From: Algoriphagus aquaeductus | GTDB taxonomy: Bacteria > Bacteroidota > Bacteroidia > Cytophagales > Cyclobacteriaceae | NCBI RefSeq assembly: GCF_003253485.1 | Contig: NZ_QKTX01000002.1 | Location: 248,001-312,000 of the forward strand | Direction of reading: 5' to 3' | DNA: 64,000 nt | Part shown: positions 1 to 64,000 of the stretch, piece after piece | Numbering within the stretch: the first letter of the stretch is position 1 | How the letters are laid out: every line of letters begins with the position of its first letter | Translations under genes and position numbers: made by a program | Notes under the pieces: generated by a model | Told to the model about the DNA's origin: nothing | What the model saw: the letters and a program-made list of their open reading frames with translations, nothing else | Databases searched by the model: none

Positions 1-709
1 GGAATTCCTCACGCTTATTTTCAATGAAAGGTAACATGATGCTGATTTGATCCTGACTTAAAATCTCTGTGCCTGGAACCAATTTCATCTCTTCACCAAT
101 CAACTGATATAGGCCTTTTTCTTTTTGGGAAACATAGTAATCCTCTCCCATTAAGAAAGCCAGGGTAAATGACTTTTCTGCGGGCCAGGATTTGAGTGAT
201 TTCAGTGAAAAATTCTTCTCTAGCTCCAAGCGGATTACGTGAAAATTGGTCTGAATGAAAATGGAATTATTCAGAAAATGGATTGTCCAAATCTGGAAAT
301 TTTCCTGAAGTTCTTCAGGAATCAAATTCAGAAGGGAAATGGCTTGAGTTTCTCCATTGGAATCAACCTCCAAATATCCAAAATCCCTACCCCCATAGTA
401 AATACGGCCAGTAGGATCTTTCGCCAGAATTCGAATAGGGTTTTGAATTACTGTGCGCCAAGTGACACCATCGTATTCCAAGAGTTCACCTCCAGAACCT
501 AAATACATCAGCCCTTCATCACCTTGGATTGCAGTCCAAAAAGTTGAGGAAAAAGACCCCATCTCCTCAGGAGAAAAAATGGTAGTAGGCAGCCTCCCAA
601 TCTCATCAAAAACAGATTGCCCCTCTGATATTTTTGGAATCAGAAGCAAAAATCCGAGTGAAAACAAAAATCCAAGCGTGCCGAAAACTGATCGATTTCC
701 AAAGGTCAT
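1..709 (-). CDS. Propeller-type sensor protein, N-terminal part (cut by window edge)
   Basis: Reading the minus strand from the ATG at 709 gives an uninterrupted frame of about 236 residues that runs off the left edge, so only the amino-terminal part is present. It starts with a signal-like hydrophobic stretch (about residues 9-27), followed by blades such as YLGSGGELLEYDGVTWR and IYYGGRDFGYLEVD. This is the pattern of two-component-regulator propeller sensor domains. In Bacteroidota these proteins are usually periplasmic ligand sensors continued by a Y_Y_Y domain and either a HTH or a histidine kinase; that half lies outside the window, so the output type is unknown. It is divergent from the Tricorn-like gene, with a 262-bp gap. 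Short plus-strand frames over the same stretch are shadows. Confidence 0.75.
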   Translation of the reverse strand, partial: MTFGNRSVFGTLGFLFSLGFLLLIPKISEGQSVFDEIGRLPTTIFSPEEMGSFSSTFWTAIQGDEGLMYLGSGGELLEYDGVTWRTVIQNPIRILAKDPTGRIYYGGRDFGYLEVDSNGETQAISLLNLIPEELQENFQIWTIHFLNNSIFIQTNFHVIRLELEKNFSLKSLKSWPAEKSFTLAFLMGEDYYVSQKEKGLYQLIGEEMKLVPGTEILSQDQISIMLPFIENKREEF

Positions 710-971
710 AAGGATAGATTGGGATAAATGAAGCGGTAGCTTTTGTGGTTTTCAGAAAAATTGCTTTGCATGTACATTATAGTTATTGTAAAAAAAGCGA
801 AAAGCTGTCTCAGGTTTGGGTTAGCTAAACACCTATTTCCCAGTAAAATATTGTAAAAAAGTTATTTGACCAAATAAATTTTGGTTTGTCCTATTGGTAT
901 AAAAGCAAAGCGATAGACTTCCATTTTTTCCTAACTTCCCACTCTCTCAGAATGACCCAAAGATTTCACTT

Positions 972-3900
972 ATGAAAAAACTCTTTGCCCTCACCCTAAG
1001 TCTGATTTTCCCCTTGATTGGAATCAGCCAACCCACTCACGGGTATTTTATGCACCCGGATGTCCACGGAAATACCGTCGTCTTTGTGGCAGAAGGGGAC
1101 CTTTGGAAAACTTCCCTCACAGGAGGCGAAGCCATCCGACTGACTACGCATGCAGGAGAAGAAAGCTCACCCAAAATCTCCCCTGACGGGAAATGGGTTG
1201 CCTACGCCGCGACCTATGAAGGACCGACAGAAGTCTATTTGATTCCGATCTCCGGAGGATTGCCCCGTAGACTGACTTACGAACCAGCGGCCTCCGTTCC
1301 GACCGATTGGAAATCGGCTACCGAAGTCGCCTATGTGACCAATCAGTATTCCACTCTGCCACGTCTCAATACGGTTGTAATAAATATTGAAAATGGAAGC
1401 AAGATCATCATTCCTCTGGAAATGGCTGCCGAGGGAAGTTTCAATCAATCTGGCGATACTTACTATTTTGTCCGGCCCACTTTTCACAATAATGTGACCA
1501 AGCGCTATGAAGGAGGCACGGCCCGGCAACTTTGGAAATTTACCTCAGGACAGGCTGAAGCCATCAAACTTACCAACGATTACAAAGGAGAAGACCATCA
1601 TCCGGTTTATCATAATGGTCGGATATATTTTCTGTCTTCCCGAGACGGTATTCAAAACGTCTGGTCCATGAACGAAAACGGCTCAGACCTTAAGCAGCAT
1701 ACCAAGCAGTCTAGCTTTGATGTACGGGAGCTTTCGATTCATGGTACCAACCTGGTGTATCGATCCGGGGCAGATTTGTTTGTGCACGATTTGTCCAGTG
1801 CTCAGGAGAAGAAATTGGCGGTCAGCCTGACTTCTGATTTTGATCAGTTGAGAGAGTATTGGATCGATAATCCGGCCAATTATATCAGTAACATCTCTCT
1901 CAGCAATGACGGTGAAAAAGTGGCTTTGACTGCTCGTGGACGTGTTTTTGTCTTTCCGACAAAGCAGGGAAGAGCACTTCGTTTGAGCCAAAAAGACGGC
2001 GTTCGCTATCGGGATGCGGTTTTTTCTTCGGACGGAAAAGATATCCTGACCTTCTCTGACGAAAGTGGGGAGTTTGAAATCCACCAATATTCCGGATTGG
2101 GACTAGATCAGGGAAAAAAGTTAAGCAGTGACGGTAAAACACTCAGATTTGGACTTTTGCCTTCTCCCGATGGGAAAAAGCTCGCCTACTACGACCTCAA
2201 TAATGAGCTCTGGATTCAGGATATAGCCACGGGCAAAAAAGTGAAAGCCAATGCATCCGATGAAGATATCAGCGGTGCGATGTCCTGGTCTCCCGACAGC
2301 AAGTGGCTGGCTTACGGACAGGCGGCTTCCAATACCTTTATGCAGTTGTTCATTTTCAATGCTGAAACAGGCAAGCGAATCCCGCTCACTTCTGACCGGA
2401 CAAACAGCATGAACCCGCAATGGAGTCCGGATGGTAAGTGGATCTATTTCATGTCAGACCGGAATTTTGAATCCCGTATCGGATCACCTTGGGGCACACG
2501 TCAACCCGAACCGTTCTGGGAAAAGCAGATCAAAATCTATCAGGTGGGCTTGAAGAAAGGATTGGTTTCTCCTTTCCAACCCAAAAACGAACTTAAAGCC
2601 GCCGAAGAGAAAAAATCTGAAGGTCCCGTCATCGTAACGATCGAGGAGGAGGGCTTGATGGAGCGCGTCCGTGAGGTTCCGATTCCTGCCGGAAATTATA
2701 AAAGTCTCGTAGTGACAGACAAGGCGCTTTACTATCACCGAGTGGGACCGGGAATGGGCATTTATTATGGAGGAGGTGCGTCCAATGAGGATAATCCCGC
2801 TCTGATGATGACGCCGATAGATGAGAAGGCCGAGCAAAAAGTCTTTGCCGATAAGGTCAACAGCTTTGTCACTTCGGGCAATAATAAGTATGCCCTGCTC
2901 CGACAGGGATCCAATCACTACGTGGTTGAGTTGGGAACCTCACCCGTATCCGATCTTTCCAAAAACCAGCTCAATCTCGCTGGATGGAAGTTTTCAGTTA
3001 ACCCCCGTGAAGACTGGAAGCAAATCTACACCGATGCCTGGAGAATGGAGCGGGACTACTTCTACGACCGCAACATGCACGGAGTAGACTGGGATGCGAT
3101 GTACAAAAAGTATCTTCCTTTGGTGGATCGAGTCACGACCCGTCGGGAGCTTTCGGATGTGATGGGAGAGTTGATCGGTGAACTTAGCGTCTTGCATACT
3201 TCGGTAGGTGGAGGGGATCTGAGAAATGGCGATGATCAGATTCAGTTTGGGATGCTGGGAGCGAGATTTTCCAGAAATGAAAAGCTCAAAGGCTACACCA
3301 TAGACCATATTTTCCAGAGTGATCCGGACTATCCCGATGAAATGTCACCTTTGGCTCATCCGGATATGAATATTTCTGAAGGAGACTTGATCACCCATAT
3401 CGACGGGGTTTCGGTCATGGATGCACCTGATTTGCTGTATCTCCTTCGTGACAAAGCCGGAAAACAAACCCGAATCAAAGTGCTGAGCAGTACCGGTGCA
3501 GACAAAGGTGAGCGAATTATCGTTCCTATGTCCTCTTCTGCCGAGTCCAATCTCCGATACAATGAATGGGAGTATACCCGCCGTCTGATGGCCGAGGAAA
3601 AGTCAGGAGGAGATATCGGCTATGTACACCTGCGCGCGATGACTGCTCCGGATATCGGGCAGTGGTACCGTGATTTTTATCCACAGTTTAAGAAGAAAGG
3701 CTTGGTCATCGACGTGCGCCACAATCGTGGTGGAAATATCGATTCCTTCATTTTGGAAAAGCTGATGCGGGAGGTTTTCTTCTATTGGAAGAGCCGAACC
3801 GGAGAACCGTATTGGAACATGCCGTATGCCTATCGCGGACATTTGGTTTTGCTCGTGGATGAGTTTACGGCTTCGGATGGGGAGGCTTTTGCCGAAGGCT

Positions 3901-4262
3901 TCCGCAGACTGGGCCTGGGCAAAGCGATTGGTGCCCGTACTTGGGGTGGTGAAGTGTGGCTTTCTGGTGTGAATACGCTGACCGACAATGGTGTGGCAAG
4001 AGCGCCAATGAATGGGGTGTATGGTGAAAAATTGGTCGGTGGAGACACAGACCAAGGCGAAGGCGTCGAATGGCTGATCGAGGGAGTTGGGTTTATCCCG
4101 GATATCGAGGTGATCAATCTACCCAAGGCGACTTTCGAAGGAAAAGATGCGCAGTTGGATGCTGCCATTGAGCATTTGAAAGAGTTGATCAAAGCAGATC
4201 CTAGACCGGTTCCAGCCCCGCCGGCTTATCCGGATAAGAGCTTTAAGAATGGGAAGAATTGA
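972..4262 (+). CDS. Tricorn-like S41 family protease
   Basis: Large secreted protease of the Tricorn type, 1096 residues, close to the usual family length. The N terminus (MKKLFALTLSLIFPLIGISQ) is a signal peptide, so it is likely periplasmic. Residues about 40-500 hold PD40/WD40-like propeller blades (repeated SPDGKW, SPDSKWLAYG, SPDGKWIYFMSDR). A PDZ region follows near 770-840, then an S41 serine-peptidase core. The likely nucleophile is Ser968 in TASDGEAF and the likely catalytic histidine is His742 in VLHTSVGG, matching Tricorn spacing. The family degrades peptides to short oligomers. It stands alone in its transcription unit, with a bidirectional terminator-like hairpin downstream. Confidence 0.93.
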   Translation: MKKLFALTLSLIFPLIGISQPTHGYFMHPDVHGNTVVFVAEGDLWKTSLTGGEAIRLTTHAGEESSPKISPDGKWVAYAATYEGPTEVYLIPISGGLPRRLTYEPAASVPTDWKSATEVAYVTNQYSTLPRLNTVVINIENGSKIIIPLEMAAEGSFNQSGDTYYFVRPTFHNNVTKRYEGGTARQLWKFTSGQAEAIKLTNDYKGEDHHPVYHNGRIYFLSSRDGIQNVWSMNENGSDLKQHTKQSSFDVRELSIHGTNLVYRSGADLFVHDLSSAQEKKLAVSLTSDFDQLREYWIDNPANYISNISLSNDGEKVALTARGRVFVFPTKQGRALRLSQKDGVRYRDAVFSSDGKDILTFSDESGEFEIHQYSGLGLDQGKKLSSDGKTLRFGLLPSPDGKKLAYYDLNNELWIQDIATGKKVKANASDEDISGAMSWSPDSKWLAYGQAASNTFMQLFIFNAETGKRIPLTSDRTNSMNPQWSPDGKWIYFMSDRNFESRIGSPWGTRQPEPFWEKQIKIYQVGLKKGLVSPFQPKNELKAAEEKKSEGPVIVTIEEEGLMERVREVPIPAGNYKSLVVTDKALYYHRVGPGMGIYYGGGASNEDNPALMMTPIDEKAEQKVFADKVNSFVTSGNNKYALLRQGSNHYVVELGTSPVSDLSKNQLNLAGWKFSVNPREDWKQIYTDAWRMERDYFYDRNMHGVDWDAMYKKYLPLVDRVTTRRELSDVMGELIGELSVLHTSVGGGDLRNGDDQIQFGMLGARFSRNEKLKGYTIDHIFQSDPDYPDEMSPLAHPDMNISEGDLITHIDGVSVMDAPDLLYLLRDKAGKQTRIKVLSSTGADKGERIIVPMSSSAESNLRYNEWEYTRRLMAEEKSGGDIGYVHLRAMTAPDIGQWYRDFYPQFKKKGLVIDVRHNRGGNIDSFILEKLMREVFFYWKSRTGEPYWNMPYAYRGHLVLLVDEFTASDGEAFAEGFRRLGLGKAIGARTWGGEVWLSGVNTLTDNGVARAPMNGVYGEKLVGGDTDQGEGVEWLIEGVGFIPDIEVINLPKATFEGKDAQLDAAIEHLKELIKADPRPVPAPPAYPDKSFKNGKN

Positions 4263-4438
4263 TCGGGGAAGAGTTTGAGGAGCTTAATGACTTCTGCTTG
4301 AATTATGTAGGAACTGCCTTCTTATTTCTGGTAGTTGCAATGGGCTCTAGCCAACATGAATGAGAGCAATTCTGAAATTGGTTTTATGCCCTGGAATTTC
4401 TTTTCGACTCAAAAAAATCCAGGAATAGAATGATACTC

Positions 4439-4465
4439 AAAAGCCGGCCAACGTAGCCGGCTTTT
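4439..4465. terminator. Bidirectional terminator hairpin
   Basis: AAAAGCCGGC and GCCGGCTTTT form a perfect 10-bp stem with a 7-nt loop, with A and T tracts on either side. It lies between the convergent Tricorn-like and cytochrome genes and can serve both. Confidence 0.8.
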
Positions 4466-4487
4466 GGTATTCACACCGAATATGGAT

Positions 4488-5489
4488 TTATTTTTTGTAC
4501 ATCAACTCCCCAACTTGATAATCTACCGGTTCCAGACTATGTAAGTAGAGATATATGGCTTCCAGATCTTCATCAGACATTCTGGAAAATGGACCCCAAT
4601 GCATCGGAGAAATTGTGATTGTCCTGCCTTTTCTAAATCGCTCCTTCCATTCTTCTACCGACTTAAATTTTGCAAGAGCACTGTTGGGATGAGGAGTAAT
4701 ATTGGGCGAGCGCATCCATAAATCGGGATCTTCACCCAATGCTTCGTGCATTTCAGGCCAAGGCTCAAATTCCATCCCTCCGGCATATTCTGGTCCGATC
4801 GCCTCAAATGTCATCAGATCCCGGTTGGTGTGACATCCAACACAGTTGGCGACATATCGGGCCAGATATTCGCCTCTGATTACGGTCGCCTCCATAGGTG
4901 GTGCACTGGGAAAGGGTTTAGGGCTTTCGATCGGGTGAAACGATGGGACAAAGACGCGTACGGCTTTTCCAAGAAAACTCCATTGATTATCCACGACTTG
5001 GTTTTCGACAGGTTCTGTACTTCGGAGATAGGAGACGATCGCAATCAAATCTTCATCTGCCATATCCCAAAAGGGCATGATCAAAGCCATGCTCGCTGTT
5101 CCGTCAGGTTTTACAGCATGACGCATCATTCTGAAGAGTTCTCCGTCCGTATATCTCCCGATTCCGGTCAGGGGATCAGGAGTCAGATTTTTGGTAAAGA
5201 GGCTACCCAAAGGACCGAGTTTAAATTCCACCCCACCTTTGAGCGGGATCGGTTGCCCAAGGTCTGCTTGGATATACTCCTCAATGCTCGAAACATGACA
5301 ATTGGAACAATGGGCAGGCCCATGAACAAGGTATTTTCCTTTTGCAATGACAGTGGAGTCCGTACTGACTTCCAGATTCGGATAAGGATAGTCATAGACT
5401 TTGTCCCATGCGACCTGGACATACACAAGCAGTCCAACAATCACGATAAGAATTAGCCCTACTAGGCTAAGTGCTATTTTTTTAACCAT
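4488..5489 (-). CDS. Dihaem c-type cytochrome, membrane-anchored
   Basis: 333-residue protein with an N-terminal membrane segment (about residues 5-26) and two haem c attachment motifs, CSNCH at 61-65 and CVGCH at 216-220, giving two class-I-like cytochrome c domains of similar layout. Each domain ends in a MSDEDLEAIYLYL-type helix. Likely exported and anchored in the inner membrane, acting as an electron carrier; the partner is not visible. The layout resembles the cytochrome subunits of alcohol or aldose dehydrogenases, but no dehydrogenase gene is adjacent. It is the last gene of a minus-strand run after the DUF418 and NTF2-like genes, 20 bp behind the latter. Confidence 0.88.
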   Translation of the reverse strand: MVKKIALSLVGLILIVIVGLLVYVQVAWDKVYDYPYPNLEVSTDSTVIAKGKYLVHGPAHCSNCHVSSIEEYIQADLGQPIPLKGGVEFKLGPLGSLFTKNLTPDPLTGIGRYTDGELFRMMRHAVKPDGTASMALIMPFWDMADEDLIAIVSYLRSTEPVENQVVDNQWSFLGKAVRVFVPSFHPIESPKPFPSAPPMEATVIRGEYLARYVANCVGCHTNRDLMTFEAIGPEYAGGMEFEPWPEMHEALGEDPDLWMRSPNITPHPNSALAKFKSVEEWKERFRKGRTITISPMHWGPFSRMSDEDLEAIYLYLHSLEPVDYQVGELMYKK

Positions 5490-5509
5490 GGCTTTTCCAA
5501 CTTGGTGGA

Positions 5510-6031
5510 CTAGTTGATCGCAGTGGAATCTGTAGCTGCTTTCTTGGATTGTTCCAATTCCATCAAGGCCTGGATGATCGGGCCATTATCCCAGTAGCCA
5601 TATTCTTTGACTATTTTTCCATCTACAAATTGAAAGGTTTCATGGACCGGAACGACAAATTTCTGGTTTGTTTCTGTCAACGTACCCGTCCATTCTGCCC
5701 ATACATTGACCCAAGTTTCTCCTTTGTCGGTCGTGACCATCTCTATTCCATCCTCATTTAATGAAATGGAGTAATTGGAAAACATTCCCATTTCTTCTTT
5801 TTGGGAATTCATGATATCATCCAGTGTGGCAGGTTTACTTTCAGGAGTATTGATAAAAATTTGGGCATTGGGGGCATAGTATTGTCTTTGACTCTCGAGA
5901 TCACCTGATTCATAGGCTTTAAACATCGCCTTTATGGATTCGATTTCCGGTGAATTTTGCGTGTAGCGTTCGGTTTGTTGGCATGCAAATGCCAAAATCA
6001 CCAGGGCAAGAATTAAAGGAAGCTTTTTCAT
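5510..6031 (-). CDS. NTF2/SnoaL-like lipoprotein
   Basis: The start was moved from the longest frame to the ATG at 6031, because this gives a lipoprotein signal (MKKLPLILALVILAFAC, Cys17). The mature part, about 155 residues, reads as a single cystatin-like alpha+beta fold of the NTF2/SnoaL type: an opening helix (IESIKAMFKAYESGDL), then strands with VHETFQFVDGKIVKEYGYWD. Such proteins are polyketide-cyclase or ketosteroid-isomerase relatives and are often only ligand-binding. It lies 34 bp after the DUF418 gene and 20 bp before the cytochrome gene, so a three-gene operon is likely. Substrate unknown. Confidence 0.75.
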   Translation of the reverse strand: MKKLPLILALVILAFACQQTERYTQNSPEIESIKAMFKAYESGDLESQRQYYAPNAQIFINTPESKPATLDDIMNSQKEEMGMFSNYSISLNEDGIEMVTTDKGETWVNVWAEWTGTLTETNQKFVVPVHETFQFVDGKIVKEYGYWDNGPIIQALMELEQSKKAATDSTAIN

Positions 6032-6065
6032 GGTTTTTGGGGTTTTATGGGTTGGAAATAAATGA

Positions 6066-7370
6066 TTAGGATCTGATCCGTTTGAAGGGATGAATTTTTT
6101 GATAGCTGAGGTTTCTCCAAAGCCATTCCAAGGGGCCAAACTGGAAGTATTTCAGCCAAATCGGACTGATGATTAATTGGAACATCCAGATAGAAAAAAC
6201 CACATAGAGCAGTTCAAAGCGCTGAAGTTTTCCGAATAGTCCCCAGCCCAATCCGGTAAAAATGAACATGCATATCAACGAATGCATAAAATAGTTGGTC
6301 AGTGCCATCTGCCCGATGGCAGCGATTTTTCTCATTAACCATCCTATCGGCTTGGATTGAGCAAAGAGCATAATCGAGCCGACATGTCCCATGGCAACAG
6401 CGACTCTGCCTAAATCATAGGTTATCCCCGCATAGTAAAAAGACAGGTAGGAAAAATTTTCACTGAGGATGTGCTTTACTTCATGATAATTCACCGTAAA
6501 ACCAATTCCATAACCCACTCCAACCATGAGAAGGTATACTTTGGGATCTGCCTTCGCTGAAAGAATTCCGAGCTTAAACAGGGCAATTCCAATCAGCATC
6601 ATACTCAAGATGTCCCATGCATTGTACCTATAAAAGAAATAGGATTCAAACTGCATATTGATCGGAGCCAGGAGGCCCAAAACACTGAAATATCCCTGAT
6701 TGTGGGTTTTTACAAATTCTGAGATGGATTCAGGAGCTCTTTTTTCCAAATAGGCAGACCATTCCTTGTCTGAACCTTTGAGTGAGTCAGGTACGGGAAG
6801 ATTATCGGTTTTTAAAATTTCTATTTCCCGGACATCATTTACCAGATTTTTGGCATGACGATAATCGAAATAATTCCATGTGGTGCCAATCAACAAGAGA
6901 ATGAAGGCGAAGGCAAGTAATTTTTTGGGTGGGAGTTTTCGAAAAGAATACACCAAAAACCCCATAATGGCATAATCGAAGAGGATTTCCCCAGGCCATA
7001 AAAAAAGATATCCATGAATAATTCCAAAAAGAAGCAACCACATTAATCTTCTGAAATAGATATCCGCTGCTTTTATCCCAGCACCTTTGGCCTCTAGCCT
7101 TTCCAGAAAAATGAACATTCCCACACCAAAAAGAAGAGAAAAAAGAGCCCGCATAGTACCTTCAAAAAACATACTGGTCACTACCCAAGTCACTTTGTTC
7201 AACCCTGTAAATCCACCCATTATGGTGGGGTCCATGTAGGCTTCATATAGACCAAAGCCGTTGATATTCATTATTAAAATCCCGCATAGAACAAATCCCC
7301 GCATGATGTCCAAGGAGGCCATGCGTTCTTTTTCAGCAACAGGTTGATAGGTTGTTTCTTTTTCAGCCAT
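6066..7370 (-). CDS. DUF418 family membrane protein (YeiB-like)
   Basis: 434-residue polytopic membrane protein. The N-terminal ASLDIMRGFVLCGILIMNI segment and the C-terminal FGPLEWLWRNLSY segment are the two signatures of the DUF418/YeiB family, which shares a fold class with heparan-alpha-glucosaminide N-acetyltransferase-like acyltransferases. I count about nine or ten hydrophobic segments, with a soluble loop near residues 170-220. Role unknown; transport or acyl transfer at the inner membrane has been suggested for the family. First gene of the run that continues with the NTF2-like lipoprotein and the cytochrome. Confidence 0.85.
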   Translation of the reverse strand: MAEKETTYQPVAEKERMASLDIMRGFVLCGILIMNINGFGLYEAYMDPTIMGGFTGLNKVTWVVTSMFFEGTMRALFSLLFGVGMFIFLERLEAKGAGIKAADIYFRRLMWLLLFGIIHGYLFLWPGEILFDYAIMGFLVYSFRKLPPKKLLAFAFILLLIGTTWNYFDYRHAKNLVNDVREIEILKTDNLPVPDSLKGSDKEWSAYLEKRAPESISEFVKTHNQGYFSVLGLLAPINMQFESYFFYRYNAWDILSMMLIGIALFKLGILSAKADPKVYLLMVGVGYGIGFTVNYHEVKHILSENFSYLSFYYAGITYDLGRVAVAMGHVGSIMLFAQSKPIGWLMRKIAAIGQMALTNYFMHSLICMFIFTGLGWGLFGKLQRFELLYVVFSIWMFQLIISPIWLKYFQFGPLEWLWRNLSYQKIHPFKRIRS

Positions 7371-7711
7371 GAGAAAGGAATGAAATTGAGAAATGAGTGA
7401 TCAAACCAGGTAAATACAATTTTCCCAAGTGATAGATTAGGCACAAAAAAACCCCAGCTCACAATTCCAATAGTTGGCTATACTAAGCTACTTCGAATAT
7501 TAAATAAACCTTGATATTCAGACTTTTAAAGTTTTGCAGATATTACTGAAAGATTTTTCTGACTGCATACTTTTAAGACCCCTATCTATCTTCTTCTTAA
7601 AGAAAGGCTAATGATTTTTGATTGGAATTTTGCTGTGGAGGCACGGATCTGGCTTTATATACCTAAAAATGATACTTTGGGCCTCCTATGCAGATGTAAC
7701 CCATAGTTATT
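7371..7711. other. Divergent intergenic region, 341 bp
   Basis: Lies between the divergent DUF418 and M28 peptidase genes and must carry both promoters. AT-rich. I see no further gene, RNA or strong hairpin in it. Confidence 0.5.
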
Positions 7712-9343
7712 ATGAAAAAACTCAGTTTCTTGTTATTGGCGCTGCTTTCCTTTCAGGCGTTGGCCCAAAAAGTCCCGGTCTCTGGTTCGGTAAAAAAAGC
7801 CATGGATCAGATAGATACGGTCACCATTAGAAATCATATTGCCTACTTGGCCGATGATAAACTCAAAGGAAGACTTCCCGGGACCGAAGGCTATCAAATA
7901 GCCGTGGACTATGTCATCGATCAATACAAAAAAATCGGTGTGCAGCCCGGAGGTGATCCCGGACAATACACCCAAAAGCTTTTCCTCAGAAAAACCATAG
8001 TGGATAATGGGTCAGCCAAAGCGGCATTGAAAGACCCCATCGGGAATGTGGATTCGCTGGTGTTTGGAAAAGACTTTATGCCAGTTCCCCATCCATTGTC
8101 AGCCAAAGCATCCGGCGAGGGTAAGCTTGTCTTTGTGGGATATGGCGTGGATATCCCCGGACTTTATTCTGACTATGAGGGTGTCGATGTGAAAGGGAAA
8201 GTGGTGGTTTTTGTATCCGGTGTACCGGATGGCATTCCTGCTTCGACCTTGGTTTCTCACTTTTCCAGTCCCGGAAATAAAATGAACACGGCATTTGGCA
8301 AAGGTGCTGTCGGAACCATCCTAGTGACCATGGGAGCGAATTTCTCCAATTCCAATCCCGTACTACAATCCAATGTGGCTTTGAATCCCCAAAAAAACAC
8401 GGCCTATGGACGGGGATTTGTCGGGAATCTGGGCTTTGCGCTTAACGGAAGCAAATCTTTCCTGACCGGATTGTTTTTGAATTCGGGCAAAAATCTCAAT
8501 CAGGTCTTGGCCGATATCAAGGCACGTAAAAACTCCTCTTTTGAGTTTCCTTTCACCTTTTCTGCCAGCTACTCTAATACCCACAGCGAGTTTGAAAGTC
8601 ACAACGTCATCGGTTTGATTCCGGGTTCGGACCCTAAATTGAAAAATGAATATGTGGTTCATTCTGCTCACCTAGACCACGTAGGAATAGGCAGGCCAGA
8701 AAACGGAGATTCTATTTACAATGGCGCACACGACAATGCCTCCGGCGTGGCTTCGTTGCTTGAAATCGCCCGGGTCTATGTCAATGGAAAAGCAAAACCG
8801 AAGCGCTCTGTCCTCATCGTAATGGTGACCGCCGAGGAAATGGGCTTGGTGGGTTCGGCCTACTTCGCTGCCAATCCATCTGTCCCCAAATCATCCATCG
8901 TGGCCAATGTGAATACGGATATGCCAACCCTGATCGCACCGCTACTTTCGGTGGTTCCCTTGGGTGCGGAGCATTCCAACCTGATGGGAAATGTGAAGTT
9001 TGCAGCAGATTATTTGGGATTAGAAGTCGAAAAAGATCCCGAACCCGAGCAAAACCGATTTGTCCGCAGTGATCAATACAGCTTTGTGGTCAGCGGAATT
9101 CCGGCTTTACATATCAAGTATGGCAATAAATCCAATATTCCGGGATTTGATCTGGACAAGTTTGTGAAAGAGTGGAGAGCCAAGTACTATCATCGCGCTG
9201 CCGACGGGATGGATGGCATTTTCAACTTCACTGCGGCCAAAACCTATGTCCAGTTGAATTTTCTGATCAGCTATTCGATAGCCAATTCACCTGCTAAGCC
9301 TCTGTGGAATCCGGGAGATTTATTTGGGGCTGGAATCAATTAA
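7712..9343 (+). CDS. M28 family zinc aminopeptidase, secreted
   Basis: 543 residues with a clear signal peptide (MKKLSFLLLALLSFQALA). A PA-type insert domain covers about residues 130-260, and an M28 peptidase core follows. The co-catalytic zinc ligands and catalytic acids can be read in order: HSAHLDHVG, GAHDNASG, TAEEMGL, VNTDMP and ALHIKYG. This marks a periplasmic or surface aminopeptidase that trims peptides. It is monocistronic; a terminator-like hairpin follows at 9368-9408. A second, PDZ-containing M28 protein lies at 37.1-38.4 kb. Confidence 0.92.
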   Translation: MKKLSFLLLALLSFQALAQKVPVSGSVKKAMDQIDTVTIRNHIAYLADDKLKGRLPGTEGYQIAVDYVIDQYKKIGVQPGGDPGQYTQKLFLRKTIVDNGSAKAALKDPIGNVDSLVFGKDFMPVPHPLSAKASGEGKLVFVGYGVDIPGLYSDYEGVDVKGKVVVFVSGVPDGIPASTLVSHFSSPGNKMNTAFGKGAVGTILVTMGANFSNSNPVLQSNVALNPQKNTAYGRGFVGNLGFALNGSKSFLTGLFLNSGKNLNQVLADIKARKNSSFEFPFTFSASYSNTHSEFESHNVIGLIPGSDPKLKNEYVVHSAHLDHVGIGRPENGDSIYNGAHDNASGVASLLEIARVYVNGKAKPKRSVLIVMVTAEEMGLVGSAYFAANPSVPKSSIVANVNTDMPTLIAPLLSVVPLGAEHSNLMGNVKFAADYLGLEVEKDPEPEQNRFVRSDQYSFVVSGIPALHIKYGNKSNIPGFDLDKFVKEWRAKYYHRAADGMDGIFNFTAAKTYVQLNFLISYSIANSPAKPLWNPGDLFGAGIN

Positions 9344-9367
9344 TTTTTGGGTAATTAGAAAATGTAT

Positions 9368-9408
9368 AGACCTTCCAGGCTTTTAAAACCCGGAAGGTCT
9401 CTTTTTTT
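9368..9408. terminator. Bidirectional terminator hairpin
   Basis: AGACCTTCC (9368-9376) pairs with GGAAGGTCT (9392-9400), followed by a seven-base T run. It sits between the convergent M28 and DUF3500 genes and overlaps the DUF3500 stop codon. Confidence 0.8.
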
Positions 9409-10474
9409 AGTGCTTGTGATCCATTCGGTGCTTTTTCAGGATATCCTCTCCAAAGTCATTTCCTTTTTCTCTAAAAATCGAGTGGATATGGTTGGCATTA
9501 TCCAGGAAACCCACATTGTCATATTCGATCAGAAAGTCCGGCGAATGAATAACATAATAATGTGCCTTCATGGGTTCGTAGCTGCCGATCCAGGCGAAAT
9601 ACACCGAATCCATTCCTCGGGCATGAAGTTTGGCTAGGTATTCTTCGGCTTTCTGATGATCCAGATTGCCAAGGTATTCTTCGATGAGGTAGTGGAGGAT
9701 TTTTTGTTGGCCATCGTTGAGTTCAGAGCCTTTGATGCCTTTGAATTCTTCCAGCCATTGTGGTCTATCGGGACTGGTGATGATGTCTCCGGGTACCTTT
9801 TCGCTGAGAGTAGCTTTGGCTTTTTGAGAATCATCCAGGGCATTGATCAGCCAAAATCCATAGTCCTCTTCCTTGCTAAGTGGCCGTAAGCCTGCATATT
9901 GGGTCGCCTCCACTACAGCAGGATCCGAACCCAAAAACAAGGGGGTCATGGTAAATTCATCCCCAGCCACGGTGAGATTGATAGACAAGTGATGTCCTTC
10001 AAATTTCAGCCCCCAAGTGTCTTCTGTTTCCGGATTTCCGGCGATAGCCAGGTAGTAGTTTCCGTAATCCCAATTCAATTTTCGGATAAATTCCATACTT
10101 CGCTCTGGGACTTTTCCTTCCTGAAACTGAATCTCAAACAGCTCATGGAGGATGTCATCCACCTGCATGATGGCAAAGGTTTTCAGGTAGCCCTGTGAAC
10201 TGAAGATGGAGCTAAGGACTTTGTGGAAGGCGATTTTGCTGGCTGGAGAAAGATCACCATATCGCAGTCCGGCTCGGGGTGCCAATCCTAGCGGGAGGTT
10301 GGTCCATTGAGTTCTGGCGCTGTCCGACAAAGCGATGGTGCCAGCATTCCGTTCTTCTTCACTTAAAGTGGAAAGGAATCCAGTTGTTGATTTTTTCAGC
10401 AATTCGGTGGATTGAGTCCAAGAATTGGAGGTGGAGAAAAGGATAATTAAGCACGTAACCAAGAGCGCTTTCAT
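9407..10474 (-). CDS. DUF3500 domain-containing secreted protein
   Basis: 355 residues with a signal peptide (MKALLVTCLIILFSTSNSWTQ). The body follows the DUF3500 layout: a start of the type FLSTLSEEERNAGTIALSD, then RAGLRYGDLSPASKIAFHKVL, a central WGLKFEGHHLSINLTV segment, and a C-terminal HYYVIHSPDFLIEYDN segment with conserved histidines. Function of the family is not established to my knowledge. Its gene starts 6 bp after the stop of the upstream membrane protein gene, so the two are probably cotranscribed. Confidence 0.85.
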   Translation of the reverse strand: MKALLVTCLIILFSTSNSWTQSTELLKKSTTGFLSTLSEEERNAGTIALSDSARTQWTNLPLGLAPRAGLRYGDLSPASKIAFHKVLSSIFSSQGYLKTFAIMQVDDILHELFEIQFQEGKVPERSMEFIRKLNWDYGNYYLAIAGNPETEDTWGLKFEGHHLSINLTVAGDEFTMTPLFLGSDPAVVEATQYAGLRPLSKEEDYGFWLINALDDSQKAKATLSEKVPGDIITSPDRPQWLEEFKGIKGSELNDGQQKILHYLIEEYLGNLDHQKAEEYLAKLHARGMDSVYFAWIGSYEPMKAHYYVIHSPDFLIEYDNVGFLDNANHIHSIFREKGNDFGEDILKKHRMDHKH

Positions 10475-10480
10475 GGATAT

Positions 10481-11242
10481 TTAGTTTAGTATGAAATTGA
10501 CAAATTGCTCCCAAGCGGGGGTTTTGGTAAGGGTGAAATAACCTATCTGAACGGTGAGGTATAGTCCCAAAGCAATCAGGAGCGGCCAGGATTTTTTGCC
10601 TTTTCTTAAGTCCTGAAGCAATAAAATAAGTATGATCAGGTCATTTATTACAAATGCCAAGGTTTCAACCGGAATACCGAAGCCCAGGGTTTCCAGACCA
10701 AACCAAAAGAAAAGGGTCCGATCCAGTGTCGGTCCCATAAACGTGAGGGCAGCGGCGATCATAAATCGGGCATGAATGGAGGACTGCTTTCTAAAGGCAA
10801 TCGCTAACCCATAAAACACTATCAGCCAAAAAATATAGGTAAAGGCAAGTGCATGGTAGGCAGCAATCACTATTCTCCCTTCTGCTTCCGTGTAGGGTGC
10901 AATTCCCTGGGCCAAATCACTTTCTAAGGAAGTGATTTGAGTAGCGTAGCCGTTTTTCAAAACCCAATAGGTGACCAAAATCAGAACCGGTACCAGGAAG
11001 TAGCTCAACCTGCCTAGACTTCGGTGAAGTCGCACTTGCCTATATCGGATCAAGAGGGGTTGGATAATCATCATGCCCATCCAAATACCCATTAAAATGA
11101 AATGGGCATGAATCATTGTCGGACTGAAATCCAGCTTGGTAAAATAAGTGAAGTAAAATCCAGTAAAGACCAGCGGAATAAAAAGCATGAGCCAGTAACC
11201 CAGGTTTGGGTAGAGCCGATAGACATTTTCTTTCATCGCCAT
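10481..11242 (-). CDS. Seven-TM membrane protein of unknown function
   Basis: 253 residues with about seven hydrophobic segments. I do not recognise the family with certainty. Conserved-looking polar residues lie inside or next to membrane helices: HAHF near residue 45, RYRQVRLHRSLGRLSY near 70, and AYHAL near 130. Histidines of this kind could hold a metal or haem, but that is only a guess. The second ATG (11236) is an equally good start. It is placed directly before the DUF3500 gene (6-bp gap), suggesting a two-gene operon. Confidence 0.7.
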   Translation of the reverse strand: MAMKENVYRLYPNLGYWLMLFIPLVFTGFYFTYFTKLDFSPTMIHAHFILMGIWMGMMIIQPLLIRYRQVRLHRSLGRLSYFLVPVLILVTYWVLKNGYATQITSLESDLAQGIAPYTEAEGRIVIAAYHALAFTYIFWLIVFYGLAIAFRKQSSIHARFMIAAALTFMGPTLDRTLFFWFGLETLGFGIPVETLAFVINDLIILILLLQDLRKGKKSWPLLIALGLYLTVQIGYFTLTKTPAWEQFVNFILN

Positions 11243-12210
11243 AATAAAATAGAATAAAGTGAAGGTGATTTCTATGGTGCTAGTTGGCGGTAATCAAAAA
11301 AGAATGGGGTGGTAATCGACCGAGAAATTCCAATACTTAGGTAAACATGGATTAAGTTAACCAATTTTGCTGGAAATCAAGATTTTGGGTTCAGCGCCAC
11401 CAAAAATTAGATTTCAGACTTTTCGCCGTTCTTTCCGGAAAGGAAAAGATAATTCAAGTTTTCATCTACCACCTGGAGTCAGGTTCTATCCGCCTATTTC
11501 TCTTCCTCCTAGAATCCAAGATAAATCTCAAAAGCTTGACATTTCGAAGAGCCTGCAGATGGGCCTTTTTCATCCATGTACTTTCCGAAAAAACATCTTG
11601 AAGGAAAACGAGTTTGGGGTATGGAGGAATGTTGTGCATGAAGTAGTATTTTGATGAAGTATACGGCGTTAGTATTTTTCATTTGAACCAACCACTGGAC
11701 GAGTAAAACCGCCTTTAAAGTTTAAAAAAGATCGTAAACCGTCAAACCAAGTAGGGTTAAAGCGGTAGATTAGTGTCAGACCAGGATCGGAGGTCTACAC
11801 TTCAAAATCAATCTTAAGAAATAATTTATTTGCTTTCAGGGGATGGTGAAGACAGATTTTGTAGACTATTCAATAAGGATATCCGGGACATTGCACGTAG
11901 GGATCAAATAGCGGATTTTACTTTATGAAAAATCCCTCTAGCCATAAGAGAAGGGGAATATGTCAAAATCCAGCATCAAAACTTTGAGTCCTTTGGCTAC
12001 TTGCAGGTTTGAGCATACTTAGACCATTCAAAAAATTTCATCCAAAAAACCAATGGATATTGGGGGAAAAAATGTTAAGCGGATCAAAAGAATTTCTTAT
12101 TTTTCTAAGAATAATAAAAACCAATAAATAGAATTGTTAGAGAATTCTTTTCATAGTCCAATTTATTATTGAAAAAACCATTTTTCTTTCAAATCATAAC
12201 TTTAACGTAA
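11243..12210. other. Long gene-poor region, 968 bp
   Basis: Between the divergent membrane-protein gene and the FIST gene. The two short frames in it (plus 11367-11654, minus 11509-11691) have unnatural composition and no start context, and I recognise no RNA or repeat. The last 45 bp contain TTG (12169-12171) and TAACTTTA (12197-12204) 28 bp apart, a possible -33/-7 promoter for the FIST gene. The rest may be a decayed gene. Confidence 0.4.
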
Positions 12211-13413
12211 ATGAAAACTAAAGTAGGGGTTGGCTACAGCAATCAAACGGATTCTTTTGCAGCAGGGAAGGAGGCTACAGCGGCAGCCTTGGAAAACGGG
12301 GGCTTGGAAAAAGCAGATTTTGCATTGATTTTTTGTGGAGGCAAACATAATCCAAAAGAATTTTTAGAAGGAGTGAATTCATTGATTCCAACCTGTCAAA
12401 AAGCAGGTGGGACATCTTTTGGAATAATTACTGACTCATTTATTGGGTATGACGGGTTTGAAGTGGGGGTGACTCTATTCAGCTCTGAAAAAATCAAATT
12501 CACTGTCTTGGCACAGGGAAACTTAAATGAAAATGAATTTGTGGCCGGTGATGAACTCGGGAAAAAGATTGAATCTGCCGGAGTGGAAGATCTTCAGGCA
12601 CTTTGGGTATTTTATGATTCGAGTAAAAACCAAAGTCCTCCGATGCTTAATTTTGCCACGCCACTGTTTGCAGCCTTGGAACCTCATTTACCCAAGGGTC
12701 TTCCTTGTGCGGGAGGGGGATTTTTGGCAGATATGAGGCTCAGTCAATGTTACCAGTTTGTAGATGACAAAATCGTCTCTCAGCATGCCTTGGCCATTTT
12801 GATTTCAGGTGAATGTACCATGGAAACCACCATCCTTCATGGATGCCATCCCTGCAGTGATTACCTGACTGTTACCAAGGCCGAAGGTCCTGTTGTATTT
12901 GAAATTGACCATCGACCTGCAGTCGATGTCATTCATGAGCTTTTGGGAGGGAGTGAGGTTGTGGACATTAAGGATTTTGCCATGAACGTCACGCTAGGCA
13001 TAAATAGGGGAGAAAAGTTCGGTGAGTTTAAGGAGAGTGAATTCGCTAACCGGCTTACCCTGGCAGTGGACGAACCCAACAAAGCATTGGTCATGTTTGA
13101 GCCGGATCTGGTAGCCGGTTCAGAGGTTCAATTGATGCACCGAAATCTGGAGCCGGATTACCTGAATTCGGTAATCGACGGGGTAAAGGACATTATTCAT
13201 AAGTTGAACCCTGTTTTTTCACTGTATATTAATTGTGGAGGAAGAGCTCGTCCCTTTTCCGGAGTTAATTTTGAGGATGCTGAATCCGTACAGGACGCAG
13301 TGGGATCTGTTCCCTTGGCAGGATTTTATTCCGGAGTGGAAGTGGCCCGGGTAGGGGAGTTTTTGCAGCCCTTAGATTGGACGGGGGTATTGTGTTTCCT
13401 AGCTGAAAAATAA
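12211..13413 (+). CDS. FIST domain signal-sensing protein
   Basis: 400 residues built as FIST_N (about 20-200) followed by FIST_C (about 220-370). Typical segments are ALIFCGGKHNPKEFLEGVNS, CQKAGGTSFGIIT, LPCAGGGFLADM, and at the end YINCGGRARPF with GFYSGVEVARVG. There is no signal peptide or membrane segment, so it is cytoplasmic. FIST domains are proposed small-ligand (possibly amino-acid) sensors and usually accompany signalling output domains. Here the output appears to be the adenylate cyclase encoded 5 bp downstream. Possible promoter TAACTTTA at 12197-12204 leaves almost no leader. Confidence 0.88.
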   Translation: MKTKVGVGYSNQTDSFAAGKEATAAALENGGLEKADFALIFCGGKHNPKEFLEGVNSLIPTCQKAGGTSFGIITDSFIGYDGFEVGVTLFSSEKIKFTVLAQGNLNENEFVAGDELGKKIESAGVEDLQALWVFYDSSKNQSPPMLNFATPLFAALEPHLPKGLPCAGGGFLADMRLSQCYQFVDDKIVSQHALAILISGECTMETTILHGCHPCSDYLTVTKAEGPVVFEIDHRPAVDVIHELLGGSEVVDIKDFAMNVTLGINRGEKFGEFKESEFANRLTLAVDEPNKALVMFEPDLVAGSEVQLMHRNLEPDYLNSVIDGVKDIIHKLNPVFSLYINCGGRARPFSGVNFEDAESVQDAVGSVPLAGFYSGVEVARVGEFLQPLDWTGVLCFLAEK

Positions 13414-13418
13414 TCACG

Positions 13419-14741
13419 ATGTCCTCCTTGGAAGAGAAGCTTGTTCAGGCACAAAAAGAGATCGATTATTACAAAGGGAGATTGAAGCAGCTATCCACCT
13501 CCTATATGGCGCTTGAGTATAGGACGGCTGATCTTTCAAAGGATGTCCTTCAAATGACTGAGGGACTAAAAGTAATCGCCGAACTTCAGGATGTGGATGC
13601 GATGAGCGACGAGGATCAGCTGTTTGACAACCTTGCTGAAAGCATCAACATTCGTCTGAAAATGGATGTGGCAGCCATCCTCCTTCCTGTCAAAGAAAGG
13701 AAACTGGAGTTTGAGATGCGTTATCTGAAGGGATTTGGTAGCTACAATACCGAAGGCGTAAGGAAAAAAATCATTAAAGTTCCCGAAGAAGTTTATCAAA
13801 GCAAGGAGGCTGTCTTGTTCAATAAGACGGATGAAAAATCGGAGTTTGGAGCATATCTGTCCCAGGAGCTGGAAATTGAAAACCTGTTGTTTTCCCCAAT
13901 CATCCACAATAAAAATATCTTAGGATACTTTTTTGCCGGTAGGCGAACTCAGCTATTACAAAAAGGAAAGGGAATATTACCCTACCACCTCAATATTATG
14001 GATGCGATTGGCGGGGTGATTTCTACTGTTCAAAATCAGTTGGAAAGACAGCTTGTCCTCGAGCAACTGGTCAATGAGCGGACCAAAGAACTTCAAGAGG
14101 AAAAAGAGATCAGCGAAAATCTCCTATTGAATATTTTGCCATTTGAAACTACTCAGGAATTAAAAAAGAACGGTAAAGTAAAAGCCAAAGATTATAGCAT
14201 GGTAACTGTGCTTTTCACAGACTTCATAGACTTTACCAAATATAGCGAAGGCATGTCTCCCAAAGAGCTGGTAGAGCAGATTGACTTTTATTACCGGGAG
14301 ATGGATCATATTACCATGAAGCATGGCGTAGAGAAAATCAAAACTATAGGGGATAGTTACATGTGTGCGGCGGGATTGCCGGTAGAGCGGGATGATCATG
14401 CTGTGGCGGCCGTTCGGGCTGCTTTGGAGATTCGAGATTTTGTAGAACAGACCAAGGAAAGGAAAATGAAGACCGGGGAGCCCTATTTCGAGATTAGAAT
14501 AGGCCTCAATAGTGGTCCGATAGTAGCGGGTATCGTGGGGATCAAGAAATTTGCTTATGACATCTGGGGCGATACAGTCAATGTGGCGTCAAGGATGGAA
14601 TCAAGTGGGATTTCCGGGGAAGTTAATATCAGTCAATCCACTTATTTATTAGTCAAAGACCTTTTTCACTGTGAATACAGAGGACAGATACCTGTAAAAA
14701 ATAAGGGGGATATTGCCATGTACTTGGTAAATCCCAAATAA
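13419..14741 (+). CDS. Class III adenylate cyclase with coiled coil and GAF-like sensor
   Basis: 440 residues: N-terminal coiled coil (1-60), a GAF-like region (about 65-205), a second coiled linker (205-250), and a class III cyclase catalytic domain (about 258-440). Catalytic residues are complete: metal aspartates D268 (FTDFIDFT) and D312 (IGDSYM); purine-selecting K308 (EKIKTIGD) and D381 (YDIWGDTVN), which point to ATP rather than GTP; and transition-state N388 and R392 (VNVASR). The Gly usual in the first metal motif is replaced by Asp271. It is soluble, and being 5 bp behind the FIST gene it is probably cotranscribed and may be controlled by it. No dedicated cAMP receptor is seen nearby. 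Confidence 0.92.
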   Translation: MSSLEEKLVQAQKEIDYYKGRLKQLSTSYMALEYRTADLSKDVLQMTEGLKVIAELQDVDAMSDEDQLFDNLAESINIRLKMDVAAILLPVKERKLEFEMRYLKGFGSYNTEGVRKKIIKVPEEVYQSKEAVLFNKTDEKSEFGAYLSQELEIENLLFSPIIHNKNILGYFFAGRRTQLLQKGKGILPYHLNIMDAIGGVISTVQNQLERQLVLEQLVNERTKELQEEKEISENLLLNILPFETTQELKKNGKVKAKDYSMVTVLFTDFIDFTKYSEGMSPKELVEQIDFYYREMDHITMKHGVEKIKTIGDSYMCAAGLPVERDDHAVAAVRAALEIRDFVEQTKERKMKTGEPYFEIRIGLNSGPIVAGIVGIKKFAYDIWGDTVNVASRMESSGISGEVNISQSTYLLVKDLFHCEYRGQIPVKNKGDIAMYLVNPK

Positions 14742-14821
14742 TTTCAATTAACTCCTGGCCACCATTCAGAATTTTAGATGGGAAGCCTCCACTCATTTTT
14801 AACCCATTAAATTCATTTGGT

Positions 14822-16984
14822 ATGAGTCAATTCGATTTCCCAAGAATTAATTTTCATGGCAGTGTTTTGCTGGATGTACCCACAGGAAACAACAACAAGT
14901 TTGCCCCTTTGATAATTTACGATCAGGTGGACGCTTTGCCATATAACCCTCCAAGAGTATATATCACTGCAGAACAATTGCCAGCGGTCCAACAGCTTGG
15001 GTATGCCGTTTCTACGGATGATACCGGGCAGAATTATGTGGCGATTGAGGGCATCTCCAGGGAAAATTACGATCAGTGGGCAACCAGTCTCTTGGGTCGT
15101 TCCGGCTTGGATGATTGCTATATTCCGCTTTACAAGGAGATTCCCTTAAAAGGGGATGGGGCCCAGCCTTCGCTCTACGATGGATTGGTACAGCCGGGGT
15201 ATTGGAATTATTTCGGAGACCTCAGTGTCTTTGCTGAGGATATTCGGATCACCGGGATTCAGGTAGCAGATGGTCAGGGTGGTGTGATTACCTTTACTCA
15301 CGGAAATTCAGATGGGTGCCCGGCAGGTTTGGCCCAATTGCTCAATCAATCCTTTTCTTTCCATCAGCAATTTTTCGAACCCGGTTCCAGGACTACGGCC
15401 ATGCTTTGTGACATAGACAGTGTGGGTGACACCTGTACCCAAATGTTTTGTTCTTTGGCAGGGATCTATGGAAATTCTCTAGGACAAGAAAAGACCTATT
15501 TCACTGGAGTGCCCTGTAAGTCCACCTTCAATTGGTTGTCTTTTTCCAAAGTGCTCAATTGGAATAACCCACTTCTGTCTCCCATGTCAGGAGGAACCTA
15601 CTTCAACTCTACCCTTGCGCTAAATTCCGATCAAACCGACCCCTTATTCCAGCAAGACTTAAATCAGGAAGCCGGATTTTCGGTTGATGCGCTTTCTATG
15701 AAAATCCTCATCCATCAGGTCTATGAGGTCAGAAATCCCCTTTACGACAAAATGCCTACTGCTCCCTTGGGAAATAATCAGACCTCGGTACCAAAGAATC
15801 CAGCTCGGGTGGCATTTTCCGGTTCTTTATGTCCTTTTGTCGAAGGTACAGACATGAAGACGACCAATATTGCCAGAATCCTCAAAAATGGAATTGCAGC
15901 AAATCCTACCCTGGACCTGAGCGGAATCGTGACTCCTACGCCAATGGGACAAAACCAAACCCCGCTATCAGTCCCGTCCACGGTTCAGCTTGCTCCGGCG
16001 TTTTTAAAGGTAAATTATCAAAAGAAAGTGATCAGCCTGGATGTGTTAAACACAATTTGCGAATATGGTGTAGGACTTGGTGATTACAGCAAATATGGAG
16101 GTCCATCCTCTATTCCTCCATTCTTGGGTTTTGAAAATTATGATTTTGGACCACTCTCCCTAAATTTCCTTCCGGACGATCAATCGCCCTCAACCGTAAT
16201 TGGCACATTTGACCATGCCAAAGATTACAATATGGCTGTATTTTTAGCCCGAGGAGGTGTCATGGACTTCCCCATTCCCCCCGGAATACCGGATTTCTCA
16301 AAAGGTAAATTCGAGATTTATCGTAATGGGCAACCTCTTCTGATCGAAGATGATTATTTGATCCAGTCGGACCAGCAAGGATCATATGCTGAGCAAAATC
16401 AATCTGCTTCCGATGGATACAAATCTGATGGACCGGGAAGGGGACCAGTCATTTTGAGGTGCTTTTATCGAGGCAATCCAGTGACTGCACCGGTGGCCGG
16501 GAAAATCCGAAACGGAGCAACGAATGCTTTGGAGGATTTTAGTTTTTATGATGGGGTAACATTTGAATACGACACCCAAAAAGCGGGGTGCTTTCAATAT
16601 GTATTAGGAATTAATCCTGCCCAGTATTTTACACCCACCAATAAGGCAGAAGTATTTTATTTGATAGCCAATGGATATACCGTGACCACCCGAGTATTGG
16701 CGGCCGCTCCAGAACTCGAGGTTTACCTGAATGGCTCAGTTCCCTTGACCTGGCAGGTACTGTATGAAAACATTTTGTCCAATTATCACAGTGTTTTGCC
16801 CATTATGAATGCGATCCTCCCATTCAATGAAGCGGTTTGGAGTGAGCCCTATACTATGCGCAGAATGCTGATGCTGACCGATAGCAAAAACTGGGGAGGA
16901 TATATGTATATGCCAGTAACCCGGGAATTGTCCAAAAACCAACAGGCCCTGCTTCAAATGTGGGCCAAGCAAAAAATGGGTTAA
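14822..16984 (+). CDS. VioB/RebD N-terminal-domain-like protein without the ferritin-like domain
   Basis: 720 residues, no signal peptide. The start FDFPRINFHGSVLLDVPTG resembles VioB (DFPRIHFRG) and RebD (DLPRLHFAG), the bisindole-forming iminophenyl-pyruvate dimer/chromopyrrolate synthases. Further matches from memory: DDYLIQSD near residue 505 with VILRCFYRGNP, and the end RRMLMLTD ... YMYMPVTRELSKNQQALL, which corresponds to the VioB segment RLMWQM ... YYMPSTRELS. In VioB the ferritin-like domain follows that point; here the protein stops. So it corresponds to roughly the first 600 residues of VioB alone, and enzyme activity cannot be assumed. No violacein- or rebeccamycin-type genes are adjacent. 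The following kelch-like gene begins within 20 bp. Confidence 0.68.
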   Translation: MSQFDFPRINFHGSVLLDVPTGNNNKFAPLIIYDQVDALPYNPPRVYITAEQLPAVQQLGYAVSTDDTGQNYVAIEGISRENYDQWATSLLGRSGLDDCYIPLYKEIPLKGDGAQPSLYDGLVQPGYWNYFGDLSVFAEDIRITGIQVADGQGGVITFTHGNSDGCPAGLAQLLNQSFSFHQQFFEPGSRTTAMLCDIDSVGDTCTQMFCSLAGIYGNSLGQEKTYFTGVPCKSTFNWLSFSKVLNWNNPLLSPMSGGTYFNSTLALNSDQTDPLFQQDLNQEAGFSVDALSMKILIHQVYEVRNPLYDKMPTAPLGNNQTSVPKNPARVAFSGSLCPFVEGTDMKTTNIARILKNGIAANPTLDLSGIVTPTPMGQNQTPLSVPSTVQLAPAFLKVNYQKKVISLDVLNTICEYGVGLGDYSKYGGPSSIPPFLGFENYDFGPLSLNFLPDDQSPSTVIGTFDHAKDYNMAVFLARGGVMDFPIPPGIPDFSKGKFEIYRNGQPLLIEDDYLIQSDQQGSYAEQNQSASDGYKSDGPGRGPVILRCFYRGNPVTAPVAGKIRNGATNALEDFSFYDGVTFEYDTQKAGCFQYVLGINPAQYFTPTNKAEVFYLIANGYTVTTRVLAAAPELEVYLNGSVPLTWQVLYENILSNYHSVLPIMNAILPFNEAVWSEPYTMRRMLMLTDSKNWGGYMYMPVTRELSKNQQALLQMWAKQKMG

Positions 16985-17003
16985 GATGCCAACTCTCACA
17001 AAC

Positions 17004-18485
17004 ATGAAAAATTCAACATTGGTCCTATTAGGCTGTTCCATAAGCTTGCTGCTGAATCAATTTTGCTCTTCTCCCAAAGAGAAAAACACTGCGACAATAG
17101 AAAAAGATGCCTTGATGGCTTCCCCTTTGGTGAAACGGGTCCAACAGCTCTTTGAGACTGGTGGTGGGGACAGTACCCTACAGGATTTTATTCAGGTCAA
17201 CTTGGAACCTATAGATCCCGGGTTTAAGATTCCTGCTCTTCAAAGTCCGGTTTTTGCCACCTATGGCAATCAGTGGGTCTTCTTTGGAGGCAGAAAATCA
17301 GGGCTGCACAACATGAACAATGATCCGCCCGCTTTTCCTAACCTGCTGGCAAACGATTCTATTTGGGTGGTTGATTTAATCCAGAAAACTGCGGTGGGGG
17401 TGCCATTGCCCAAAGCGTATTTTACCTACCTGAGTGGAAGTAGCATGCTCCACTTCCAAGATGGGGAGACGCTGTATGCTTCCGGAGGCTATACCTCTTT
17501 GGATAATTCTAAAGTCAGCAACTGGACTTCAGACTCCTTTTTCGAAATCAATATTCCCAATCTCATCCTTTACGTGACTTCCGGAGGCACCAGCCCAAGT
17601 TTGGAACAGGTTTTTACCAAGGTGATCAGCGATCCATTTCTGCAGGTCACTGGGGGTGAAATGATGGTTGTAAATGGAAATTTCTATCTCATAGGGGGGC
17701 AAAATTATAAAGGCGCATACCTTCCAGGAAATAATGGGGCTTACACTTCTGCTATTCGTAAATTCTCTCTCAAATCAGAGGGGAATGGCTGGATGCTCAC
17801 CGATACGCTCTCTATAATTGACTCTGTCAAACTTCACCGAAGAGATTATACCCTGGCCAGAGTCATCACCGCTGACACGGATTCTATGGGGGCGGTTATC
17901 TATGGCGGGGTTTTTAACAGACAAGGTCTTGGATACCGTGCGCCGGTTTACCTCAATGGTCTCGGATCAGGAAATCCAACCGTCACCATGGATCAAGAGA
18001 CCTTGCAAAAAGTAAATTTATATTCAGCCGCCCAAATCGATGCTGTTTTAGCTTTTGGTCAATATCGAGTGAGCCGGGTATCTATCTTGGGAGGAATCAC
18101 TTACATGAGTTATGATTCCAACTCAGGAGGATTGATAGTCCCGGAGATTCCTCTTCCTTTTTCCAATTTGATATCGTCTTATTATACTAATGGACAAGGG
18201 GAAACCATCGAAATGGTACAGACTCCGCCAAATCCCATGATGCCAGGCTTTTTGGGTACAAACGCCCTGTTTTTTCCTTTGGAAAACTTGCGGTATGGAG
18301 ACTCGGACACCATCATTGATTTGAACAAAGTTTTCCCTGATGGTACTCAAGGGCCGGTATTGGTAGGCTATATGTATGGGGGGATTTCTTCTCCCGTGGC
18401 CAATCCCATGTCTGGAATGCAGAATTACAATACAAAAGTGAATAATACTCTTTTCGGAGTGTATATGACCTTGGGGTTGGAATAG
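17004..18485 (+). CDS. Kelch-like secreted (lipo)protein
   Basis: The start was chosen at the ATG at 17004 rather than 16986, because it gives a signal sequence (MKNSTLVLLGC, then a longer hydrophobic run to about residue 22). Cys11 in LLGC could be a lipobox, although the preceding hydrophobic run is short; QFC at residue 21 is a weaker candidate. The mature protein (about 470 residues) has spaced Gly-Gly blades of a kelch-type propeller: VFFGGRKSGL, LYASGGYTSLDNS, FYLIGGQNYKG and GAVIYGGVFNRQGLG. Probably an envelope beta-propeller. It follows the VioB-like gene with almost no gap, so the two are likely coexpressed. Function unknown. Confidence 0.65.
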   Translation: MKNSTLVLLGCSISLLLNQFCSSPKEKNTATIEKDALMASPLVKRVQQLFETGGGDSTLQDFIQVNLEPIDPGFKIPALQSPVFATYGNQWVFFGGRKSGLHNMNNDPPAFPNLLANDSIWVVDLIQKTAVGVPLPKAYFTYLSGSSMLHFQDGETLYASGGYTSLDNSKVSNWTSDSFFEINIPNLILYVTSGGTSPSLEQVFTKVISDPFLQVTGGEMMVVNGNFYLIGGQNYKGAYLPGNNGAYTSAIRKFSLKSEGNGWMLTDTLSIIDSVKLHRRDYTLARVITADTDSMGAVIYGGVFNRQGLGYRAPVYLNGLGSGNPTVTMDQETLQKVNLYSAAQIDAVLAFGQYRVSRVSILGGITYMSYDSNSGGLIVPEIPLPFSNLISSYYTNGQGETIEMVQTPPNPMMPGFLGTNALFFPLENLRYGDSDTIIDLNKVFPDGTQGPVLVGYMYGGISSPVANPMSGMQNYNTKVNNTLFGVYMTLGLE

Positions 18486-18780
18486 AGGTCTTCGTGGCGG
18501 CCGAAAGGGAAGAAGTATCCAAATAAGCTGGATCACTTAATGTCCCTAATTTACCTGACTTGATCTATAATTGTGGGAGGTGGATAATTTGCTTCTTTTT
18601 CAAGAACATACCCATTTTGATCCAGCATATGAAAATAAAGGAGAAGAGGTAAAAACATGCTTTCCTTTATGGTCTGCCGATGCTTACTTTTGGATCGAAA
18701 TTTTAGGAAATCCTAATGCTTCACATCTTTAATTACTGAATCTTTGTGGTCTTAATATTTTTGGAATGGAGGTAAAAAAA

Positions 18781-19659
18781 TTACTTTTTGATCAGTTCGC
18801 AGACTTCATCGGCGCTTTCGGTCTCGATCGTGTAGTGGACAAAAGGGTACTCAGCCAGGAGCTTTCGGATCGAATTTTTCACAGTCAGAATTTCCGCCGA
18901 AGAGATTTCTGCACTTAGTTTCACATGCGTGGTAAATACATGATGCTCTCCATCCAGTGACCAAATATGCGTTTGGTGAAGGGAGTCTACACCATTGATT
19001 TCCAGGATTTTAGCTTCGATTTCGGCTTTATTCACGTCTTTTGGCTGACCTTGGAGGAAAAGAAAAAGCGTTTCCCGAAGTCGTTTGGCCACATTCCAAA
19101 GAATAAAAAGCGTAATCAACAGGGAAAGGACGGGATCGATATAGGGCGACTCCACAAATAGCATGATCACCGCTGCCACCAAAATGGCCGCCCAACCCAA
19201 CACGTCCTCCAGCAGGTGCCAGGAGATCACCCGTTCATTGAGCGTCTTGCCATGACCTACCTTCCAAGCCGCATAGCCGTTGACGGCTATCCCTAAGAGC
19301 GCCAAACCGATCATTCCCTTAGCATCGGAAGTCTCCGGCTCCATAATCCGAAAAATCGCCTCTCGAATGACCCAAATTGATCCCAATATGAGCACTACTG
19401 AATTGATCAGCGCGCCCAAGAGGGAAAAGCGCCGGTATCCAAACGAATATCTGGAGTCCGGTTTTTTCTTGGCCAGCTTTTCCAAATACCAAGAAGTCCC
19501 CAACGAAAGGCTGTCTCCCAAATCGTGAATGGCATCCGAAAGAATCGCCACACTATTCACCCAAAATCCTCCAACCAACTCCACCAGCGTAAAGGCCAGA
19601 TTAAGGAAAAAGGCCGTACGCAGGTTTTGCTCGGAGGGATGAGGATGGTGATGGCCCAT
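18781..19659 (-). CDS. Cation diffusion facilitator (CDF) metal exporter
   Basis: 292 residues with six predicted membrane helices and a C-terminal cytoplasmic domain (about 205-290), the CzcD/ZitB layout. The N terminus is histidine-rich (GHHHPHPSEQ). The transmembrane metal site is visible as SDAIHDLGD in helix 2 and HLLEDVLGW in helix 5. The family exports Zn2+ and related divalent metals by proton antiport; the HDxxD/HxxxD pairing favours Zn/Cd. Its start is 10 bp after the amidase stop, so the two are probably cotranscribed although functionally unrelated. Confidence 0.92.
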   Translation of the reverse strand: MGHHHPHPSEQNLRTAFFLNLAFTLVELVGGFWVNSVAILSDAIHDLGDSLSLGTSWYLEKLAKKKPDSRYSFGYRRFSLLGALINSVVLILGSIWVIREAIFRIMEPETSDAKGMIGLALLGIAVNGYAAWKVGHGKTLNERVISWHLLEDVLGWAAILVAAVIMLFVESPYIDPVLSLLITLFILWNVAKRLRETLFLFLQGQPKDVNKAEIEAKILEINGVDSLHQTHIWSLDGEHHVFTTHVKLSAEISSAEILTVKNSIRKLLAEYPFVHYTIETESADEVCELIKK

Positions 19660-19669
19660 TTCGTTTCGT

Positions 19670-21196
19670 TTACTTTTTCAAAACAGTTGGTTTGCGGTGA
19701 TTAGTCCCCTGTTCATAGGCATAGCTGAGTCGAATGAGCGTAGGCTCGGACCACATCTTTCCCAAAAACTGAAGCCCTGCAGGAAGGCCTTTGGCCGTAA
19801 AACCCATCGGAACGGTAAAGGCAGGCTGACCAGTATGCGGAGCAATTACCTGAGAGTTGTCACCTTTGTAATCCTCTTGGAATCGCTCGATCAGTGCCGG
19901 AGGATGATTCCAGCTCGGGTAAATCAAGGCATCGAGTTGGAGCGAATCCATCACTTTTTCGATCGCTTCACGAAAGGCAATTCGCTTCAGATCGGTAAAG
20001 GGATCTCCGCAATCTTGTTCCATATTTTCCGGAAGTTGGCTTTCGCGAAAACTTTCCAGCCCGCTTCGTGCGTAGTCCGAAGTCGTACCGATTCGGATCA
20101 CATCTTCGATGGTTTTGATCGTATCCCGTTTCACATAATCAGCCAAAAAACGCTCTAGATCCTGCTTGAAAACCGGACACCACTGATTTCTGCGAAGGGA
20201 GTCAAAGTTTTCCACCTCCACCGAATCGATTATTACTGCCCCAAGGGACTTGAGATCTGCGATGGATTGTTCAAAAAGGGCTGAAATCTCAGGATCGGGA
20301 TTAGCCTCGCTCAGCGTGCGGAAAACGCCGATTCGCGCACCCTTCAAACCGTCTTTCTGAAGGGATTGCAAATAGTCAACTGGAATTTTACCCTGAGAAT
20401 TTGCAGTAATTGGGTCCTTGGGATCGGTGCCTGCGATCACCTGAAGTACTCTAGCCGCATCCTCGACAGTCCGACACATCGGCCCAACCACGTCATTTCT
20501 TAAGTATAGTGGCACGATTCCTTCCCGACTGACCAAGCCTAAAGTCGTCCGAAATCCCACCAAGGCATTGTGTGAAGATGGTCCGCGGATGGAGTTGCCG
20601 GTGTCAGTACCCAGTCCGATGGTTCCAAAATTAGCTGCAACTGCCGCCCCTGTACCTCCGCTCGAACCGGCAGGAACGTGATCGAGATGGTAAGGATTTC
20701 GAGTAGTTCCCTCCGTTGAACTATCCGAATGCATGGGGCTAAAGGCCCATTCGGCCATATTGGATTTGGCAAGTATGATCGCGCCTGCGTCTTTCAGTTT
20801 TTGGATGATAAAAGCGTCCGCCTCGGGATAAAAGTCAGCCAAAGCCAAAGACCCCGCAGTGGTCGGCAGACCGATCGTGTTGATATTGTCTTTGACGATC
20901 AGGGGAATCCCGTGCAGCGGTCGAAGCTTCCCGGTTTTGGCGAATTCCTCGTCCAAAGCTTTAGCCTGTGAGAGGGCTTCAGGATGGATAAAAGAAATGG
21001 AATTGGTCAGAGAGTCCCAAGCCTTGATTCGGTTGAGATAGGCTTGGGTTAGTTCTTTGGCGGAAAAATCTCCGTTTTGATAGGATTGATGAATTTGGGA
21101 AATGGTCAGTTCCTCCAAATGGATGGCGGCTTTTTCTGGCTTTTGGCATGACCAAAGTAAGGCCAGCATCAAGAAAGCTAAGACTCGATTCATCAC
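19670..21196 (-). CDS. Amidase-signature lipoprotein
   Basis: 508 residues. MMNRVLAFLMLALLWSC is a lipoprotein signal (Cys17). The amidase-signature catalytic triad can be read: the Lys in LIVKDNINT, the cis-Ser in AGSSGGTGAAVA, and the nucleophile Ser in DTGNSIRGPSS, where the usual GGS is GNS. The family hydrolyses amide bonds of varied substrates; a lipoprotein member acts on the outer side of the inner membrane or in the periplasm. The C-terminal TGQPAFTVPMGF segment matches the family. Not a GatA, because no GatB/C genes are near and it is exported. Substrate unknown. Confidence 0.9.
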   Translation of the reverse strand: MMNRVLAFLMLALLWSCQKPEKAAIHLEELTISQIHQSYQNGDFSAKELTQAYLNRIKAWDSLTNSISFIHPEALSQAKALDEEFAKTGKLRPLHGIPLIVKDNINTIGLPTTAGSLALADFYPEADAFIIQKLKDAGAIILAKSNMAEWAFSPMHSDSSTEGTTRNPYHLDHVPAGSSGGTGAAVAANFGTIGLGTDTGNSIRGPSSHNALVGFRTTLGLVSREGIVPLYLRNDVVGPMCRTVEDAARVLQVIAGTDPKDPITANSQGKIPVDYLQSLQKDGLKGARIGVFRTLSEANPDPEISALFEQSIADLKSLGAVIIDSVEVENFDSLRRNQWCPVFKQDLERFLADYVKRDTIKTIEDVIRIGTTSDYARSGLESFRESQLPENMEQDCGDPFTDLKRIAFREAIEKVMDSLQLDALIYPSWNHPPALIERFQEDYKGDNSQVIAPHTGQPAFTVPMGFTAKGLPAGLQFLGKMWSEPTLIRLSYAYEQGTNHRKPTVLKK

Positions 21197-21256
21197 GGAA
21201 TATAGCTTTCTTGGTATTATTTTTTTGATAAAGGATATATCAACAATGGTGTCAGA

Positions 21257-22768
21257 TCAATCAAGGCTAAGTATTTTCCAACCCCATTCATTTTTCTTTT
21301 TGTTAAAGGTTTGTATTGCACGACCGTTCAAGTGTTGGCCACTTTCTAATTTTCTTTGAATAATTAAATTAGAGTCTATGAAGACATCCTCAACAAATCC
21401 GAAATTTTGAGGAGGAATAATCTTTAATATTCCTTCAAAATTCTTTACGGCTTCTGGTAGTGCATTAGAATTGGACTTCTTGGCAGATAATATCTTAAAA
21501 AAGCCTTCTTGTCCACCTCCGTTAAATCGAACCTCAATGAAATCGCCGATTTGAGGTTTTTCAAGGTGACCAGAATAGTTGAAAAATCCATACTTCTGTC
21601 TATCCTTGACAAAGCTCAGGAGATTTTTGTTTTCGTTTACAAATTCCACGGCAACAAGCTCTTCCGGGACATCTTGGAATAAAATCTCTTCTGCCTTTTT
21701 GAAATGGCTGGAATACAGATCTTGGTTGTCTTTTTTCGCATGAATAGACTTGTACCAATCCTGTTCTGTCCATTGGACGATTTGGTTTGGCAACTTCCAT
21801 TCATGTCTTTCTCGGGTTGCTATAATTTTTTGGATTTCTGTTTTGGCTTCATTAAACAACTTTTTTTCAACCAGAATCCCGGTAAAAATCTGTCTAAGCT
21901 TAACCAAATAGTCTTCGGGTGTTTTTAGGCTCAGCGCTTTGCAATAACATGCAAACTGTTTTTCCTTGTCTTCAGAGAAGATTTCCGCCATCAATTCCCA
22001 AACCCAAAAGTCGTTTCTCCTTTGTTTTGCGAAAGGTAAAAATGCAGAAAGTACATTCTCTTCATTTCCAGATGCTAAAAGGAGTTTTGCTTTGAAATAA
22101 GGTGGATATTGGTAATCTGGATGTTTCTTAATCAAAGCATCCAGCTGTGGCAGAAATGATTTGATCTTCTCCTTGTCAATCACTTTTTGCTGACCAGAGC
22201 TGTCTAAAACCCTACCCTCTAAAAGTTTCTTGGAATAGGCAATATGGGCCTGTTCGGCGATTGACATTAACCTTTGTCCCTGAAACTCTTCCTTCAAATA
22301 GTCTTCGGACCGTAGGTTGGAAAAATTCCACCAGTCTGCAAATGCTAAGTAGTTAGCCCAATTTTGATAGCCTTTATGAAAGGCCTTGAAAATAAATGAA
22401 TATGCCTCAGATGGTTTAGAAAAATGAAAGTCTCTGATAATTTCAAACAATGCATTGACCTTTATATAATCAGTATTCTCATTTTTTTGCAAGGCAAAAA
22501 CAACACTGCCTATCTGCCAAGCGCAGGCATCAAACAATATTTTTTCATCCTGCGGCAAATTTAAATCCCTGATTTTGAGTAAATTTTCTTTGAAAGAGTC
22601 ATAAGATTCAGGTTGAGCGAATTTTTTCAAATAGTCATAATAAACCCAAGCGATAGCCCGCTTTGCCCAAATGTTGTCTGGTTCAGATTCCAAGCCCTGA
22701 GTTGCCAAATGCAAAGCTTCTTCAAGCTTTCCTGCATGTCTTAGTTCTTTGATTTCTTTTGATGCCAT
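21257..22768 (-). CDS. TPR protein with OB-like C-terminal modules (helicase partner)
   Basis: 503 residues. Residues 1-60 (ELRHAGKLEEALHLATQGL, DNIWAKRAIAWVYYDYLK) are TPR-like and alpha-helical repeats continue to about 330. The C-terminal 150 residues are beta-rich, with two stretches resembling cold-shock/S1 OB folds: YGFFNYSGHLEKPQIGDFIE and GILKIIPPQNFGFVEDVFID. This suggests a nucleic-acid-binding adaptor. It is encoded 8 bp behind the RecD-like helicase and so is probably its partner. I do not recognise a named family. Last gene of the island's minus-strand run; the amidase start is 60 bp further on. Confidence 0.65.
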   Translation of the reverse strand: MASKEIKELRHAGKLEEALHLATQGLESEPDNIWAKRAIAWVYYDYLKKFAQPESYDSFKENLLKIRDLNLPQDEKILFDACAWQIGSVVFALQKNENTDYIKVNALFEIIRDFHFSKPSEAYSFIFKAFHKGYQNWANYLAFADWWNFSNLRSEDYLKEEFQGQRLMSIAEQAHIAYSKKLLEGRVLDSSGQQKVIDKEKIKSFLPQLDALIKKHPDYQYPPYFKAKLLLASGNEENVLSAFLPFAKQRRNDFWVWELMAEIFSEDKEKQFACYCKALSLKTPEDYLVKLRQIFTGILVEKKLFNEAKTEIQKIIATRERHEWKLPNQIVQWTEQDWYKSIHAKKDNQDLYSSHFKKAEEILFQDVPEELVAVEFVNENKNLLSFVKDRQKYGFFNYSGHLEKPQIGDFIEVRFNGGGQEGFFKILSAKKSNSNALPEAVKNFEGILKIIPPQNFGFVEDVFIDSNLIIQRKLESGQHLNGRAIQTFNKKKNEWGWKILSLD

Positions 22769-22776
22769 ACCTTAAT

Positions 22777-24831
22777 TTAGCTTATTCCTCTGAGCTTATT
22801 TACTACTGAAAGCAGCTTTAAATCAGCTGACCCATCCGTAGACCGAGGCCTTGCAAATGAATACTGATGTTTGCCGTTGAATACAAATTCCACCATAGCG
22901 CAATTGGCTTCTGTTTGCAGAAAATACTGATCATTCCATTGGTTTTGGATGATATTTGTGACTGGAATATTTTCCTCTGCCAATAGTTCCAAAAAATAAG
23001 CATGTAGGGCTTTTTGAAATTCAAATTTTGGCTCAAATGGAATTTCAGTGGGCAATAAGGACTCTATCAATACCGACTTAATCAAACTTTTAAATTCTTC
23101 ATTGGTGAATTCATGCCATGTTGACTTTGTAAATCCGCTGTCCGAAAACCACAACTGTACTTTGCCTTTATTTTCTGAATGTTGAAAAGTGATTTCCAGT
23201 TGGTAATTGGGCTCTTTAAATTCTATACTTATCCCTTCCTTGGAGCAGATTTCTTGTAGCCTGTTTTTCCTGTGCTGAACAAAATACTTGGGATCATTTT
23301 CCTTCTTTGGGAAGTACACCGATCCTGCCATAACATTTGCAATTTTTTCAATATCTCTAACCACATAGTGGCTAAGCGCATTGTAATGCGGAGCATCTAT
23401 ACAAAATAACCGTTGATTACTTCTTGTCACTGCGGTGTAAGCCCATCGGAAAAAGCTTTTGGAAAACTTACCCATAAACACTTTGAAATCTACAAAGACA
23501 TTTTCCCACTCCCCGCCCTGGGATTTGTGACAGGTAATGGCATACCCGTATTTAGCTTGTAGCACGTTGAAATACCGATCATTCTTGAGTGCTTTTCTGA
23601 ATTCATTTGAACCGGGATTAATTTTCAGTTTACGCATCCGCTCTTTGAATTCAATGTATAAAGCTCGCTGATCATACGGATGCAGTCTGCTTTCTTCCGC
23701 ATTCAGGAAGTTGTCGAGAATAGTTGTATTCAGCTGATGCTTAGTGCCATTTACCTCACCTACTTCAATCAAAACATCCCGAAAAACAAGTTTTCTCTCT
23801 ATGGTTCGTCCACCTTCTACGATGAATCGGGGTTTGGCCTCATAAGAAATACCGCCCACTTCCAAGACAGTTACAAACATGCCGTTAAACAGCTCGACAG
23901 GTCCATTGTAGTTGTTTTTGGTAATAATCAACCAATCCTTTCTCTGAATCTGTGGTGAGGTGGTGTTGTATCGAAGTGACCGTATTTGTTGATTGTATTC
24001 TAAAGCCAGTCGGTTGGAATGCGTAATTACCACCGTTTGCTCAACTCCTCCTTTTTTAGCTACTGATGCATAATGTTCCAAGAAGGCTTCTGGCAATAAT
24101 TTGTGGGTATCTGCCTGAGTATAATTTATTTCAAACGAGTTGAAAATATTTTTTGCAATTGCATTTCGAATCCGTGTTGCTGACTCTAGCACTCCACTAT
24201 CTTTAGCCTGACGCACTACCTCGCTAAGAGTGGTTTCTTTTACGTTACAATGGTAGTTATCGGAAATGTAGTGACTGTCCAGAGCTGGCGAAAAGTTCAT
24301 ATTCACCGGTGGTAGCTGAGCTTCATCACCCACAAAAATTACTTTCCGCTGTGTATCTCCGATCAACGAATAATTTATCAAGTCTTTAAGCAAGCAACCA
24401 GAACCGAAGGTGAAAAACTCGTCATCACTGAAAACATCAGAAATCATCGATGCTTCGTCAACCAAATAGACACAGCGCGTACTTTCCTCATTCAATTTTA
24501 GTCCATAATAGAATCTAAATGAGGTACCTTCTTCTTTTTCGAGGATTTGATCCATGTTGTAGATTCCTCGGTGTATCGTCGATGCCTGTATTCCGGTTTT
24601 TTGGGAGAGAATCATCGCTGCCCTGCCTGTGGGTGCCATGAGCTTGAAGTCGGAATGCATGCTGGCCAGGTAGCGGCAAATTCCTTTTACCAAAGTGGTT
24701 TTTCCTGTTCCGGCATAGCCTTTCAAAAGAAATACCTTTTCATCGCCTTTGAGAAATGATTCAATGCTTTCTAGGGTAGTCCGCTGATCCGAAGTAAGCT
24801 GTAATTGCTGGTAAAAATTGAAAATGCTCAT
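22777..24831 (-). CDS. RecD-like superfamily 1 DNA helicase
   Basis: 684 residues from the ATG at 24831, preferred over 24852 because it has AGAAGGAAC just upstream and leaves the promoter box outside the gene. Superfamily 1 motifs: Walker A GYAGTGKTT (about 38-46), Walker B YLVDEASM (about 125), motif III FVGDEAQLPPV, and the UvrD_C_2 segment YAITCHKSQGGEWENVFVDF with AYTAVTRSNQRL. The last 160 residues are an unassigned extension. Unwinds DNA 5' to 3' by family analogy. The next gene is the TPR/OB protein (8-bp gap). Upstream lies one of three TGTGCA-N7-TGCACN sites, linking it to the retron and the WYL regulator. Confidence 0.88.
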   Translation of the reverse strand: MSIFNFYQQLQLTSDQRTTLESIESFLKGDEKVFLLKGYAGTGKTTLVKGICRYLASMHSDFKLMAPTGRAAMILSQKTGIQASTIHRGIYNMDQILEKEEGTSFRFYYGLKLNEESTRCVYLVDEASMISDVFSDDEFFTFGSGCLLKDLINYSLIGDTQRKVIFVGDEAQLPPVNMNFSPALDSHYISDNYHCNVKETTLSEVVRQAKDSGVLESATRIRNAIAKNIFNSFEINYTQADTHKLLPEAFLEHYASVAKKGGVEQTVVITHSNRLALEYNQQIRSLRYNTTSPQIQRKDWLIITKNNYNGPVELFNGMFVTVLEVGGISYEAKPRFIVEGGRTIERKLVFRDVLIEVGEVNGTKHQLNTTILDNFLNAEESRLHPYDQRALYIEFKERMRKLKINPGSNEFRKALKNDRYFNVLQAKYGYAITCHKSQGGEWENVFVDFKVFMGKFSKSFFRWAYTAVTRSNQRLFCIDAPHYNALSHYVVRDIEKIANVMAGSVYFPKKENDPKYFVQHRKNRLQEICSKEGISIEFKEPNYQLEITFQHSENKGKVQLWFSDSGFTKSTWHEFTNEEFKSLIKSVLIESLLPTEIPFEPKFEFQKALHAYFLELLAEENIPVTNIIQNQWNDQYFLQTEANCAMVEFVFNGKHQYSFARPRSTDGSADLKLLSVVNKLRGIS

Positions 24832-24866
24832 GTTCCTTCTTTCTTTATGCAAAGGAGTTCTTCAAT

Positions 24867-24885
24867 TGTGCACTGAGTCTGCACT
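24867..24885 (-). promoter_or_regulatory. Putative WYL operator, helicase operon
   Basis: TGTGCACTGAGTCTGCACT: the TGTGCA-N7-TGCAC palindrome shared with 28221-28239 and 28465-28483. On the minus strand it is followed by exactly 12 nt and then CTTTGCAT (24847-24854), which would be the -7 region of the helicase promoter; the start codon is 15 nt beyond the implied start site. It overlaps the DUF1016 stop codon. Confidence 0.65.
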
Positions 24886-25882
24886 AGTCTTTTTCTTTAT
24901 TTATTTCTCTTTCGAGTTCCTCAAGCAGTTGTTTTTCAGATGGCAAATAGAGCTCATACTTGGAGGCTATAATCTGCTTATTGTCTTCAGGAAGAGAAAA
25001 TTTCACTACCGTGTTATTTTTGTCTGCACACAATAAGATGCCGATGGTAGGTTTTTCAAAATCCGCCTTTTCTACCCGGTCATAGTAATTGACATACATC
25101 TGAAGCTGTCCCATATCCTGATGGGTGAGTTTATGTGTCTTGATTTCAATCAATACAAAGCACTGAAGAAGACGATTGTAAAATACCAAGTCAATGAAAA
25201 AATCGTCTCCATCGAGGTGAATCCGCTTCTGACGAGCCACGAAAGCAAAACCATTACCCAATTCCAACAAAAATTCCTGTAGGTGCGAAATGATGGCGCT
25301 TTCCAAATCTTGCTCGTAATAATTGGATTCTTGCTTCAGTCCGAGAAACTCCAATACCATGGGGTCTTTGATGATGTGCTCTGCTTTTTCGGGTAGTCGT
25401 TCTTTTTTGGCTACAGCCAAGACCGCTTTTTTATCGTTGCTTAGCAGGAGACGTTCGTAGAGTTGGCTGTTAATCTGCCGTTCCAATTCTCGGGCATTCC
25501 ACAGATTATGAATGGACTCAGCTTCGTAAAAAGCCCGTTTGTCTTCATTGTCAATGGATAGCATAAGCTTGTAATGCGTCCAGCTGAATTCCGTCCGCAG
25601 TGCGGACGCAATTGGAAAGGTGCGGTAAAACTGCCTAAACCGCTCAAGCTGCCGTGCGGAGAATCCGGTACCAAACTCCGGTTCCAGTGCCTCGGCCAAT
25701 GTTTTTATTAAAAAAGAACCATACTCGGCTCGCTGTTCCCCGTTTTGTTCCTCTTCAAAGATCCGCTGCCCGATCTTCCAATACATGACCACCCGCTCAA
25801 AATTTACCGAGCGAACTGCATTTTGGCGAGCTTGGGAAATAATGGAATGGATGTCGGAGAAGAAGTTTTGGGAGGGGGTCAT
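24884..25882 (-). CDS. DUF1016 (YhcG) family PD-(D/E)xK nuclease
   Basis: 332 residues with the two-part YhcG layout: an N-terminal DUF1016_N helical domain (about 5-150, including GFSARQLERFRQFYRTFP and FSWTHYKLMLSI) and a C-terminal PD-(D/E)xK nuclease. Active-site residues D231 (FFIDLVFYN) and E246/K248 (LIEIKTHK) are intact. Family members accompany restriction and other defence modules. It starts 30 bp after the HEPN-like gene, with no separate operator or clear promoter, so it may be transcribed with the retron. An accessory nuclease role in the island is inference. Confidence 0.88.
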   Translation of the reverse strand: MTPSQNFFSDIHSIISQARQNAVRSVNFERVVMYWKIGQRIFEEEQNGEQRAEYGSFLIKTLAEALEPEFGTGFSARQLERFRQFYRTFPIASALRTEFSWTHYKLMLSIDNEDKRAFYEAESIHNLWNARELERQINSQLYERLLLSNDKKAVLAVAKKERLPEKAEHIIKDPMVLEFLGLKQESNYYEQDLESAIISHLQEFLLELGNGFAFVARQKRIHLDGDDFFIDLVFYNRLLQCFVLIEIKTHKLTHQDMGQLQMYVNYYDRVEKADFEKPTIGILLCADKNNTVVKFSLPEDNKQIIASKYELYLPSEKQLLEELEREINKEKD

Positions 25883-25911
25883 GGGGGTTGTTTGTTCATG
25901 CGAGGGTTAAT

Positions 25912-26640
25912 TTATCTATGCGGTGTATTTGTATAGTTTAATGCTTCAGCGATTTTATTCTTCAAATGAACAAGAGCCTCATAGACTTGATTATAATTTT
26001 CTGTTTTTATAAATCGTAAAAGCTTTTCATCGACTTTGGTATTGCTGTCACGGTGAATTTCTAAGTTCCTAACCTTTGCGATATTTCCTAGAGTAAAGTT
26101 ATATTCAGTTAATAGATTAATTTTATTGGATAAAGCCCAAAGCTTCATATAATGTGGAATACTTGATATGCTATTCGATTTAATTAATTGTTCAAATGTA
26201 ATTTCAGAGTAATTAGTTATATCTGTTTTTACTTTTTCAACATCTCCATTTGAAGATTTGAAAAAATAAAAATTAATTAACTCTTCTGACTGAAAATGTG
26301 CATATTTACAAAACTTTTCAAAGGAGATAGAACCTGAGAAATCACTCAATCTACACTTTCCCATTTCTATAGCATCTCTTTCTAACTGAAATTTTACTCT
26401 CTCATCATAAATATTACTATAGTCAATTATTGGGATAAGTCCTTCATCAAGATATTTTTCAATTGACCCCAATTCCTTGATTGTAACCGCTGAAAGCTTT
26501 ATTCCTGTATCTTTTTCTGATTTGAACTTTTTAGAGAATAGTATAGCAAGCTCATCATGAAACCACTCATTACCTTCCTCCTCAAGGATTTTGGAAATAA
26601 ACTCTAGAAGAAGTTTTAAGTGTTCTTTATTTGCTGCCAT
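25912..26640 (-). CDS. Retron-linked protein with HEPN-type Rx4H motif
   Basis: 242 residues, AT-rich relative to its neighbours. I recognise no named family. The C-terminal third is helical and holds RNLEIH (R191-N192-...-H196), which fits the Rx4-6H active-site motif of HEPN ribonucleases, with the usual polar residue after Arg. It begins one base after the reverse transcriptase stop codon, so the two are translationally close. In retrons the gene next to the RT is normally the toxic effector, and an RNA-cutting HEPN effector would fit. The motif alone is short, so HEPN membership needs a profile or structure comparison. Confidence 0.6.
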   Translation of the reverse strand: MAANKEHLKLLLEFISKILEEEGNEWFHDELAILFSKKFKSEKDTGIKLSAVTIKELGSIEKYLDEGLIPIIDYSNIYDERVKFQLERDAIEMGKCRLSDFSGSISFEKFCKYAHFQSEELINFYFFKSSNGDVEKVKTDITNYSEITFEQLIKSNSISSIPHYMKLWALSNKINLLTEYNFTLGNIAKVRNLEIHRDSNTKVDEKLLRFIKTENYNQVYEALVHLKNKIAEALNYTNTPHR

Positions 26641-26641
26641 A

Positions 26642-27925
26642 TCATTTACATTTCTTAAATAATTCCATCGCTTCCATTAATCCTTTTCTAGTGAATACTT
26701 CCAAAACAGAATTTAAATCTACTGATTTTGGTATCGGGTTTTGGACAATAGTGGTATTCAGATTATTCAATCTGTCCTTCAATGATAGATAAGTATTGTC
26801 CTCAACCCCTTTCACCATCTTCAAAAACTCTAATTTGCCACCTAGCACGTCTTTCATCTTTGGAAAATTGACTTTTAGCTTTCCTTCCTTCAACAACTTT
26901 ACATTGCCTCTATCATGAAGGTAATCCCTCTTAAAAATCTGTTCTGCCTTTTCATACCCATACTTTTCCCAAAAATTCAAGTACATCCGGATTTGCTTCA
27001 CATACCTCCTACGCACATTTACCTTGTCATTGACGATCAAGCCGGTGGCCTCCTGACGATACCCCGCTTTTTGCAACCGGGTTTTCTTTGGATTGATCGT
27101 TAGTTTCTCTTCCTTAATCAGGCGCTTCAATTCGGATAGAAAGTCATCGTATGCCCCCTTTTGATTCAACACAGGGTTTTCTACTTCTTCATAAATGTTG
27201 TGAGGCGACGAAAATGTAATGTCGTCCGCATAGCGGGTATAGGTGGCGCCAAATCGATTGGCAAGACCGGTAAGCCTGCGATCAAGTTTCTTGCAAAGGA
27301 TATTGGTCATAGTTGGAGAAGTAGGACTGCCTTGTGGAAGTACTGTCTTGAGTTCACCATCTATTTCAAAAGAATGGGTACAGAGGCTTGCCATTAAAAA
27401 GGCGAGTTCATCCATTTTTTGAAAGGACGCGCCATTTTCTTTCCGGAATTTACTGATGGTTTTTATTCCCCAGACTTCATTGAGTAAGCCAAATTTTACC
27501 CGATACAAATCAAACGAATGAAAAAAATCCTTCAAATCGATATTCAGTACATAGTGGTGTCCCACATGCTTTTTGGCATTGTCTACGATTGACTTTTCCA
27601 AAACAAAGCCTGTTGCCGCCTCATGGGGTTCATGAATACATTGCAAAACCAAGTTTAAGGACTGAAGGAGGGATTTCAATCCTTTTACGGGGGCATGGAT
27701 CGTCCTGTCTGCACCTGACTTTTTCTTGATGATAAAGGTTTGATACCTTTTTTTGCACAGCGCAGGATTGGCATAATAGGTCAATGCCTTTAATCGAACT
27801 GGTTTTCTTGCTTCACCATAAAGCACGATATCAGCGAAGCTTAAAAGTTTTGCCAAGTCTTCTTTGGTTTGAAGCCCAGCAAATTGTTTACGGATTTGAT
27901 CGATGTGTACTTGTTCGATTTTCAT
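26642..27925 (-). CDS. Retron reverse transcriptase
   Basis: 427 residues from the ATG at 27925; the longer frame to 28039 is rejected because it would run into the ncRNA. The RT core has fingers with RTIHAPVKGLKSLLQ, region X with the retron hallmark NAKKH (116-120), motif 3 NIDLKDFFHS, QGSPTSP (198-204), catalytic YADD (232-235), and region Y EATGLIVN (292-299), equivalent to the retron VTG motif. There is no maturase or endonuclease domain, so it is not a group II intron protein. It would prime from the 2'-OH of a guanosine in the upstream RNA and make msDNA. The ncRNA ends 17 nt before its start; the HEPN-like gene follows after 1 nt. Confidence 0.93.
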   Translation of the reverse strand: MKIEQVHIDQIRKQFAGLQTKEDLAKLLSFADIVLYGEARKPVRLKALTYYANPALCKKRYQTFIIKKKSGADRTIHAPVKGLKSLLQSLNLVLQCIHEPHEAATGFVLEKSIVDNAKKHVGHHYVLNIDLKDFFHSFDLYRVKFGLLNEVWGIKTISKFRKENGASFQKMDELAFLMASLCTHSFEIDGELKTVLPQGSPTSPTMTNILCKKLDRRLTGLANRFGATYTRYADDITFSSPHNIYEEVENPVLNQKGAYDDFLSELKRLIKEEKLTINPKKTRLQKAGYRQEATGLIVNDKVNVRRRYVKQIRMYLNFWEKYGYEKAEQIFKRDYLHDRGNVKLLKEGKLKVNFPKMKDVLGGKLEFLKMVKGVEDNTYLSLKDRLNNLNTTIVQNPIPKSVDLNSVLEVFTRKGLMEAMELFKKCK

Positions 27926-27942
27926 TTTAAAAATGTTAAGGA

Positions 27943-28192
27943 CTTTGAAAACACCTGCCTGATACTCTATTTGTATGGAAATGAATCTTTGTATATTCTT
28001 TATCAATAAATTCATAAAGAACTTTTTATACAGAATCAACCAAAAGCTTCACATCCCCGAGAGGAGGCAAAACGCTTCAATAATGCCCGAGGGACATTCA
28101 TCCCGACTTTGGGCCGGGAAAAGATGCCGATCATGTCCCGATTACTCGGGACCAGCACCCACGAATCAATACCTTAGGCAGGTGTTTCAAAG
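27943..28192 (-). ncRNA. Retron msr-msd non-coding RNA
   Basis: The ends are the complementary a1 and a2 repeats: on the plus strand AGGCAGGTGTTTCAAAG (28176-28192) and CTTTGAAAACACCTGCCT (27943-27960), 17 bp with one bulged base. Inside, in RNA order, there is a 7-bp hairpin with GTAA loop (28135-28152), a second 7-bp hairpin (28101-28119), a small one (28084-28096), and an msd-like long stem (27990-28032) made of 8 bp plus 6 bp, with a 10-nt loop and a one-sided bulge. A G shortly after a1 (28172 or 28173) is a candidate branch point. The RT gene begins 17 nt downstream. Exact 5' and msDNA ends are not determinable by eye. Confidence 0.85.
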
Positions 28193-28200
28193 AACTAATG

Positions 28201-28210
28201 ATGCAAAGTA
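28201..28210 (-). promoter_or_regulatory. Retron ncRNA promoter -7 box
   Basis: On the minus strand TACTTTG/CTTTGCAT (28201-28210) resembles the Bacteroidota -7 element TAnnTTTG. The implied start, near 28200, is a few nt before the a1 repeat. The same CTTTGCAT box, at identical distance from the palindrome, precedes the helicase. Confidence 0.55.
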
Positions 28211-28220
28211 ATAAATCTGC

Positions 28221-28239
28221 TGTGCAGTAGACCTGCACC
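28221..28239 (-). promoter_or_regulatory. Putative WYL operator, retron
   Basis: TGTGCAGTAGACCTGCACC: a TGTGCA-N7-TGCAC palindrome, 12 nt upstream of the retron CTTTGCAT box, where it would cover the -33 region. Copies occur at 24867-24885 and 28465-28483. Confidence 0.65.
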
Positions 28240-28241
28240 TA

Positions 28242-28442
28242 TCAAAATAGTAGAGAAATACGTGTGATTTGTTTCCCTCCTCTGCATTTAAAGCAGATAC
28301 CGCCTTCCACATGGTTGAATTGAGGAAGATGTCCGGTTCCGCCGCAACGGTCACAAGGAACTGATTTAGTCAGGGATTTGGGATTATTCACTTGATCTCT
28401 TCCAAGCATTTGGAGTTCAGTTTTTCTGCAGGTCTTTTCCAT
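28242..28442 (-). CDS. Small double-CxxC zinc-finger protein
   Basis: 66 residues, or 55 if started at the internal ATG at 28409. CDRCGGTGHLP and CFKCRGG give two CxxC(x)G knuckles like the DnaJ central zinc domain, so a single structural Zn site is likely. Such small proteins are often nucleic-acid or protein adaptors; no function is assigned. The gene lies between a WYL operator (28465-28483, 12 nt before an ATTTGTAC box) and the retron promoter, on the retron strand. The first ATG shares bases with an ATG of the divergent frame, and the -7 box leaves almost no leader before it, so the 28409 start deserves consideration. Confidence 0.55.
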   Translation of the reverse strand: MEKTCRKTELQMLGRDQVNNPKSLTKSVPCDRCGGTGHLPQFNHVEGGICFKCRGGKQITRISLLF

Positions 28443-28464
28443 GAGTACAAATTACAGTACCTTG

Positions 28465-28483
28465 TGTGCAGTACATCTGCACA
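28465..28483. promoter_or_regulatory. Putative WYL operator, zinc protein/WYL regulator
   Basis: TGTGCAGTACATCTGCACA, the most symmetric of the three copies. On the minus strand, 12 nt further, lies ATTTGTAC (28445-28452), the counterpart of CTTTGCAT at the other two. On the plus strand it ends 5 bp before the preferred WYL gene start, suggesting autoregulation. Confidence 0.65.
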
Positions 28484-28488
28484 GCAAA

Positions 28489-29493
28489 ATGGGAATTACA
28501 AAACATGCGCTAATTCGGTATCAGGCATTAGATAAATGCTTCAGAAATCCAGGCCGAATGTATTTTTGGGAGGATTTGCTGGAGGAATGCAATAAGGCAT
28601 TGTCAGAGTTTGACCCAGAAAGTGAGGGAATACAAAGGAGGCAACTTTACTATGATATCAAATTCATGGAAAGCGAGCAGGGCTGGGCTATCCCCCTTGG
28701 AAGATATCCCTTTGATAGAAAACTTTTCTACCGATACGAAGACTTATCTTTTTCGATTAACAATCAGCCGTTGAATAATATGGAGGCGGAACAAATAAAG
28801 TCCGCACTTCAAATTTTCTCCCGATTTTCCGGAACTCCTCAGTTTGAATGGGTGAATGAGATGATCCCGAGGCTTGAATCCAAATTTGGATTAGTTGATA
28901 GAAAAAAGGAAGTCATCAGCTTTCAATCCAACTTTGATCTCAAAGGGCTTCATTTTATTGCTCCGATTTTTAACGCGATTATCAACGAAAGAGTCCTGAT
29001 TATCAGCTATAGAGACTTTAAAAGTCAAGAATCCTATAAGTTGACTTTCCATCCTTACTATCTTAAGCAGTATAATGAGCGCTGGTTTGCATTTGGACTT
29101 AATGCTGATAAGGAGATTTCAAATTGGAACCTTGCGCTAGATCGAATTGAGGCACTTTCCGAAACAAACTTGAAGTATGAAAAGTCCGAAAGGGATTGGG
29201 ATGAGTATTTTTTTGATATCATTGGAGTCACTCGGCCGGAAGGTATAAGTCTTGAGAAAATTGCTCTTTTATTTTCTTCTGATGTCGCTCCCTATGTGAT
29301 TACAAAACCTCTTCATCCCACACAAAAACACAGGCAACTACCAGAAGGCCTTGAGGTTGTGATTGAGGTGATTCCCAATTTTGAGTTGGAAAGATTGATT
29401 ATTTCTTTTGGTGACCAGGTTAAAGTGATTTCACCGGAAAGTCTTAGAAAGAAAATTTCTCAGCAATTAATCGCAGCCGCCAATCAATATTGA
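28489..29493 (+). CDS. WYL-domain transcriptional regulator
   Basis: 334 residues from the ATG at 28489 (MGITKHALIRYQALDKCF), which matches the usual start of Bacteroidota WYL regulators; the ATG at 28441 would place the operator inside the gene. It has an N-terminal winged HTH (about 1-80; RRQLYYDIKFMES as recognition region), a WYL domain (about 155-240; VLIISYRDF, LTFHPYYLKQYNERWFAFGL), and a C-terminal WCX-like segment (about 250-330). WYL regulators such as CapW and BrxR control phage-defence operons through palindromic operators. It is divergent from the zinc protein/retron strand. It probably binds TGTGCA-N7-TGCACN sites; the ligand is unknown. Confidence 0.88.
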   Translation: MGITKHALIRYQALDKCFRNPGRMYFWEDLLEECNKALSEFDPESEGIQRRQLYYDIKFMESEQGWAIPLGRYPFDRKLFYRYEDLSFSINNQPLNNMEAEQIKSALQIFSRFSGTPQFEWVNEMIPRLESKFGLVDRKKEVISFQSNFDLKGLHFIAPIFNAIINERVLIISYRDFKSQESYKLTFHPYYLKQYNERWFAFGLNADKEISNWNLALDRIEALSETNLKYEKSERDWDEYFFDIIGVTRPEGISLEKIALLFSSDVAPYVITKPLHPTQKHRQLPEGLEVVIEVIPNFELERLIISFGDQVKVISPESLRKKISQQLIAAANQY

Positions 29494-29522
29494 AGCTAAC
29501 TTCAGATATTTTGCTATTGAAC

Positions 29523-30338
29523 TTACTTCATTGGCGGTGGTGGGGTCTTCTTTCTTTTTAGCAACCAAACCAACAATCCGCCAAAAATCAGGACGAAGGG
29601 CCAAAGATTGAGCACGAAAATAAAGAACCACTGGAGATTGGTCCATCCATTTTTCAGGCTGTCGATGGCTTTGCCGAAAAAGCCAAATTCTTTATCCTTT
29701 TCCACAAAAAAAGACACATTCAAGGTGCTCAGTGAAACCCGGTTGCTGAGGTAATTGAGCCGACCTTGCATGGATTCGATCTCTCCCCGGACATTGGCGA
29801 GTTCCCGCTCCAGTCCAAGAATTTCCTGCACATTTTTGGCTTGTTTGAGCAGCTCGGTGTAGCGGTTTTCGAGTTCTTTTTTGGTCTTGAGCCGGGCTTC
29901 TACATCGATAAATTGCTCGGTGACGTCTTCGCTTCGGATGTTCGAATTTTCGATTCGGACCGCATGGGATTGAATTTTTTCCAGCAAAGGATCCAACTGA
30001 TCGGAGGGAATGCGGATGGTCAGGCGTTTTTCTGTGCGCTCTCCGTAGCTGTTTTCCGATTCGTTGGAGATAAAGCCTTTGGCTGCTTTGACTTCCGCTT
30101 TGAGAAAAGCATCGGTTTCTTGTATGTCCTTGCATTCAAAATAGATATCGCCCTCGCGGATGATTTTTCGCTCGGTAAATTCTGCCGTAGGGGCGGGTTG
30201 TTCAGTGGCCGGAGCCTCTGCCAATCTCTGATAGGATTCCGCTGAATCCGATACTGGCAGGTTCACAGAATCCTGAGTTCCGCATGCAGCTACAATAAAG
30301 CCGAACAGAATGGGAAGTTTGAGCAAGAAAAGCTTCAT
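29523..30338 (-). CDS. DUF4349 lipoprotein with C-terminal membrane anchor
   Basis: 271 residues. MKLFLLKLPILFGFIVAAC is a lipoprotein signal. The DUF4349 domain runs from about 55 to 225: IIREGDIYFECKDI, then GFISNESENSYG, LTIRIPSDQLDPLLEKI, and a long coiled coil (TKKELENRYTELLKQAKNVQ). The C terminus has a membrane helix (about 240-262) and a basic tail KRKKTPPPP. An envelope protein of unknown function, sometimes found with anti-sigma or stress genes. Convergent with the WYL gene, 30 bp apart. Confidence 0.88.
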   Translation of the reverse strand: MKLFLLKLPILFGFIVAACGTQDSVNLPVSDSAESYQRLAEAPATEQPAPTAEFTERKIIREGDIYFECKDIQETDAFLKAEVKAAKGFISNESENSYGERTEKRLTIRIPSDQLDPLLEKIQSHAVRIENSNIRSEDVTEQFIDVEARLKTKKELENRYTELLKQAKNVQEILGLERELANVRGEIESMQGRLNYLSNRVSLSTLNVSFFVEKDKEFGFFGKAIDSLKNGWTNLQWFFIFVLNLWPFVLIFGGLLVWLLKRKKTPPPPMK

Positions 30339-30411
30339 AAAATGAGGGTTTTAATCCAGGTAAAAACGGGAAGATCAGACTTTTCGCTGCAATGGATAGA
30401 AAATTTAACAC

Positions 30412-31164
30412 CTACCGATCTAGCCAATTTTTCAGCTCCGTTACTTTTTCCCGACTGACCAAAATATCCGAGTCTGTACAGTTTCGAAGGAAAACTTTCA
30501 ATCGGCTATTGGAGTAGGTCAGCACTTCCTCGATGGCATCCACATGGCTTAGATATTTCCGATTAAGGCGAAAGAATATCGAAGGGTCCACTTGAGATTC
30601 GACTTGCTCCAGTGTGGAGTCGAGGACATACTTTTTGCCTGTATGAGTTTGGATAAAGGTAACCCGCTCCTCACTGAAGAAAAACGCGATTTCCTCCATG
30701 GGAACGCTTTGGATTTTTTCTCCAAAACGAACCAAAAACCGGCTTTTGTACGATTTTGCCTGAGGCTGGATCAGGGATTTTAGCAGGTTTAAATCCAAGC
30801 TAGGTTGAATGCTTCGAGACCTGAATTTTTCCATAGCCCTTTCCAAATCTTTTGGATCGATGGGCTTAAGGAGGTAATCTATTGCATTGACTTGGAAGGC
30901 CCGAATGGCGTATTGATCAAATGCAGTGGTGAAAACAACCGGGCTCGAAACGTTTACTTTTTCAAAAATCTCAAAGCTGATCCCGTCAGCCAACTGGATA
31001 TCACAGAAAATAAGGTCGGGAGTAGCGTTTTCCTCGAACCATCGGACTGCACGACTGACCGTATCCAGATTTCCGATCAACTCGGCCTCAGGAAAATGCA
31101 CCTGTAGCAATTTGCCCAGTCGGTTGGCGGCAGGTTTTTCGTCTTCGATAATCAGAATCCTCAT
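30412..31164 (-). CDS. LytTR-family response regulator
   Basis: 250 residues: receiver domain (1-120) with acidic pocket at E7/D8, phospho-acceptor D55 (FCDIQLADG) and K100 (LLKPID), then a LytTR DNA-binding domain (about 145-250; SRFLVRFGEKIQSVPMEEI, FFRLNRKYLSHVDAI). It overlaps the sensor kinase gene by 4 bp (ATGA-type coupling), so the two form a pair. The likely target is the direct repeat at 35271-35302 upstream of the TonB receptor gene that heads this run; that link is inferred from repeat geometry. Confidence 0.92.
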   Translation of the reverse strand: MRILIIEDEKPAANRLGKLLQVHFPEAELIGNLDTVSRAVRWFEENATPDLIFCDIQLADGISFEIFEKVNVSSPVVFTTAFDQYAIRAFQVNAIDYLLKPIDPKDLERAMEKFRSRSIQPSLDLNLLKSLIQPQAKSYKSRFLVRFGEKIQSVPMEEIAFFFSEERVTFIQTHTGKKYVLDSTLEQVESQVDPSIFFRLNRKYLSHVDAIEEVLTYSNSRLKVFLRNCTDSDILVSREKVTELKNWLDR

Positions 31165-32231
31165 GAGTTGACCTTTAAGAGTGGAAGTTTGACCAAAAAT
31201 TCATGTTCCGTCTGGAAGATTTCCGGAATCCGATCACTCAAAATTCGGTAGCGCGATCGGATATTTTCCAGACCCACACCCGTGGAGGGTTCATTTTGAC
31301 TGGTTTTGGGTTGAAAGGTGTTGCTTACCCAAAGCTCCTCGCCTTTTTGGAGAATGGAAATGAAGAGCGCATTTTCCTGAGAAGCAATGTTGTGCTTGAT
31401 GGCATTTTCGAGCAAAAGCTGAAGAGAAAGCGGAGGCAAATAACAGCCTTTGCAATCCGGGACCTCTACCTTGAAGTTGAGATTTTCTTCAAATCGGATC
31501 TTTTGAAGCTCGAGGTAGTTCTGGGCAAATTCCAATTCCCGATCCAATCCCACTAACTCTTCCTGCTGCACATCGAGGACGTAGCGGTAGATTTTGCTCA
31601 GTTTCTGAATGAAAGCTGCTGATCGGTCTGCATCCTCATAGACTAGATTGGAAAGGGCATTGAGCGAATTGAAGAGGAAGTGGGGATTGAGCTGGTCTTT
31701 GAGGCTTTGGTACTGGCTGGCGAGCTTTTCGGAGCGAAGTTGCTCAGCTTCGATGGCGGACTTGCGCCATTCCATCAACCAAGACCGAGAGGTGAAAATG
31801 GCCATGAATACCAAGGCAATCGTCATCGGGGTAAAGGTGAACTTCAATATTCCTTGCCAAGGGATTTGATCTTCGGGAAATTTCCACTCGATCCAAGCAT
31901 ATAAAAACACGATGATAAAGCTCGCCACAAAAGCATAAACCATATAGGTGGAGACGGTCGCGAAAAGTCTTTTTACCGGCTCGTGAACCCAAGAGACTCT
32001 CGAATCCCAAAATTCTTCTACCCGACTTCCCCCATAGCTCAAAGCCATCGATACACAAAAGGAAAAAATAAAATCAGGTAATAAGCCGATCAAATCCTCC
32101 CAGCTGAAAAAACAAATGGGGCAAAAAATCACCTGAAGGATCAAGGCTATTGCCAGATTGATCAACAGAAATTTCTTGAGGTCTCTCCAAATGTCTTTTT
32201 CGTTTTGGCAGTCTGTGGCGGATTGGGTCAT
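31161..32231 (-). CDS. LytS/YehU-type sensor histidine kinase
   Basis: 356 residues: four hydrophobic segments (about 22-150), a coiled linker, then the His_kinase domain with the phospho-acceptor histidine in LKDQLNPHFLFNSLNALSNL. The ATPase domain follows, with N-box LLLENAIKHNI and G-box GVGLENIRSRY. No periplasmic sensor domain is evident, so it probably senses within the membrane. Pairs with the overlapping LytTR regulator. It lies 163 bp after the TPR gene; an interspersed-repeat-like segment and a hairpin lie in that gap. Confidence 0.9.
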   Translation of the reverse strand: MTQSATDCQNEKDIWRDLKKFLLINLAIALILQVIFCPICFFSWEDLIGLLPDFIFSFCVSMALSYGGSRVEEFWDSRVSWVHEPVKRLFATVSTYMVYAFVASFIIVFLYAWIEWKFPEDQIPWQGILKFTFTPMTIALVFMAIFTSRSWLMEWRKSAIEAEQLRSEKLASQYQSLKDQLNPHFLFNSLNALSNLVYEDADRSAAFIQKLSKIYRYVLDVQQEELVGLDRELEFAQNYLELQKIRFEENLNFKVEVPDCKGCYLPPLSLQLLLENAIKHNIASQENALFISILQKGEELWVSNTFQPKTSQNEPSTGVGLENIRSRYRILSDRIPEIFQTEHEFLVKLPLLKVNS

Positions 32232-32339
32232 GGCAGGAAGTTAGGAAAAAGCTGAGGATTTCGGATTTGAGACTTCGAATGCTTCGACATACTTTGACAA
32301 GCTCAGTACAAGTACTCAGCACAAGTTTCGGATTTTCGA

Positions 32340-32367
32340 CCTCCACCGAGGTTTCTCTCAGTGGAGG
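32340..32367 (-). terminator. Hairpin between TPR and kinase genes
   Basis: CCTCCAC (32340-32346) pairs with GTGGAGG (32361-32367). It lies just after the TPR stop codon; there is no good T run, so it may stabilise mRNA or attenuate rather than terminate. Confidence 0.35.
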
Positions 32368-32394
32368 GTGTTGGTTTAGTCTTCAAATCGGGCA

Positions 32395-33039
32395 TTACTT
32401 GCACGCGCCGGCTACCTGCTCGGCTTCGCGTTTCCCCCAAGTTGGGAGAAGGTAATCTTCGGTCACTTTTGCTTCTTCTTTGGCAAAGAGCTCCAGTCCT
32501 GTTCTGGCTAATCCACAAGCTTTTTCCGGCCCTTGACCAAAAAACTGCGCCATTCCCTGTTCCATTTGAGCCATCATGGTGACCGCTCGGGGATTTTCCC
32601 GATCCAAGGCAATCGCTTTTCCAAACAACTGCATGGCTTGACCGCTGAGTTCCTGACCTCTGCTCATGGGATCTACAGAAAGCTTTCCCATGGTGATAAA
32701 ACCCTGCAATGCGGTGATTTCTGAATGGTTGGGAGCTATTTTCTCGGCTTTTTTTGCCAGTTCCATGGCTTGATCGAAGTATTGATCCTTATTGACCTCA
32801 AAGCGAAAAGCAGCAATGGTCTTTAAATAGGCTGCATAATACAACGGAAGCCATTCGGTGTTTTTCACCTCTGCAATTCTCAGGAATCCGTTGGCCACGG
32901 CTTGAGATTGTTCCGGATTTTGAATGGTTTTCATGGCTTGAATCTGTTTTTTCATGGCCGATTCGTAGGCAGGATCATTGGCAAAAGCGGAAAAAACGAA
33001 GGCAAATGCCAAGGCAAGGGTAAAAAGAGACTTTTTCAT
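32395..33039 (-). CDS. Periplasmic TPR-like protein
   Basis: 214 residues with a signal peptide (MKKSLFTLALAFAFVFSAFA). The mature part is helical, with TPR-like pairs: YFDQAMELAKKAEKIAPNHSE and AMQLFGKAIALDRENPRAVTMM. Two cysteines near the C terminus (EKACGLA and VAGACK) could form a disulfide. It starts 13 bp after the TonB receptor stop, so they are cotranscribed and it may assist the receptor. I know of no specific family name. Confidence 0.75.
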   Translation of the reverse strand: MKKSLFTLALAFAFVFSAFANDPAYESAMKKQIQAMKTIQNPEQSQAVANGFLRIAEVKNTEWLPLYYAAYLKTIAAFRFEVNKDQYFDQAMELAKKAEKIAPNHSEITALQGFITMGKLSVDPMSRGQELSGQAMQLFGKAIALDRENPRAVTMMAQMEQGMAQFFGQGPEKACGLARTGLELFAKEEAKVTEDYLLPTWGKREAEQVAGACK

Positions 33040-33052
33040 GGTGTTGTAAGAT

Positions 33053-35212
33053 TTAGAGGTTGTTTAAATTATTTGCGTTTTTGTCTTTAGAAATGGTGAA
33101 GAAAATTCCGAGGAAAAGGAATCGTGGAGCTCCTTGGCCTAAGGGTATGGATTCAAATCTTCCTTGTTCATTAGGCGCTTGGGCAAACTGGTAGCCGAAG
33201 ATGTTTTGGTGGCCGGTGACATTGGTGACGGCTCCATGAATGATCAGATTGGGTCGGGGCAGATAGCTCCAACTGAGGCTGAGGTTTTGGAAGGAACCGG
33301 TTTTGGAGTTCATTTCACCGGGCTGATTCGGGTCAGTATAGCTCAGACCGTCATTGAATGACCAAGACAGGCCCAGCTGTGATTTCAGATTGGGCACAAA
33401 GTGCTTGACCACCACGCTGAGGTTATGCTTAGGCGCAAAGTCAGGTTGGACCTGTCCGGTGTATTGGAAATAGCTGCGCTTGCTGTACACAAAGCTGTAG
33501 GTGATCCAGTAGTCGGTGTTTTTCAGACTTTCGCGGTCGCGAAAAAAGACATCAAATCCACGGGCAAAACCCTCGCCTTCATTTCGGACATTTTGTGGGT
33601 TTTGGAGATTTTCCTCAAATCGGACCAATTGATCGTATGACTTGTGAAAGGCTTCTGCCCGGAAGGTTTTCCCCTCTTTTTGGTAGAGGTAGTTCAGGAG
33701 CAAATGCTTGGATTCGGTGTTTTTCAGGTTCGGATTCAACACTCTGAATCTTTCTTCGGGTAGTTGATGAAATCTTCCAGCGGCAAGCGAAAGTGTTCCG
33801 TTTTCGGAGATTTTGTAGGCCAGAGAAGTGCGGGGATCGAGCCATTTTTCATTCGCAAGGGTAGAAACTCCCGCTCGCAATCCGGATCTCAGCACCAATT
33901 TTCGGCTGAGATACCAGTCCCATTCGGTGAAGAGATATCCTTGATTTTCTTCGAAAGTCCGTTCCAGATTTTCTTTGGTCAGGACTTCAGAATATTCGTT
34001 TCGGAAGTATTCTACCCCGTTTTTTACCGAAAGGCGATCGGAAAAATCATAGCCTGCCGTCCATTTGGCATGAGTGAGTTGACTTTTTCGCTCTAAGTCT
34101 AAGCCCCCGAGACTCAGGACGTCTTTGTTTTGAGAGTAAGAAATCCCCCCAAAAAGTGACCATCCGTTTTCATAGCCGTTTCTCCAGTTGGTTTGGGCGT
34201 ACGAATAGGTGTTTTTCAGGTGGATGAGCATCCCCCGTGAAGATTCACCGGGTTGGGGTTGCCAGAGTTGCATTCCACCTGCCTCAGTACGTGCGAGCAC
34301 TTTCCAAAGGCCCCCTTTGGCCGTTTTCTGCTGGGCAGCCAATTCTAAATCCCTTCCAAAAGGAGCTCTTTCCCAATCGAAATCCTGCTTGATGATCGCC
34401 TGATAGGGTTTGAGATCAAAAATATTTCCGCTTATGGTGATACTTCGTTTGTCATTAGCCAAGGTGTGGGAATAGCCTCCTCCCACCGACATGATGGACA
34501 GGTCGCCTTGGTTTCGCTTGGCTAGATCCTTTGTGTTTAGGGCTAATGCCGAAGAGAGTGCCTGCCCGAATTCTGCTGAATAGCCACCGGTGGAAAAGAA
34601 GGTTCCTTTGAATAAGTTGGGATTGAAGCGGGTGCGGGTGGGTACATTTCCAGCCGTGGTGCCATAAGCATTTCCCACGCGAAGACCATCGATGAATATG
34701 CCGACCTCGCTCGCATCTCCACCGCGGACAAAAAGGCGGCCGTCATTGCCCACGGTAGAGGTACCGGGCAAGGTCTGGAATGCTCCCACTATATCACCCA
34801 TTGCGGAGGGAGTGGTCACAATATCGATCGGACGAAGGATCACGGATTTTTTCTCATCCGAGGCTTCCATAGCTCCTGCGGAAATGGTGACGGTATTCAG
34901 TTCGTTGAATTCTTCTTTAAGAATAAGAGAAGGGATTTCCAAGGTTTTTGCAGAAAGTTCAACCACCACCTCTTGGGATTTAAAACCCAACATACTGAAG
35001 GCTAGGAGCTGTGTACCCGATTCGGTGGTTTCGAATTGGAAGGAACCGTTTTGGTCTGTACTTGCTCCGTCAAAAGTTCCTTTGAGAAAAACATTGACGC
35101 CCGGAAGGGGCTGGTTTTTTTCGTCCAGGACTTTTCCGGAAAGGATGGTCTGGGCAAATCCAAGGTTTTGGATCCAGAGGAAGAGAATCAAAAAAGAGAA
35201 TATCGACTTCAT
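33053..35212 (-). CDS. TonB-dependent outer-membrane receptor
   Basis: 719 residues: signal peptide (MKSIFSFLILFLWIQNLGFA), CarboxypepD_reg-like domain (about 22-105; GKVLDEKNQPLPGVNVFLKG), plug domain (about 120-230; MGDIVGAFQTLPGTS, DGRLFVRGGDASEVGIFIDG), and a 22-strand-type barrel to the C terminus. It is short for the SusC type and lacks a SusD partner, so more like a metal or cofactor receptor. Substrate unknown. Heads a run TonB-TPR-LytS-LytTR. Upstream, two 11-bp direct repeats with a 21-bp period fit a LytTR-type binding site. Confidence 0.92.
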   Translation of the reverse strand: MKSIFSFLILFLWIQNLGFAQTILSGKVLDEKNQPLPGVNVFLKGTFDGASTDQNGSFQFETTESGTQLLAFSMLGFKSQEVVVELSAKTLEIPSLILKEEFNELNTVTISAGAMEASDEKKSVILRPIDIVTTPSAMGDIVGAFQTLPGTSTVGNDGRLFVRGGDASEVGIFIDGLRVGNAYGTTAGNVPTRTRFNPNLFKGTFFSTGGYSAEFGQALSSALALNTKDLAKRNQGDLSIMSVGGGYSHTLANDKRSITISGNIFDLKPYQAIIKQDFDWERAPFGRDLELAAQQKTAKGGLWKVLARTEAGGMQLWQPQPGESSRGMLIHLKNTYSYAQTNWRNGYENGWSLFGGISYSQNKDVLSLGGLDLERKSQLTHAKWTAGYDFSDRLSVKNGVEYFRNEYSEVLTKENLERTFEENQGYLFTEWDWYLSRKLVLRSGLRAGVSTLANEKWLDPRTSLAYKISENGTLSLAAGRFHQLPEERFRVLNPNLKNTESKHLLLNYLYQKEGKTFRAEAFHKSYDQLVRFEENLQNPQNVRNEGEGFARGFDVFFRDRESLKNTDYWITYSFVYSKRSYFQYTGQVQPDFAPKHNLSVVVKHFVPNLKSQLGLSWSFNDGLSYTDPNQPGEMNSKTGSFQNLSLSWSYLPRPNLIIHGAVTNVTGHQNIFGYQFAQAPNEQGRFESIPLGQGAPRFLFLGIFFTISKDKNANNLNNL

Positions 35213-35270
35213 AGTTGGCTTGTATTTGAACCAAAATTGAAGCGCTTGAACCGCTCAAAAAATCAAACCT

Positions 35271-35302
35271 GACTGAAGTGTCAAAATCCGCGACTGAAGT
35301 GT
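35271..35302 (-). promoter_or_regulatory. Putative LytTR direct-repeat site
   Basis: GACTGAAGTGT occurs at 35271-35281 and 35292-35302 (ACACTTCAGTC on the minus strand), a period of exactly 21 bp, two helical turns. LytTR regulators typically bind about 9-bp direct repeats with this spacing. It lies 58 bp upstream of the TonB receptor start, whose run includes a LytTR regulator. Confidence 0.55.
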
Positions 35303-35312
35303 GGGTTTTTAA

Positions 35313-35422
35313 ACCATTGAGAAATTAAGGGTATTAAGGAAAAAGAGTTTTGAAAATTGAATGCATCTTATTGATCCTTCTCCTCGGAAGAGAAACCCTT
35401 AATTCTCTAAATTCCTAATGGT
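35313..35422 (+). repeat. Long imperfect hairpin before GxxExxY gene
   Basis: The left arm ACCATTGAGAAATTAAGGGT (35313-35332) pairs imperfectly with the right arm at 35395-35422 (ACCCTTAATT ... AATGGT), with T and A runs outside. It is about 110 bp long, close to the size of the hairpin repeats before the GxxExxY genes at 57-58 kb but unrelated in sequence. Confidence 0.55.
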
Positions 35423-35451
35423 AAAAAAATCACCATTTTGAATAACATTTT

Positions 35452-35877
35452 TTGGACCCCATGAAATACATCTCGAAATCATCCGTGACCAAATTGTCTT
35501 TTCTGGTAACGGGCTGTGCGATAACGGTTCACAAAGCTCTTGGTCCCGGTCTTTTGGAAAGCGTCTATGAAAAATGCCTTGTTTTTGAATTGGAAAAGCA
35601 AGGTTTTCACGTCCTTCAGCAGGTTCCCATTACGATCAATTATGAGGGAAATTTGATCGATTCTGAATTGAAGCTGGACCTGCTTGTGGAAGATACCATC
35701 ATTGTTGAGCTCAAAGCAGTCCAGGAACTTCTCCCCGTTCATTCAGCGCAATTGATGAGCTATATGAAACTGCTTAAAAAACCACAGGGACTTCTGTTCA
35801 ATTTTTACTCGGATAATCTCACTAAATCTATGAAACCATTCATCAATGAGTATTTCGAAAGGTTACCTGTAGAATAG
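35452..35877 (+). CDS. GxxExxY protein (PD-(D/E)xK-like)
   Basis: 141 residues (138 from the ATG at 35461). GPGLLESVYE carries the family-defining GxxExxY pattern. The segment LKLDLLVEDTIIVELKAV has the D...ExK spacing of a PD-(D/E)xK nuclease fold. The end, HSAQLMSYMKLLKKPQGLLFNF, is the usual family tail. Biological role is not established. It is preceded by a large imperfect hairpin, like the two near-identical copies at 57-58 kb, to which it is only distantly similar. Confidence 0.88.
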   Translation: MDPMKYISKSSVTKLSFLVTGCAITVHKALGPGLLESVYEKCLVFELEKQGFHVLQQVPITINYEGNLIDSELKLDLLVEDTIIVELKAVQELLPVHSAQLMSYMKLLKKPQGLLFNFYSDNLTKSMKPFINEYFERLPVE

Positions 35878-35907
35878 TACCTTAGCCATTCTCTAATTCA
35901 ATTTCCC

Positions 35908-36927
35908 ATGCGCATAAGATTTTCAATTTTCCTCCTAACGGTAGCCATTTCTTGTTCCTCACCTCAATCCGAAACCCAAGAGGAGCCCAAACTTTCCGGT
36001 AATCCCATTTTCGAAGGCTGGTATGCCGATCCGGAAGGGATTGTGTTTGGAGATGAATACTGGATTTATCCGACCTTTTCGGCGGCATTTGAGGATCAGT
36101 TGCACTTTGATGCATTTTCTTCCAAAGACTTGGTGACTTGGGAAAAACACGAGCGCATCTTGGATAATACCGCCATTACTTGGGCCCGTCAGGCGATGTG
36201 GGCACCTGCTGCGATCGAAAAAGACGGGAAATATTACCTCTTTTTCGCAGCCAATGACCCACTTACTCCCGAGCGACCGGGCTATGATCCCAACAATGAC
36301 ATCAATCATTTCGGAGGAATAGGCGTGGCCGTGGCAGATTCACCTGCCGGACCTTTCAAAGATTTGCTAGGAAAGCCGTTACTCTCGGATTTTCACAATG
36401 GGGCTCAACCCATCGATCAGTTTGTGTTTAAGGATACCGATGGCACGCATTACTTTTTCTATGGAGGCTGGGGACATTGCAATATTGGAAAGCTTAATTC
36501 AAATTTTACTGGGTTCGAACCCTGGGAAGATGGAGAACTTTTCCACGAAATCACTCCCGAAGGCTATGTGGAGGGCCCTTTTATGTTTTTGAGAAATGGT
36601 GTGTATTACCTCATGTGGTCCGAAGGTGGTTGGACGAATGACAGCTACAAAGTCGCCTATGCCATGGCCGAAAAAGCCACCGGACCCTATCGCCGAATCG
36701 GTACAATTCTCGAGGCAGACACTACGATTGCCACCGGCGCAGGACATAATTCCGTCATCCAAAAACCCGGAACTGACGAGTGGTACATGGTTTACCACCG
36801 CCGCCCTATTCCCAACGAGGGCCGTGACCATCGGGTGACTTGCATCGATGTAATGGAATTCAATGAAGATGGAACGATCAAGCCGATTAAGATGACTTTT
36901 GAGGGAGTGGAGGCGAATCCTTTGTAA
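35908..36927 (+). CDS. Glycoside hydrolase family 43 lipoprotein
   Basis: 339 residues. MRIRFSIFLLTVAISC gives a lipoprotein signal (Cys16). A five-bladed GH43-type fold follows. The likely catalytic base is the Asp in GWYADPEG, the pKa-modulating Asp lies in the middle third, and the general acid is the Glu in GYVEGPFMF. Members cleave arabinose- or xylose-containing glycans (arabinofuranosidase, xylosidase); exact specificity cannot be read. It is probably attached to the outer membrane or periplasmic face. Lies 30 bp after the GxxExxY gene but functionally unrelated. Confidence 0.9.
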   Translation: MRIRFSIFLLTVAISCSSPQSETQEEPKLSGNPIFEGWYADPEGIVFGDEYWIYPTFSAAFEDQLHFDAFSSKDLVTWEKHERILDNTAITWARQAMWAPAAIEKDGKYYLFFAANDPLTPERPGYDPNNDINHFGGIGVAVADSPAGPFKDLLGKPLLSDFHNGAQPIDQFVFKDTDGTHYFFYGGWGHCNIGKLNSNFTGFEPWEDGELFHEITPEGYVEGPFMFLRNGVYYLMWSEGGWTNDSYKVAYAMAEKATGPYRRIGTILEADTTIATGAGHNSVIQKPGTDEWYMVYHRRPIPNEGRDHRVTCIDVMEFNEDGTIKPIKMTFEGVEANPL

Positions 36928-37077
36928 TAGAAATCAGAAAAATCCTTTTTGTCTTTGAAGACTATCTGAAGGCGTTTGAGTACTGATTGAAAGAAAGTAA
37001 AATAAGATTTCTGTTATTTTACTTTTGAAGGCGAAGATAAAATAGAGGCAGGGCAAAATTTCCATTAAAGATAAAAA

Positions 37078-37101
37078 CGCCTCTGAGACTTCCCAGAGGC
37101 G
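37078..37101 (-). terminator. Terminator of M28-PDZ peptidase gene
   Basis: CGCCTCTG (37078-37085) pairs with CAGAGGCG (37094-37101); on the minus strand it is followed by TTTTT. It lies 40 bp after the peptidase stop codon. Confidence 0.8.
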
Positions 37102-37141
37102 CATTCTATTGTAGGAGAAAAGGAGTTTCTTGACTCTCAAA

Positions 37142-38383
37142 TCAAAACCTCACCACCGCTTCCACTTTTTGACCTGACCGTTCGATCACCACTTTAGTAG
37201 AATCTCCTTTTTGGAAAGCACTCAAAGCCCGCATGTAGCTCATCATGTCGTAAACGGTGGAGTCTCCCAGCTGTACGACCACATCACCTTTGAGCAATCC
37301 GGCAGCTTGGGCGGGTTTGCCTTCAGACACACCATCTACACGCATTCCTTTTCCATCAAACATGTAGTCCGGCACCACTCCCATCGACACGGTGAATCGA
37401 GGAGAATCGCTGGAATCTTTGGTCTTGGTAAAGGCAAGTTTGGGTTCATTGTCCAGCGTAGTCACCACCCGGGAAATGTAGCGTACTACTTTCACCAACC
37501 CTTCATAGTTGATCTTATCCGAATCATCGCTTGGCTTGTGGTAGTCTTCATGCTGACCGGTGAAAAAATGCAATACCGGCAAATCTTGTAGGTAAAATGA
37601 CGTGTGATCAGATGGACCTACTCCCGATTCAGAAGTAACGAGTTTCAGGCTATCCGCATTGATTTGGTCAAATACAGGGACAAAACTCGGGCTGGTTCCG
37701 ACCCCGTTGATGGCCAAAGATTTTTCTTCATTCAGCCTGCCTACCATATCCATGTTGATCATGTAGTTGACTGTTTGGAGATCGATGGTTGGGTTTTTGA
37801 CAAAATAATTGGAACCCCATAGGCCATTTTCCTCACCCGAGAAAGCGATAAAGAGAATGTTGTTTTTCAACTCTTCATGTTTGAGAATTTCTGCCAAAGC
37901 CAACAGACCCGCGGTTCCTGAGGCATTGTCATCGGCCCCGTTGTGAATTGCTGAATCACCCCGATGAAGCGAGCCTTGTCCACCCATTCCCAAGTGATCA
38001 AAGTGTGCTCCGATCACGATGGTTTTATCCGCTTTTTTATCCAAAAAGGCGACTACATTTCGACCGGTGACTCCATCGCCGTCCGTGCCGATCACTGCTT
38101 CTTCATGGGGATTGGACGGTTTGGATACGGTAAAAGGCTGAAAAAACCCTTCGGTTCCTTTGGGCTGCAGCCCTAGTTTTTCAAATTCTTTGGCCAGATA
38201 TTCCGCCGCTTTTTGCTCTCCTTCTGTGCCAATAGCCCTTCCTCCCAAATCATCTGCCGCAAGGAAAACGACATCTTCCTGTAAAGTAGCCAAGAGCTTT
38301 TCGTCGGTTGGAGGACCATCGCAGGCTGCGATGAAAAGTGCAGAAGCTAAAATGTGGCTGGATTTGAAAAGAAAATGCTTCAT
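37142..38383 (-). CDS. M28 family aminopeptidase with C-terminal PDZ domain
   Basis: 413 residues. The start was moved to the ATG at 38383, which gives a lipoprotein signal (MKHFLFKSSHILASALFIAAC). M28 zinc site in order: IGAHFDHLGMG, GADDNASG, SGEENGLWGS, NMDMVGR, and the His in TGQHEDYHKPSDD. A PDZ domain occupies about 320-410 (MRVDGVSEGKPAQAAGLLKGD). An exported aminopeptidase; PDZ versions probably select substrates by C terminus or dock partners. Divergent from the TolB-like lipoprotein gene, 74 bp apart. Confidence 0.92.
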   Translation of the reverse strand: MKHFLFKSSHILASALFIAACDGPPTDEKLLATLQEDVVFLAADDLGGRAIGTEGEQKAAEYLAKEFEKLGLQPKGTEGFFQPFTVSKPSNPHEEAVIGTDGDGVTGRNVVAFLDKKADKTIVIGAHFDHLGMGGQGSLHRGDSAIHNGADDNASGTAGLLALAEILKHEELKNNILFIAFSGEENGLWGSNYFVKNPTIDLQTVNYMINMDMVGRLNEEKSLAINGVGTSPSFVPVFDQINADSLKLVTSESGVGPSDHTSFYLQDLPVLHFFTGQHEDYHKPSDDSDKINYEGLVKVVRYISRVVTTLDNEPKLAFTKTKDSSDSPRFTVSMGVVPDYMFDGKGMRVDGVSEGKPAQAAGLLKGDVVVQLGDSTVYDMMSYMRALSAFQKGDSTKVVIERSGQKVEAVVRF

Positions 38384-38457
38384 GAGATTTGTCGATTTAG
38401 TCCAAAGATAATAATTGGTATCTTCGGCCTGCAATTCTTTTAGTATCAAGCCCAAAA

Positions 38458-39561
38458 ATGAAGAAACTCCTTTATTCGCTAGCTCTCCTTGCTGTAGCCT
38501 GTGCTCCTAAAACAGAATCATCTGTTGAAACTGATGTCCGTTCTGCCACTGATTCCCTTCTCCTTCATCCTGAAGAGATGAAATACCTCAAAAACATCAA
38601 GCAGTTGACTTTTGGAGGAAATAATGCGGAAGCCTATTGGTCATTTAATGATTCTCTGCTGGTCTTTCAGTCGGATTTTGCAGGCTGGGGCAATGAATGT
38701 GACCAGATGTTTTACCTCAACTGGCGCGAGGACGACCTGAAAAACAACACGCCTCAACGGCTTAGCACAGGTTTGGGAAGAACGACTTGTTCCTATTTTC
38801 TACCCGGTGACCAAACGATTGTCTATGCCTCTACTCATTTGGTAGATCCGGCTTGTCCTCCTGTTCCTGAGCGAAGAGCGGATGGCAAATATGTGTGGCC
38901 GATCTATGATTCCTTTGACATCTTCACAGCAGATTTGAATGGCAATATCCTTTCTCAATTGACCAAAGAGCCCGGATATGATGCCGAGGCGACGGTATCT
39001 CCTAAAGGTGACCGAATTGTTTTCACCTCCATGAGAACCGGTGATTTGGAGCTTTTCACCATGAATATCGATGGCACAGATGTGAAGCAGATTACTTCCG
39101 ACTTGGGCTATGACGGCGGGGCATTTTTCTCCCCTGACGGAAGCAAGCTGGTATGGAGAGCTTCCAGACCGCAGACCCCTGAAGAAATCAAAGAATACAA
39201 AGAATTACTCAAAGAAGGATTGGTGAAACCGACCGATATGGAACTCTATGTGGCCAATGCTGACGGGACAGACATCCAAAAAATCACCAGCCTAGGCAAA
39301 GCCAACTGGGCACCCTTTTTCCATCCCTCTGGAGAAAAACTCATCTTCGCTTCCAACCATCAGACAGAAAGAGGCTTTCCTTTCAATCTGTTTATGATCA
39401 ATCTGGACGGAACAGGCCTAACCCGAATCACACACGACGGGACTTTCGATGCGTTCCCGGTCTTTTCCAATGATGGCAAATACTTGGTTTTTGCCTCCAA
39501 CCGAAACAACGGCGGCACTCGCGATACCAACCTCTTTGTGGCGGAGTGGATTGGGGATTGA
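38458..39561 (+). CDS. TolB-like PD40 propeller lipoprotein
   Basis: 367 residues. MKKLLYSLALLAVAC is a lipoprotein signal. The mature part is a six-bladed propeller with PD40 repeats: SPKGDRIVFTSMRTGDLELF, SPDGSKLVWRAS, HPSGEKLIFASN and SNDGKYLVFASNR. The same propeller type is found in TolB and in the Tricorn-like protein, but there are no tol genes here, so it is not TolB itself. Likely periplasmic or outer-membrane-anchored scaffold; function unknown. A strong terminator follows at 39588-39634. Confidence 0.85.
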   Translation: MKKLLYSLALLAVACAPKTESSVETDVRSATDSLLLHPEEMKYLKNIKQLTFGGNNAEAYWSFNDSLLVFQSDFAGWGNECDQMFYLNWREDDLKNNTPQRLSTGLGRTTCSYFLPGDQTIVYASTHLVDPACPPVPERRADGKYVWPIYDSFDIFTADLNGNILSQLTKEPGYDAEATVSPKGDRIVFTSMRTGDLELFTMNIDGTDVKQITSDLGYDGGAFFSPDGSKLVWRASRPQTPEEIKEYKELLKEGLVKPTDMELYVANADGTDIQKITSLGKANWAPFFHPSGEKLIFASNHQTERGFPFNLFMINLDGTGLTRITHDGTFDAFPVFSNDGKYLVFASNRNNGGTRDTNLFVAEWIGD

Positions 39562-39587
39562 ACTAGCTAATACAAGATGAGAATAAG

Positions 39588-39634
39588 CAGCTCCAAATGG
39601 AAAAAAATTCTTTTGTCCTTTGGAGCTGTTTTAT
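39588..39634 (+). terminator. Terminator after TolB-like gene
   Basis: CAGCTCCAAA (39588-39597) pairs with TTTGGAGCTG (39619-39628), a perfect 10-bp stem with a 21-nt loop, followed by TTTTATTTTTT. Confidence 0.8.
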
Positions 39635-39737
39635 TTTTTGTCTCGATAGAATTAGCCTAATAAGAAAAAAAAATCACTCAGATGGAAGGGGTTAAATCAA
39701 TTTTGCATAACTTTAACTAAAGCCTAAATAAATACTC

Positions 39738-40259
39738 ATGAATTTAACCATTTTTCTGTGGCTTCTGCTCTTCCAGATTCCTTCCAACTTGGAGAAAGAA
39801 CTTGCACAGCAAGTGGTCATCCATTATTTGGAGTCCCAACTTCCACACAATCAAGACAAGAAATTTTTTGTCTCAGAGGTTTTGGATTCTGTTTTTGTCA
39901 AAATGTATGAACGAGTACTAAATCCACAGAATGAGTTTGTTTATAAGGGGCTGACTGAGCAACAGAAAAGTATGGTCCAGGATCTTTTGCAGATCAAAGA
40001 GCCATTACCTTTTGAATTAACAGAATTGATAGCGCAGAAAAAATTTAAGATCCGACCTCTAAATGAAATTGACCGGAGTGATTGGGAATCATCCTCGGTC
40101 AGAGTATCCCGAGTAATGATATCTCCTGATGGGAATGAAGCTTGTCTTATTTTGGAGTATGTATGTGGCCCCAAATGTGGTCAAGGGGTATTGATTTTTG
40201 CTCAAATGGAGGATAATTCTTGGACCATCAGTGCTCGAAGAAGGTTATGGATTGCTTAA
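39738..40259 (+). CDS. Small secreted protein, unknown function
   Basis: 173 residues with an N-terminal hydrophobic segment (MNLTIFLWLLLFQIPS) that looks like a signal peptide or anchor. The rest is a mixed alpha/beta domain; the end MISPDGNEACLILEYVCGPKCGQGVLIFAQM holds two cysteines spaced CGPKC that could form a disulfide. I recognise no family. AT-rich upstream region with TAACTTTA (39708-39715) as a possible -7 box. Convergent with the photolyase gene, 19 bp apart. Confidence 0.55.
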   Translation: MNLTIFLWLLLFQIPSNLEKELAQQVVIHYLESQLPHNQDKKFFVSEVLDSVFVKMYERVLNPQNEFVYKGLTEQQKSMVQDLLQIKEPLPFELTELIAQKKFKIRPLNEIDRSDWESSSVRVSRVMISPDGNEACLILEYVCGPKCGQGVLIFAQMEDNSWTISARRRLWIA

Positions 40260-40278
40260 TCTGAGGGTTTAAGGAAGT

Positions 40279-41808
40279 CTATAAGTTTTCTAAGGATTTC
40301 AAATAGTACTCCGCCTGACCCAGGACTTCCTGCTGATTACCCATTTTATCCCAAGTACGGTACATCATCCCGATGCGTGGATTTTTCTCCAGCTTTTCCC
40401 GGTTTCGGGCATAAAAATGCCAATAGAGACTATTGAATGGACAGGATCCGTGTCCTGTTTTTTTTGCTGAATCATAGGCACAATGATCGCAATAGTTGCC
40501 TTGTTTTTTGATGTAATTGGCTGAGGAGACATAAGGCTTGGTACCGACAATCCCTCCGTCGGCAAATTGGCTCATGCCTCGGGTATTGGTGATTTCGACC
40601 CATTCGATAGCGTCTATGTATATCCCGAGATACCACTGATCTACTTCATCGGGATGGATTCCAGCCAACAGGGCAAAATTTCCCGTCACCATCAATCGCT
40701 GGATATGATGGGCATAAGCCAAATCCAGAGACTGACCAATAGACTCTTTTAGGCAATTCATCTTGGTATTTCCGGTCCAAAACCAATCTGGTAGCTTCCT
40801 ATCGTGACCAAAGAAATTCATCTGTGCAAACTCCGGCATTTTGGCCCAATAAATCCCCCGCATGTATTCCCTCCAGCCGATGATCTGCCGAATGAACCCC
40901 TCCACTTGGGCGATTGAAATCTGATTTTGGTGAGCGTACCAGTATTTTTCCACCGTTTGAACGACTTCCAGCGGAGAGAGCATCTTGGTATTTAGAGAAA
41001 AACTCAATCGGGAATGGAAAAGGTAAGGATCCCAGGTAGTTAGGGCATCTTGGTAAGCGCCAAAGTTAGGTAGCAGCTGCTCGCAGAAATACTCCAAAAT
41101 CTCCAAACTCTCTTCTCTCGACACAGGCCAAGTGAATTGTTCCGGATCGATTTTTCCGATAGTTTTTACTTCTGCCTTCTCGATCATCTCCAGGATTTCT
41201 TTCACGCGCTTGGGATGAATCAAGGGCTTTTTGAGCAGCTTTTTGTCTTTGAGCGCTTGGCGATTGTCGTGGTCATAGTTCCACTGCCCGGTGAGTGGAT
41301 CTTTGCCGTCCATGAGGATATCGTACTTCCTGCGCATCTCCCGATAGAAGGTCTCCATGAGGTAGGTTTTTTTTCCCTTGAAAAAGTCCTTCAGAAATTC
41401 CCGGGAAGTCAGAAAGTGCTCGGTATCCACCGCGGATGAAGGAATAGGTAAGCTTTCGCAGACTTCTTTGAGAATCTGATCCAATCGGTATTCATCGGGT
41501 AGTTGGTATTCAAATCGGGTGAATCCTTCCTTTTGGATCAATTCTTCAAGTTGATTTTTTAGGTTTTGTCGGTTTTCAGGGTGATCAAGGGAAAAGTACC
41601 GGACTCGATGCCCTTTTTTTTGAAGGGTTTGCGAAAAAGTACGCATAGCCAAAAAGAAGCCGACTACTTTTTGAATGTGGTGGATGACATAATCGGTCTC
41701 TTGCCTCATTTCCATCATAAGGTAAGTGACGGATTCGTCTGTTTTTTCAAACCAGAAATGATTCATATTAAGCTGGTCTCCGAGTATGAGCCGTAAAACT
41801 TTAGGCAT
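40279..41808 (-). CDS. FeS-type photolyase/cryptochrome (FeS-BCP, PhrB-like)
   Basis: 509 residues from the ATG at 41808 (MPKVLRLILGDQL); the longer frame runs through a terminator hairpin and is rejected. The N-terminal Rossmann domain binds the antenna chromophore and the C-terminal helical domain binds FAD (ITNTRGMSQFADGG, WREYMRGIYWAKMP). The four cysteines for the 4Fe-4S cluster are visible: one in NTKMNCLKESIG, two in GNYCDHCAYD, and one in GHGSCPF. The family repairs (6-4) photoproducts using blue light. It stands alone; the last stem bases of the PorP terminator abut its start. Confidence 0.93.
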   Translation of the reverse strand: MPKVLRLILGDQLNMNHFWFEKTDESVTYLMMEMRQETDYVIHHIQKVVGFFLAMRTFSQTLQKKGHRVRYFSLDHPENRQNLKNQLEELIQKEGFTRFEYQLPDEYRLDQILKEVCESLPIPSSAVDTEHFLTSREFLKDFFKGKKTYLMETFYREMRRKYDILMDGKDPLTGQWNYDHDNRQALKDKKLLKKPLIHPKRVKEILEMIEKAEVKTIGKIDPEQFTWPVSREESLEILEYFCEQLLPNFGAYQDALTTWDPYLFHSRLSFSLNTKMLSPLEVVQTVEKYWYAHQNQISIAQVEGFIRQIIGWREYMRGIYWAKMPEFAQMNFFGHDRKLPDWFWTGNTKMNCLKESIGQSLDLAYAHHIQRLMVTGNFALLAGIHPDEVDQWYLGIYIDAIEWVEITNTRGMSQFADGGIVGTKPYVSSANYIKKQGNYCDHCAYDSAKKTGHGSCPFNSLYWHFYARNREKLEKNPRIGMMYRTWDKMGNQQEVLGQAEYYLKSLENL

Positions 41809-41809
41809 G

Positions 41810-41841
41810 AAAAAGGGCTTTATTTTCGTAAAGCCCTTTTT
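41810..41841 (-). terminator. Terminator of SprB-like/PorP operon
   Basis: AAAAAGGGCTTTA (41810-41822) pairs with TAAAGCCCTTTTT (41829-41841), a perfect 13-bp stem with a 6-nt loop, directly after the PorP/SprF gene. Confidence 0.85.
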
Positions 41842-41864
41842 ACAACCCATTGTTTATGAAAAAA

Positions 41865-42899
41865 TCAATATTTGAAGCAAGGCATAGATGTCTTTCTTCC
41901 AGCGCCTTTGGCAGAACCTGCGAGGAAACTGTAACGCATGCTGATTTCGTTTGCTCCTCCTGTATTGGCATTTCCCAAGGAGGATAAGGTGAAATCATGG
42001 CTGTATCCAATGCTCAAACCTGATGCGAGCTGAAAGCCCACCAAAGCAATGACAGATTCGTGGTTGGACTGCATTACGCTTGATACGGGAATTCCTCTAT
42101 ACCATACGCCTAATACCAAAGGCTGTAGATTGACTTGAGCTCCCAAATCCAGCTGTTGGAAAAGCTCTTGATTTTTGTAGTTGAATGCCAAGGTTAACTC
42201 TCGTGTCCCGGTTGTTTTATTCATAAAACTTCTTGCTGCCCCTCCGGACAGGTCAAATTTGTATCCCCCATGAGCGGAAATTTTCATGGGGAGTTGGCTG
42301 AATTGTCCATCCAGAAAGGAAATGTTAGGCTGGGTGATATGGTGAGTTGACAAGCCAAACCAAACCTGATCATTGTTAAACAACAGGCCCAAGCTATAGT
42401 CAACAAATTGATGTCTGAAATCTGCTCCGAGATTTTCTCCCGAAAAATCTCCGATTGCACCGGTTTGATCATTGATTTGACTGCCAAAAACAAGATTGCC
42501 AAAATGAGCGTCCCGGTCCATGTAGCTAACTTGTCCTCCAACTCTCAGGAAAGAACGGAACCCCAATCTTGCGCGGTAAGAATAGGTGGCGCCAATTTCA
42601 GAAACACTGAGGTTGGCCATACTTTGCTCTGATCTGTTGAAGATGATCCCGACGCCACTGTTTGCTCCAAAGATGTAATGATCGATGTGGGCAGAATAGG
42701 AGACAAAAGACTGGTCCAGTCCTGGCCACTGGTTTCGGTAATTTACCCCCATGCTCGTACCTTCAGAGGCTCCAGTTAGCGCTGGATTGAGATATAATGG
42801 ATTGGCATAAAACTGCGAATACTGCACATCTTGAGCCAAGGCTGAGTTCATAGCCATGGATATAAGAACCAAGGTGATAAGTGTAAATGTGATTTTCAT
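41865..42899 (-). CDS. PorP/SprF family outer-membrane protein
   Basis: 344 residues with signal peptide (MKITFTLITLVLISMAMNSALA), then the family start QDVQYSQFYANPLYLNPALTG and a beta-barrel body ending in the usual EISMRYSFL. PorP/SprF proteins insert in the outer membrane and dock T9SS-exported proteins such as SprB. It is encoded 4 bp after the SprB-repeat protein gene, the usual pairing, so it is probably that protein's partner. It is a paralogue of the protein at 45361-46404. A terminator follows. Confidence 0.93.
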   Translation of the reverse strand: MKITFTLITLVLISMAMNSALAQDVQYSQFYANPLYLNPALTGASEGTSMGVNYRNQWPGLDQSFVSYSAHIDHYIFGANSGVGIIFNRSEQSMANLSVSEIGATYSYRARLGFRSFLRVGGQVSYMDRDAHFGNLVFGSQINDQTGAIGDFSGENLGADFRHQFVDYSLGLLFNNDQVWFGLSTHHITQPNISFLDGQFSQLPMKISAHGGYKFDLSGGAARSFMNKTTGTRELTLAFNYKNQELFQQLDLGAQVNLQPLVLGVWYRGIPVSSVMQSNHESVIALVGFQLASGLSIGYSHDFTLSSLGNANTGGANEISMRYSFLAGSAKGAGRKTSMPCFKY

Positions 42900-42903
42900 A
42901 TAC

Positions 42904-44988
42904 TTATCGGATTAATGTTATTCCTCCGGATTTGCTTTGGGCAGTTCCATCGGGGGTGATGTAAGTAAGCCGGTATAGGTAGTTGCCGGGAGGTGATAAT
43001 TGGCCACGGTAGGTGCCGTCCCATCCCTTGCTCTCTAGACTGGTGGTGATAAAGATTTTTTCTCCCCAGGTATTGAAAACTTCCAGGGTGAATGAGGAAA
43101 CTCCTTTTAATACAGGGATAAAGCTGTCATTCAGTCCGTCTCCGTTTGGTGTAAAGGCATTGGGAATGACAACCAATTCTGTAGGAATTGAAACCTGAAT
43201 GGTATTTCTTTCGATGGAAGAACAACCGAAAATGTCATATCCTTTGAGCGTGACTTCATAAGATCCCGGCTTTTCAAAGATGTGGACAGGGTCTTTTTCA
43301 ACTGATTTTTTCCCATCTCCAAATTCCCATTCCCATGCAATGAATTCCGGGGAAATCTCGCTTTCGAACAATACTTCCTCTTGAATCAGTACCTCAGGAT
43401 CATTGCTGATACTAAGCTTGCGGTATTGAAAATCAAGTCTTGCACCTTGATTGGATACAACAGGAAACTCCACTCTTGCTTCAGTCTCTAAAGTACATCC
43501 AGACGCATCTTTGACAGCTACTTTTAGAATCCCCGATTTGTCAAAATTGATCTCTCTGGCATTTTTGTCTCCAGGATTCCAGGAGATGGCGTAAGGTTCC
43601 TTTCCGCCCTGAATAGATACCCAAGCCTTTCCGGTTACTTTTCCGCTTGCACAATCCACGTCCAAGGCGGTTTCAATTCTTGCCTGAAGCGAAGTTGCAT
43701 CTTGTAGTTGAACCGTGGTGGAGACTTTGCATCCAGATTCATCAATGACCTCTATGGTGTAGGTGCCTGACTTTAAATCCTTTCTCTGAAGTTGAGTTGA
43801 ATTTCCATCTGACCATTTTACTGTGTAAGTTCCCTTAGCACCCTTCAATTCTAAAGAAATGCCTCCATCTGATCCTCCTGCACAGGAAGCCGGCCGGGTT
43901 TCAACCACTTTCAATTCCAATGCGGATTGATTCTGGAGGATTACTTGTTTTTCCACAGAGCATCCTGTAGCATCTGTAATTTTTACAGAATACGTTCCCG
44001 AAGTAAGGTTTTGAAGTTTGGATTGAGTATGTCCGGTATTCCAGAGATAGGAATAAGGGGCTTTGCCACCTGCGGGAATAATTTCGATCCTACCATCCGA
44101 GTTCCCTTGGCAAGAAGGCTGAAGGAGTTGGGTGCCAACCTCGATGGAACTTGGGGCAGAAATGCTAAAGGATTTTTGTAAGCTACAACCTTTGCTGTCC
44201 TGAATTTGGACTTGATAGGTGCCCGGAACTAATCCGTTTAGGTCCTTTGAAGTCGCACCTGTATTCCATTTATAAGTAAATGGAGGTTGGCCTCCTGATA
44301 CATTGAGGGAGATTTTACCGGTTGAACCTGATTGACAGGAAGGCTGCTCGATCGTTTCTGTCGCAGCGATTCCCTCCGAGCCTGATTTGATTTCAAATGA
44401 AACACTGACTGAGCAGTTGTACTTGTCTTCGACAAGAACGGTATAGGTTCCGGGAGCTAGATTATCTGCTTCCCAAACGTCTTTCAAGCCATTGCTCCAG
44501 GTTACTTTGTAAGGAGGGCTGTCTTTTTCGTAGTCATTTCGGCCGATTTTTACGCTGATCTTTGCATACCCGTCCATACCCGATCCGCAAGAGGCATCTT
44601 TTTTCTCCACCGGATTGAGCAAAAGGGGGAAAGGCGGCTGAATGATGATTTTTTCCTGATGAACTCTACCATCCGCATCGGTGATCCAAACGGTATAAGT
44701 TCCGGCGTTAAGATTGGATCGATTCTGAGTGGTTTCGTTGGTATTCCATTTAAAGGTGTAAGGCGCTTTTCCGCCACCTACAGTTAGGATGATGCTTCCT
44801 TTCTCACTATGAGAGCAAAGGGCTAGTTTTCCGCTAACTTCCACCCAGATTTCTCCATAAGAATACATTCGACTGGATTCTTTGGCAGGAATATTGAAGG
44901 CATATTGGGAAAAGACAGAATTATAGTAGGCGCTGCTGAAGATCAGCAGAACAACCCATTTCATCCTATGAATCCCAAGTTTTATCAT
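42904..44988 (-). CDS. SprB-repeat protein with gliding-motility C-terminal domain (T9SS cargo)
   Basis: 694 residues. A hydrophobic N terminus (about 10-28) serves as signal. About six SprB-type repeats of some 70 residues (GGKAPYTFKWNTNETT, GTYTVWITDADGRV, GGQPPFTYKWNTGATS) span about 50-500. A PKD domain (about 540-600; WEWEFGDGKKSVEKDPVHIF) follows. The C-terminal CHU_C/type B sorting domain (NAFTPNGDGLNDSF ... GWDGTYRGQLSPPGNYLY) marks export by the type IX system and attachment to the surface. Probably a surface adhesin; its partner is the PorP/SprF protein 4 bp downstream. Confidence 0.93.
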   Translation of the reverse strand: MIKLGIHRMKWVVLLIFSSAYYNSVFSQYAFNIPAKESSRMYSYGEIWVEVSGKLALCSHSEKGSIILTVGGGKAPYTFKWNTNETTQNRSNLNAGTYTVWITDADGRVHQEKIIIQPPFPLLLNPVEKKDASCGSGMDGYAKISVKIGRNDYEKDSPPYKVTWSNGLKDVWEADNLAPGTYTVLVEDKYNCSVSVSFEIKSGSEGIAATETIEQPSCQSGSTGKISLNVSGGQPPFTYKWNTGATSKDLNGLVPGTYQVQIQDSKGCSLQKSFSISAPSSIEVGTQLLQPSCQGNSDGRIEIIPAGGKAPYSYLWNTGHTQSKLQNLTSGTYSVKITDATGCSVEKQVILQNQSALELKVVETRPASCAGGSDGGISLELKGAKGTYTVKWSDGNSTQLQRKDLKSGTYTIEVIDESGCKVSTTVQLQDATSLQARIETALDVDCASGKVTGKAWVSIQGGKEPYAISWNPGDKNAREINFDKSGILKVAVKDASGCTLETEARVEFPVVSNQGARLDFQYRKLSISNDPEVLIQEEVLFESEISPEFIAWEWEFGDGKKSVEKDPVHIFEKPGSYEVTLKGYDIFGCSSIERNTIQVSIPTELVVIPNAFTPNGDGLNDSFIPVLKGVSSFTLEVFNTWGEKIFITTSLESKGWDGTYRGQLSPPGNYLYRLTYITPDGTAQSKSGGITLIR

Positions 44989-45360
44989 TTTTGCACTTCG
45001 TCATTCCCTGTAGCGATTTCAGGGAGTATTTTTTGTCTTTAAAAATCGGTTTTGTGTATTTCGTTTTTTAGAATATTATTTTTTGTAAGTCATATACAAC
45101 AAAATGATATTCTATAAATCGGCCGATTTCAAGAAAATAGAGGGTAAAAATTTTATTTTGCAAATAGCGGACAGCGAGATGTAAATGAAGTGCTTGTCTT
45201 GGAAAAGTCTAATTTTTCCTGAAAATGTATCATAATTAAAAAAACAGATTAGGTATTGCTTTTTTCAGGATGTGAAATGAAAAAAGCCTGAAAATCAGGC
45301 TTTGAAAAATTATTGTAAAATTTTTTGATTTTTTTTCGTCAGGTCATTTTTCCTTGACTA
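44989..45360. other. AT-rich intergenic region, 372 bp
   Basis: Between two minus-strand genes. It should contain the promoter of the SprB-repeat gene and holds the terminator of the second PorP gene (45283-45303). No gene or RNA recognised. Confidence 0.5.
45283..45303 (-). terminator. Terminator of second PorP/SprF gene
   Basis: AAAGCCTGA (45283-45291) pairs with TCAGGCTTT (45295-45303), followed on the minus strand by more T residues. Confidence 0.75.
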
Positions 45361-46404
45361 TCAGTACTTAAAACATGGGATAAGTCTTGATCGCTGATTT
45401 CTGGATTTAGGATCTCCCCAAAGAAAATTATACCGAATGGAGATTTCATGTGCTCCGCCGCTGTTTCGCTGACTCAGCTTGGAGACGGTAAAATCATAAG
45501 AGTAGCCTATATCCAATCCCGATTCCAAAGAAACCCCCACCAAAGCAATAACAGCTTCATTGTTGGGTAGGCTGTTTTTGGTAGGCAAGCCTCTATACCA
45601 AACTCCTAAGACTAGTGGGTGGAGATAAAGTTGAGTACCCACGTCAAGTTGGTTGAAAGGGTCTTGTTGTTTATAGTTGAAGGCAAAAGAAACGGACCGC
45701 TCCTGATAGGAATGGGTAAAATAATCCCGGCCACCGGGAGAAAGATTGACTTTATAGCCACCTTGTAATGATACCTTCATTGGGAGTACGCTTGTTTGGT
45801 CTTCCACAAATGAGACATTGGGCTCAGTCAAGTGATGTGCTGACCCACCTAACCAAAATTTATCATTATAAATCATCCCGCCAACAGCATAATCTACAAA
45901 CGAATGCCTACTGTCCAAAGGAATGCCATTGAGTTCATCTGTAATTCCACCTACTGTTCCATTGACAATATCGATCATGGAGCCAAAAACCAATTCAGAA
46001 AATAAGGCATCCCGTTGCATATAGCTAGCCTGTGCCCCAAGGCGGAAGAAAAATTTATCCGAAAGTTTCAGTCGGTAAGAATAGCTCAACCCAATTTCAT
46101 TGGTAGACAGGTTGGCCATGGATTCTTGGTTTCCATTAAAGATGAGTCCAACTCCACTATTGTAATCAAAAATGTAATGGTCAATATAAGCGGAATAGGA
46201 ATTGAAACTATGATCTAATCCCGGCCATTGATTTCGGTAATTCATCCCAATCCGGGTGAGTTCACTGGCGCCGGTAAGGGCGGGATTAAGATAGAGTGGA
46301 GCGGCATAAAATTGGGAATACTGGACATCCTGGGCAAAAAGAGAATAAGGCCCTCCCAGCCAGATGATGATTACTATTAATGTCCCGTAAATATTCCTCA
46401 GCAT
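45361..46404 (-). CDS. PorP/SprF family outer-membrane protein (second copy)
   Basis: 347 residues from the ATG at 46404; this start gives a signal (MLRNIYGTLIVIIIWLGGPYSLFA) followed directly by QDVQYSQFYAAPLYLNPALTG. The same family as the protein at 41865-42899 and visibly similar along its length, including the end HEISIRYNFLWG, so they are paralogues. No SprB-like gene lies directly upstream; it may serve the neighbouring SprB-repeat protein or one encoded elsewhere. Confidence 0.92.
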   Translation of the reverse strand: MLRNIYGTLIVIIIWLGGPYSLFAQDVQYSQFYAAPLYLNPALTGASELTRIGMNYRNQWPGLDHSFNSYSAYIDHYIFDYNSGVGLIFNGNQESMANLSTNEIGLSYSYRLKLSDKFFFRLGAQASYMQRDALFSELVFGSMIDIVNGTVGGITDELNGIPLDSRHSFVDYAVGGMIYNDKFWLGGSAHHLTEPNVSFVEDQTSVLPMKVSLQGGYKVNLSPGGRDYFTHSYQERSVSFAFNYKQQDPFNQLDVGTQLYLHPLVLGVWYRGLPTKNSLPNNEAVIALVGVSLESGLDIGYSYDFTVSKLSQRNSGGAHEISIRYNFLWGDPKSRNQRSRLIPCFKY

Positions 46405-46595
46405 GATCTTACCAACCCTAATGCACAAAGTTACTAATCAGTTCTTTATACCTACCTTGACTTTCACTATTAAATGGATAATTAACTACCAGGGCTTGTG
46501 ATTGGGGCGAGCAATCTACAGTTTAATCTGCCGATTAAAGGCTCCTAAAAAGACCCAAACCTTCAGAACGTTGACCAAGACTCAATAATTATACC

Positions 46596-46620
46596 AAAGG
46601 CACCCTTTTGAGGTGCCTTT
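46596..46620. terminator. Terminator-like hairpin after lysA
   Basis: AAAGGCACC (46596-46604) pairs with GGTGCCTTT (46612-46620), 2 bp beyond the lysA stop codon. The T tracts are short. Confidence 0.65.
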
Positions 46621-46622
46621 TA

Positions 46623-47846
46623 TCATATTTCATGGATTTGTTGATGTCTAATCAGGTCTTCAAATTCCTCCCGTCGCCTGATTAGCATAGTTTTGCCATC
46701 CCAGATCAATACTTCGGCGGGTCTCAGCCTTGAGTTATAATTGGACGACATGCTGAACCCATAGGCACCGGCATTTTTGATCACCAGCAAATCTCCTTCT
46801 TTGACTTCGTTCAATTCCCGATGAGCGGCAATCGTGTCGGTCTCGCAGATATAGCCCACCACGTTGTATTTCGCTTTTTTACCTTCTGGATTACTCAGAT
46901 TGTACACGCTATGGTAGGCATCATACATCATAGGGCGTATCAAATGATTCAGTCCCGAATCTACCCCAACAAAAGTCACCGTGGGTGTCTCTTTGACCAC
47001 ATTGGACCTGACTAGCAGATAGCCCGCCTCACTTACCAAGAATTTTCCTGGCTCTAACCACAACTCCAACTGCCGGCCATATTTTTTGCAAAATTCCTGA
47101 AAAGCCTCGCCTACTGCCTTGCCTACCTCCAACACATCCGTAGCTACATCATTCGGCTTATACGCCACTTTAAAACCTCCTCCGAAATCAAGAAACTGGA
47201 GATCCGGAAATTGCATAGCTGCTTCGAAAAGCACATTTCCACCTCGGAGAAATACTTCTGCATCCAAAATATCGGAGCCTGTATGGATATGAAGGCCTAC
47301 TATTTTCAGCTGGTATTTAGCCACTAGTTCCAGAATCTGAGGAAGCTGTTCGATCGAAATTCCAAACTTACTTTCTTTATGTCCAACTGATATTTTGATA
47401 TTCCCTCCTGCCATAATATGGGGGTTGATCCGGATGCAAGCCCCCAAGGAATCCCCGTAGGTTTTTCCAAATTGCTCCATCAAAGGAAGGCTATCCAGAT
47501 TGATCATGATGCCCATGGCCACCGCTTCCCGGATTTCCTCAAAGCCTACCCCGCTGGGGGTGTACATAATTTCATCCACAGTGTATCCTGCCAACAGCCC
47601 CAGTTTGGCCTCTTCGATAGAAACCGCATCAATTCCTGCTCCCGCTTTACGGATTAGCTTCAGGATATTAATATTTGAAAGCGCTTTGGTAGCATATTTT
47701 ATCTTGAGAGGAACGGCAGAAAAGGCTTTTTGCAAAGTTTGGATCTGAGAAACGATTTTCTCTCCGTCGTAGATATAAAGCGGGGTTCCAAATTGGCCGG
47801 CTAGGCTGGAAATTTCAACTCCCTGGATGTGCGTTGGATTGGGCAC
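46623..47846 (-). CDS. lysA: Diaminopimelate decarboxylase
   Basis: 407 residues. PLP-dependent fold type III decarboxylase converting meso-diaminopimelate to lysine in the cytoplasm. The PLP lysine lies in KIKYATKALSN, where family members have YAxKAN. Further family segments are GVDAVSIEEAKL-like (GIDAVSIEEAKLGL), HIHTGSDI, the phosphate-binding LDFGGGFKV, and the active-site Cys in GYICETDT followed by YGFSMSSNYN. Length is normal. It stands alone. A terminator-like hairpin lies in its upstream leader (47892-47922), which could be an attenuator. Confidence 0.93.
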   Translation of the reverse strand: MPNPTHIQGVEISSLAGQFGTPLYIYDGEKIVSQIQTLQKAFSAVPLKIKYATKALSNINILKLIRKAGAGIDAVSIEEAKLGLLAGYTVDEIMYTPSGVGFEEIREAVAMGIMINLDSLPLMEQFGKTYGDSLGACIRINPHIMAGGNIKISVGHKESKFGISIEQLPQILELVAKYQLKIVGLHIHTGSDILDAEVFLRGGNVLFEAAMQFPDLQFLDFGGGFKVAYKPNDVATDVLEVGKAVGEAFQEFCKKYGRQLELWLEPGKFLVSEAGYLLVRSNVVKETPTVTFVGVDSGLNHLIRPMMYDAYHSVYNLSNPEGKKAKYNVVGYICETDTIAAHRELNEVKEGDLLVIKNAGAYGFSMSSNYNSRLRPAEVLIWDGKTMLIRRREEFEDLIRHQQIHEI

Positions 47847-47891
47847 GGATGGATAGGTTTAAGATTTAAGCGGCAAAAATACCCAAACAAT

Positions 47892-47922
47892 AAAAAAGGA
47901 AGGCAACAGGCCTCCCTTTTTT
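47892..47922 (-). promoter_or_regulatory. Terminator-like hairpin in the lysA leader
   Basis: AAAAAGGAAGGC (47892-47903) pairs with GCCTCCCTTTTT (47910 onward, one wobble). On the minus strand it is followed by TTTTTT and lies about 46 nt upstream of lysA. It is placed between two divergent genes, where a plain terminator has no obvious job, so attenuation is possible. Confidence 0.4.
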
Positions 47923-48066
47923 TGGATTTAATTGTAATTAAGAAACATACAAATTCAGACTGCTAGATTAACACCGGGATTTGGATTTTAAAAGTGTTGA
48001 TTTTCAGTGTCGGTTAAAACTTGTTAAGTACACCCCTTCCCCTGTTTAGACAATTAAATTTGCAGC

Positions 48067-49779
48067 ATGTCTAAAGGCAATATTACGCTGATCGTTGTTT
48101 TGATGTCCCTTGCCAGTTTTGGCTTGATGGGTTTTCAATACTATTGGGTGAGAAATGCCATTCGAATCAATCAGGAGAGATTTGATCAAAATGTACAGCA
48201 AGCCTTATCACGGACAGTCAGTGAATTGGAAAAAGGGGAAACTTCGGATGTACTTTTAAATAAGCTTTTGGAAGATCCTGTTCTAAAGGAAACTATTTTC
48301 AAAAAAATTGATCCTATAGAGCTCCAAATCAAAACAAGCCCTAGTTACAATAGGCTCTCTTTGGTGGATACAATGCTGGTGTCTCCAGTTCCACAGCTTA
48401 GTTCCACATTCAGAAGAATGCTTCTTTCAAGAGGATTGGATGTTTCCATTTTTTCTGAACTTGAAAATTTCTTTGCCTACATGACGCCGGAGGTGGCCTC
48501 CACGATGTTTACGCCTGATGAAATGCAAATTCTCCTTCAGGAAAAAGAGCGCCAGCTTGAATACCTCAGTAAAAATCAAAACTTCATATCAGAGGCGCGT
48601 CCTTATTCGGGAATTGTACCTCAGATCAGGGCCGAAATAAACCTTTCGGATGATGCCTTGGATAAAATCAAAAAGACCAATATCAAGATTGAACTGATGA
48701 ATCAGGCCTTTTCTGAACTTGCGGAAGGGCAGCAGGCAATTTTGGATCGCCTGGATACTTCTCAGGTCCGCCAAATGCTCAAAAATCAACTGTTGGAAAA
48801 AGGAATCGCAGAGGATTTTGAGCTGGGAATTCAGAATGATCAGGGACAATTGGTCGGAATAGGTCAAATCTCAGATCCCCTGGTTATAAAAAATCAGGGT
48901 GTTCAGGCCAAGCTCTTTCCCAATGATATTTTAGGAAAAGATAACTTCATCTATGTCTATTTTCCGGAAAAAAGCAGCCATGTTTTCAGACAGATCTGGC
49001 TACCGATTTCCAGCTCTATAGTATTCATTTTTGTAATCATCTTTTGCTTTGTATATGCCATACGAGTCATTATCAGGCAGAAAGCTTTGTCTGACATTAA
49101 GAATGATTTCATCAATAACATGACGCATGAGTTCAAGACTCCTTTGGCCACCGTGAGTCTGGCTGTAGAGGCGCTTCAAGACCCTGAATTGAGCAATCAG
49201 GACAAATTCAGAGCAAGGTATCTGGGTATCATAAAGGATGAAAACAAGCGACTGGTATCCCAAGTGGAAAAGGTGCTTCAGGCTGCAGCATTGGAAAAAA
49301 ATGATTTCAAACTTAAAATCGAACCCATCCATTTGAACGAACTGTTGGAGTCAACCGTGGAGCATATTAGCCTACAGGTAGAAAGCAAAGGAGGAAAAAT
49401 CGAATTCATCAATCAGTTGAAAAATCCTGAAATCGAAGGGGATGCCTTTCATCTCACCCATATTTTCAACAACCTATTGGACAATGCCAACAAGTATTCC
49501 AAAGAAAGTCCGATAATTAAGGTGGTTGCAAAAGATGATCAGGACCAAGTGCTGGTGACCATCCAGGATCAGGGAATCGGAATGAACAAAGAAGCTGTCA
49601 AGAAAATTTTTGATAAATTCTACCGGGTTCCCACCGGAAATATCCATGATGTCAAAGGATTCGGTTTGGGGCTTTCCTATGTGAAAACGATGCTGGAAGC
49701 ACACAAAGGAGGAATTCATGTTCAGTCTGAACCCGGAAAAGGAAGTATCTTCACCATTAACCTACCCAAAAAACAATGA
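48067..49779 (+). CDS. Membrane sensor histidine kinase
   Basis: 570 residues: membrane helix about 7-28, a periplasmic domain of about 285 residues, a second helix about 315-338, then HisKA with His354 (NNMTHEFKTPLATVSLAVEA) and HATPase (N-box FNNLLDNANKYS, DQGIGM, FGLGLSYVKTM). No HAMP domain between TM2 and HisKA. The layout resembles RprX-type kinases of Bacteroidota. It overlaps the OmpR regulator gene by 4 bp. A TAAATTTG -7 box at 48055-48062 is only 4 nt from the ATG, so the message may be leaderless. Signal unknown. Confidence 0.92.
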   Translation: MSKGNITLIVVLMSLASFGLMGFQYYWVRNAIRINQERFDQNVQQALSRTVSELEKGETSDVLLNKLLEDPVLKETIFKKIDPIELQIKTSPSYNRLSLVDTMLVSPVPQLSSTFRRMLLSRGLDVSIFSELENFFAYMTPEVASTMFTPDEMQILLQEKERQLEYLSKNQNFISEARPYSGIVPQIRAEINLSDDALDKIKKTNIKIELMNQAFSELAEGQQAILDRLDTSQVRQMLKNQLLEKGIAEDFELGIQNDQGQLVGIGQISDPLVIKNQGVQAKLFPNDILGKDNFIYVYFPEKSSHVFRQIWLPISSSIVFIFVIIFCFVYAIRVIIRQKALSDIKNDFINNMTHEFKTPLATVSLAVEALQDPELSNQDKFRARYLGIIKDENKRLVSQVEKVLQAAALEKNDFKLKIEPIHLNELLESTVEHISLQVESKGGKIEFINQLKNPEIEGDAFHLTHIFNNLLDNANKYSKESPIIKVVAKDDQDQVLVTIQDQGIGMNKEAVKKIFDKFYRVPTGNIHDVKGFGLGLSYVKTMLEAHKGGIHVQSEPGKGSIFTINLPKKQ

Positions 49780-50471
49780 GCAAAGCCAAATTATTAGTCG
49801 TAGAAGATGATCCAAACTTGGGTGACATACTTCAGGAGTATTTGGAAATGAAAGGTTACCAACCCACTTTGTGCAGAGATGGTGAAGAAGGTTGGAATAA
49901 GTTCAAAAAAGATAAATATGACCTCTGTCTTCTGGATATCATGATGCCGAAGAAGGACGGATTTACACTGGCCAAAGAAATCAAAAAGGTGCAGGAAGAC
50001 CTTCCGATTCTTTTTCTCACCGCCAAAAACCAAAAGGACGATATCATCGAGGGACTCAAAATCGGAGCAGACGATTACCTCACCAAGCCCTTCAGCATGG
50101 AAGAGTTGCTCCTCAGGATTACCGCGATTCTCCGCCGAACCCAAAAGTCTACCGAAATAGCTCCGCTGAAGACTTACACCTTTGGTGACTTTGTCCTGCA
50201 TTACGATGAGCAGTACATCGAAGGTCCGGGAGGCAAGCATAAGCTGACTTCCAAGGAAAATGAGCTGATCCGACTTTTGGCTTCCGAGATCAACAAACTG
50301 GTCAATCGCAGTCATGCGCTCAAGCAAATCTGGGGCGATGACAGCTACTTCAATGCCCGCTCCATGGATGTGTACCTGAGCAAAATCCGAAAAATCCTCA
50401 AAGACGACCCCAAAGTGCAGATCATCACCGTGCATGGGGAAGGATTTAAGCTGATTGTGGGAGAGGGATGA
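49776..50471 (+). CDS. OmpR-family response regulator
   Basis: 231 residues: receiver domain (1-120) with acidic residues E10/D11, phospho-acceptor D54 (LLDIMMPKKDG) and K104 (YLTKPF), then a winged-helix DNA-binding domain (about 130-228; LTSKENELIRLLASEINKLV, SMDVYLSKIRKIL). Translationally coupled to the kinase by a 4-bp overlap, so the two form a pair resembling RprXY. Terminator at 50511-50548. Confidence 0.94.
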   Translation: MSKAKLLVVEDDPNLGDILQEYLEMKGYQPTLCRDGEEGWNKFKKDKYDLCLLDIMMPKKDGFTLAKEIKKVQEDLPILFLTAKNQKDDIIEGLKIGADDYLTKPFSMEELLLRITAILRRTQKSTEIAPLKTYTFGDFVLHYDEQYIEGPGGKHKLTSKENELIRLLASEINKLVNRSHALKQIWGDDSYFNARSMDVYLSKIRKILKDDPKVQIITVHGEGFKLIVGEG

Positions 50472-50510
50472 TTGGAGTATCTAGTATCTAGACGTTAGTA
50501 TCAAGAAAAA

Positions 50511-50548
50511 AGCCCTGGATTGAATCAATTCAGGGCTGTTGTTTTTTT
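50511..50548 (+). terminator. Terminator of kinase/regulator operon
   Basis: AGCCCTG (50511-50517) pairs with CAGGGCT (50531-50537), then GTTGTTTTTTTC. It lies between convergent genes. Confidence 0.75.
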
Positions 50549-50597
50549 CGGAATAATGAATCCAACCGAAATTCGATATCCCAAATCCGAAATAGTA

Positions 50598-51608
50598 TCA
50601 AAGCAAATCCGCCCCAATCCCTGGTCCATCTGGGAAAGTCACTTTATCCGGAGTGATGGTCACTCCTCTCGCCGGATCTTTGGCCAAAAGCATCGCGCCA
50701 TCCATATCCACATAGTCAAGCAAAGGAGCAATATGCGCGATGGCAGTGATTCCTACCGAGGACTCAGTCATACAGCCGACCATGGTTTTCATTCCCAGCG
50801 ATTTCGCTTCGTGAATCATCCGAAGCCCAGGAGTAATTCCCCCTGCCTTGACCAGCTTCACATTGATGGCATGGAAAAGTCCATGGCATTTTTTCACATC
50901 GCTTTCCACGATGCAGCTTTCATCTGCCATTGCAGGGAGTTTGGAATACTTGAAAACCTCCTTCATTCCCTCCAGATCGTCTTTTCCCAAAGGCTGCTCC
51001 ATAAATTCCACACCCAGCTTCACCAGTTCTTCCGAATTACGGATAGCTTGCTCGGCTGTCCAGGCACAGTTGGCATCGATGCGGAAAATGGAGTTCGTAT
51101 GCTTTCTAAGTTCTCGGACAATCTCGAGGTCTTGTTCTGTTCCAAGTTTGATTTTGTAGATCGGCCAATCCACCTCCTTCATCTTGGCGACCATTTTCTC
51201 CACGGTATCAATACCAATGGTGAAATTAGTGGTCGGGATTTTCCGGGGGTCAAGGTTGAGGTATTCGTAGAGTTTTTTCCCCTGTTTCTTGGTGAAAAAA
51301 TCCCACGCAGCCAGGTCCACCGCACATTGCGCAAAAGGATTATTTCGGAAAATCCCTCTTCCTAATTCCCAAAGCTGTTCTGGAGTTTCCCAGTTTCCGG
51401 ATTCCACCACTGGACGAAATTCCTCTAAGCAAGCAATCATATTTTCGATGGTCATGCCGTAAAATGGGTTGGTGGTCGACTCCCCCAATCCGTAAATGTC
51501 GTCTTCCTCCAGCTTGACAATCAGCGTGTCCTGTACATCCCGACTTTGGTGGGCGATGGTAAAGGTGTGTTTGAGCGGAAGGTCATAAACCTGATAACTG
51601 AGCTTCAT
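50598..51608 (-). CDS. Enolase-superfamily dipeptide epimerase
   Basis: 336 residues of the muconate-lactonizing/L-Ala-D/L-Glu epimerase subgroup. The catalytic bases are the second Lys of the KxK motif (IYKIKLG) and the Lys in NVKLVKAGG. The metal ligands are in RIDANCAW, the Glu of FMEQPLG, and ADESC. The C-terminal DMDGAMLLAKDPARG segment is typical of dipeptide epimerases, which recycle murein peptides such as L-Ala-D-Glu. Specificity is inferred from overall resemblance. The divergent neighbour is an M14 peptidase, and both could act on peptides. Confidence 0.9.
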   Translation of the reverse strand: MKLSYQVYDLPLKHTFTIAHQSRDVQDTLIVKLEEDDIYGLGESTTNPFYGMTIENMIACLEEFRPVVESGNWETPEQLWELGRGIFRNNPFAQCAVDLAAWDFFTKKQGKKLYEYLNLDPRKIPTTNFTIGIDTVEKMVAKMKEVDWPIYKIKLGTEQDLEIVRELRKHTNSIFRIDANCAWTAEQAIRNSEELVKLGVEFMEQPLGKDDLEGMKEVFKYSKLPAMADESCIVESDVKKCHGLFHAINVKLVKAGGITPGLRMIHEAKSLGMKTMVGCMTESSVGITAIAHIAPLLDYVDMDGAMLLAKDPARGVTITPDKVTFPDGPGIGADLL

Positions 51609-51699
51609 GGCATGATTTTTTGTGCTTGAGCAAAAATACAGGTATTTATTTCACCCGAATGGCTAGTTTTAAAATCGATAGACTCCAAGACCTTATTCT

Positions 51700-53169
51700 A
51701 TGAAATCCGCTTTCCTGACACTGTTCCTTCTCTTTTTTTTAGTCCTCAGTTTCTACACTTCGGCACAGGTAGCCTATCAAAAAATGCCTGTGGAAAAGCT
51801 GGAAGCCGCTTATGAAAAATATAAGGAACCCGCCATCACTCACCGAAGATTCAAACACGCAGACCTTCAGCCCTTGATCCAAAAACATGGTGCGGATTTC
51901 AACTTGGAGGAATTGGGCAAATCTGTGGAGGGGCGAAGTATCACCTCGATGAAATGGGGCCAAGGATCTACTAAAGTCATGCTTTGGTCACAGATGCACG
52001 GTAATGAAAGCACGGCCACCATGGCGCTTTTTGACCTGTTTAATTTTCTTGAGGGAAAAAATGACGGATACGACGAGCTAAGAAACCTCCTGAAAAATCA
52101 ACTCAGCCTGAAATTCATCCCCATGATCAATCCCGACGGGGCTGATGCCTTCAAGCGGCGAAATGCCTTGGATATCGATCTGAACCGGGATGCGATTTCC
52201 CAGATTTCTCCCGAGGCGGTGATTTTGAAAAAGGCTCGGGACGACTTTGAGCCTGAGTTTGGGTTCAACCTTCACGATCAGCAGATCTACTACAACGTGG
52301 TCAATACGCCCAAGCAGGCCACGATTTCCCTTTTGGCTCCGGCGTATAACTATGAGACCGAGATCAACGACGTGCGCGGTCGCGCCATGCAGACCATCGC
52401 AGGGATGAATGAATTATTGCAGGAATTGATTCCTGGGCAGGTCGGAAAGTACGACGATGCTTTTGAACCCAGAGCGTTTGGTGACAATATCCAAAAGTGG
52501 GGTACCAGTACCATCCTGATTGAGTCGGGAGGCTACCAAGGTGATCCTGAAAAGCAATATATCCGCAAGATCAACTTCATGATCATCCTCAACGCCTTAC
52601 ATCAGATTGCTACCCGAGGCTATGAACAATACACTACAGAACAATATTTCGCGATCCCGGACAACGGTTTCCAGCTGATGGACTTGATCATTAACGAAAT
52701 GCAGGTGAAGGTGAAGGGGGAATGGTATCCCTTGGATATCGCCATTCGCAGACGTGAAACTGAAAATGCAGCCGGTTATTTCATGAGCGCATCGGTGGAA
52801 GATCTCGGTGATATGCAGATTTTCTTTGGTTTTGAGACTTTGGATGCCACAGGACTACAATACCTTGAGGGAAAAGTGTATTCCACCGCTTTTGAATCGG
52901 TCAAGGATATTTCGGAGGAAAAAGCTATCGAATTACTTCGGCAGGGATTTATGGCGGTCAAAGTGAAAAACGGGGAAGCAAGGCAAGTGCACAGTCTGCC
53001 GATTTTGGTATTGAAATCTACCGAAAAGTATTCCAGTGGTTGGATGACCGGATCAGCTACCAATTTCTTTTTAGCCAAAGAAGGCAAACCGAGATATGCG
53101 ATCGTAAACGGCTATCTGATCGATTTGGAAAACCTTAAAAATCACGAAATTAGAAATCGGGTGTTTTGA
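51700..53169 (+). CDS. M14 family zinc carboxypeptidase, secreted
   Basis: 489 residues with signal peptide (MKSAFLTLFLLFFLVLSFYTSA). Zinc ligands: H and E in MHGNESTATMA and the later His in FNLHDQ. Substrate-binding Arg in DLNRDAIS. The catalytic Glu is probably in TILIESGGYQGD. About 180 residues C-terminal to the core are extra and unassigned. An exported carboxypeptidase; the Bacteroidota members may act on peptides or murein stem peptides. Divergent from the epimerase, with a 91-bp gap. Confidence 0.9.
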   Translation: MKSAFLTLFLLFFLVLSFYTSAQVAYQKMPVEKLEAAYEKYKEPAITHRRFKHADLQPLIQKHGADFNLEELGKSVEGRSITSMKWGQGSTKVMLWSQMHGNESTATMALFDLFNFLEGKNDGYDELRNLLKNQLSLKFIPMINPDGADAFKRRNALDIDLNRDAISQISPEAVILKKARDDFEPEFGFNLHDQQIYYNVVNTPKQATISLLAPAYNYETEINDVRGRAMQTIAGMNELLQELIPGQVGKYDDAFEPRAFGDNIQKWGTSTILIESGGYQGDPEKQYIRKINFMIILNALHQIATRGYEQYTTEQYFAIPDNGFQLMDLIINEMQVKVKGEWYPLDIAIRRRETENAAGYFMSASVEDLGDMQIFFGFETLDATGLQYLEGKVYSTAFESVKDISEEKAIELLRQGFMAVKVKNGEARQVHSLPILVLKSTEKYSSGWMTGSATNFFLAKEGKPRYAIVNGYLIDLENLKNHEIRNRVF

Positions 53170-53172
53170 AAT

Positions 53173-53192
53173 AAGTAAATAATTATTTACTT
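53173..53192. promoter_or_regulatory. Palindromic operator of hicAB
   Basis: AAGTAAATAATTATTTACTT is a perfect 20-bp palindrome 30 bp upstream of hicA. HicB encodes a HTH domain, so autorepression from this site is expected. Confidence 0.6.
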
Positions 53193-53222
53193 TTTGGAAT
53201 CATTTTTTAATGAAACAAATTT

Positions 53223-53414
53223 ATGAAGTGTTCCGAGCTACTACGGATTCTATTGAGAGATGGCTGGTTTATTGTTTCTCAATCAGGGTCCCATGTTAAG
53301 TTAAGACACGAAGTAAAACCAGGGATTATCATTTTCCCAAACCATGGGACCAAAGAGATAGGTAAAGGATTGGAGAAAAAAATACTGAAAGAGGCCGAAA
53401 TTAAACTGGGTTGA
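53223..53414 (+). CDS. hicA: HicA toxin (mRNA interferase)
   Basis: 63 residues, normal for the family. A double-stranded-RNA-binding-like fold with the catalytic His in QSGSHVKLRH and the segment IIIFPNHGTKEIGKGLEKKIL. Cleaves mRNA to slow growth when not held by HicB. It overlaps hicB by 4 bp, with toxin first as usual for this family. A perfect 20-bp palindrome lies upstream. Confidence 0.9.
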   Translation: MKCSELLRILLRDGWFIVSQSGSHVKLRHEVKPGIIIFPNHGTKEIGKGLEKKILKEAEIKLG

Positions 53415-53800
53415 TTATGAAAAAGTATCGAATGATCATAGAGAAAACAGACACTGGGTTTTCTGCCTATTCAATGGATTTTCCAGTTTTTACTACCGGA
53501 GACTCAATGAATGAGGTTTTAGATAACTCAGTGGAAGCACTCAACTTGTATTTTGAGGAGATCAATCAAATCATTAAACCAGAACAGATTAAGCTCGAAA
53601 TAGATTTTCAGCAGTTTTTTCAATACTACAATGTGATTAATGCTAAAGTCTTGGCGGAAAAAATCGGAATGAATCCAACCTTGCTTTCTCAATATGTAAG
53701 TGGAAAAAAAAGACCTTCAGAAGCTCAAAGTCAAAAAATTCTGTCCGGAATAAATCGAATAGGAAAAGAGCTTTCTGAATTAAAACTCACCTTTAATTAA
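53411..53800 (+). CDS. hicB: HicB antitoxin with HTH domain
   Basis: 129 residues: degenerate RNase-H-like HicB domain (1-65; YRMIIEKTDTGFSAYSMDFP, GDSMNEVLDNSVEALNLYF) and a C-terminal Xre-type HTH (about 80-120; VLAEKIGMNPTLLSQYVSGK) for DNA binding. Neutralises HicA and probably represses the operon through the palindrome at 53173-53192. Terminator directly after. Confidence 0.9.
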   Translation: MIMKKYRMIIEKTDTGFSAYSMDFPVFTTGDSMNEVLDNSVEALNLYFEEINQIIKPEQIKLEIDFQQFFQYYNVINAKVLAEKIGMNPTLLSQYVSGKKRPSEAQSQKILSGINRIGKELSELKLTFN

Positions 53801-53806
53801 CCTTAA

Positions 53807-53831
53807 AACCCGCCAACTCGGCGGGTTTTTT
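53807..53831 (+). terminator. Terminator after hicAB
   Basis: AACCCGCC (53807-53814) pairs with GGCGGGTT (53820-53827), followed by a T run. Confidence 0.85.
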
Positions 53832-53887
53832 GCATTTGATCCCAACAGGAATTCAGTTAAATTCCATTCACTTTTCCTTCAAGCACT

Positions 53888-54619
53888 ATGAAAAACAACC
53901 TTTCCTCTGTCCTTTTTGCCATGGCGATCATTATCGCTGCCTATCTCCTCGGCAATGCCGTCATCAACCGTAACCGTCCACAAGGCACCATTCACGTGAC
54001 CGGATTAGGTGAACAAAATTTCACCTCAGACCTGATCGTGTGGGAAGGGAATTTTACCCGGGAAAGCAAAGATCTCAAAGCTGCCTATGCAGATCTGGAG
54101 CGAGATCGAACCGCCGTGACGAATTACCTGACGTCCAAAGGGATCACCGAAGACCAACTGGTATTCAACGCAGTATCTACTTTGCCTCAGTACGAGCAGA
54201 ACTACACCCCTTCGGGAAACTATGCCGGGCAGACTTTTACCGGTTATCAGTTGAGCCAAACTTTTGTTATCGAATCCAAGGAGGTAGAGAAAGTGGAAAA
54301 AATCTCCCGCGAGATCACCGAACTGCTCAATCAGGGGATCACCTTGTACTCTCAGCCTCCCCGCTACTATTACACCCAACTCGAATCGCTCAAACTGGAA
54401 ATGGTCGCCAAAGCCACGGAAGATGGCCGGGTGCGTGCCGAACGCATCGCCGAAAACTCCAATTCCAAACTGGGCGATCTGATCACAGCCAACATGGGGG
54501 TATTCCAAATCACCGGACAAAATTCCGGCGAAGACTACTCCTGGGGCGGAGCTTTCAATACATCCGCCAAAAACAAAACAGCTTCGATTACCATGAAGCT
54601 GAGTTTTGAAGTGGATTGA
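53888..54619 (+). CDS. SIMPL domain-containing protein
   Basis: 243 residues: N-terminal membrane anchor or signal (about 8-25; FAMAIIIAAYLLGNAVI), then a SIMPL/DUF541 domain (IHVTGLGEQNFTSDLIVWEG, YLTSKGITEDQLVFNAVST, YQLSQTFVIESKEVEKV). Other members are periplasmic or membrane-linked proteins of the BP26/YggE type connected with oxidative stress; role here unknown. Its stop codon lies inside the longest frame of the HigB gene. Confidence 0.9.
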   Translation: MKNNLSSVLFAMAIIIAAYLLGNAVINRNRPQGTIHVTGLGEQNFTSDLIVWEGNFTRESKDLKAAYADLERDRTAVTNYLTSKGITEDQLVFNAVSTLPQYEQNYTPSGNYAGQTFTGYQLSQTFVIESKEVEKVEKISREITELLNQGITLYSQPPRYYYTQLESLKLEMVAKATEDGRVRAERIAENSNSKLGDLITANMGVFQITGQNSGEDYSWGGAFNTSAKNKTASITMKLSFEVD

Positions 54620-54662
54620 GTTACCGTTTTGGGAACTTTTTATCTACCTTTACTTTTTCAGA

Positions 54663-54956
54663 ATGAGAATCATTGCCAAAAGTACTCTTCGAGAGTTTTG
54701 GGAACGACATCCTGATTCGGAACAGGCTTTGAAGTCATGGTTTCGTGAATTCGAATTGGGAAGTTGGAGAACCTACAATGAGCTTAAAGTAGATTATCCC
54801 TCTGCCAGTATTCTGAAGGACAATCGTGTGGTATTTAATATCAAAGGGAATCATTATCGGTTGATCGTCAAGTTCAACCTAGACTATCAGACTGGCTGGT
54901 TAAGATTTATAGGACCGCATGCTGAATACGATAAAATCAACGCCAATATCATCTAA
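54663..54956 (+). CDS. higB: HigB-type toxin (RelE-like mRNA interferase)
   Basis: 97 residues from the ATG at 54663; the longer frame from 54606 overlaps the SIMPL gene and adds an unrelated hydrophobic leader. The start MRIIAKSTLREFWERHPDSE and the core RVVFNIKGNHYRLIVKFN ... GWLRFIGPHAEYDKI are characteristic of the HigB_toxin family, ribosome-dependent mRNA interferases. Toxin gene precedes antitoxin, the inverted order typical of higBA. The higA start is 2 bp after its stop. Confidence 0.9.
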   Translation: MRIIAKSTLREFWERHPDSEQALKSWFREFELGSWRTYNELKVDYPSASILKDNRVVFNIKGNHYRLIVKFNLDYQTGWLRFIGPHAEYDKINANII

Positions 54957-54958
54957 CC

Positions 54959-55309
54959 ATGAAACCGATTCATACCGAGGAAGAATATAAAATTGCCCTT
55001 CAGCGGGCTGAGGAGCTCTTTGATTCCAAAAAAGGCACGCCTGAAGGAGACGAATTGGAGTTGCTGTTGATTCTGATCGACAAGTATGAAAAAGACCATT
55101 TCCCGATTGATCTCCCTGATCCTATCGAAGCCATCAAGTTCAGAATGGAACAGCTCCAGATGAAACCCAAGGATTTGGCCGATTTGATCGGATATAAAAG
55201 CCGAGTAAGCGAAATTCTGAACCGAAAGCGTAAGCTTACTTTGGACATGATCCGGAAACTTCATGTCAATCTGAATATTCCCACGGATGTATTGGTTCAG
55301 GAATATTGA
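54959..55309 (+). CDS. higA: HigA-type antitoxin with HTH domain
   Basis: 116 residues: acidic N-terminal part (1-55) that likely wraps the toxin, and a C-terminal Xre-type HTH (about 60-115; MEQLQMKPKDLADLIGYKSR, VSEILNRKRKLTLDMIRKL). Binds HigB and the operon promoter. Its stop codon overlaps or immediately precedes the start region of rlmF, so the methyltransferase may be cotranscribed with the toxin-antitoxin pair. Confidence 0.9.
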   Translation: MKPIHTEEEYKIALQRAEELFDSKKGTPEGDELELLLILIDKYEKDHFPIDLPDPIEAIKFRMEQLQMKPKDLADLIGYKSRVSEILNRKRKLTLDMIRKLHVNLNIPTDVLVQEY

Positions 55310-55317
55310 TTGTAATC

Positions 55318-56259
55318 GTGAAAATTGAAAACAAACTCCACCCCCGCAATCTCCATCAAGGCCGCTACGATCTCGAAGCACTTTCGGAGACCTTGCCAGA
55401 ACTTAAATCCTTCCTTTTTACCAATGACTATGGAAATCTGACTTTGGATTTTGCCAATCCCAAAGCGGTCAAATCCCTCAATCAAGCCCTTTTAAAGCAT
55501 TTTTATCAGGTGGACTTTTGGGATATTCCGGATGGATTTCTATGTCCACCCATTCCCGGTCGGGCCGATTACATTCATCACTTGGCTGATCTGCTGGCGC
55601 AAAGTAATGGCGGAAGGTCTCCAAAAAGTGCAAAAATCAACGTGCTGGATATCGGGACAGGTGCCAATCTGATCTATCCGATTCTGGGAAACTCGATCTA
55701 CGATTGGAATTTTGTGGGTTCGGAATTGAATCCAAAAGCCATCAAGTCTGCTGAACAGATACTGGTTAAGAATCCCCAATTTCAAGGCAAAATAGAGCTT
55801 AGGCCTCAGCCGGATTCCTCGAAGATTTTTTCCAATATCATTCAACCTGAGGAGTTTTTCGATCTTACCCTTTGCAATCCACCTTTTCACGAATCCGCTC
55901 AAGCCGCCCAGGAAGGCAGTCAGCGAAAAGTCCGAAATCTAACCGGAAATCCTGTTGCCAAGGCCGAATTAAACTTTGGGGGACAAGCTGCTGAGCTTTG
56001 GACAGAGGGTGGAGAACTGGCTTTTATCCGAAAGATGATCGCTGAAAGTCTCAATTTCAAGAATCAGGTCTTTTGGTTTACCACTTTGGTATCCAAGTCT
56101 GAACACCTTAAATCGATCCAAAATGAGCTTCAAAAGGTTGGAGTTGCGGAGCAAAAAATCATTGAGATGGCTCAGGGAAACAAGAAAAGCCGGTTGGTAG
56201 CTTGGACTTTTCTGACTGAGAAGCAACAGGCTGCTTGGAAAACTTACCGGTGGAAATAA
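55318..56259 (+). CDS. rlmF: 23S rRNA (adenine(1618)-N6)-methyltransferase
   Basis: About 313 residues from the GTG at 55318; a TTG at 55306, overlapping the higA stop, is the alternative, and there is no usable ATG. The start HPRNLHQGRYDLEALSETLP, the middle LDIGTGANLIYPILG (SAM-binding motif I), the catalytic LCNPPFHES (NPPF motif of N6-adenine methyltransferases) and NLTGNP are characteristic of RlmF. Methylates A1618 of 23S rRNA in the cytoplasm. Strong hairpin after the stop. Confidence 0.93.
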   Translation: MKIENKLHPRNLHQGRYDLEALSETLPELKSFLFTNDYGNLTLDFANPKAVKSLNQALLKHFYQVDFWDIPDGFLCPPIPGRADYIHHLADLLAQSNGGRSPKSAKINVLDIGTGANLIYPILGNSIYDWNFVGSELNPKAIKSAEQILVKNPQFQGKIELRPQPDSSKIFSNIIQPEEFFDLTLCNPPFHESAQAAQEGSQRKVRNLTGNPVAKAELNFGGQAAELWTEGGELAFIRKMIAESLNFKNQVFWFTTLVSKSEHLKSIQNELQKVGVAEQKIIEMAQGNKKSRLVAWTFLTEKQQAAWKTYRWK

Positions 56260-56260
56260 A

Positions 56261-56294
56261 AACCCTCCAAGGGTTATGAATCCCTTGGAGGGTT
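56261..56294. terminator. Bidirectional terminator hairpin
   Basis: AACCCTCCAAGGG (56261-56273) pairs perfectly with CCCTTGGAGGGTT (56282-56294), between the convergent rlmF and OsmC genes. Confidence 0.8.
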
Positions 56295-56362
56295 GCATAT
56301 TCTAAGGTGAGGCTTTTGGTGTACTCAGCCGAGGTTTGTGTCCTCACAATCCTCACGTTCAA

Positions 56363-56773
56363 TCAATTCAGCGTGTACTCCACACTGATTTCCATATTCA
56401 AAGCTTTTGAAATCGGACAGTTTTTCTCCGCGTCTTTGACCAGTTCGGCAAATTGCTCTTCAGAGATACCATCTACTTGTGCCGTTAAGACCAAGTGAGA
56501 CTTTTTCAAGGTTCCGTCTTCGAAAGTGATTTTCGAGGTCACATTCAATTCTTTCGGAGGAAAATTGGCTCCGCTAAGATTGAAGCTCAACTTCATTGCA
56601 AAACATCCTGCATGTGCAGCTGCGATCAATTCTTCGGGGTTGGTACCCACTCCGTCTTCAAATCGGGTGTTGAAAGAGTATTGGGTTTGATTAAGTACGG
56701 TAGAGTCGGTGGTCAAGTGGCCTTTGCCTTCTTTGCCGCTTCCATTCCATACGGCGGTTGCTTTTCTGATCAT
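56363..56773 (-). CDS. OsmC-family peroxiredoxin-like protein
   Basis: 136 residues from the ATG at 56773 ([18 protein letters not shown]); the upstream in-frame part to 56869 runs into the repeat element and is rejected. OsmC segments: [29 protein letters not shown] with the first redox Cys, and [14 protein letters not shown] with the second. These two cysteines and the Glu of the EELIAAAHA helix reduce organic hydroperoxides. Cytoplasmic. Monocistronic. Confidence 0.92.
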
Positions 56774-56839
56774 GGGATTAAAGAGTTTTAATGGTGAAAA
56801 GATAAGGTTACAAGTTTTTTTTGAGGATTTAAGTTTCTT

Positions 56840-57351
56840 TTCCCACAGATTTTCACGGATTAAAATCACAGATTAACACAGAAAGTGATATTCCCTCAAT
56901 CAAAAAAATCAGTGATTATCTGTGTCTTTTTCTGTGACAATCTGTGAGAACTATTATTTAATTTAGATCATGCATGAAAATGAATTAACATTTTTGATCC
57001 GAGGTTCAATTTTTAAAGTCTACAATACCCTCGGCCCGGGACTTTTAGAATCGAGCTATGAAGCGGCGATGGAATATGAATTAACCAAATCTGGGTTGAT
57101 GGTTGAGCATCAAGTTGGTCTTCCCTTGATATATGAAGAGCTAAAATTAGATGTTGGCTATCGAATCGATTTATTGTTTGAGAAAAAAGTAATTGTTGAA
57201 ATCAAATCAGTGGGGAAACTTCAAAATGTACATCACTTGCAAATTATGAGATATCTGAGACTGTCGCGTGTTAAGGTTGGGCTTCTGGTCAACTTCAATA
57301 CTGATGAGCTAACAGAGAATATTATTCGAAAGATAAATGGATACCTATAGG
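56840..57351 (+). repeat. 512-bp tandem unit 1 (hairpin + GxxExxY gene)
   Basis: First of two tandem 512-bp units (second 57352-57863), followed by a partial third of about 115 bp. Each begins with an element of about 110 bp whose ends are inverted repeats (TTCCCACAGATTTTCAC and GTGACAATCTGTG-GGAA with few mismatches) and then carries a GxxExxY gene. Confidence 0.85.
56970..57350 (+). CDS. GxxExxY protein, copy 1 of tandem pair
   Basis: 126 residues. GPGLLESSYE is the GxxExxY motif. YRIDLLFEKKVIVEIKSV has the D and ExK of a PD-(D/E)xK nuclease-like site, and VHHLQIMRYLRLSRVKVGLLVNFN is the family tail. It differs from copy 2 at only three residues seen (F/V in LLFEKK, G/E in KSVGKL, R/T in IMRYL). 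Lies inside a 512-bp tandem repeat, 20 bp after a hairpin-forming element. Function unknown. Confidence 0.85.
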   Translation: MHENELTFLIRGSIFKVYNTLGPGLLESSYEAAMEYELTKSGLMVEHQVGLPLIYEELKLDVGYRIDLLFEKKVIVEIKSVGKLQNVHHLQIMRYLRLSRVKVGLLVNFNTDELTENIIRKINGYL

Positions 57352-57863
57352 TTCCCACAGATTTTCACGGATTAAAATCACAGATTAACACAGAAAGTGA
57401 TATTCCCTCAATCAAAAAAATCAGTGATTATCTGTGTCCTTTTCTGTGACAATCTGTGGGAACTATTATTTAATTTAGATCATGCATGAAAATGAATTAA
57501 CATTTTTGATCCGAGGTTCAATTTTTAAAGTCTACAATACCCTCGGCCCGGGACTTTTAGAATCGAGCTATGAAGCGGCGATGGAATATGAATTAACCAA
57601 ATCTGGGTTGATGGTTGAGCATCAAGTTGGTCTTCCCTTGATATATGAAGAGCTAAAATTAGATGTTGGCTATCGAATCGATTTATTGGTTGAGAAAAAA
57701 GTAATTGTTGAAATCAAATCAGTGGAGAAACTTCAAAATGTACATCACTTGCAAATTATGACATATCTGAGATTGTCGCGTGTTAAGGTTGGGCTTCTGG
57801 TCAACTTCAATACTGATGAGCTAACAGAGAATATTATTCGAAAGATAAATGGATACCTATAGG
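57352..57863 (+). repeat. 512-bp tandem unit 2 (hairpin + GxxExxY gene)
   Basis: Second unit, nearly identical to 56840-57351 with a few single-base changes. The inverted arms are 57352-57368 and 57446-57462. Confidence 0.85.
57482..57862 (+). CDS. GxxExxY protein, copy 2 of tandem pair
   Basis: 126 residues, same as copy 1 except about three substitutions (LLVEKK, KSVEKL, IMTYL). In copy 2 those positions (V, E) look closer to the distant paralogue at 35452 (LLVEDT), so copy 1 may be the one that drifted. The PD-(D/E)xK-like D and ExK are intact, so both copies may be active. Followed after 1 bp by a third, gene-less hairpin element. Confidence 0.85.
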   Translation: MHENELTFLIRGSIFKVYNTLGPGLLESSYEAAMEYELTKSGLMVEHQVGLPLIYEELKLDVGYRIDLLVEKKVIVEIKSVEKLQNVHHLQIMTYLRLSRVKVGLLVNFNTDELTENIIRKINGYL

Positions 57864-57978
57864 TTCCCACAGATTTTCACGGATTAAAATCACAGATTAA
57901 CACAGAAAGTGATATACCCCCCATCAAAAAAATCAGTGATTATCTGTGTCTTTTTCTGTGATCATCTGTGGGAACTAT
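57864..57978 (+). repeat. Third hairpin element without gene
   Basis: The hairpin element alone, with a few changes inside (for example the CCCCCC run near 57916). It ends at the stop codon of the DUF1972 glycosyltransferase, where similarity to the units breaks off. Confidence 0.8.
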
Positions 57979-59099
57979 AAATTCGCCAGCTGTCTAAAAA
58001 CTTCCAAATAGCGCTCCGCCACATAATCCCAATTGTACTTCTGGGTCAGACCTAATCGCGCGTTCTGCCGTAAATCGCACATTGTCTCAGGCTCTGATTC
58101 CGCTTTCTCCACGATCTCTTTCACGGATTCCGCCTTTTTCTCAAAGTACCATCCATGCTTGCCGTTTTGCAGCATCTCTTGGTTGAAAGGCGTATCCAAC
58201 GCCAAAATCGCACAGCCATAACCCAGTGCCTTCAGCATCGCAGGATTGGTACCTCCAAACTCATGCCCATGAAAGTACACATAGCAATGCGAATACAAGG
58301 CCGCCAATTCATTCGGATCGGTAACATAGCCGGTAAACAGCAGTCTCGGATCCTGAATCCTCTTCAAGCGATTGGCCCATTCGTCAGCGAAAGGCACATC
58401 GCCCACCACAACCAGCTTTTTTTTCGAAGCGGACTTCAAAAAGCCCTCGATAATCAAATCCGCATTGTTGTCAGGAACCAGTCTTCCCACAATCAGGTAA
58501 TAGCCTCTGCTTTCCAGATCCCAGTGCTTGATTGGCCCGGCATCGACACTTTCCCGGGGATTTGCTCCATAAGCGATGACTTCCGAATCCTTCTGAAATA
58601 GCTCGAGATAGACGCGCCGCATCTCATCCGAATCATTAATCACCTGATCATAAAATTGGGTCGCCATCTTGGAAGCCCAGAAAAAGTACTTCGCTCCAAG
58701 TCCTTTCCACTTGGGCCGTAGCCACTCTAGCCCATCCACGTTGATGGCGGTAGGTTTTCCAAAAATCTTAGCAATCAATCCAAAAGGCCCATTTCCACTA
58801 TTCACCACAAAAATCACATCCACATCTGAAAAGCAGGCATGGAGCATAGAAATGAAGGTGTGTGAGAGCTGAGTCAGACTTTTCGATTCAATTGCAGGGG
58901 TGTAAATACACTCTATCCCATTGACAAACCGGGGACGGTCTTTGAACAAAGCCCGATGATTGTACACCCGCACCTGCACCCCTTTGGCCACCAGTCTTTC
59001 CCCGAGTTCCTTGATCATCGTGTCATAGCCCCCATAGACATAGGGATAGCCCTTGGCACCCATGATGGCGACTTTCAGCTTTTTTTCAGGTGTTGCCAT
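57975..59099 (-). CDS. DUF1972/GT4-type glycosyltransferase
   Basis: 374 residues. The start KVAIMGAKGYPYVYGGYDTMIKE is the DUF1972 signature of rhamnosyl-type transferases; the C-terminal half is GT4-like (YYLIVGRLVPDNNADLIIEG, LLFTGYVTDPNELAALYSHC, HGHEFGGTNPAMLKALGYG). GT-B fold, cytoplasmic face of the inner membrane. Last gene of the minus-strand polysaccharide run; its start overlaps the preceding glycosyltransferase by 25 bp. Its stop codon lies at the edge of a hairpin repeat. Confidence 0.9.
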   Translation of the reverse strand: MATPEKKLKVAIMGAKGYPYVYGGYDTMIKELGERLVAKGVQVRVYNHRALFKDRPRFVNGIECIYTPAIESKSLTQLSHTFISMLHACFSDVDVIFVVNSGNGPFGLIAKIFGKPTAINVDGLEWLRPKWKGLGAKYFFWASKMATQFYDQVINDSDEMRRVYLELFQKDSEVIAYGANPRESVDAGPIKHWDLESRGYYLIVGRLVPDNNADLIIEGFLKSASKKKLVVVGDVPFADEWANRLKRIQDPRLLFTGYVTDPNELAALYSHCYVYFHGHEFGGTNPAMLKALGYGCAILALDTPFNQEMLQNGKHGWYFEKKAESVKEIVEKAESEPETMCDLRQNARLGLTQKYNWDYVAERYLEVFRQLANL

Positions 59100-60235
59100 A
59101 GGTGATTGATGATTTTTTGTTCAAAAGCCTCTAAACTATAGGTTTTTAGTACCCGAATTCTGCCTCTTTCTCCCATTTGCTCACGCAGAGATTGGTCTTG
59201 GATTAGTTTTTCCAGGGCCAAAAATCCCTCCTCGACATTTCTTGTCGGAATCAAAAATCCAGTTTCGCCCTCCAACACCATTTCCGACGCTCCACCTGAC
59301 CGAGTAGCTACGACAGGCTTCCTAGCGGCCATCGCCTCCAAAATCACTGTAGGAAAGGAATCGGGTAGGACTGAGGGCAATACAAAAATATCCAAGGAAG
59401 CCATCACCTCTGGAATATCCTCCCGAAATCCGAGGTAAAACACGCTATTCTCTAATCTCTTGTTTCTAATCTCTAATTTCACCTCTTCCAAAATCGGTTC
59501 ATACCCCGGAAATGGATCACCCACCAACACAAAATGTGCCTCAGGATAAGATTTGGAAAGTCTGTTTGCTAAGTCAATGAAAAAAGACTGGCCCTTCCCG
59601 GGATTAATCCGGCCGATCATCCCGACTAGGACACTGGATTCGGAAAGCCCCAGTTCCTGCTTTAGGATTGGTTTTGCCTTTAAAAAATGCTCATAGGGAA
59701 TCCCGTTGTGGACGACCTGAAGCTTAGATTTTTTCAACAAGGGCTGCCAATGGTTTGCGACGGCTTGAGAAACTGCGATCGGCAGGGGAGTGCTGCTGTC
59801 CAGCAATCCAGCAAGCCATCTCACCAAAGGTCCAGGCCCGGGAAGGATCTCATGAATATGCCAGATATGTGGGATTCTATTTCTCTTTGCCCAATAGGCA
59901 CCTACCACCACCGCCAGCGTATTGGAATATACCAGCTCGAATCGGTACTTCTTATTGAGTTTAGAAAGAAATCGATAGGCCTTCAGATTTTTACTCAGTC
60001 TGTTGAGTAATCCGGAAGGACTGACATATTTTCTTCGAAGAATGCCCAAATTCTGTACAGCGTACGGGATAGTCAGCTGCTCCAAATCTTTTTGAATCGG
60101 CCCTTCATTGGTCAAAATGACCACCGGAGACAGGCCTTGACTCTGATAAAATCGAAGTACCTGCAGGATAATTTTCCCCGATCCATATCCCTCTGAGGAG
60201 CTTTGCAAGAAAAGGATATGTCGGGTGTTTGTCAT
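59075..60235 (-). CDS. GT4 family glycosyltransferase
   Basis: 386 residues from the ATG at 60235 (MTNTRHILFLQSSSEGYGSG); the extra upstream part of the frame overlaps the methyltransferase end and looks unnatural. N-terminal Rossmann domain with EGYGSGKIILQVLRFYQ and HIWHIHEILPGPG. C-terminal GT4 domain with GMIGRINPGKGQSFFIDLA, VFYLGFREDIPEVMASLDIF and the nucleotide-sugar-binding PDSFPTVILEAMA. Transfers a sugar to a lipid-linked glycan; donor and acceptor unknown. Confidence 0.9.
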   Translation of the reverse strand: MTNTRHILFLQSSSEGYGSGKIILQVLRFYQSQGLSPVVILTNEGPIQKDLEQLTIPYAVQNLGILRRKYVSPSGLLNRLSKNLKAYRFLSKLNKKYRFELVYSNTLAVVVGAYWAKRNRIPHIWHIHEILPGPGPLVRWLAGLLDSSTPLPIAVSQAVANHWQPLLKKSKLQVVHNGIPYEHFLKAKPILKQELGLSESSVLVGMIGRINPGKGQSFFIDLANRLSKSYPEAHFVLVGDPFPGYEPILEEVKLEIRNKRLENSVFYLGFREDIPEVMASLDIFVLPSVLPDSFPTVILEAMAARKPVVATRSGGASEMVLEGETGFLIPTRNVEEGFLALEKLIQDQSLREQMGERGRIRVLKTYSLEAFEQKIINHLWQHLKKS

Positions 60236-60284
60236 TTTGCAAAAATATAAGTAGATGCCGTGGTCTGTGTCCTCACAGACCATT

Positions 60285-61184
60285 CTAATTGCTATCTCTT
60301 CGAAAATACAATCCCATAATTCCCGATTTGTCAAATCCTACAGCTAAAACCTCCAAAAGCCAAGCAAAGGGAAGCGCGACTCCGATCAAAATCATCAAAC
60401 CAAGTGTCTTCTTTCGCTTCAATCGTAGAATCAGATTTTCTCTGAATCCCACTCGGGCAAGTAAGGCCTGCAACATTCCCAAGACACCCAAGTGAACAGA
60501 GAAACCCCGCTTTTCGACTACTTGGAAGCCTAATTTTCCCAATTGATCTTCCAAAACCGATTTGGTCCAATGCGTCAGATGCTTGGGAATATCCCAATGC
60601 ATCCAGTCATCTCCGGCGATTTTTGCCTGCCAGGAGTCGGCTCTGGGGACTTCGATATAGAGAATGCCATCTGGATTTAGATTGGACTCAACCAGCTCTT
60701 CCAAAAGCTCCATGGGTTGAGGCAAGTGCTCCAGGACATGGTTCAGTGAAATCAAATCTGCCGGGCCTTGGGCAATTATGCCACCATGATAATACTCGTT
60801 TTTCACTTCCACTCCATACTTTTCTCTGGCAAAATCCGCTCGGACTTTCTCGGTTTCCACGCCGATACCTTTCCAGCCTTGTGCTTTGGCCACGGCCAAG
60901 AACTGCCCTTTTCCAGAACCAAAATCAAGCAAGCTTGAAGCTTTTGGATTAATGGATTGAGCTTGGTTGAGTACCTTTTTTGCCTCAGAGAAAATGATTT
61001 TTTCAAAAATCGACTGACGATTATCTACCACAGAGTAGACCTCGTCCCGATAGAGTTGGGCTGCATCAATCTGCTCGGGCAGATACGTCCACCTTACCCT
61101 ACAGGAATCGCACTTCAGCTTACTCAATGCAACTGGAATTTTGGAAGGAGGAGTCGAACAAACCGGACAGGTAACTTGCCGCAT
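60285..61184 (-). CDS. SAM-dependent methyltransferase with zinc ribbon
   Basis: 299 residues: a four-cysteine zinc ribbon (C6, C9, C25, C28), then a class I methyltransferase with motif I LLDFGSGKGQFL, LISLNHVLEHLPQPMELLEE and YIEVPRADSW. The C-terminal part has a hydrophobic segment (about 262-285; LGLMILIGVALPFAWLLEVL) that may attach it to the membrane. Such proteins often methylate sugars or nucleotide sugars in polysaccharide clusters. 3-bp gap to the preceding glycosyltransferase. Confidence 0.88.
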   Translation of the reverse strand: MRQVTCPVCSTPPSKIPVALSKLKCDSCRVRWTYLPEQIDAAQLYRDEVYSVVDNRQSIFEKIIFSEAKKVLNQAQSINPKASSLLDFGSGKGQFLAVAKAQGWKGIGVETEKVRADFAREKYGVEVKNEYYHGGIIAQGPADLISLNHVLEHLPQPMELLEELVESNLNPDGILYIEVPRADSWQAKIAGDDWMHWDIPKHLTHWTKSVLEDQLGKLGFQVVEKRGFSVHLGVLGMLQALLARVGFRENLILRLKRKKTLGLMILIGVALPFAWLLEVLAVGFDKSGIMGLYFRRDSN

Positions 61185-61187
61185 GGA

Positions 61188-62312
61188 TCAAGAGGTCGGA
61201 TTTAAAATTATCCGATGAAAAGCTTCAATGAATTTTTCGGCAGAAAAGGCTTTGGCCCGCTCTCTCCCAAGGGTGACGAGTTGGCTCCTTAAGTCTTTTT
61301 CGCGGTCCAAAAGTATCAATTTTTCGGTCAAATCATCCCGGTTGCCTGTTTGAAAAGGCAATCCCGCTCCTCCGGCTACTTCCATCAGGGCTGGCTGATC
61401 GGAATGAATCACCGGTATCCCAAATCCCATGGACTCCAAAATAGGGATGCCAAACCCTTCATTTAAAGAGGGGAAAACATAGGCGAATGCGCCGTCATAC
61501 AAGGATTTGATCTCTCCGTCACTCAGGTACCCGGGTACCAAAATCTGATCTTGGAGCCCAAGCTCAGCGACCAGTTTTTGAACCACCGGAAAATCATCCA
61601 TCCGCTTACTCTGGCCGGGACCTCCTGCTAAAACCAATTTTTTGTTGGATTGAGAATGGTTTTGAAACGCCGCAAATGCTTCAACCAGTAAAGGAAGGAG
61701 CTTCCTTCGGTCAAAAGTACCAATGTGGAGGAAGTACTCTTGCTTTTTCAAACCCAGTTTTCGCAGGCATTGTGTATCTGCAGCAGCAGTTAAGCCTTTA
61801 GGTGCTTGATAGACTACCGAAATAGGCCATGAATTCCCAAGGTGCTCGATCAATGAGTTTTTGGAATATTCCGTCGTAGTGATGATTTGGGTATCCTCCC
61901 AAAGTCCTTTTTTGATCAGGTTGAGAAAGTATTTTCGCCACCAGCGGGGATAGTTTTCGGGCATTTGCCAAAAGAAGGCATCATGAATTACGGTAAGTCT
62001 TCTGCATGGAAGGGAGGCTGCGGGTGAGACAAAATCCGGGCAGATCAATACATCCGGTTTGAATTTTTTCACCAAGTCGGGAAGTTGAAATTCCTTCCAC
62101 CGAAAATAATCCAAGTGGTAGTTGAGTTTTTGAATTTTGGATTTGGTCCCTTTGAATGAATCATCTACCGCCTGCTTTTCAGGCTCGTGAGAAAAAATCC
62201 ACTCAATATCCGGATGGGGATATTTCCGTGCAGCCTTGGCCAATTCCAGCATGTAGGTTTTGATACCTGTAGTGGCCACATTGAGGTATTGGAGATCGAG
62301 AAGGACTTTCAA
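61188..62312 (-). CDS. GT4 family glycosyltransferase
   Basis: 374 residues, GT-B fold. N-terminal LLDLQYLNVATTGIKTYMLELAKA is typical of mannosyl/rhamnosyl GT4 enzymes. C-terminal domain: YFLHIGTFDRRKLLPLLVEA, ILVPGYLSDGEIKSLYDGAFAY-type segment, and the catalytic PSLNEGFGIPILESMGFG. Cytoplasmic. Followed after 3 bp by the methyltransferase. Confidence 0.9.
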   Translation of the reverse strand: MKVLLDLQYLNVATTGIKTYMLELAKAARKYPHPDIEWIFSHEPEKQAVDDSFKGTKSKIQKLNYHLDYFRWKEFQLPDLVKKFKPDVLICPDFVSPAASLPCRRLTVIHDAFFWQMPENYPRWWRKYFLNLIKKGLWEDTQIITTTEYSKNSLIEHLGNSWPISVVYQAPKGLTAAADTQCLRKLGLKKQEYFLHIGTFDRRKLLPLLVEAFAAFQNHSQSNKKLVLAGGPGQSKRMDDFPVVQKLVAELGLQDQILVPGYLSDGEIKSLYDGAFAYVFPSLNEGFGIPILESMGFGIPVIHSDQPALMEVAGGAGLPFQTGNRDDLTEKLILLDREKDLRSQLVTLGRERAKAFSAEKFIEAFHRIILNPTS

Positions 62313-62656
62313 GGAATTGGTCTTTTCAGTTCAAAGAAGGCCACCTGCCCAGAAGCTTATATGGCATTCTCAATGGACGTCCAAGTTAGGCATTAAGTGA
62401 AAAGAATGGTGCACCTTTTTCAAAATTGGACACTTGCTCCATTTCCCTCCGTCGGGAAGGATTGGAATAGCCTTTCTAAATGAATCCGTGAGCTAGATAT
62501 TTTCATTTATAACTCATAAAAAGCCGAAATCATGAGGGATGACATTCAATTTATACCTCATGGCGCTATCGAACTTGCCGGGGGGTTGCCTGACCAACCA
62601 AAAGAAAATGACACACTTAAAGGAACCCGCTATTTTCTGAATCTGGAGAAATTCAC
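62313..62656. other. Intergenic region, 344 bp
   Basis: Between two minus-strand polysaccharide genes. Contains a plus-strand frame of 42 codons (62532-62660, listed separately) and no clear hairpin. The promoter of the downstream glycosyltransferase run may lie here. Confidence 0.45.
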
Positions 62657-62660
62657 CTAA
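62532..62660 (+). CDS. Possible small protein, 42 residues
   Basis: ATG at 62532 to TAA at 62660, MRDDIQFIPHGAIELAGGLP to EKFT. The composition looks protein-like, but there is no visible start signal or known family, and the end overlaps the O-antigen-ligase-like gene by 4 bp. It could equally be the remnant of a longer gene. Confidence 0.2.
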   Translation: MRDDIQFIPHGAIELAGGLPDQPKENDTLKGTRYFLNLEKFT

Positions 62661-63997
62661 AAGGACTTCAATGTGACAGGTTTTGGATTTGAGATCAGGC
62701 TATATTCCCGTACGCTAAATCCAACCATCCACCATGTGACCCAAGCCACATAGGTATACATCTCCGCATTGGCGGTGAAAAGCGGCAGAAGCATGCCCAC
62801 CTTGGTCACCGCACCCACAAAGGCAATTCGGGCTGTCATGGTATTTTCTGTACGATAAAATACCCTAAGACTCAAAATCACTCCAGTAGCGAGCGTCAAG
62901 ATGTATAAAAGCATCCCCAACCACCCCAACTGCACACCATAGATCAGAAACTGATTTTCACCCCCGACCCGTAAATCTTCCTCCACACTTCCGGCATTTC
63001 CGCTCATGGCCAAACCGATCCCCAGCGGATTGGCGATCATGGAGTCCAAAGCCAAAAGCCACTCCACGACGTGACCAATGCTGGAGGTATTTTCAAAAGT
63101 CAAGGTATCAATGACAAAAAAGTAAAAATCATCGGAAGCCAAAAACACCACATAAAGCGCAAAACCTACCAAAGCCAAAAATCCCGCTCCGATCAGTTTG
63201 TACAACCGAAATACTAACGCCACGAAAAAAATCATCACGAAAAAAGCCCCAAATGCTGCCCTTGAAGCGGAGAAAACCAAGCTTCCCATCGAGCAGGCCA
63301 TTACCAAAAGGTAAAACCAACTTTGTTCTTTCTTAGAAGTCAAAAACCAAATCAATCCTGCGGAGAAGCCCATCAGGACCGAACTCGCCATTTCTAAGGG
63401 ATCAGAAAAAAAGCTCGCCAATCGCTTCGTCACGGCTTGGGTTTCAAAAGTCCAGGTTAATCCGAAATTTCCGGTCGGGTCGATGTCATTGATGGCATGG
63501 TTGTAAAGCGCATAGCCCGTAAATTGCTGCAAATGGGATCCCAGGAGGAAACTTTCCACACAGTTGACCAAAAAGGCTCCTATGGCAATGGTAAAAATGA
63601 TCGTAAAAAGGGCCTTGATTTCCCGTTCATTCAGTTGGGAATTTCTACCCAGAAAATAGACCAAGCCCGGTATCAATATGGTCTTGAAATAGAGTGCTTT
63701 GCCCAAAAACGAAACTTCCCCCAACGGCAAAAACACATAAATGAATCCTAATCCCAACAATCCCAACATCATCCAGTCGGTAGAATGGAGCCGGAAAGCG
63801 TAGTCGAACACCCTTTTTTGATAAAAGAGCCAAACCAAGACCGCCACCAGCACGACTACCTCTTTCAAAATCTGGAATATGGCCACCACTTCTTCCGATA
63901 GGGTGGCAAGGTAAATCACACTCAGACTGGTAATGTAAAACGGAAGAAAAGCTGCCAAGAAAAAGATAAAATGGGTCCATTTCCCTTTAAAAACCAT
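62657..63997 (-). CDS. O-antigen ligase/polymerase-like membrane protein
   Basis: 446 residues with about eleven membrane helices. The Wzy_C-type segment LVFSASRAAFGAFFVMIFFV and the large loop with HVVEWLLALDSMIANPLGIG, AMSGNAG and GGENQFLIYGVQLGWLGM fit the O-antigen ligase/polymerase superfamily. Acts on the periplasmic face to polymerise or ligate glycan. The ATG at 63997 is 3 bp from the window edge and gives a plausible start, but an earlier start outside cannot be excluded. Heads the visible part of the polysaccharide cluster. Confidence 0.8.
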   Translation of the reverse strand: MVFKGKWTHFIFFLAAFLPFYITSLSVIYLATLSEEVVAIFQILKEVVVLVAVLVWLFYQKRVFDYAFRLHSTDWMMLGLLGLGFIYVFLPLGEVSFLGKALYFKTILIPGLVYFLGRNSQLNEREIKALFTIIFTIAIGAFLVNCVESFLLGSHLQQFTGYALYNHAINDIDPTGNFGLTWTFETQAVTKRLASFFSDPLEMASSVLMGFSAGLIWFLTSKKEQSWFYLLVMACSMGSLVFSASRAAFGAFFVMIFFVALVFRLYKLIGAGFLALVGFALYVVFLASDDFYFFVIDTLTFENTSSIGHVVEWLLALDSMIANPLGIGLAMSGNAGSVEEDLRVGGENQFLIYGVQLGWLGMLLYILTLATGVILSLRVFYRTENTMTARIAFVGAVTKVGMLLPLFTANAEMYTYVAWVTWWMVGFSVREYSLISNPKPVTLKSF

Positions 63998-64000
63998 CTC

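Follow-up and report, generated by a model that had tools for sequence, protein, structure and literature searches.

The window (the whole 64,000-nucleotide stretch of DNA that we analyzed) comes from a 4.9-Mb genome (G000) and contains, on one strand, an operon coding for a FIST protein, a class III cyclase, a protein that we call VN, and a Kelch-like lipoprotein, with gaps of 5, 80, and 1 bases between successive genes. VN is thus the product of the third gene of a four-gene operon that, as set out below, is conserved. The genes, and the features of VN that we refer to, are as follows.

12211..13413, + strand: sensor-type protein of 400 aa with FIST N and FIST C, encoded by the operon's first gene (PF08495 E 1e-26, PF10442 E 8e-16)
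13419..14741, + strand: class III cyclase of 440 aa whose N-terminal part is GAF-like (PF00211 E 5.3e-54; GAF below cut-off)
14822..16984, + strand: VN, type 1, stand-alone VioB/RebD N-terminal-type protein, 720 aa (open reading frame from ATG to stop)
14831..14893, + strand: N-terminal signature FDFPRINFHGSVLLDVPTGNN, VN residues 4-24 (41-protein alignment)
16343..16954, + strand: stretch matched by TIGR04492, VN residues 508-711 (model positions 394-575 of 1003)
16346..16396, + strand: EDDYLIQSDQQGSYAEQ, VN residues 509-525 (Glu-509 invariant in 41/41)
16907..16933, + strand: YMPVTRELS, VN residues 696-704 (Met-697 and Arg-701 invariant in 41/41)
16986..18485, + strand: Kelch-like protein of 499 aa; an N-terminal signal and a lipobox-like Cys are seen by eye (assigned by homology)

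FIST in NosP senses NO through heme, and NosP is encoded beside its signaling partner (PMC12570481). The window protein resembles NosP-type sensors in being a single-domain FIST encoded beside a signaling enzyme but differs from them in that the partner is a class III cyclase rather than a histidine kinase, and it scores 30.2 bits against the NosP model (NF041558), well under the cut-off of 450. The cyclase has the features of a class III adenylate cyclase, namely a PF00211 domain with the catalytic Asp, the Asn/Arg pair, and K and D residues of the ATP type, in the motifs LFTDF, KIKTIGDSYM, and YDIWGDTVNVASR. Because we take the K and D in KIKTIGDSYM and YDIWGD to be the residues that specify ATP, cAMP is the likely product. 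The window copy of the Kelch-like protein reaches no Pfam model, and its orthologue in a metagenome-assembled genome (MAG; L007) passes Kelch_1. With respect to expression signals, no instance of the Bacteroidota-type promoter pattern was found in the window, shuffled sequences contained at least as many sigma-70 and terminator-like sites as the surroundings of the operon, and an Rfam scan gave no match.

The order FIST-cyclase-VN-Kelch is identical in 10 genus genomes and the MAG, which is titled Flavobacteriaceae and whose proteins are 49-51% identical. We refer to the VN of this operon as type 1; it was found in 10/72 genus genomes, and close orthologues of the FIST protein (at least 67% identity) and of the Kelch-like protein (at least 53%) occur in exactly the same 10. 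The chance of this overlap would be 1.9e-12 if the genomes were independent, which relatives within a genus are not.

VioB/RebD-type enzymes build the purple pigment violacein and indolocarbazole scaffolds. The first-pass annotation had described the third gene product as a stand-alone VioB/RebD N-terminal domain, on the strength of a DFPRIxFxG-type start, a QSD ... FYRG pair in the middle, and a YMPxTRELS motif just before the end, and had proposed a profile comparison. All three motifs are present: FDFPRINFHG at residues 4-13, QSD at 515-517 with FYRG at 548-551, and YMPVTRELS at 696-704 of 720, close to where the ferritin-like half of VioB would begin, with the protein stopping soon after. 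Further, the NCBIfam VioB model (TIGR04492) matched residues 508-711 with an E value of 7.6e-8 (model positions 394-575). As this single-sequence match is weak, with 30.6 bits for a curated VioB cut-off of 1250, we regard VN as a VioB homologue and not as VioB. No Pfam model matched VN, and a phmmer search with VN against the PDB gave no matches.

For a comparison at the profile level, we used an alignment of 17 stand-alone VN relatives (A3), a profile of two further VN types, 3 and 4 (A5), and three fused VioB/RebD-like proteins from plasmids of Pseudonocardia, Streptomyces clavuligerus, and Nocardiopsis, the gene of each of which is directly preceded by an FAD oxidoreductase gene (L069-L071). 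The A3 profile detected the three fused proteins in hmmsearch with E values of 5.1e-20, 1.4e-19, and 1.5e-19, most of the score coming from the C-terminal part of the domain (N-terminal pieces alone score little), and 0/60 shuffled controls were reported at E <= 10. In hhalign, A3 columns 25-737 aligned with positions 1-666 of the 1103 of the fused set (probability 99.9, E 3.6e-31, 585 columns), A5 aligned with the fused set over 580 columns (probability 99.6) and with A3 at a probability of 99.9, and two unrelated neighbor families used as negative controls gave 0.1-0.7%. TIGR04492 was matched at E <= 0.05 by 17/17 members of A3, by 0/4 type-3 proteins tested, and by 2/4 type-4 proteins in the same run, plus three further type-4 proteins. 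When 680 open reading frames of at least 200 aa from all collected loci were scanned, two VN profiles matched 69 (43 distinct) at E <= 1e-3, all of them VN or the three fused genes, although many of these matches had themselves built the profiles. The similarity to the N half of VioB was thereby confirmed, and we conclude that VN belongs, by its sequence relationships, to the VioB/RebD/StaD N-terminal-domain family as a stand-alone protein, homologous over its length. It shares with VioB and with the chromopyrrolic acid (CPA) synthases RebD and StaD a colinear N half and the N-terminal and YMPxxR(E/D) signatures but differs from them in having no ferritin-like half and in that its gene lies in a cyclase operon rather than in a pigment cluster; a Pfam scan of eight window proteins revealed no FAD amino-acid or tryptophan oxidase.

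We aligned 41 proteins (38 stand-alone and 3 fused) to identify conserved residues in the domain. Apart from the start Met, all 41 have the same residue at ten positions, four of them in the N-terminal signature (Arg-8, Phe-11, Gly-13, and Thr-21) and the others at Gly-132, Gly-334, Arg-352, Glu-509, Met-697, and Arg-701, and no His or Cys that would hint at a cofactor or a chemistry is invariant among the 41. The same core is found in the cyclase-linked, fused, and ferritin-paired members, which indicates that it is not degenerate. The VN gene family is under purifying selection: dN/dS was 0.05-0.10 in the 3/15 pairs with dS <1, none of which includes the window copy, whose pairs are saturated; the 12 pairs with dS >=1.9 or not computable were left out of this range. 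VN as a pseudogene is contradicted by these selection and conservation data and was rejected. Structure prediction with AlphaFold, from 5-row alignments, gave a mean pLDDT of 43.7 for the whole of VN and of 46.3 for residues 391-720, both too poor to use.

The first-pass annotation further held that the protein stops at the ferritin boundary, and this is what we observed. All type-1 proteins (11/11) end soon after YMPVTRELS, the next gene is the Kelch-like one after a gap of a single base, and a six-frame search of G000 with PF12902, the ferritin family of VioB, gave no match at E <= 0.01; an in-frame ferritin-like domain overlooked through a sequencing error is therefore ruled out. The earlier annotation had proposed to look for a separate ferritin-like protein in the genome, and the same six-frame search leaves G000 without one of the VioB type. 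The searches of G000 covered PF12902 and a different ferritin-like family, PF13668, of which there is a tandem pair (L083, L084) on another contig, C4:105890-107039, with no visible link to VN. Within the genus, PF12902 occurs at 17 places in 14/72 genomes, but in 0/10 of those with a type-1 VN, an absence that, by itself, is no more than suggestive (P 0.10, or 0.03 relative to the 50 near-complete genomes).

We note that VN is linked to a cyclase and a Kelch protein in two parallel operons as well. First, a type-2 operon in 3 genomes has the order BBE-like FAD oxidase, 7TMR-DISM cyclase, VN (27% identical to the window protein), and Kelch; the oxidase of L025 matches PF01565 (E 1.3e-25) and PF08031 (E 3.4e-13), and the other two oxidase genes are 80-81% identical to it. 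Second, a type-3 operon in 12 genomes consists of a kinase/AAA/GAF/cyclase protein of ~1700 aa, VN, and a Kelch lipoprotein. Pfam was run on one cyclase per type, and the remaining cyclases were assigned by similarity. Two of the type-3 sets are imperfect, with the cyclase cut by a contig end in L081 and, in L082, with a cyclase frame that ends early and a Kelch gene in two frames. Together with the 11 type-1 operons (including the MAG), these make 26 cyclase-VN-Kelch triads. Conversely, Kelch relatives occur at 28 places in the genus, 25 of them in triads; the others include two distant ones, in G647 and G598 (E 4e-7 to 2e-9), where no VN lies within the 18-19 kb read, and one on contig 49 of G587, whose neighborhood falls outside those read. 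As the type-3 loci were found through the Kelch gene, they are no independent test of the linkage between VN and Kelch. The Kelch proteins of types 1 and 3 have, by eye, a lipoprotein-like signal, which those of type 2 lack; no signal sequence was seen by eye in VN, so that, in types 1 and 3, the two products may be in separate compartments.

The distribution of VN is patchy, with types 1-3 in 23/72 genus genomes. Beyond the genus, profiles A2 and A5 each matched 5 genomes in samples of 395 Bacteroidota genomes, 6 different ones in all, which indicates that the family is rare; such counts are lower bounds, because the profiles miss distant types (A1 missed type 3 in the genus). In one genome of the same class (G258), a 7TMR-DISM cyclase gene overlaps VN, and there is no Kelch relative within the 20 kb read; in one of the same order (G380), the signaling gene near VN codes for a 7TMR-DISM histidine kinase rather than a cyclase, and the two are separated by a gene on the opposite strand. 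An opposite-strand family of 321-375 aa adjoins VN in two distant Bacteroidota (L029:11090-12169; L030:6637-8732), with no Pfam match in the 2/3 scanned, and the proteins encoded opposite to VN in G258 and G380, considered as hidden relatives of VN or PF12902, showed no similarity. We also considered a phage or plasmid origin of VN and rejected it; window VN has no protein relatives in phage records, A3 has none in viral contigs, and a plasmid search with window VN finds only Gloeothece.

A fourth type of VN is found beside a separate PF12902-type gene in 8/8 plasmid records and in G357. The hosts of this pair are plasmids of Gloeothece, Azospirillum, Mycetohabitans, and Aureibacter, eight genus genomes, and G357. 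The split pair resembles the window locus in having a stand-alone VN gene of the same family but differs from type 1 in that a PF12902-type gene adjoins VN at every locus read, and none of the nine Bacteroidota genome loci compared has a cyclase or Kelch relative. Of the 17 places with PF12902 in the genus, 8 are beside VN and compact, 7 are in FIST-cyclase loci, 1 is fused (G644), and 1 is beside neither (G624 C159). In the fused case, FAD-oxidoreductase-like and Rieske-like parts are joined to a region that matches the VioB ferritin half, in a protein of 1036 aa (L064:8326-11436).

Several further observations concern the surroundings of type 4. The ferritin-like gene is longer (507 aa) in L062:8869-10392 and L063:8425-9948 and seems by eye to be fused to a glyoxalase/VOC-like protein, which elsewhere is a small separate gene after the ferritin-like one. 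Genes of the ebo type adjoin the pair in L037, L039, and L008:1438-7756; the set annotated in Aureibacter comprises EboA, TatD, a UbiA-like EboC, 3-dehydroquinate synthase, and EboE, and those of Mycetohabitans and Gloeothece are partial. The ebo cluster is linked to export of a scytonemin precursor (PMC6282210). On the Mycetohabitans megaplasmid (L039:1-2559), genes for a LodA/GoxA-type oxidase and a tryptophan 7-halogenase lie a few kb upstream of the VN-ferritin pair, and a 2015 survey places PF12902 genes near fungal lodA-like genes (PMC4417212). The Gloeothece plasmid encodes a second stand-alone VN (667 aa) after a 457-aa open reading frame with a signal-like start and one CxxCH (L008:8376-11821).

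The most unexpected result came from the FIST-cyclase loci with PF12902. In six loci (L045-L047, L050-L052), and in part in L068, where the contig ends within the FIST gene and no cyclase is visible, a FIST (33-35% identity) and a cyclase (36-38%) homologous to the window pair, and in the same order, are accompanied by a ~566-aa PF12902 protein. This protein matches positions 605-750 of the VioB model (E 3.8e-16 for L046) and the C-terminal half of the fused set (hhalign 98.6%); these loci thus carry a homologue of the C-terminal half of VioB instead of the N-terminal half. The PF12902 gene and the FIST gene point away from each other and flank a conserved OsmC-like gene. The PF12902 gene is also adjoined by a gene for a 344-aa protein, which had no Pfam match in the one tested and which, considered as a hidden VN relative, showed no similarity. 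Homologous FIST-cyclase pairs are therefore linked to the N half of VioB in 10 genomes and to the C half in six others, and no genome in the genus has both arrangements.

In a tree of the 41 proteins with a midpoint root, each VN type forms one group. One side holds types 1 and 2 together with the VN of G258 and G380, the 667-aa protein of Gloeothece, and the fused proteins, and the other holds types 3 and 4, so that cyclase-linked and ferritin-linked forms occur on both sides. The cyclase link is accordingly not one simple lineage, since type 3 groups with the ferritin-paired type 4, although the deep order of the tree is unsure given the long branches and midpoint root.

What might VN do in such operons? 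The reading that we favor, tentatively and at somewhat less than even confidence, is that VN is a cytoplasmic metabolite-handling component of a cAMP-signaling operon that works without the ferritin-like half and is not a bisindole synthase, as that half is missing and no tryptophan oxidase was seen among the neighbors. We infer that the four products would act together, with cAMP as the second messenger. The FIST protein would sense a small ligand and act on the soluble class III adenylate cyclase, the FIST protein and the GAF-like part of the cyclase would together control cAMP, VN in the cytoplasm would bind, and perhaps convert, a metabolite that is probably aromatic or derived from an amino acid, and the Kelch lipoprotein would act on the outer side of the membrane. 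Against this reading stand G380, with a histidine kinase instead of a cyclase, G258, without a Kelch relative in 20 kb, the possible separation of VN and Kelch by compartment, the grouping of type 3 with type 4 in the tree, and the lack of an invariant His or Cys. In a more general form, which we consider possible but on balance doubtful, the VioB/RebD N domain would be an independent metabolite-handling module with two wirings, one with a ferritin partner (as an enzyme) and one with a cyclase and Kelch (as a cAMP-coupled sensor or effector).

Among the alternatives, we rate as rather unlikely that VN is a complete enzyme making a dimeric or cyclized aromatic product under cAMP control, for which the ferritin-like half would be dispensable or replaced by another oxidase, e.g. 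the BBE-like FAD oxidase of type 2. The invariant core argues for this, as does the presence of that oxidase at the start of the type-2 operon; the four-gene type-1 operon, by contrast, has no oxidase, and VN has no conserved His or Cys for a cofactor. In passages of two papers, VioB is said to use heme b and to have catalase activity, with no crystal structure available for it in 2021 (PMC9705886), CPA synthase is called heme-containing (PMC10851217), and coupling of indole-3-pyruvate imine is given, beside heme and catalase, as a trait of these enzymes; we found neither the heme nor the coupling site assigned there to one half of VioB.

That VN is one part of a split VioB, which pairs in trans with another ferritin-superfamily protein encoded elsewhere, appears improbable to us. 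Type 4 provides a precedent, with a PF12902-type gene adjoining VN in the plasmid records and G357 and with the 8 compact genus genes, and G000 has the tandem PF13668 pair. However, PF12902 itself is absent from G000 and from all 10 type-1 genomes, and PF13668 is a different family on another contig.

More improbable still is a Pycsar-like defense system, in which the cyclase would make a cyclic nucleotide upon phage infection and VN or Kelch would be the effector. PADLOC models for PycC matched the cyclases of the window (E 4.3e-13) and of type 2 (E 1.3e-15), the type-3 cyclase matched PD-T4-6 with its kinase part (E 2.6e-44) and PycC with its cyclase part (E 7.6e-14), and the patchy distribution of types 1-3 would also suit defense. 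Cyclase and kinase domains of the PycC and PD-T4-6 types are, however, frequent outside defense, the window cyclase has the K and D that we read as specifying ATP, and no relatives were found in phage records (window VN) or viral contigs (A3). Nor did VN, FIST, Kelch, the BBE-like oxidase, or the PF12902 protein have a PADLOC match at E <= 0.01. Finally, a decaying VioB remnant is hardly credible, for although VN lacks a domain present in its characterized relatives, it is a full-length open frame in 10 genus genomes and one MAG, with low dN/dS in the unsaturated pairs and a conserved operon.

Overall, we conclude from homology and gene linkage that VN represents half of a known enzyme placed in what appears to be a signaling operon. 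The first-pass annotation had called the role of the domain without its ferritin-like partner undescribed, and among the matches listed in the open-licence literature we likewise found neither a VioB N domain occurring by itself nor a FIST-cyclase-VN-Kelch operon described. Across Bacteroidota, Cyanobacteria, and Proteobacteria, the two parts of a pigment enzyme are employed both separately and together, phyla other than Bacteroidota having been sampled through plasmid records. As VN is intact and under selection, it lets the N half of VioB/RebD be studied alone. The fold of this half has no solved relative that we found (a full-length RebD-like protein and both VN profiles gave nothing below E 0.06 against the PDB), whereas the ferritin-like half has one, 3hl1. 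The repeated link to a cyclase, in three sensor architectures, leads to the new hypothesis that the domain binds a metabolite and takes part in signaling. If the reading with two wirings were true, the pairing with cyclase and Kelch would be a cAMP-coupled system not previously described, and the bisindole synthases would represent one case in which two parts are fused that in Bacteroidota are also connected, each on its own, with homologous FIST-cyclase modules.
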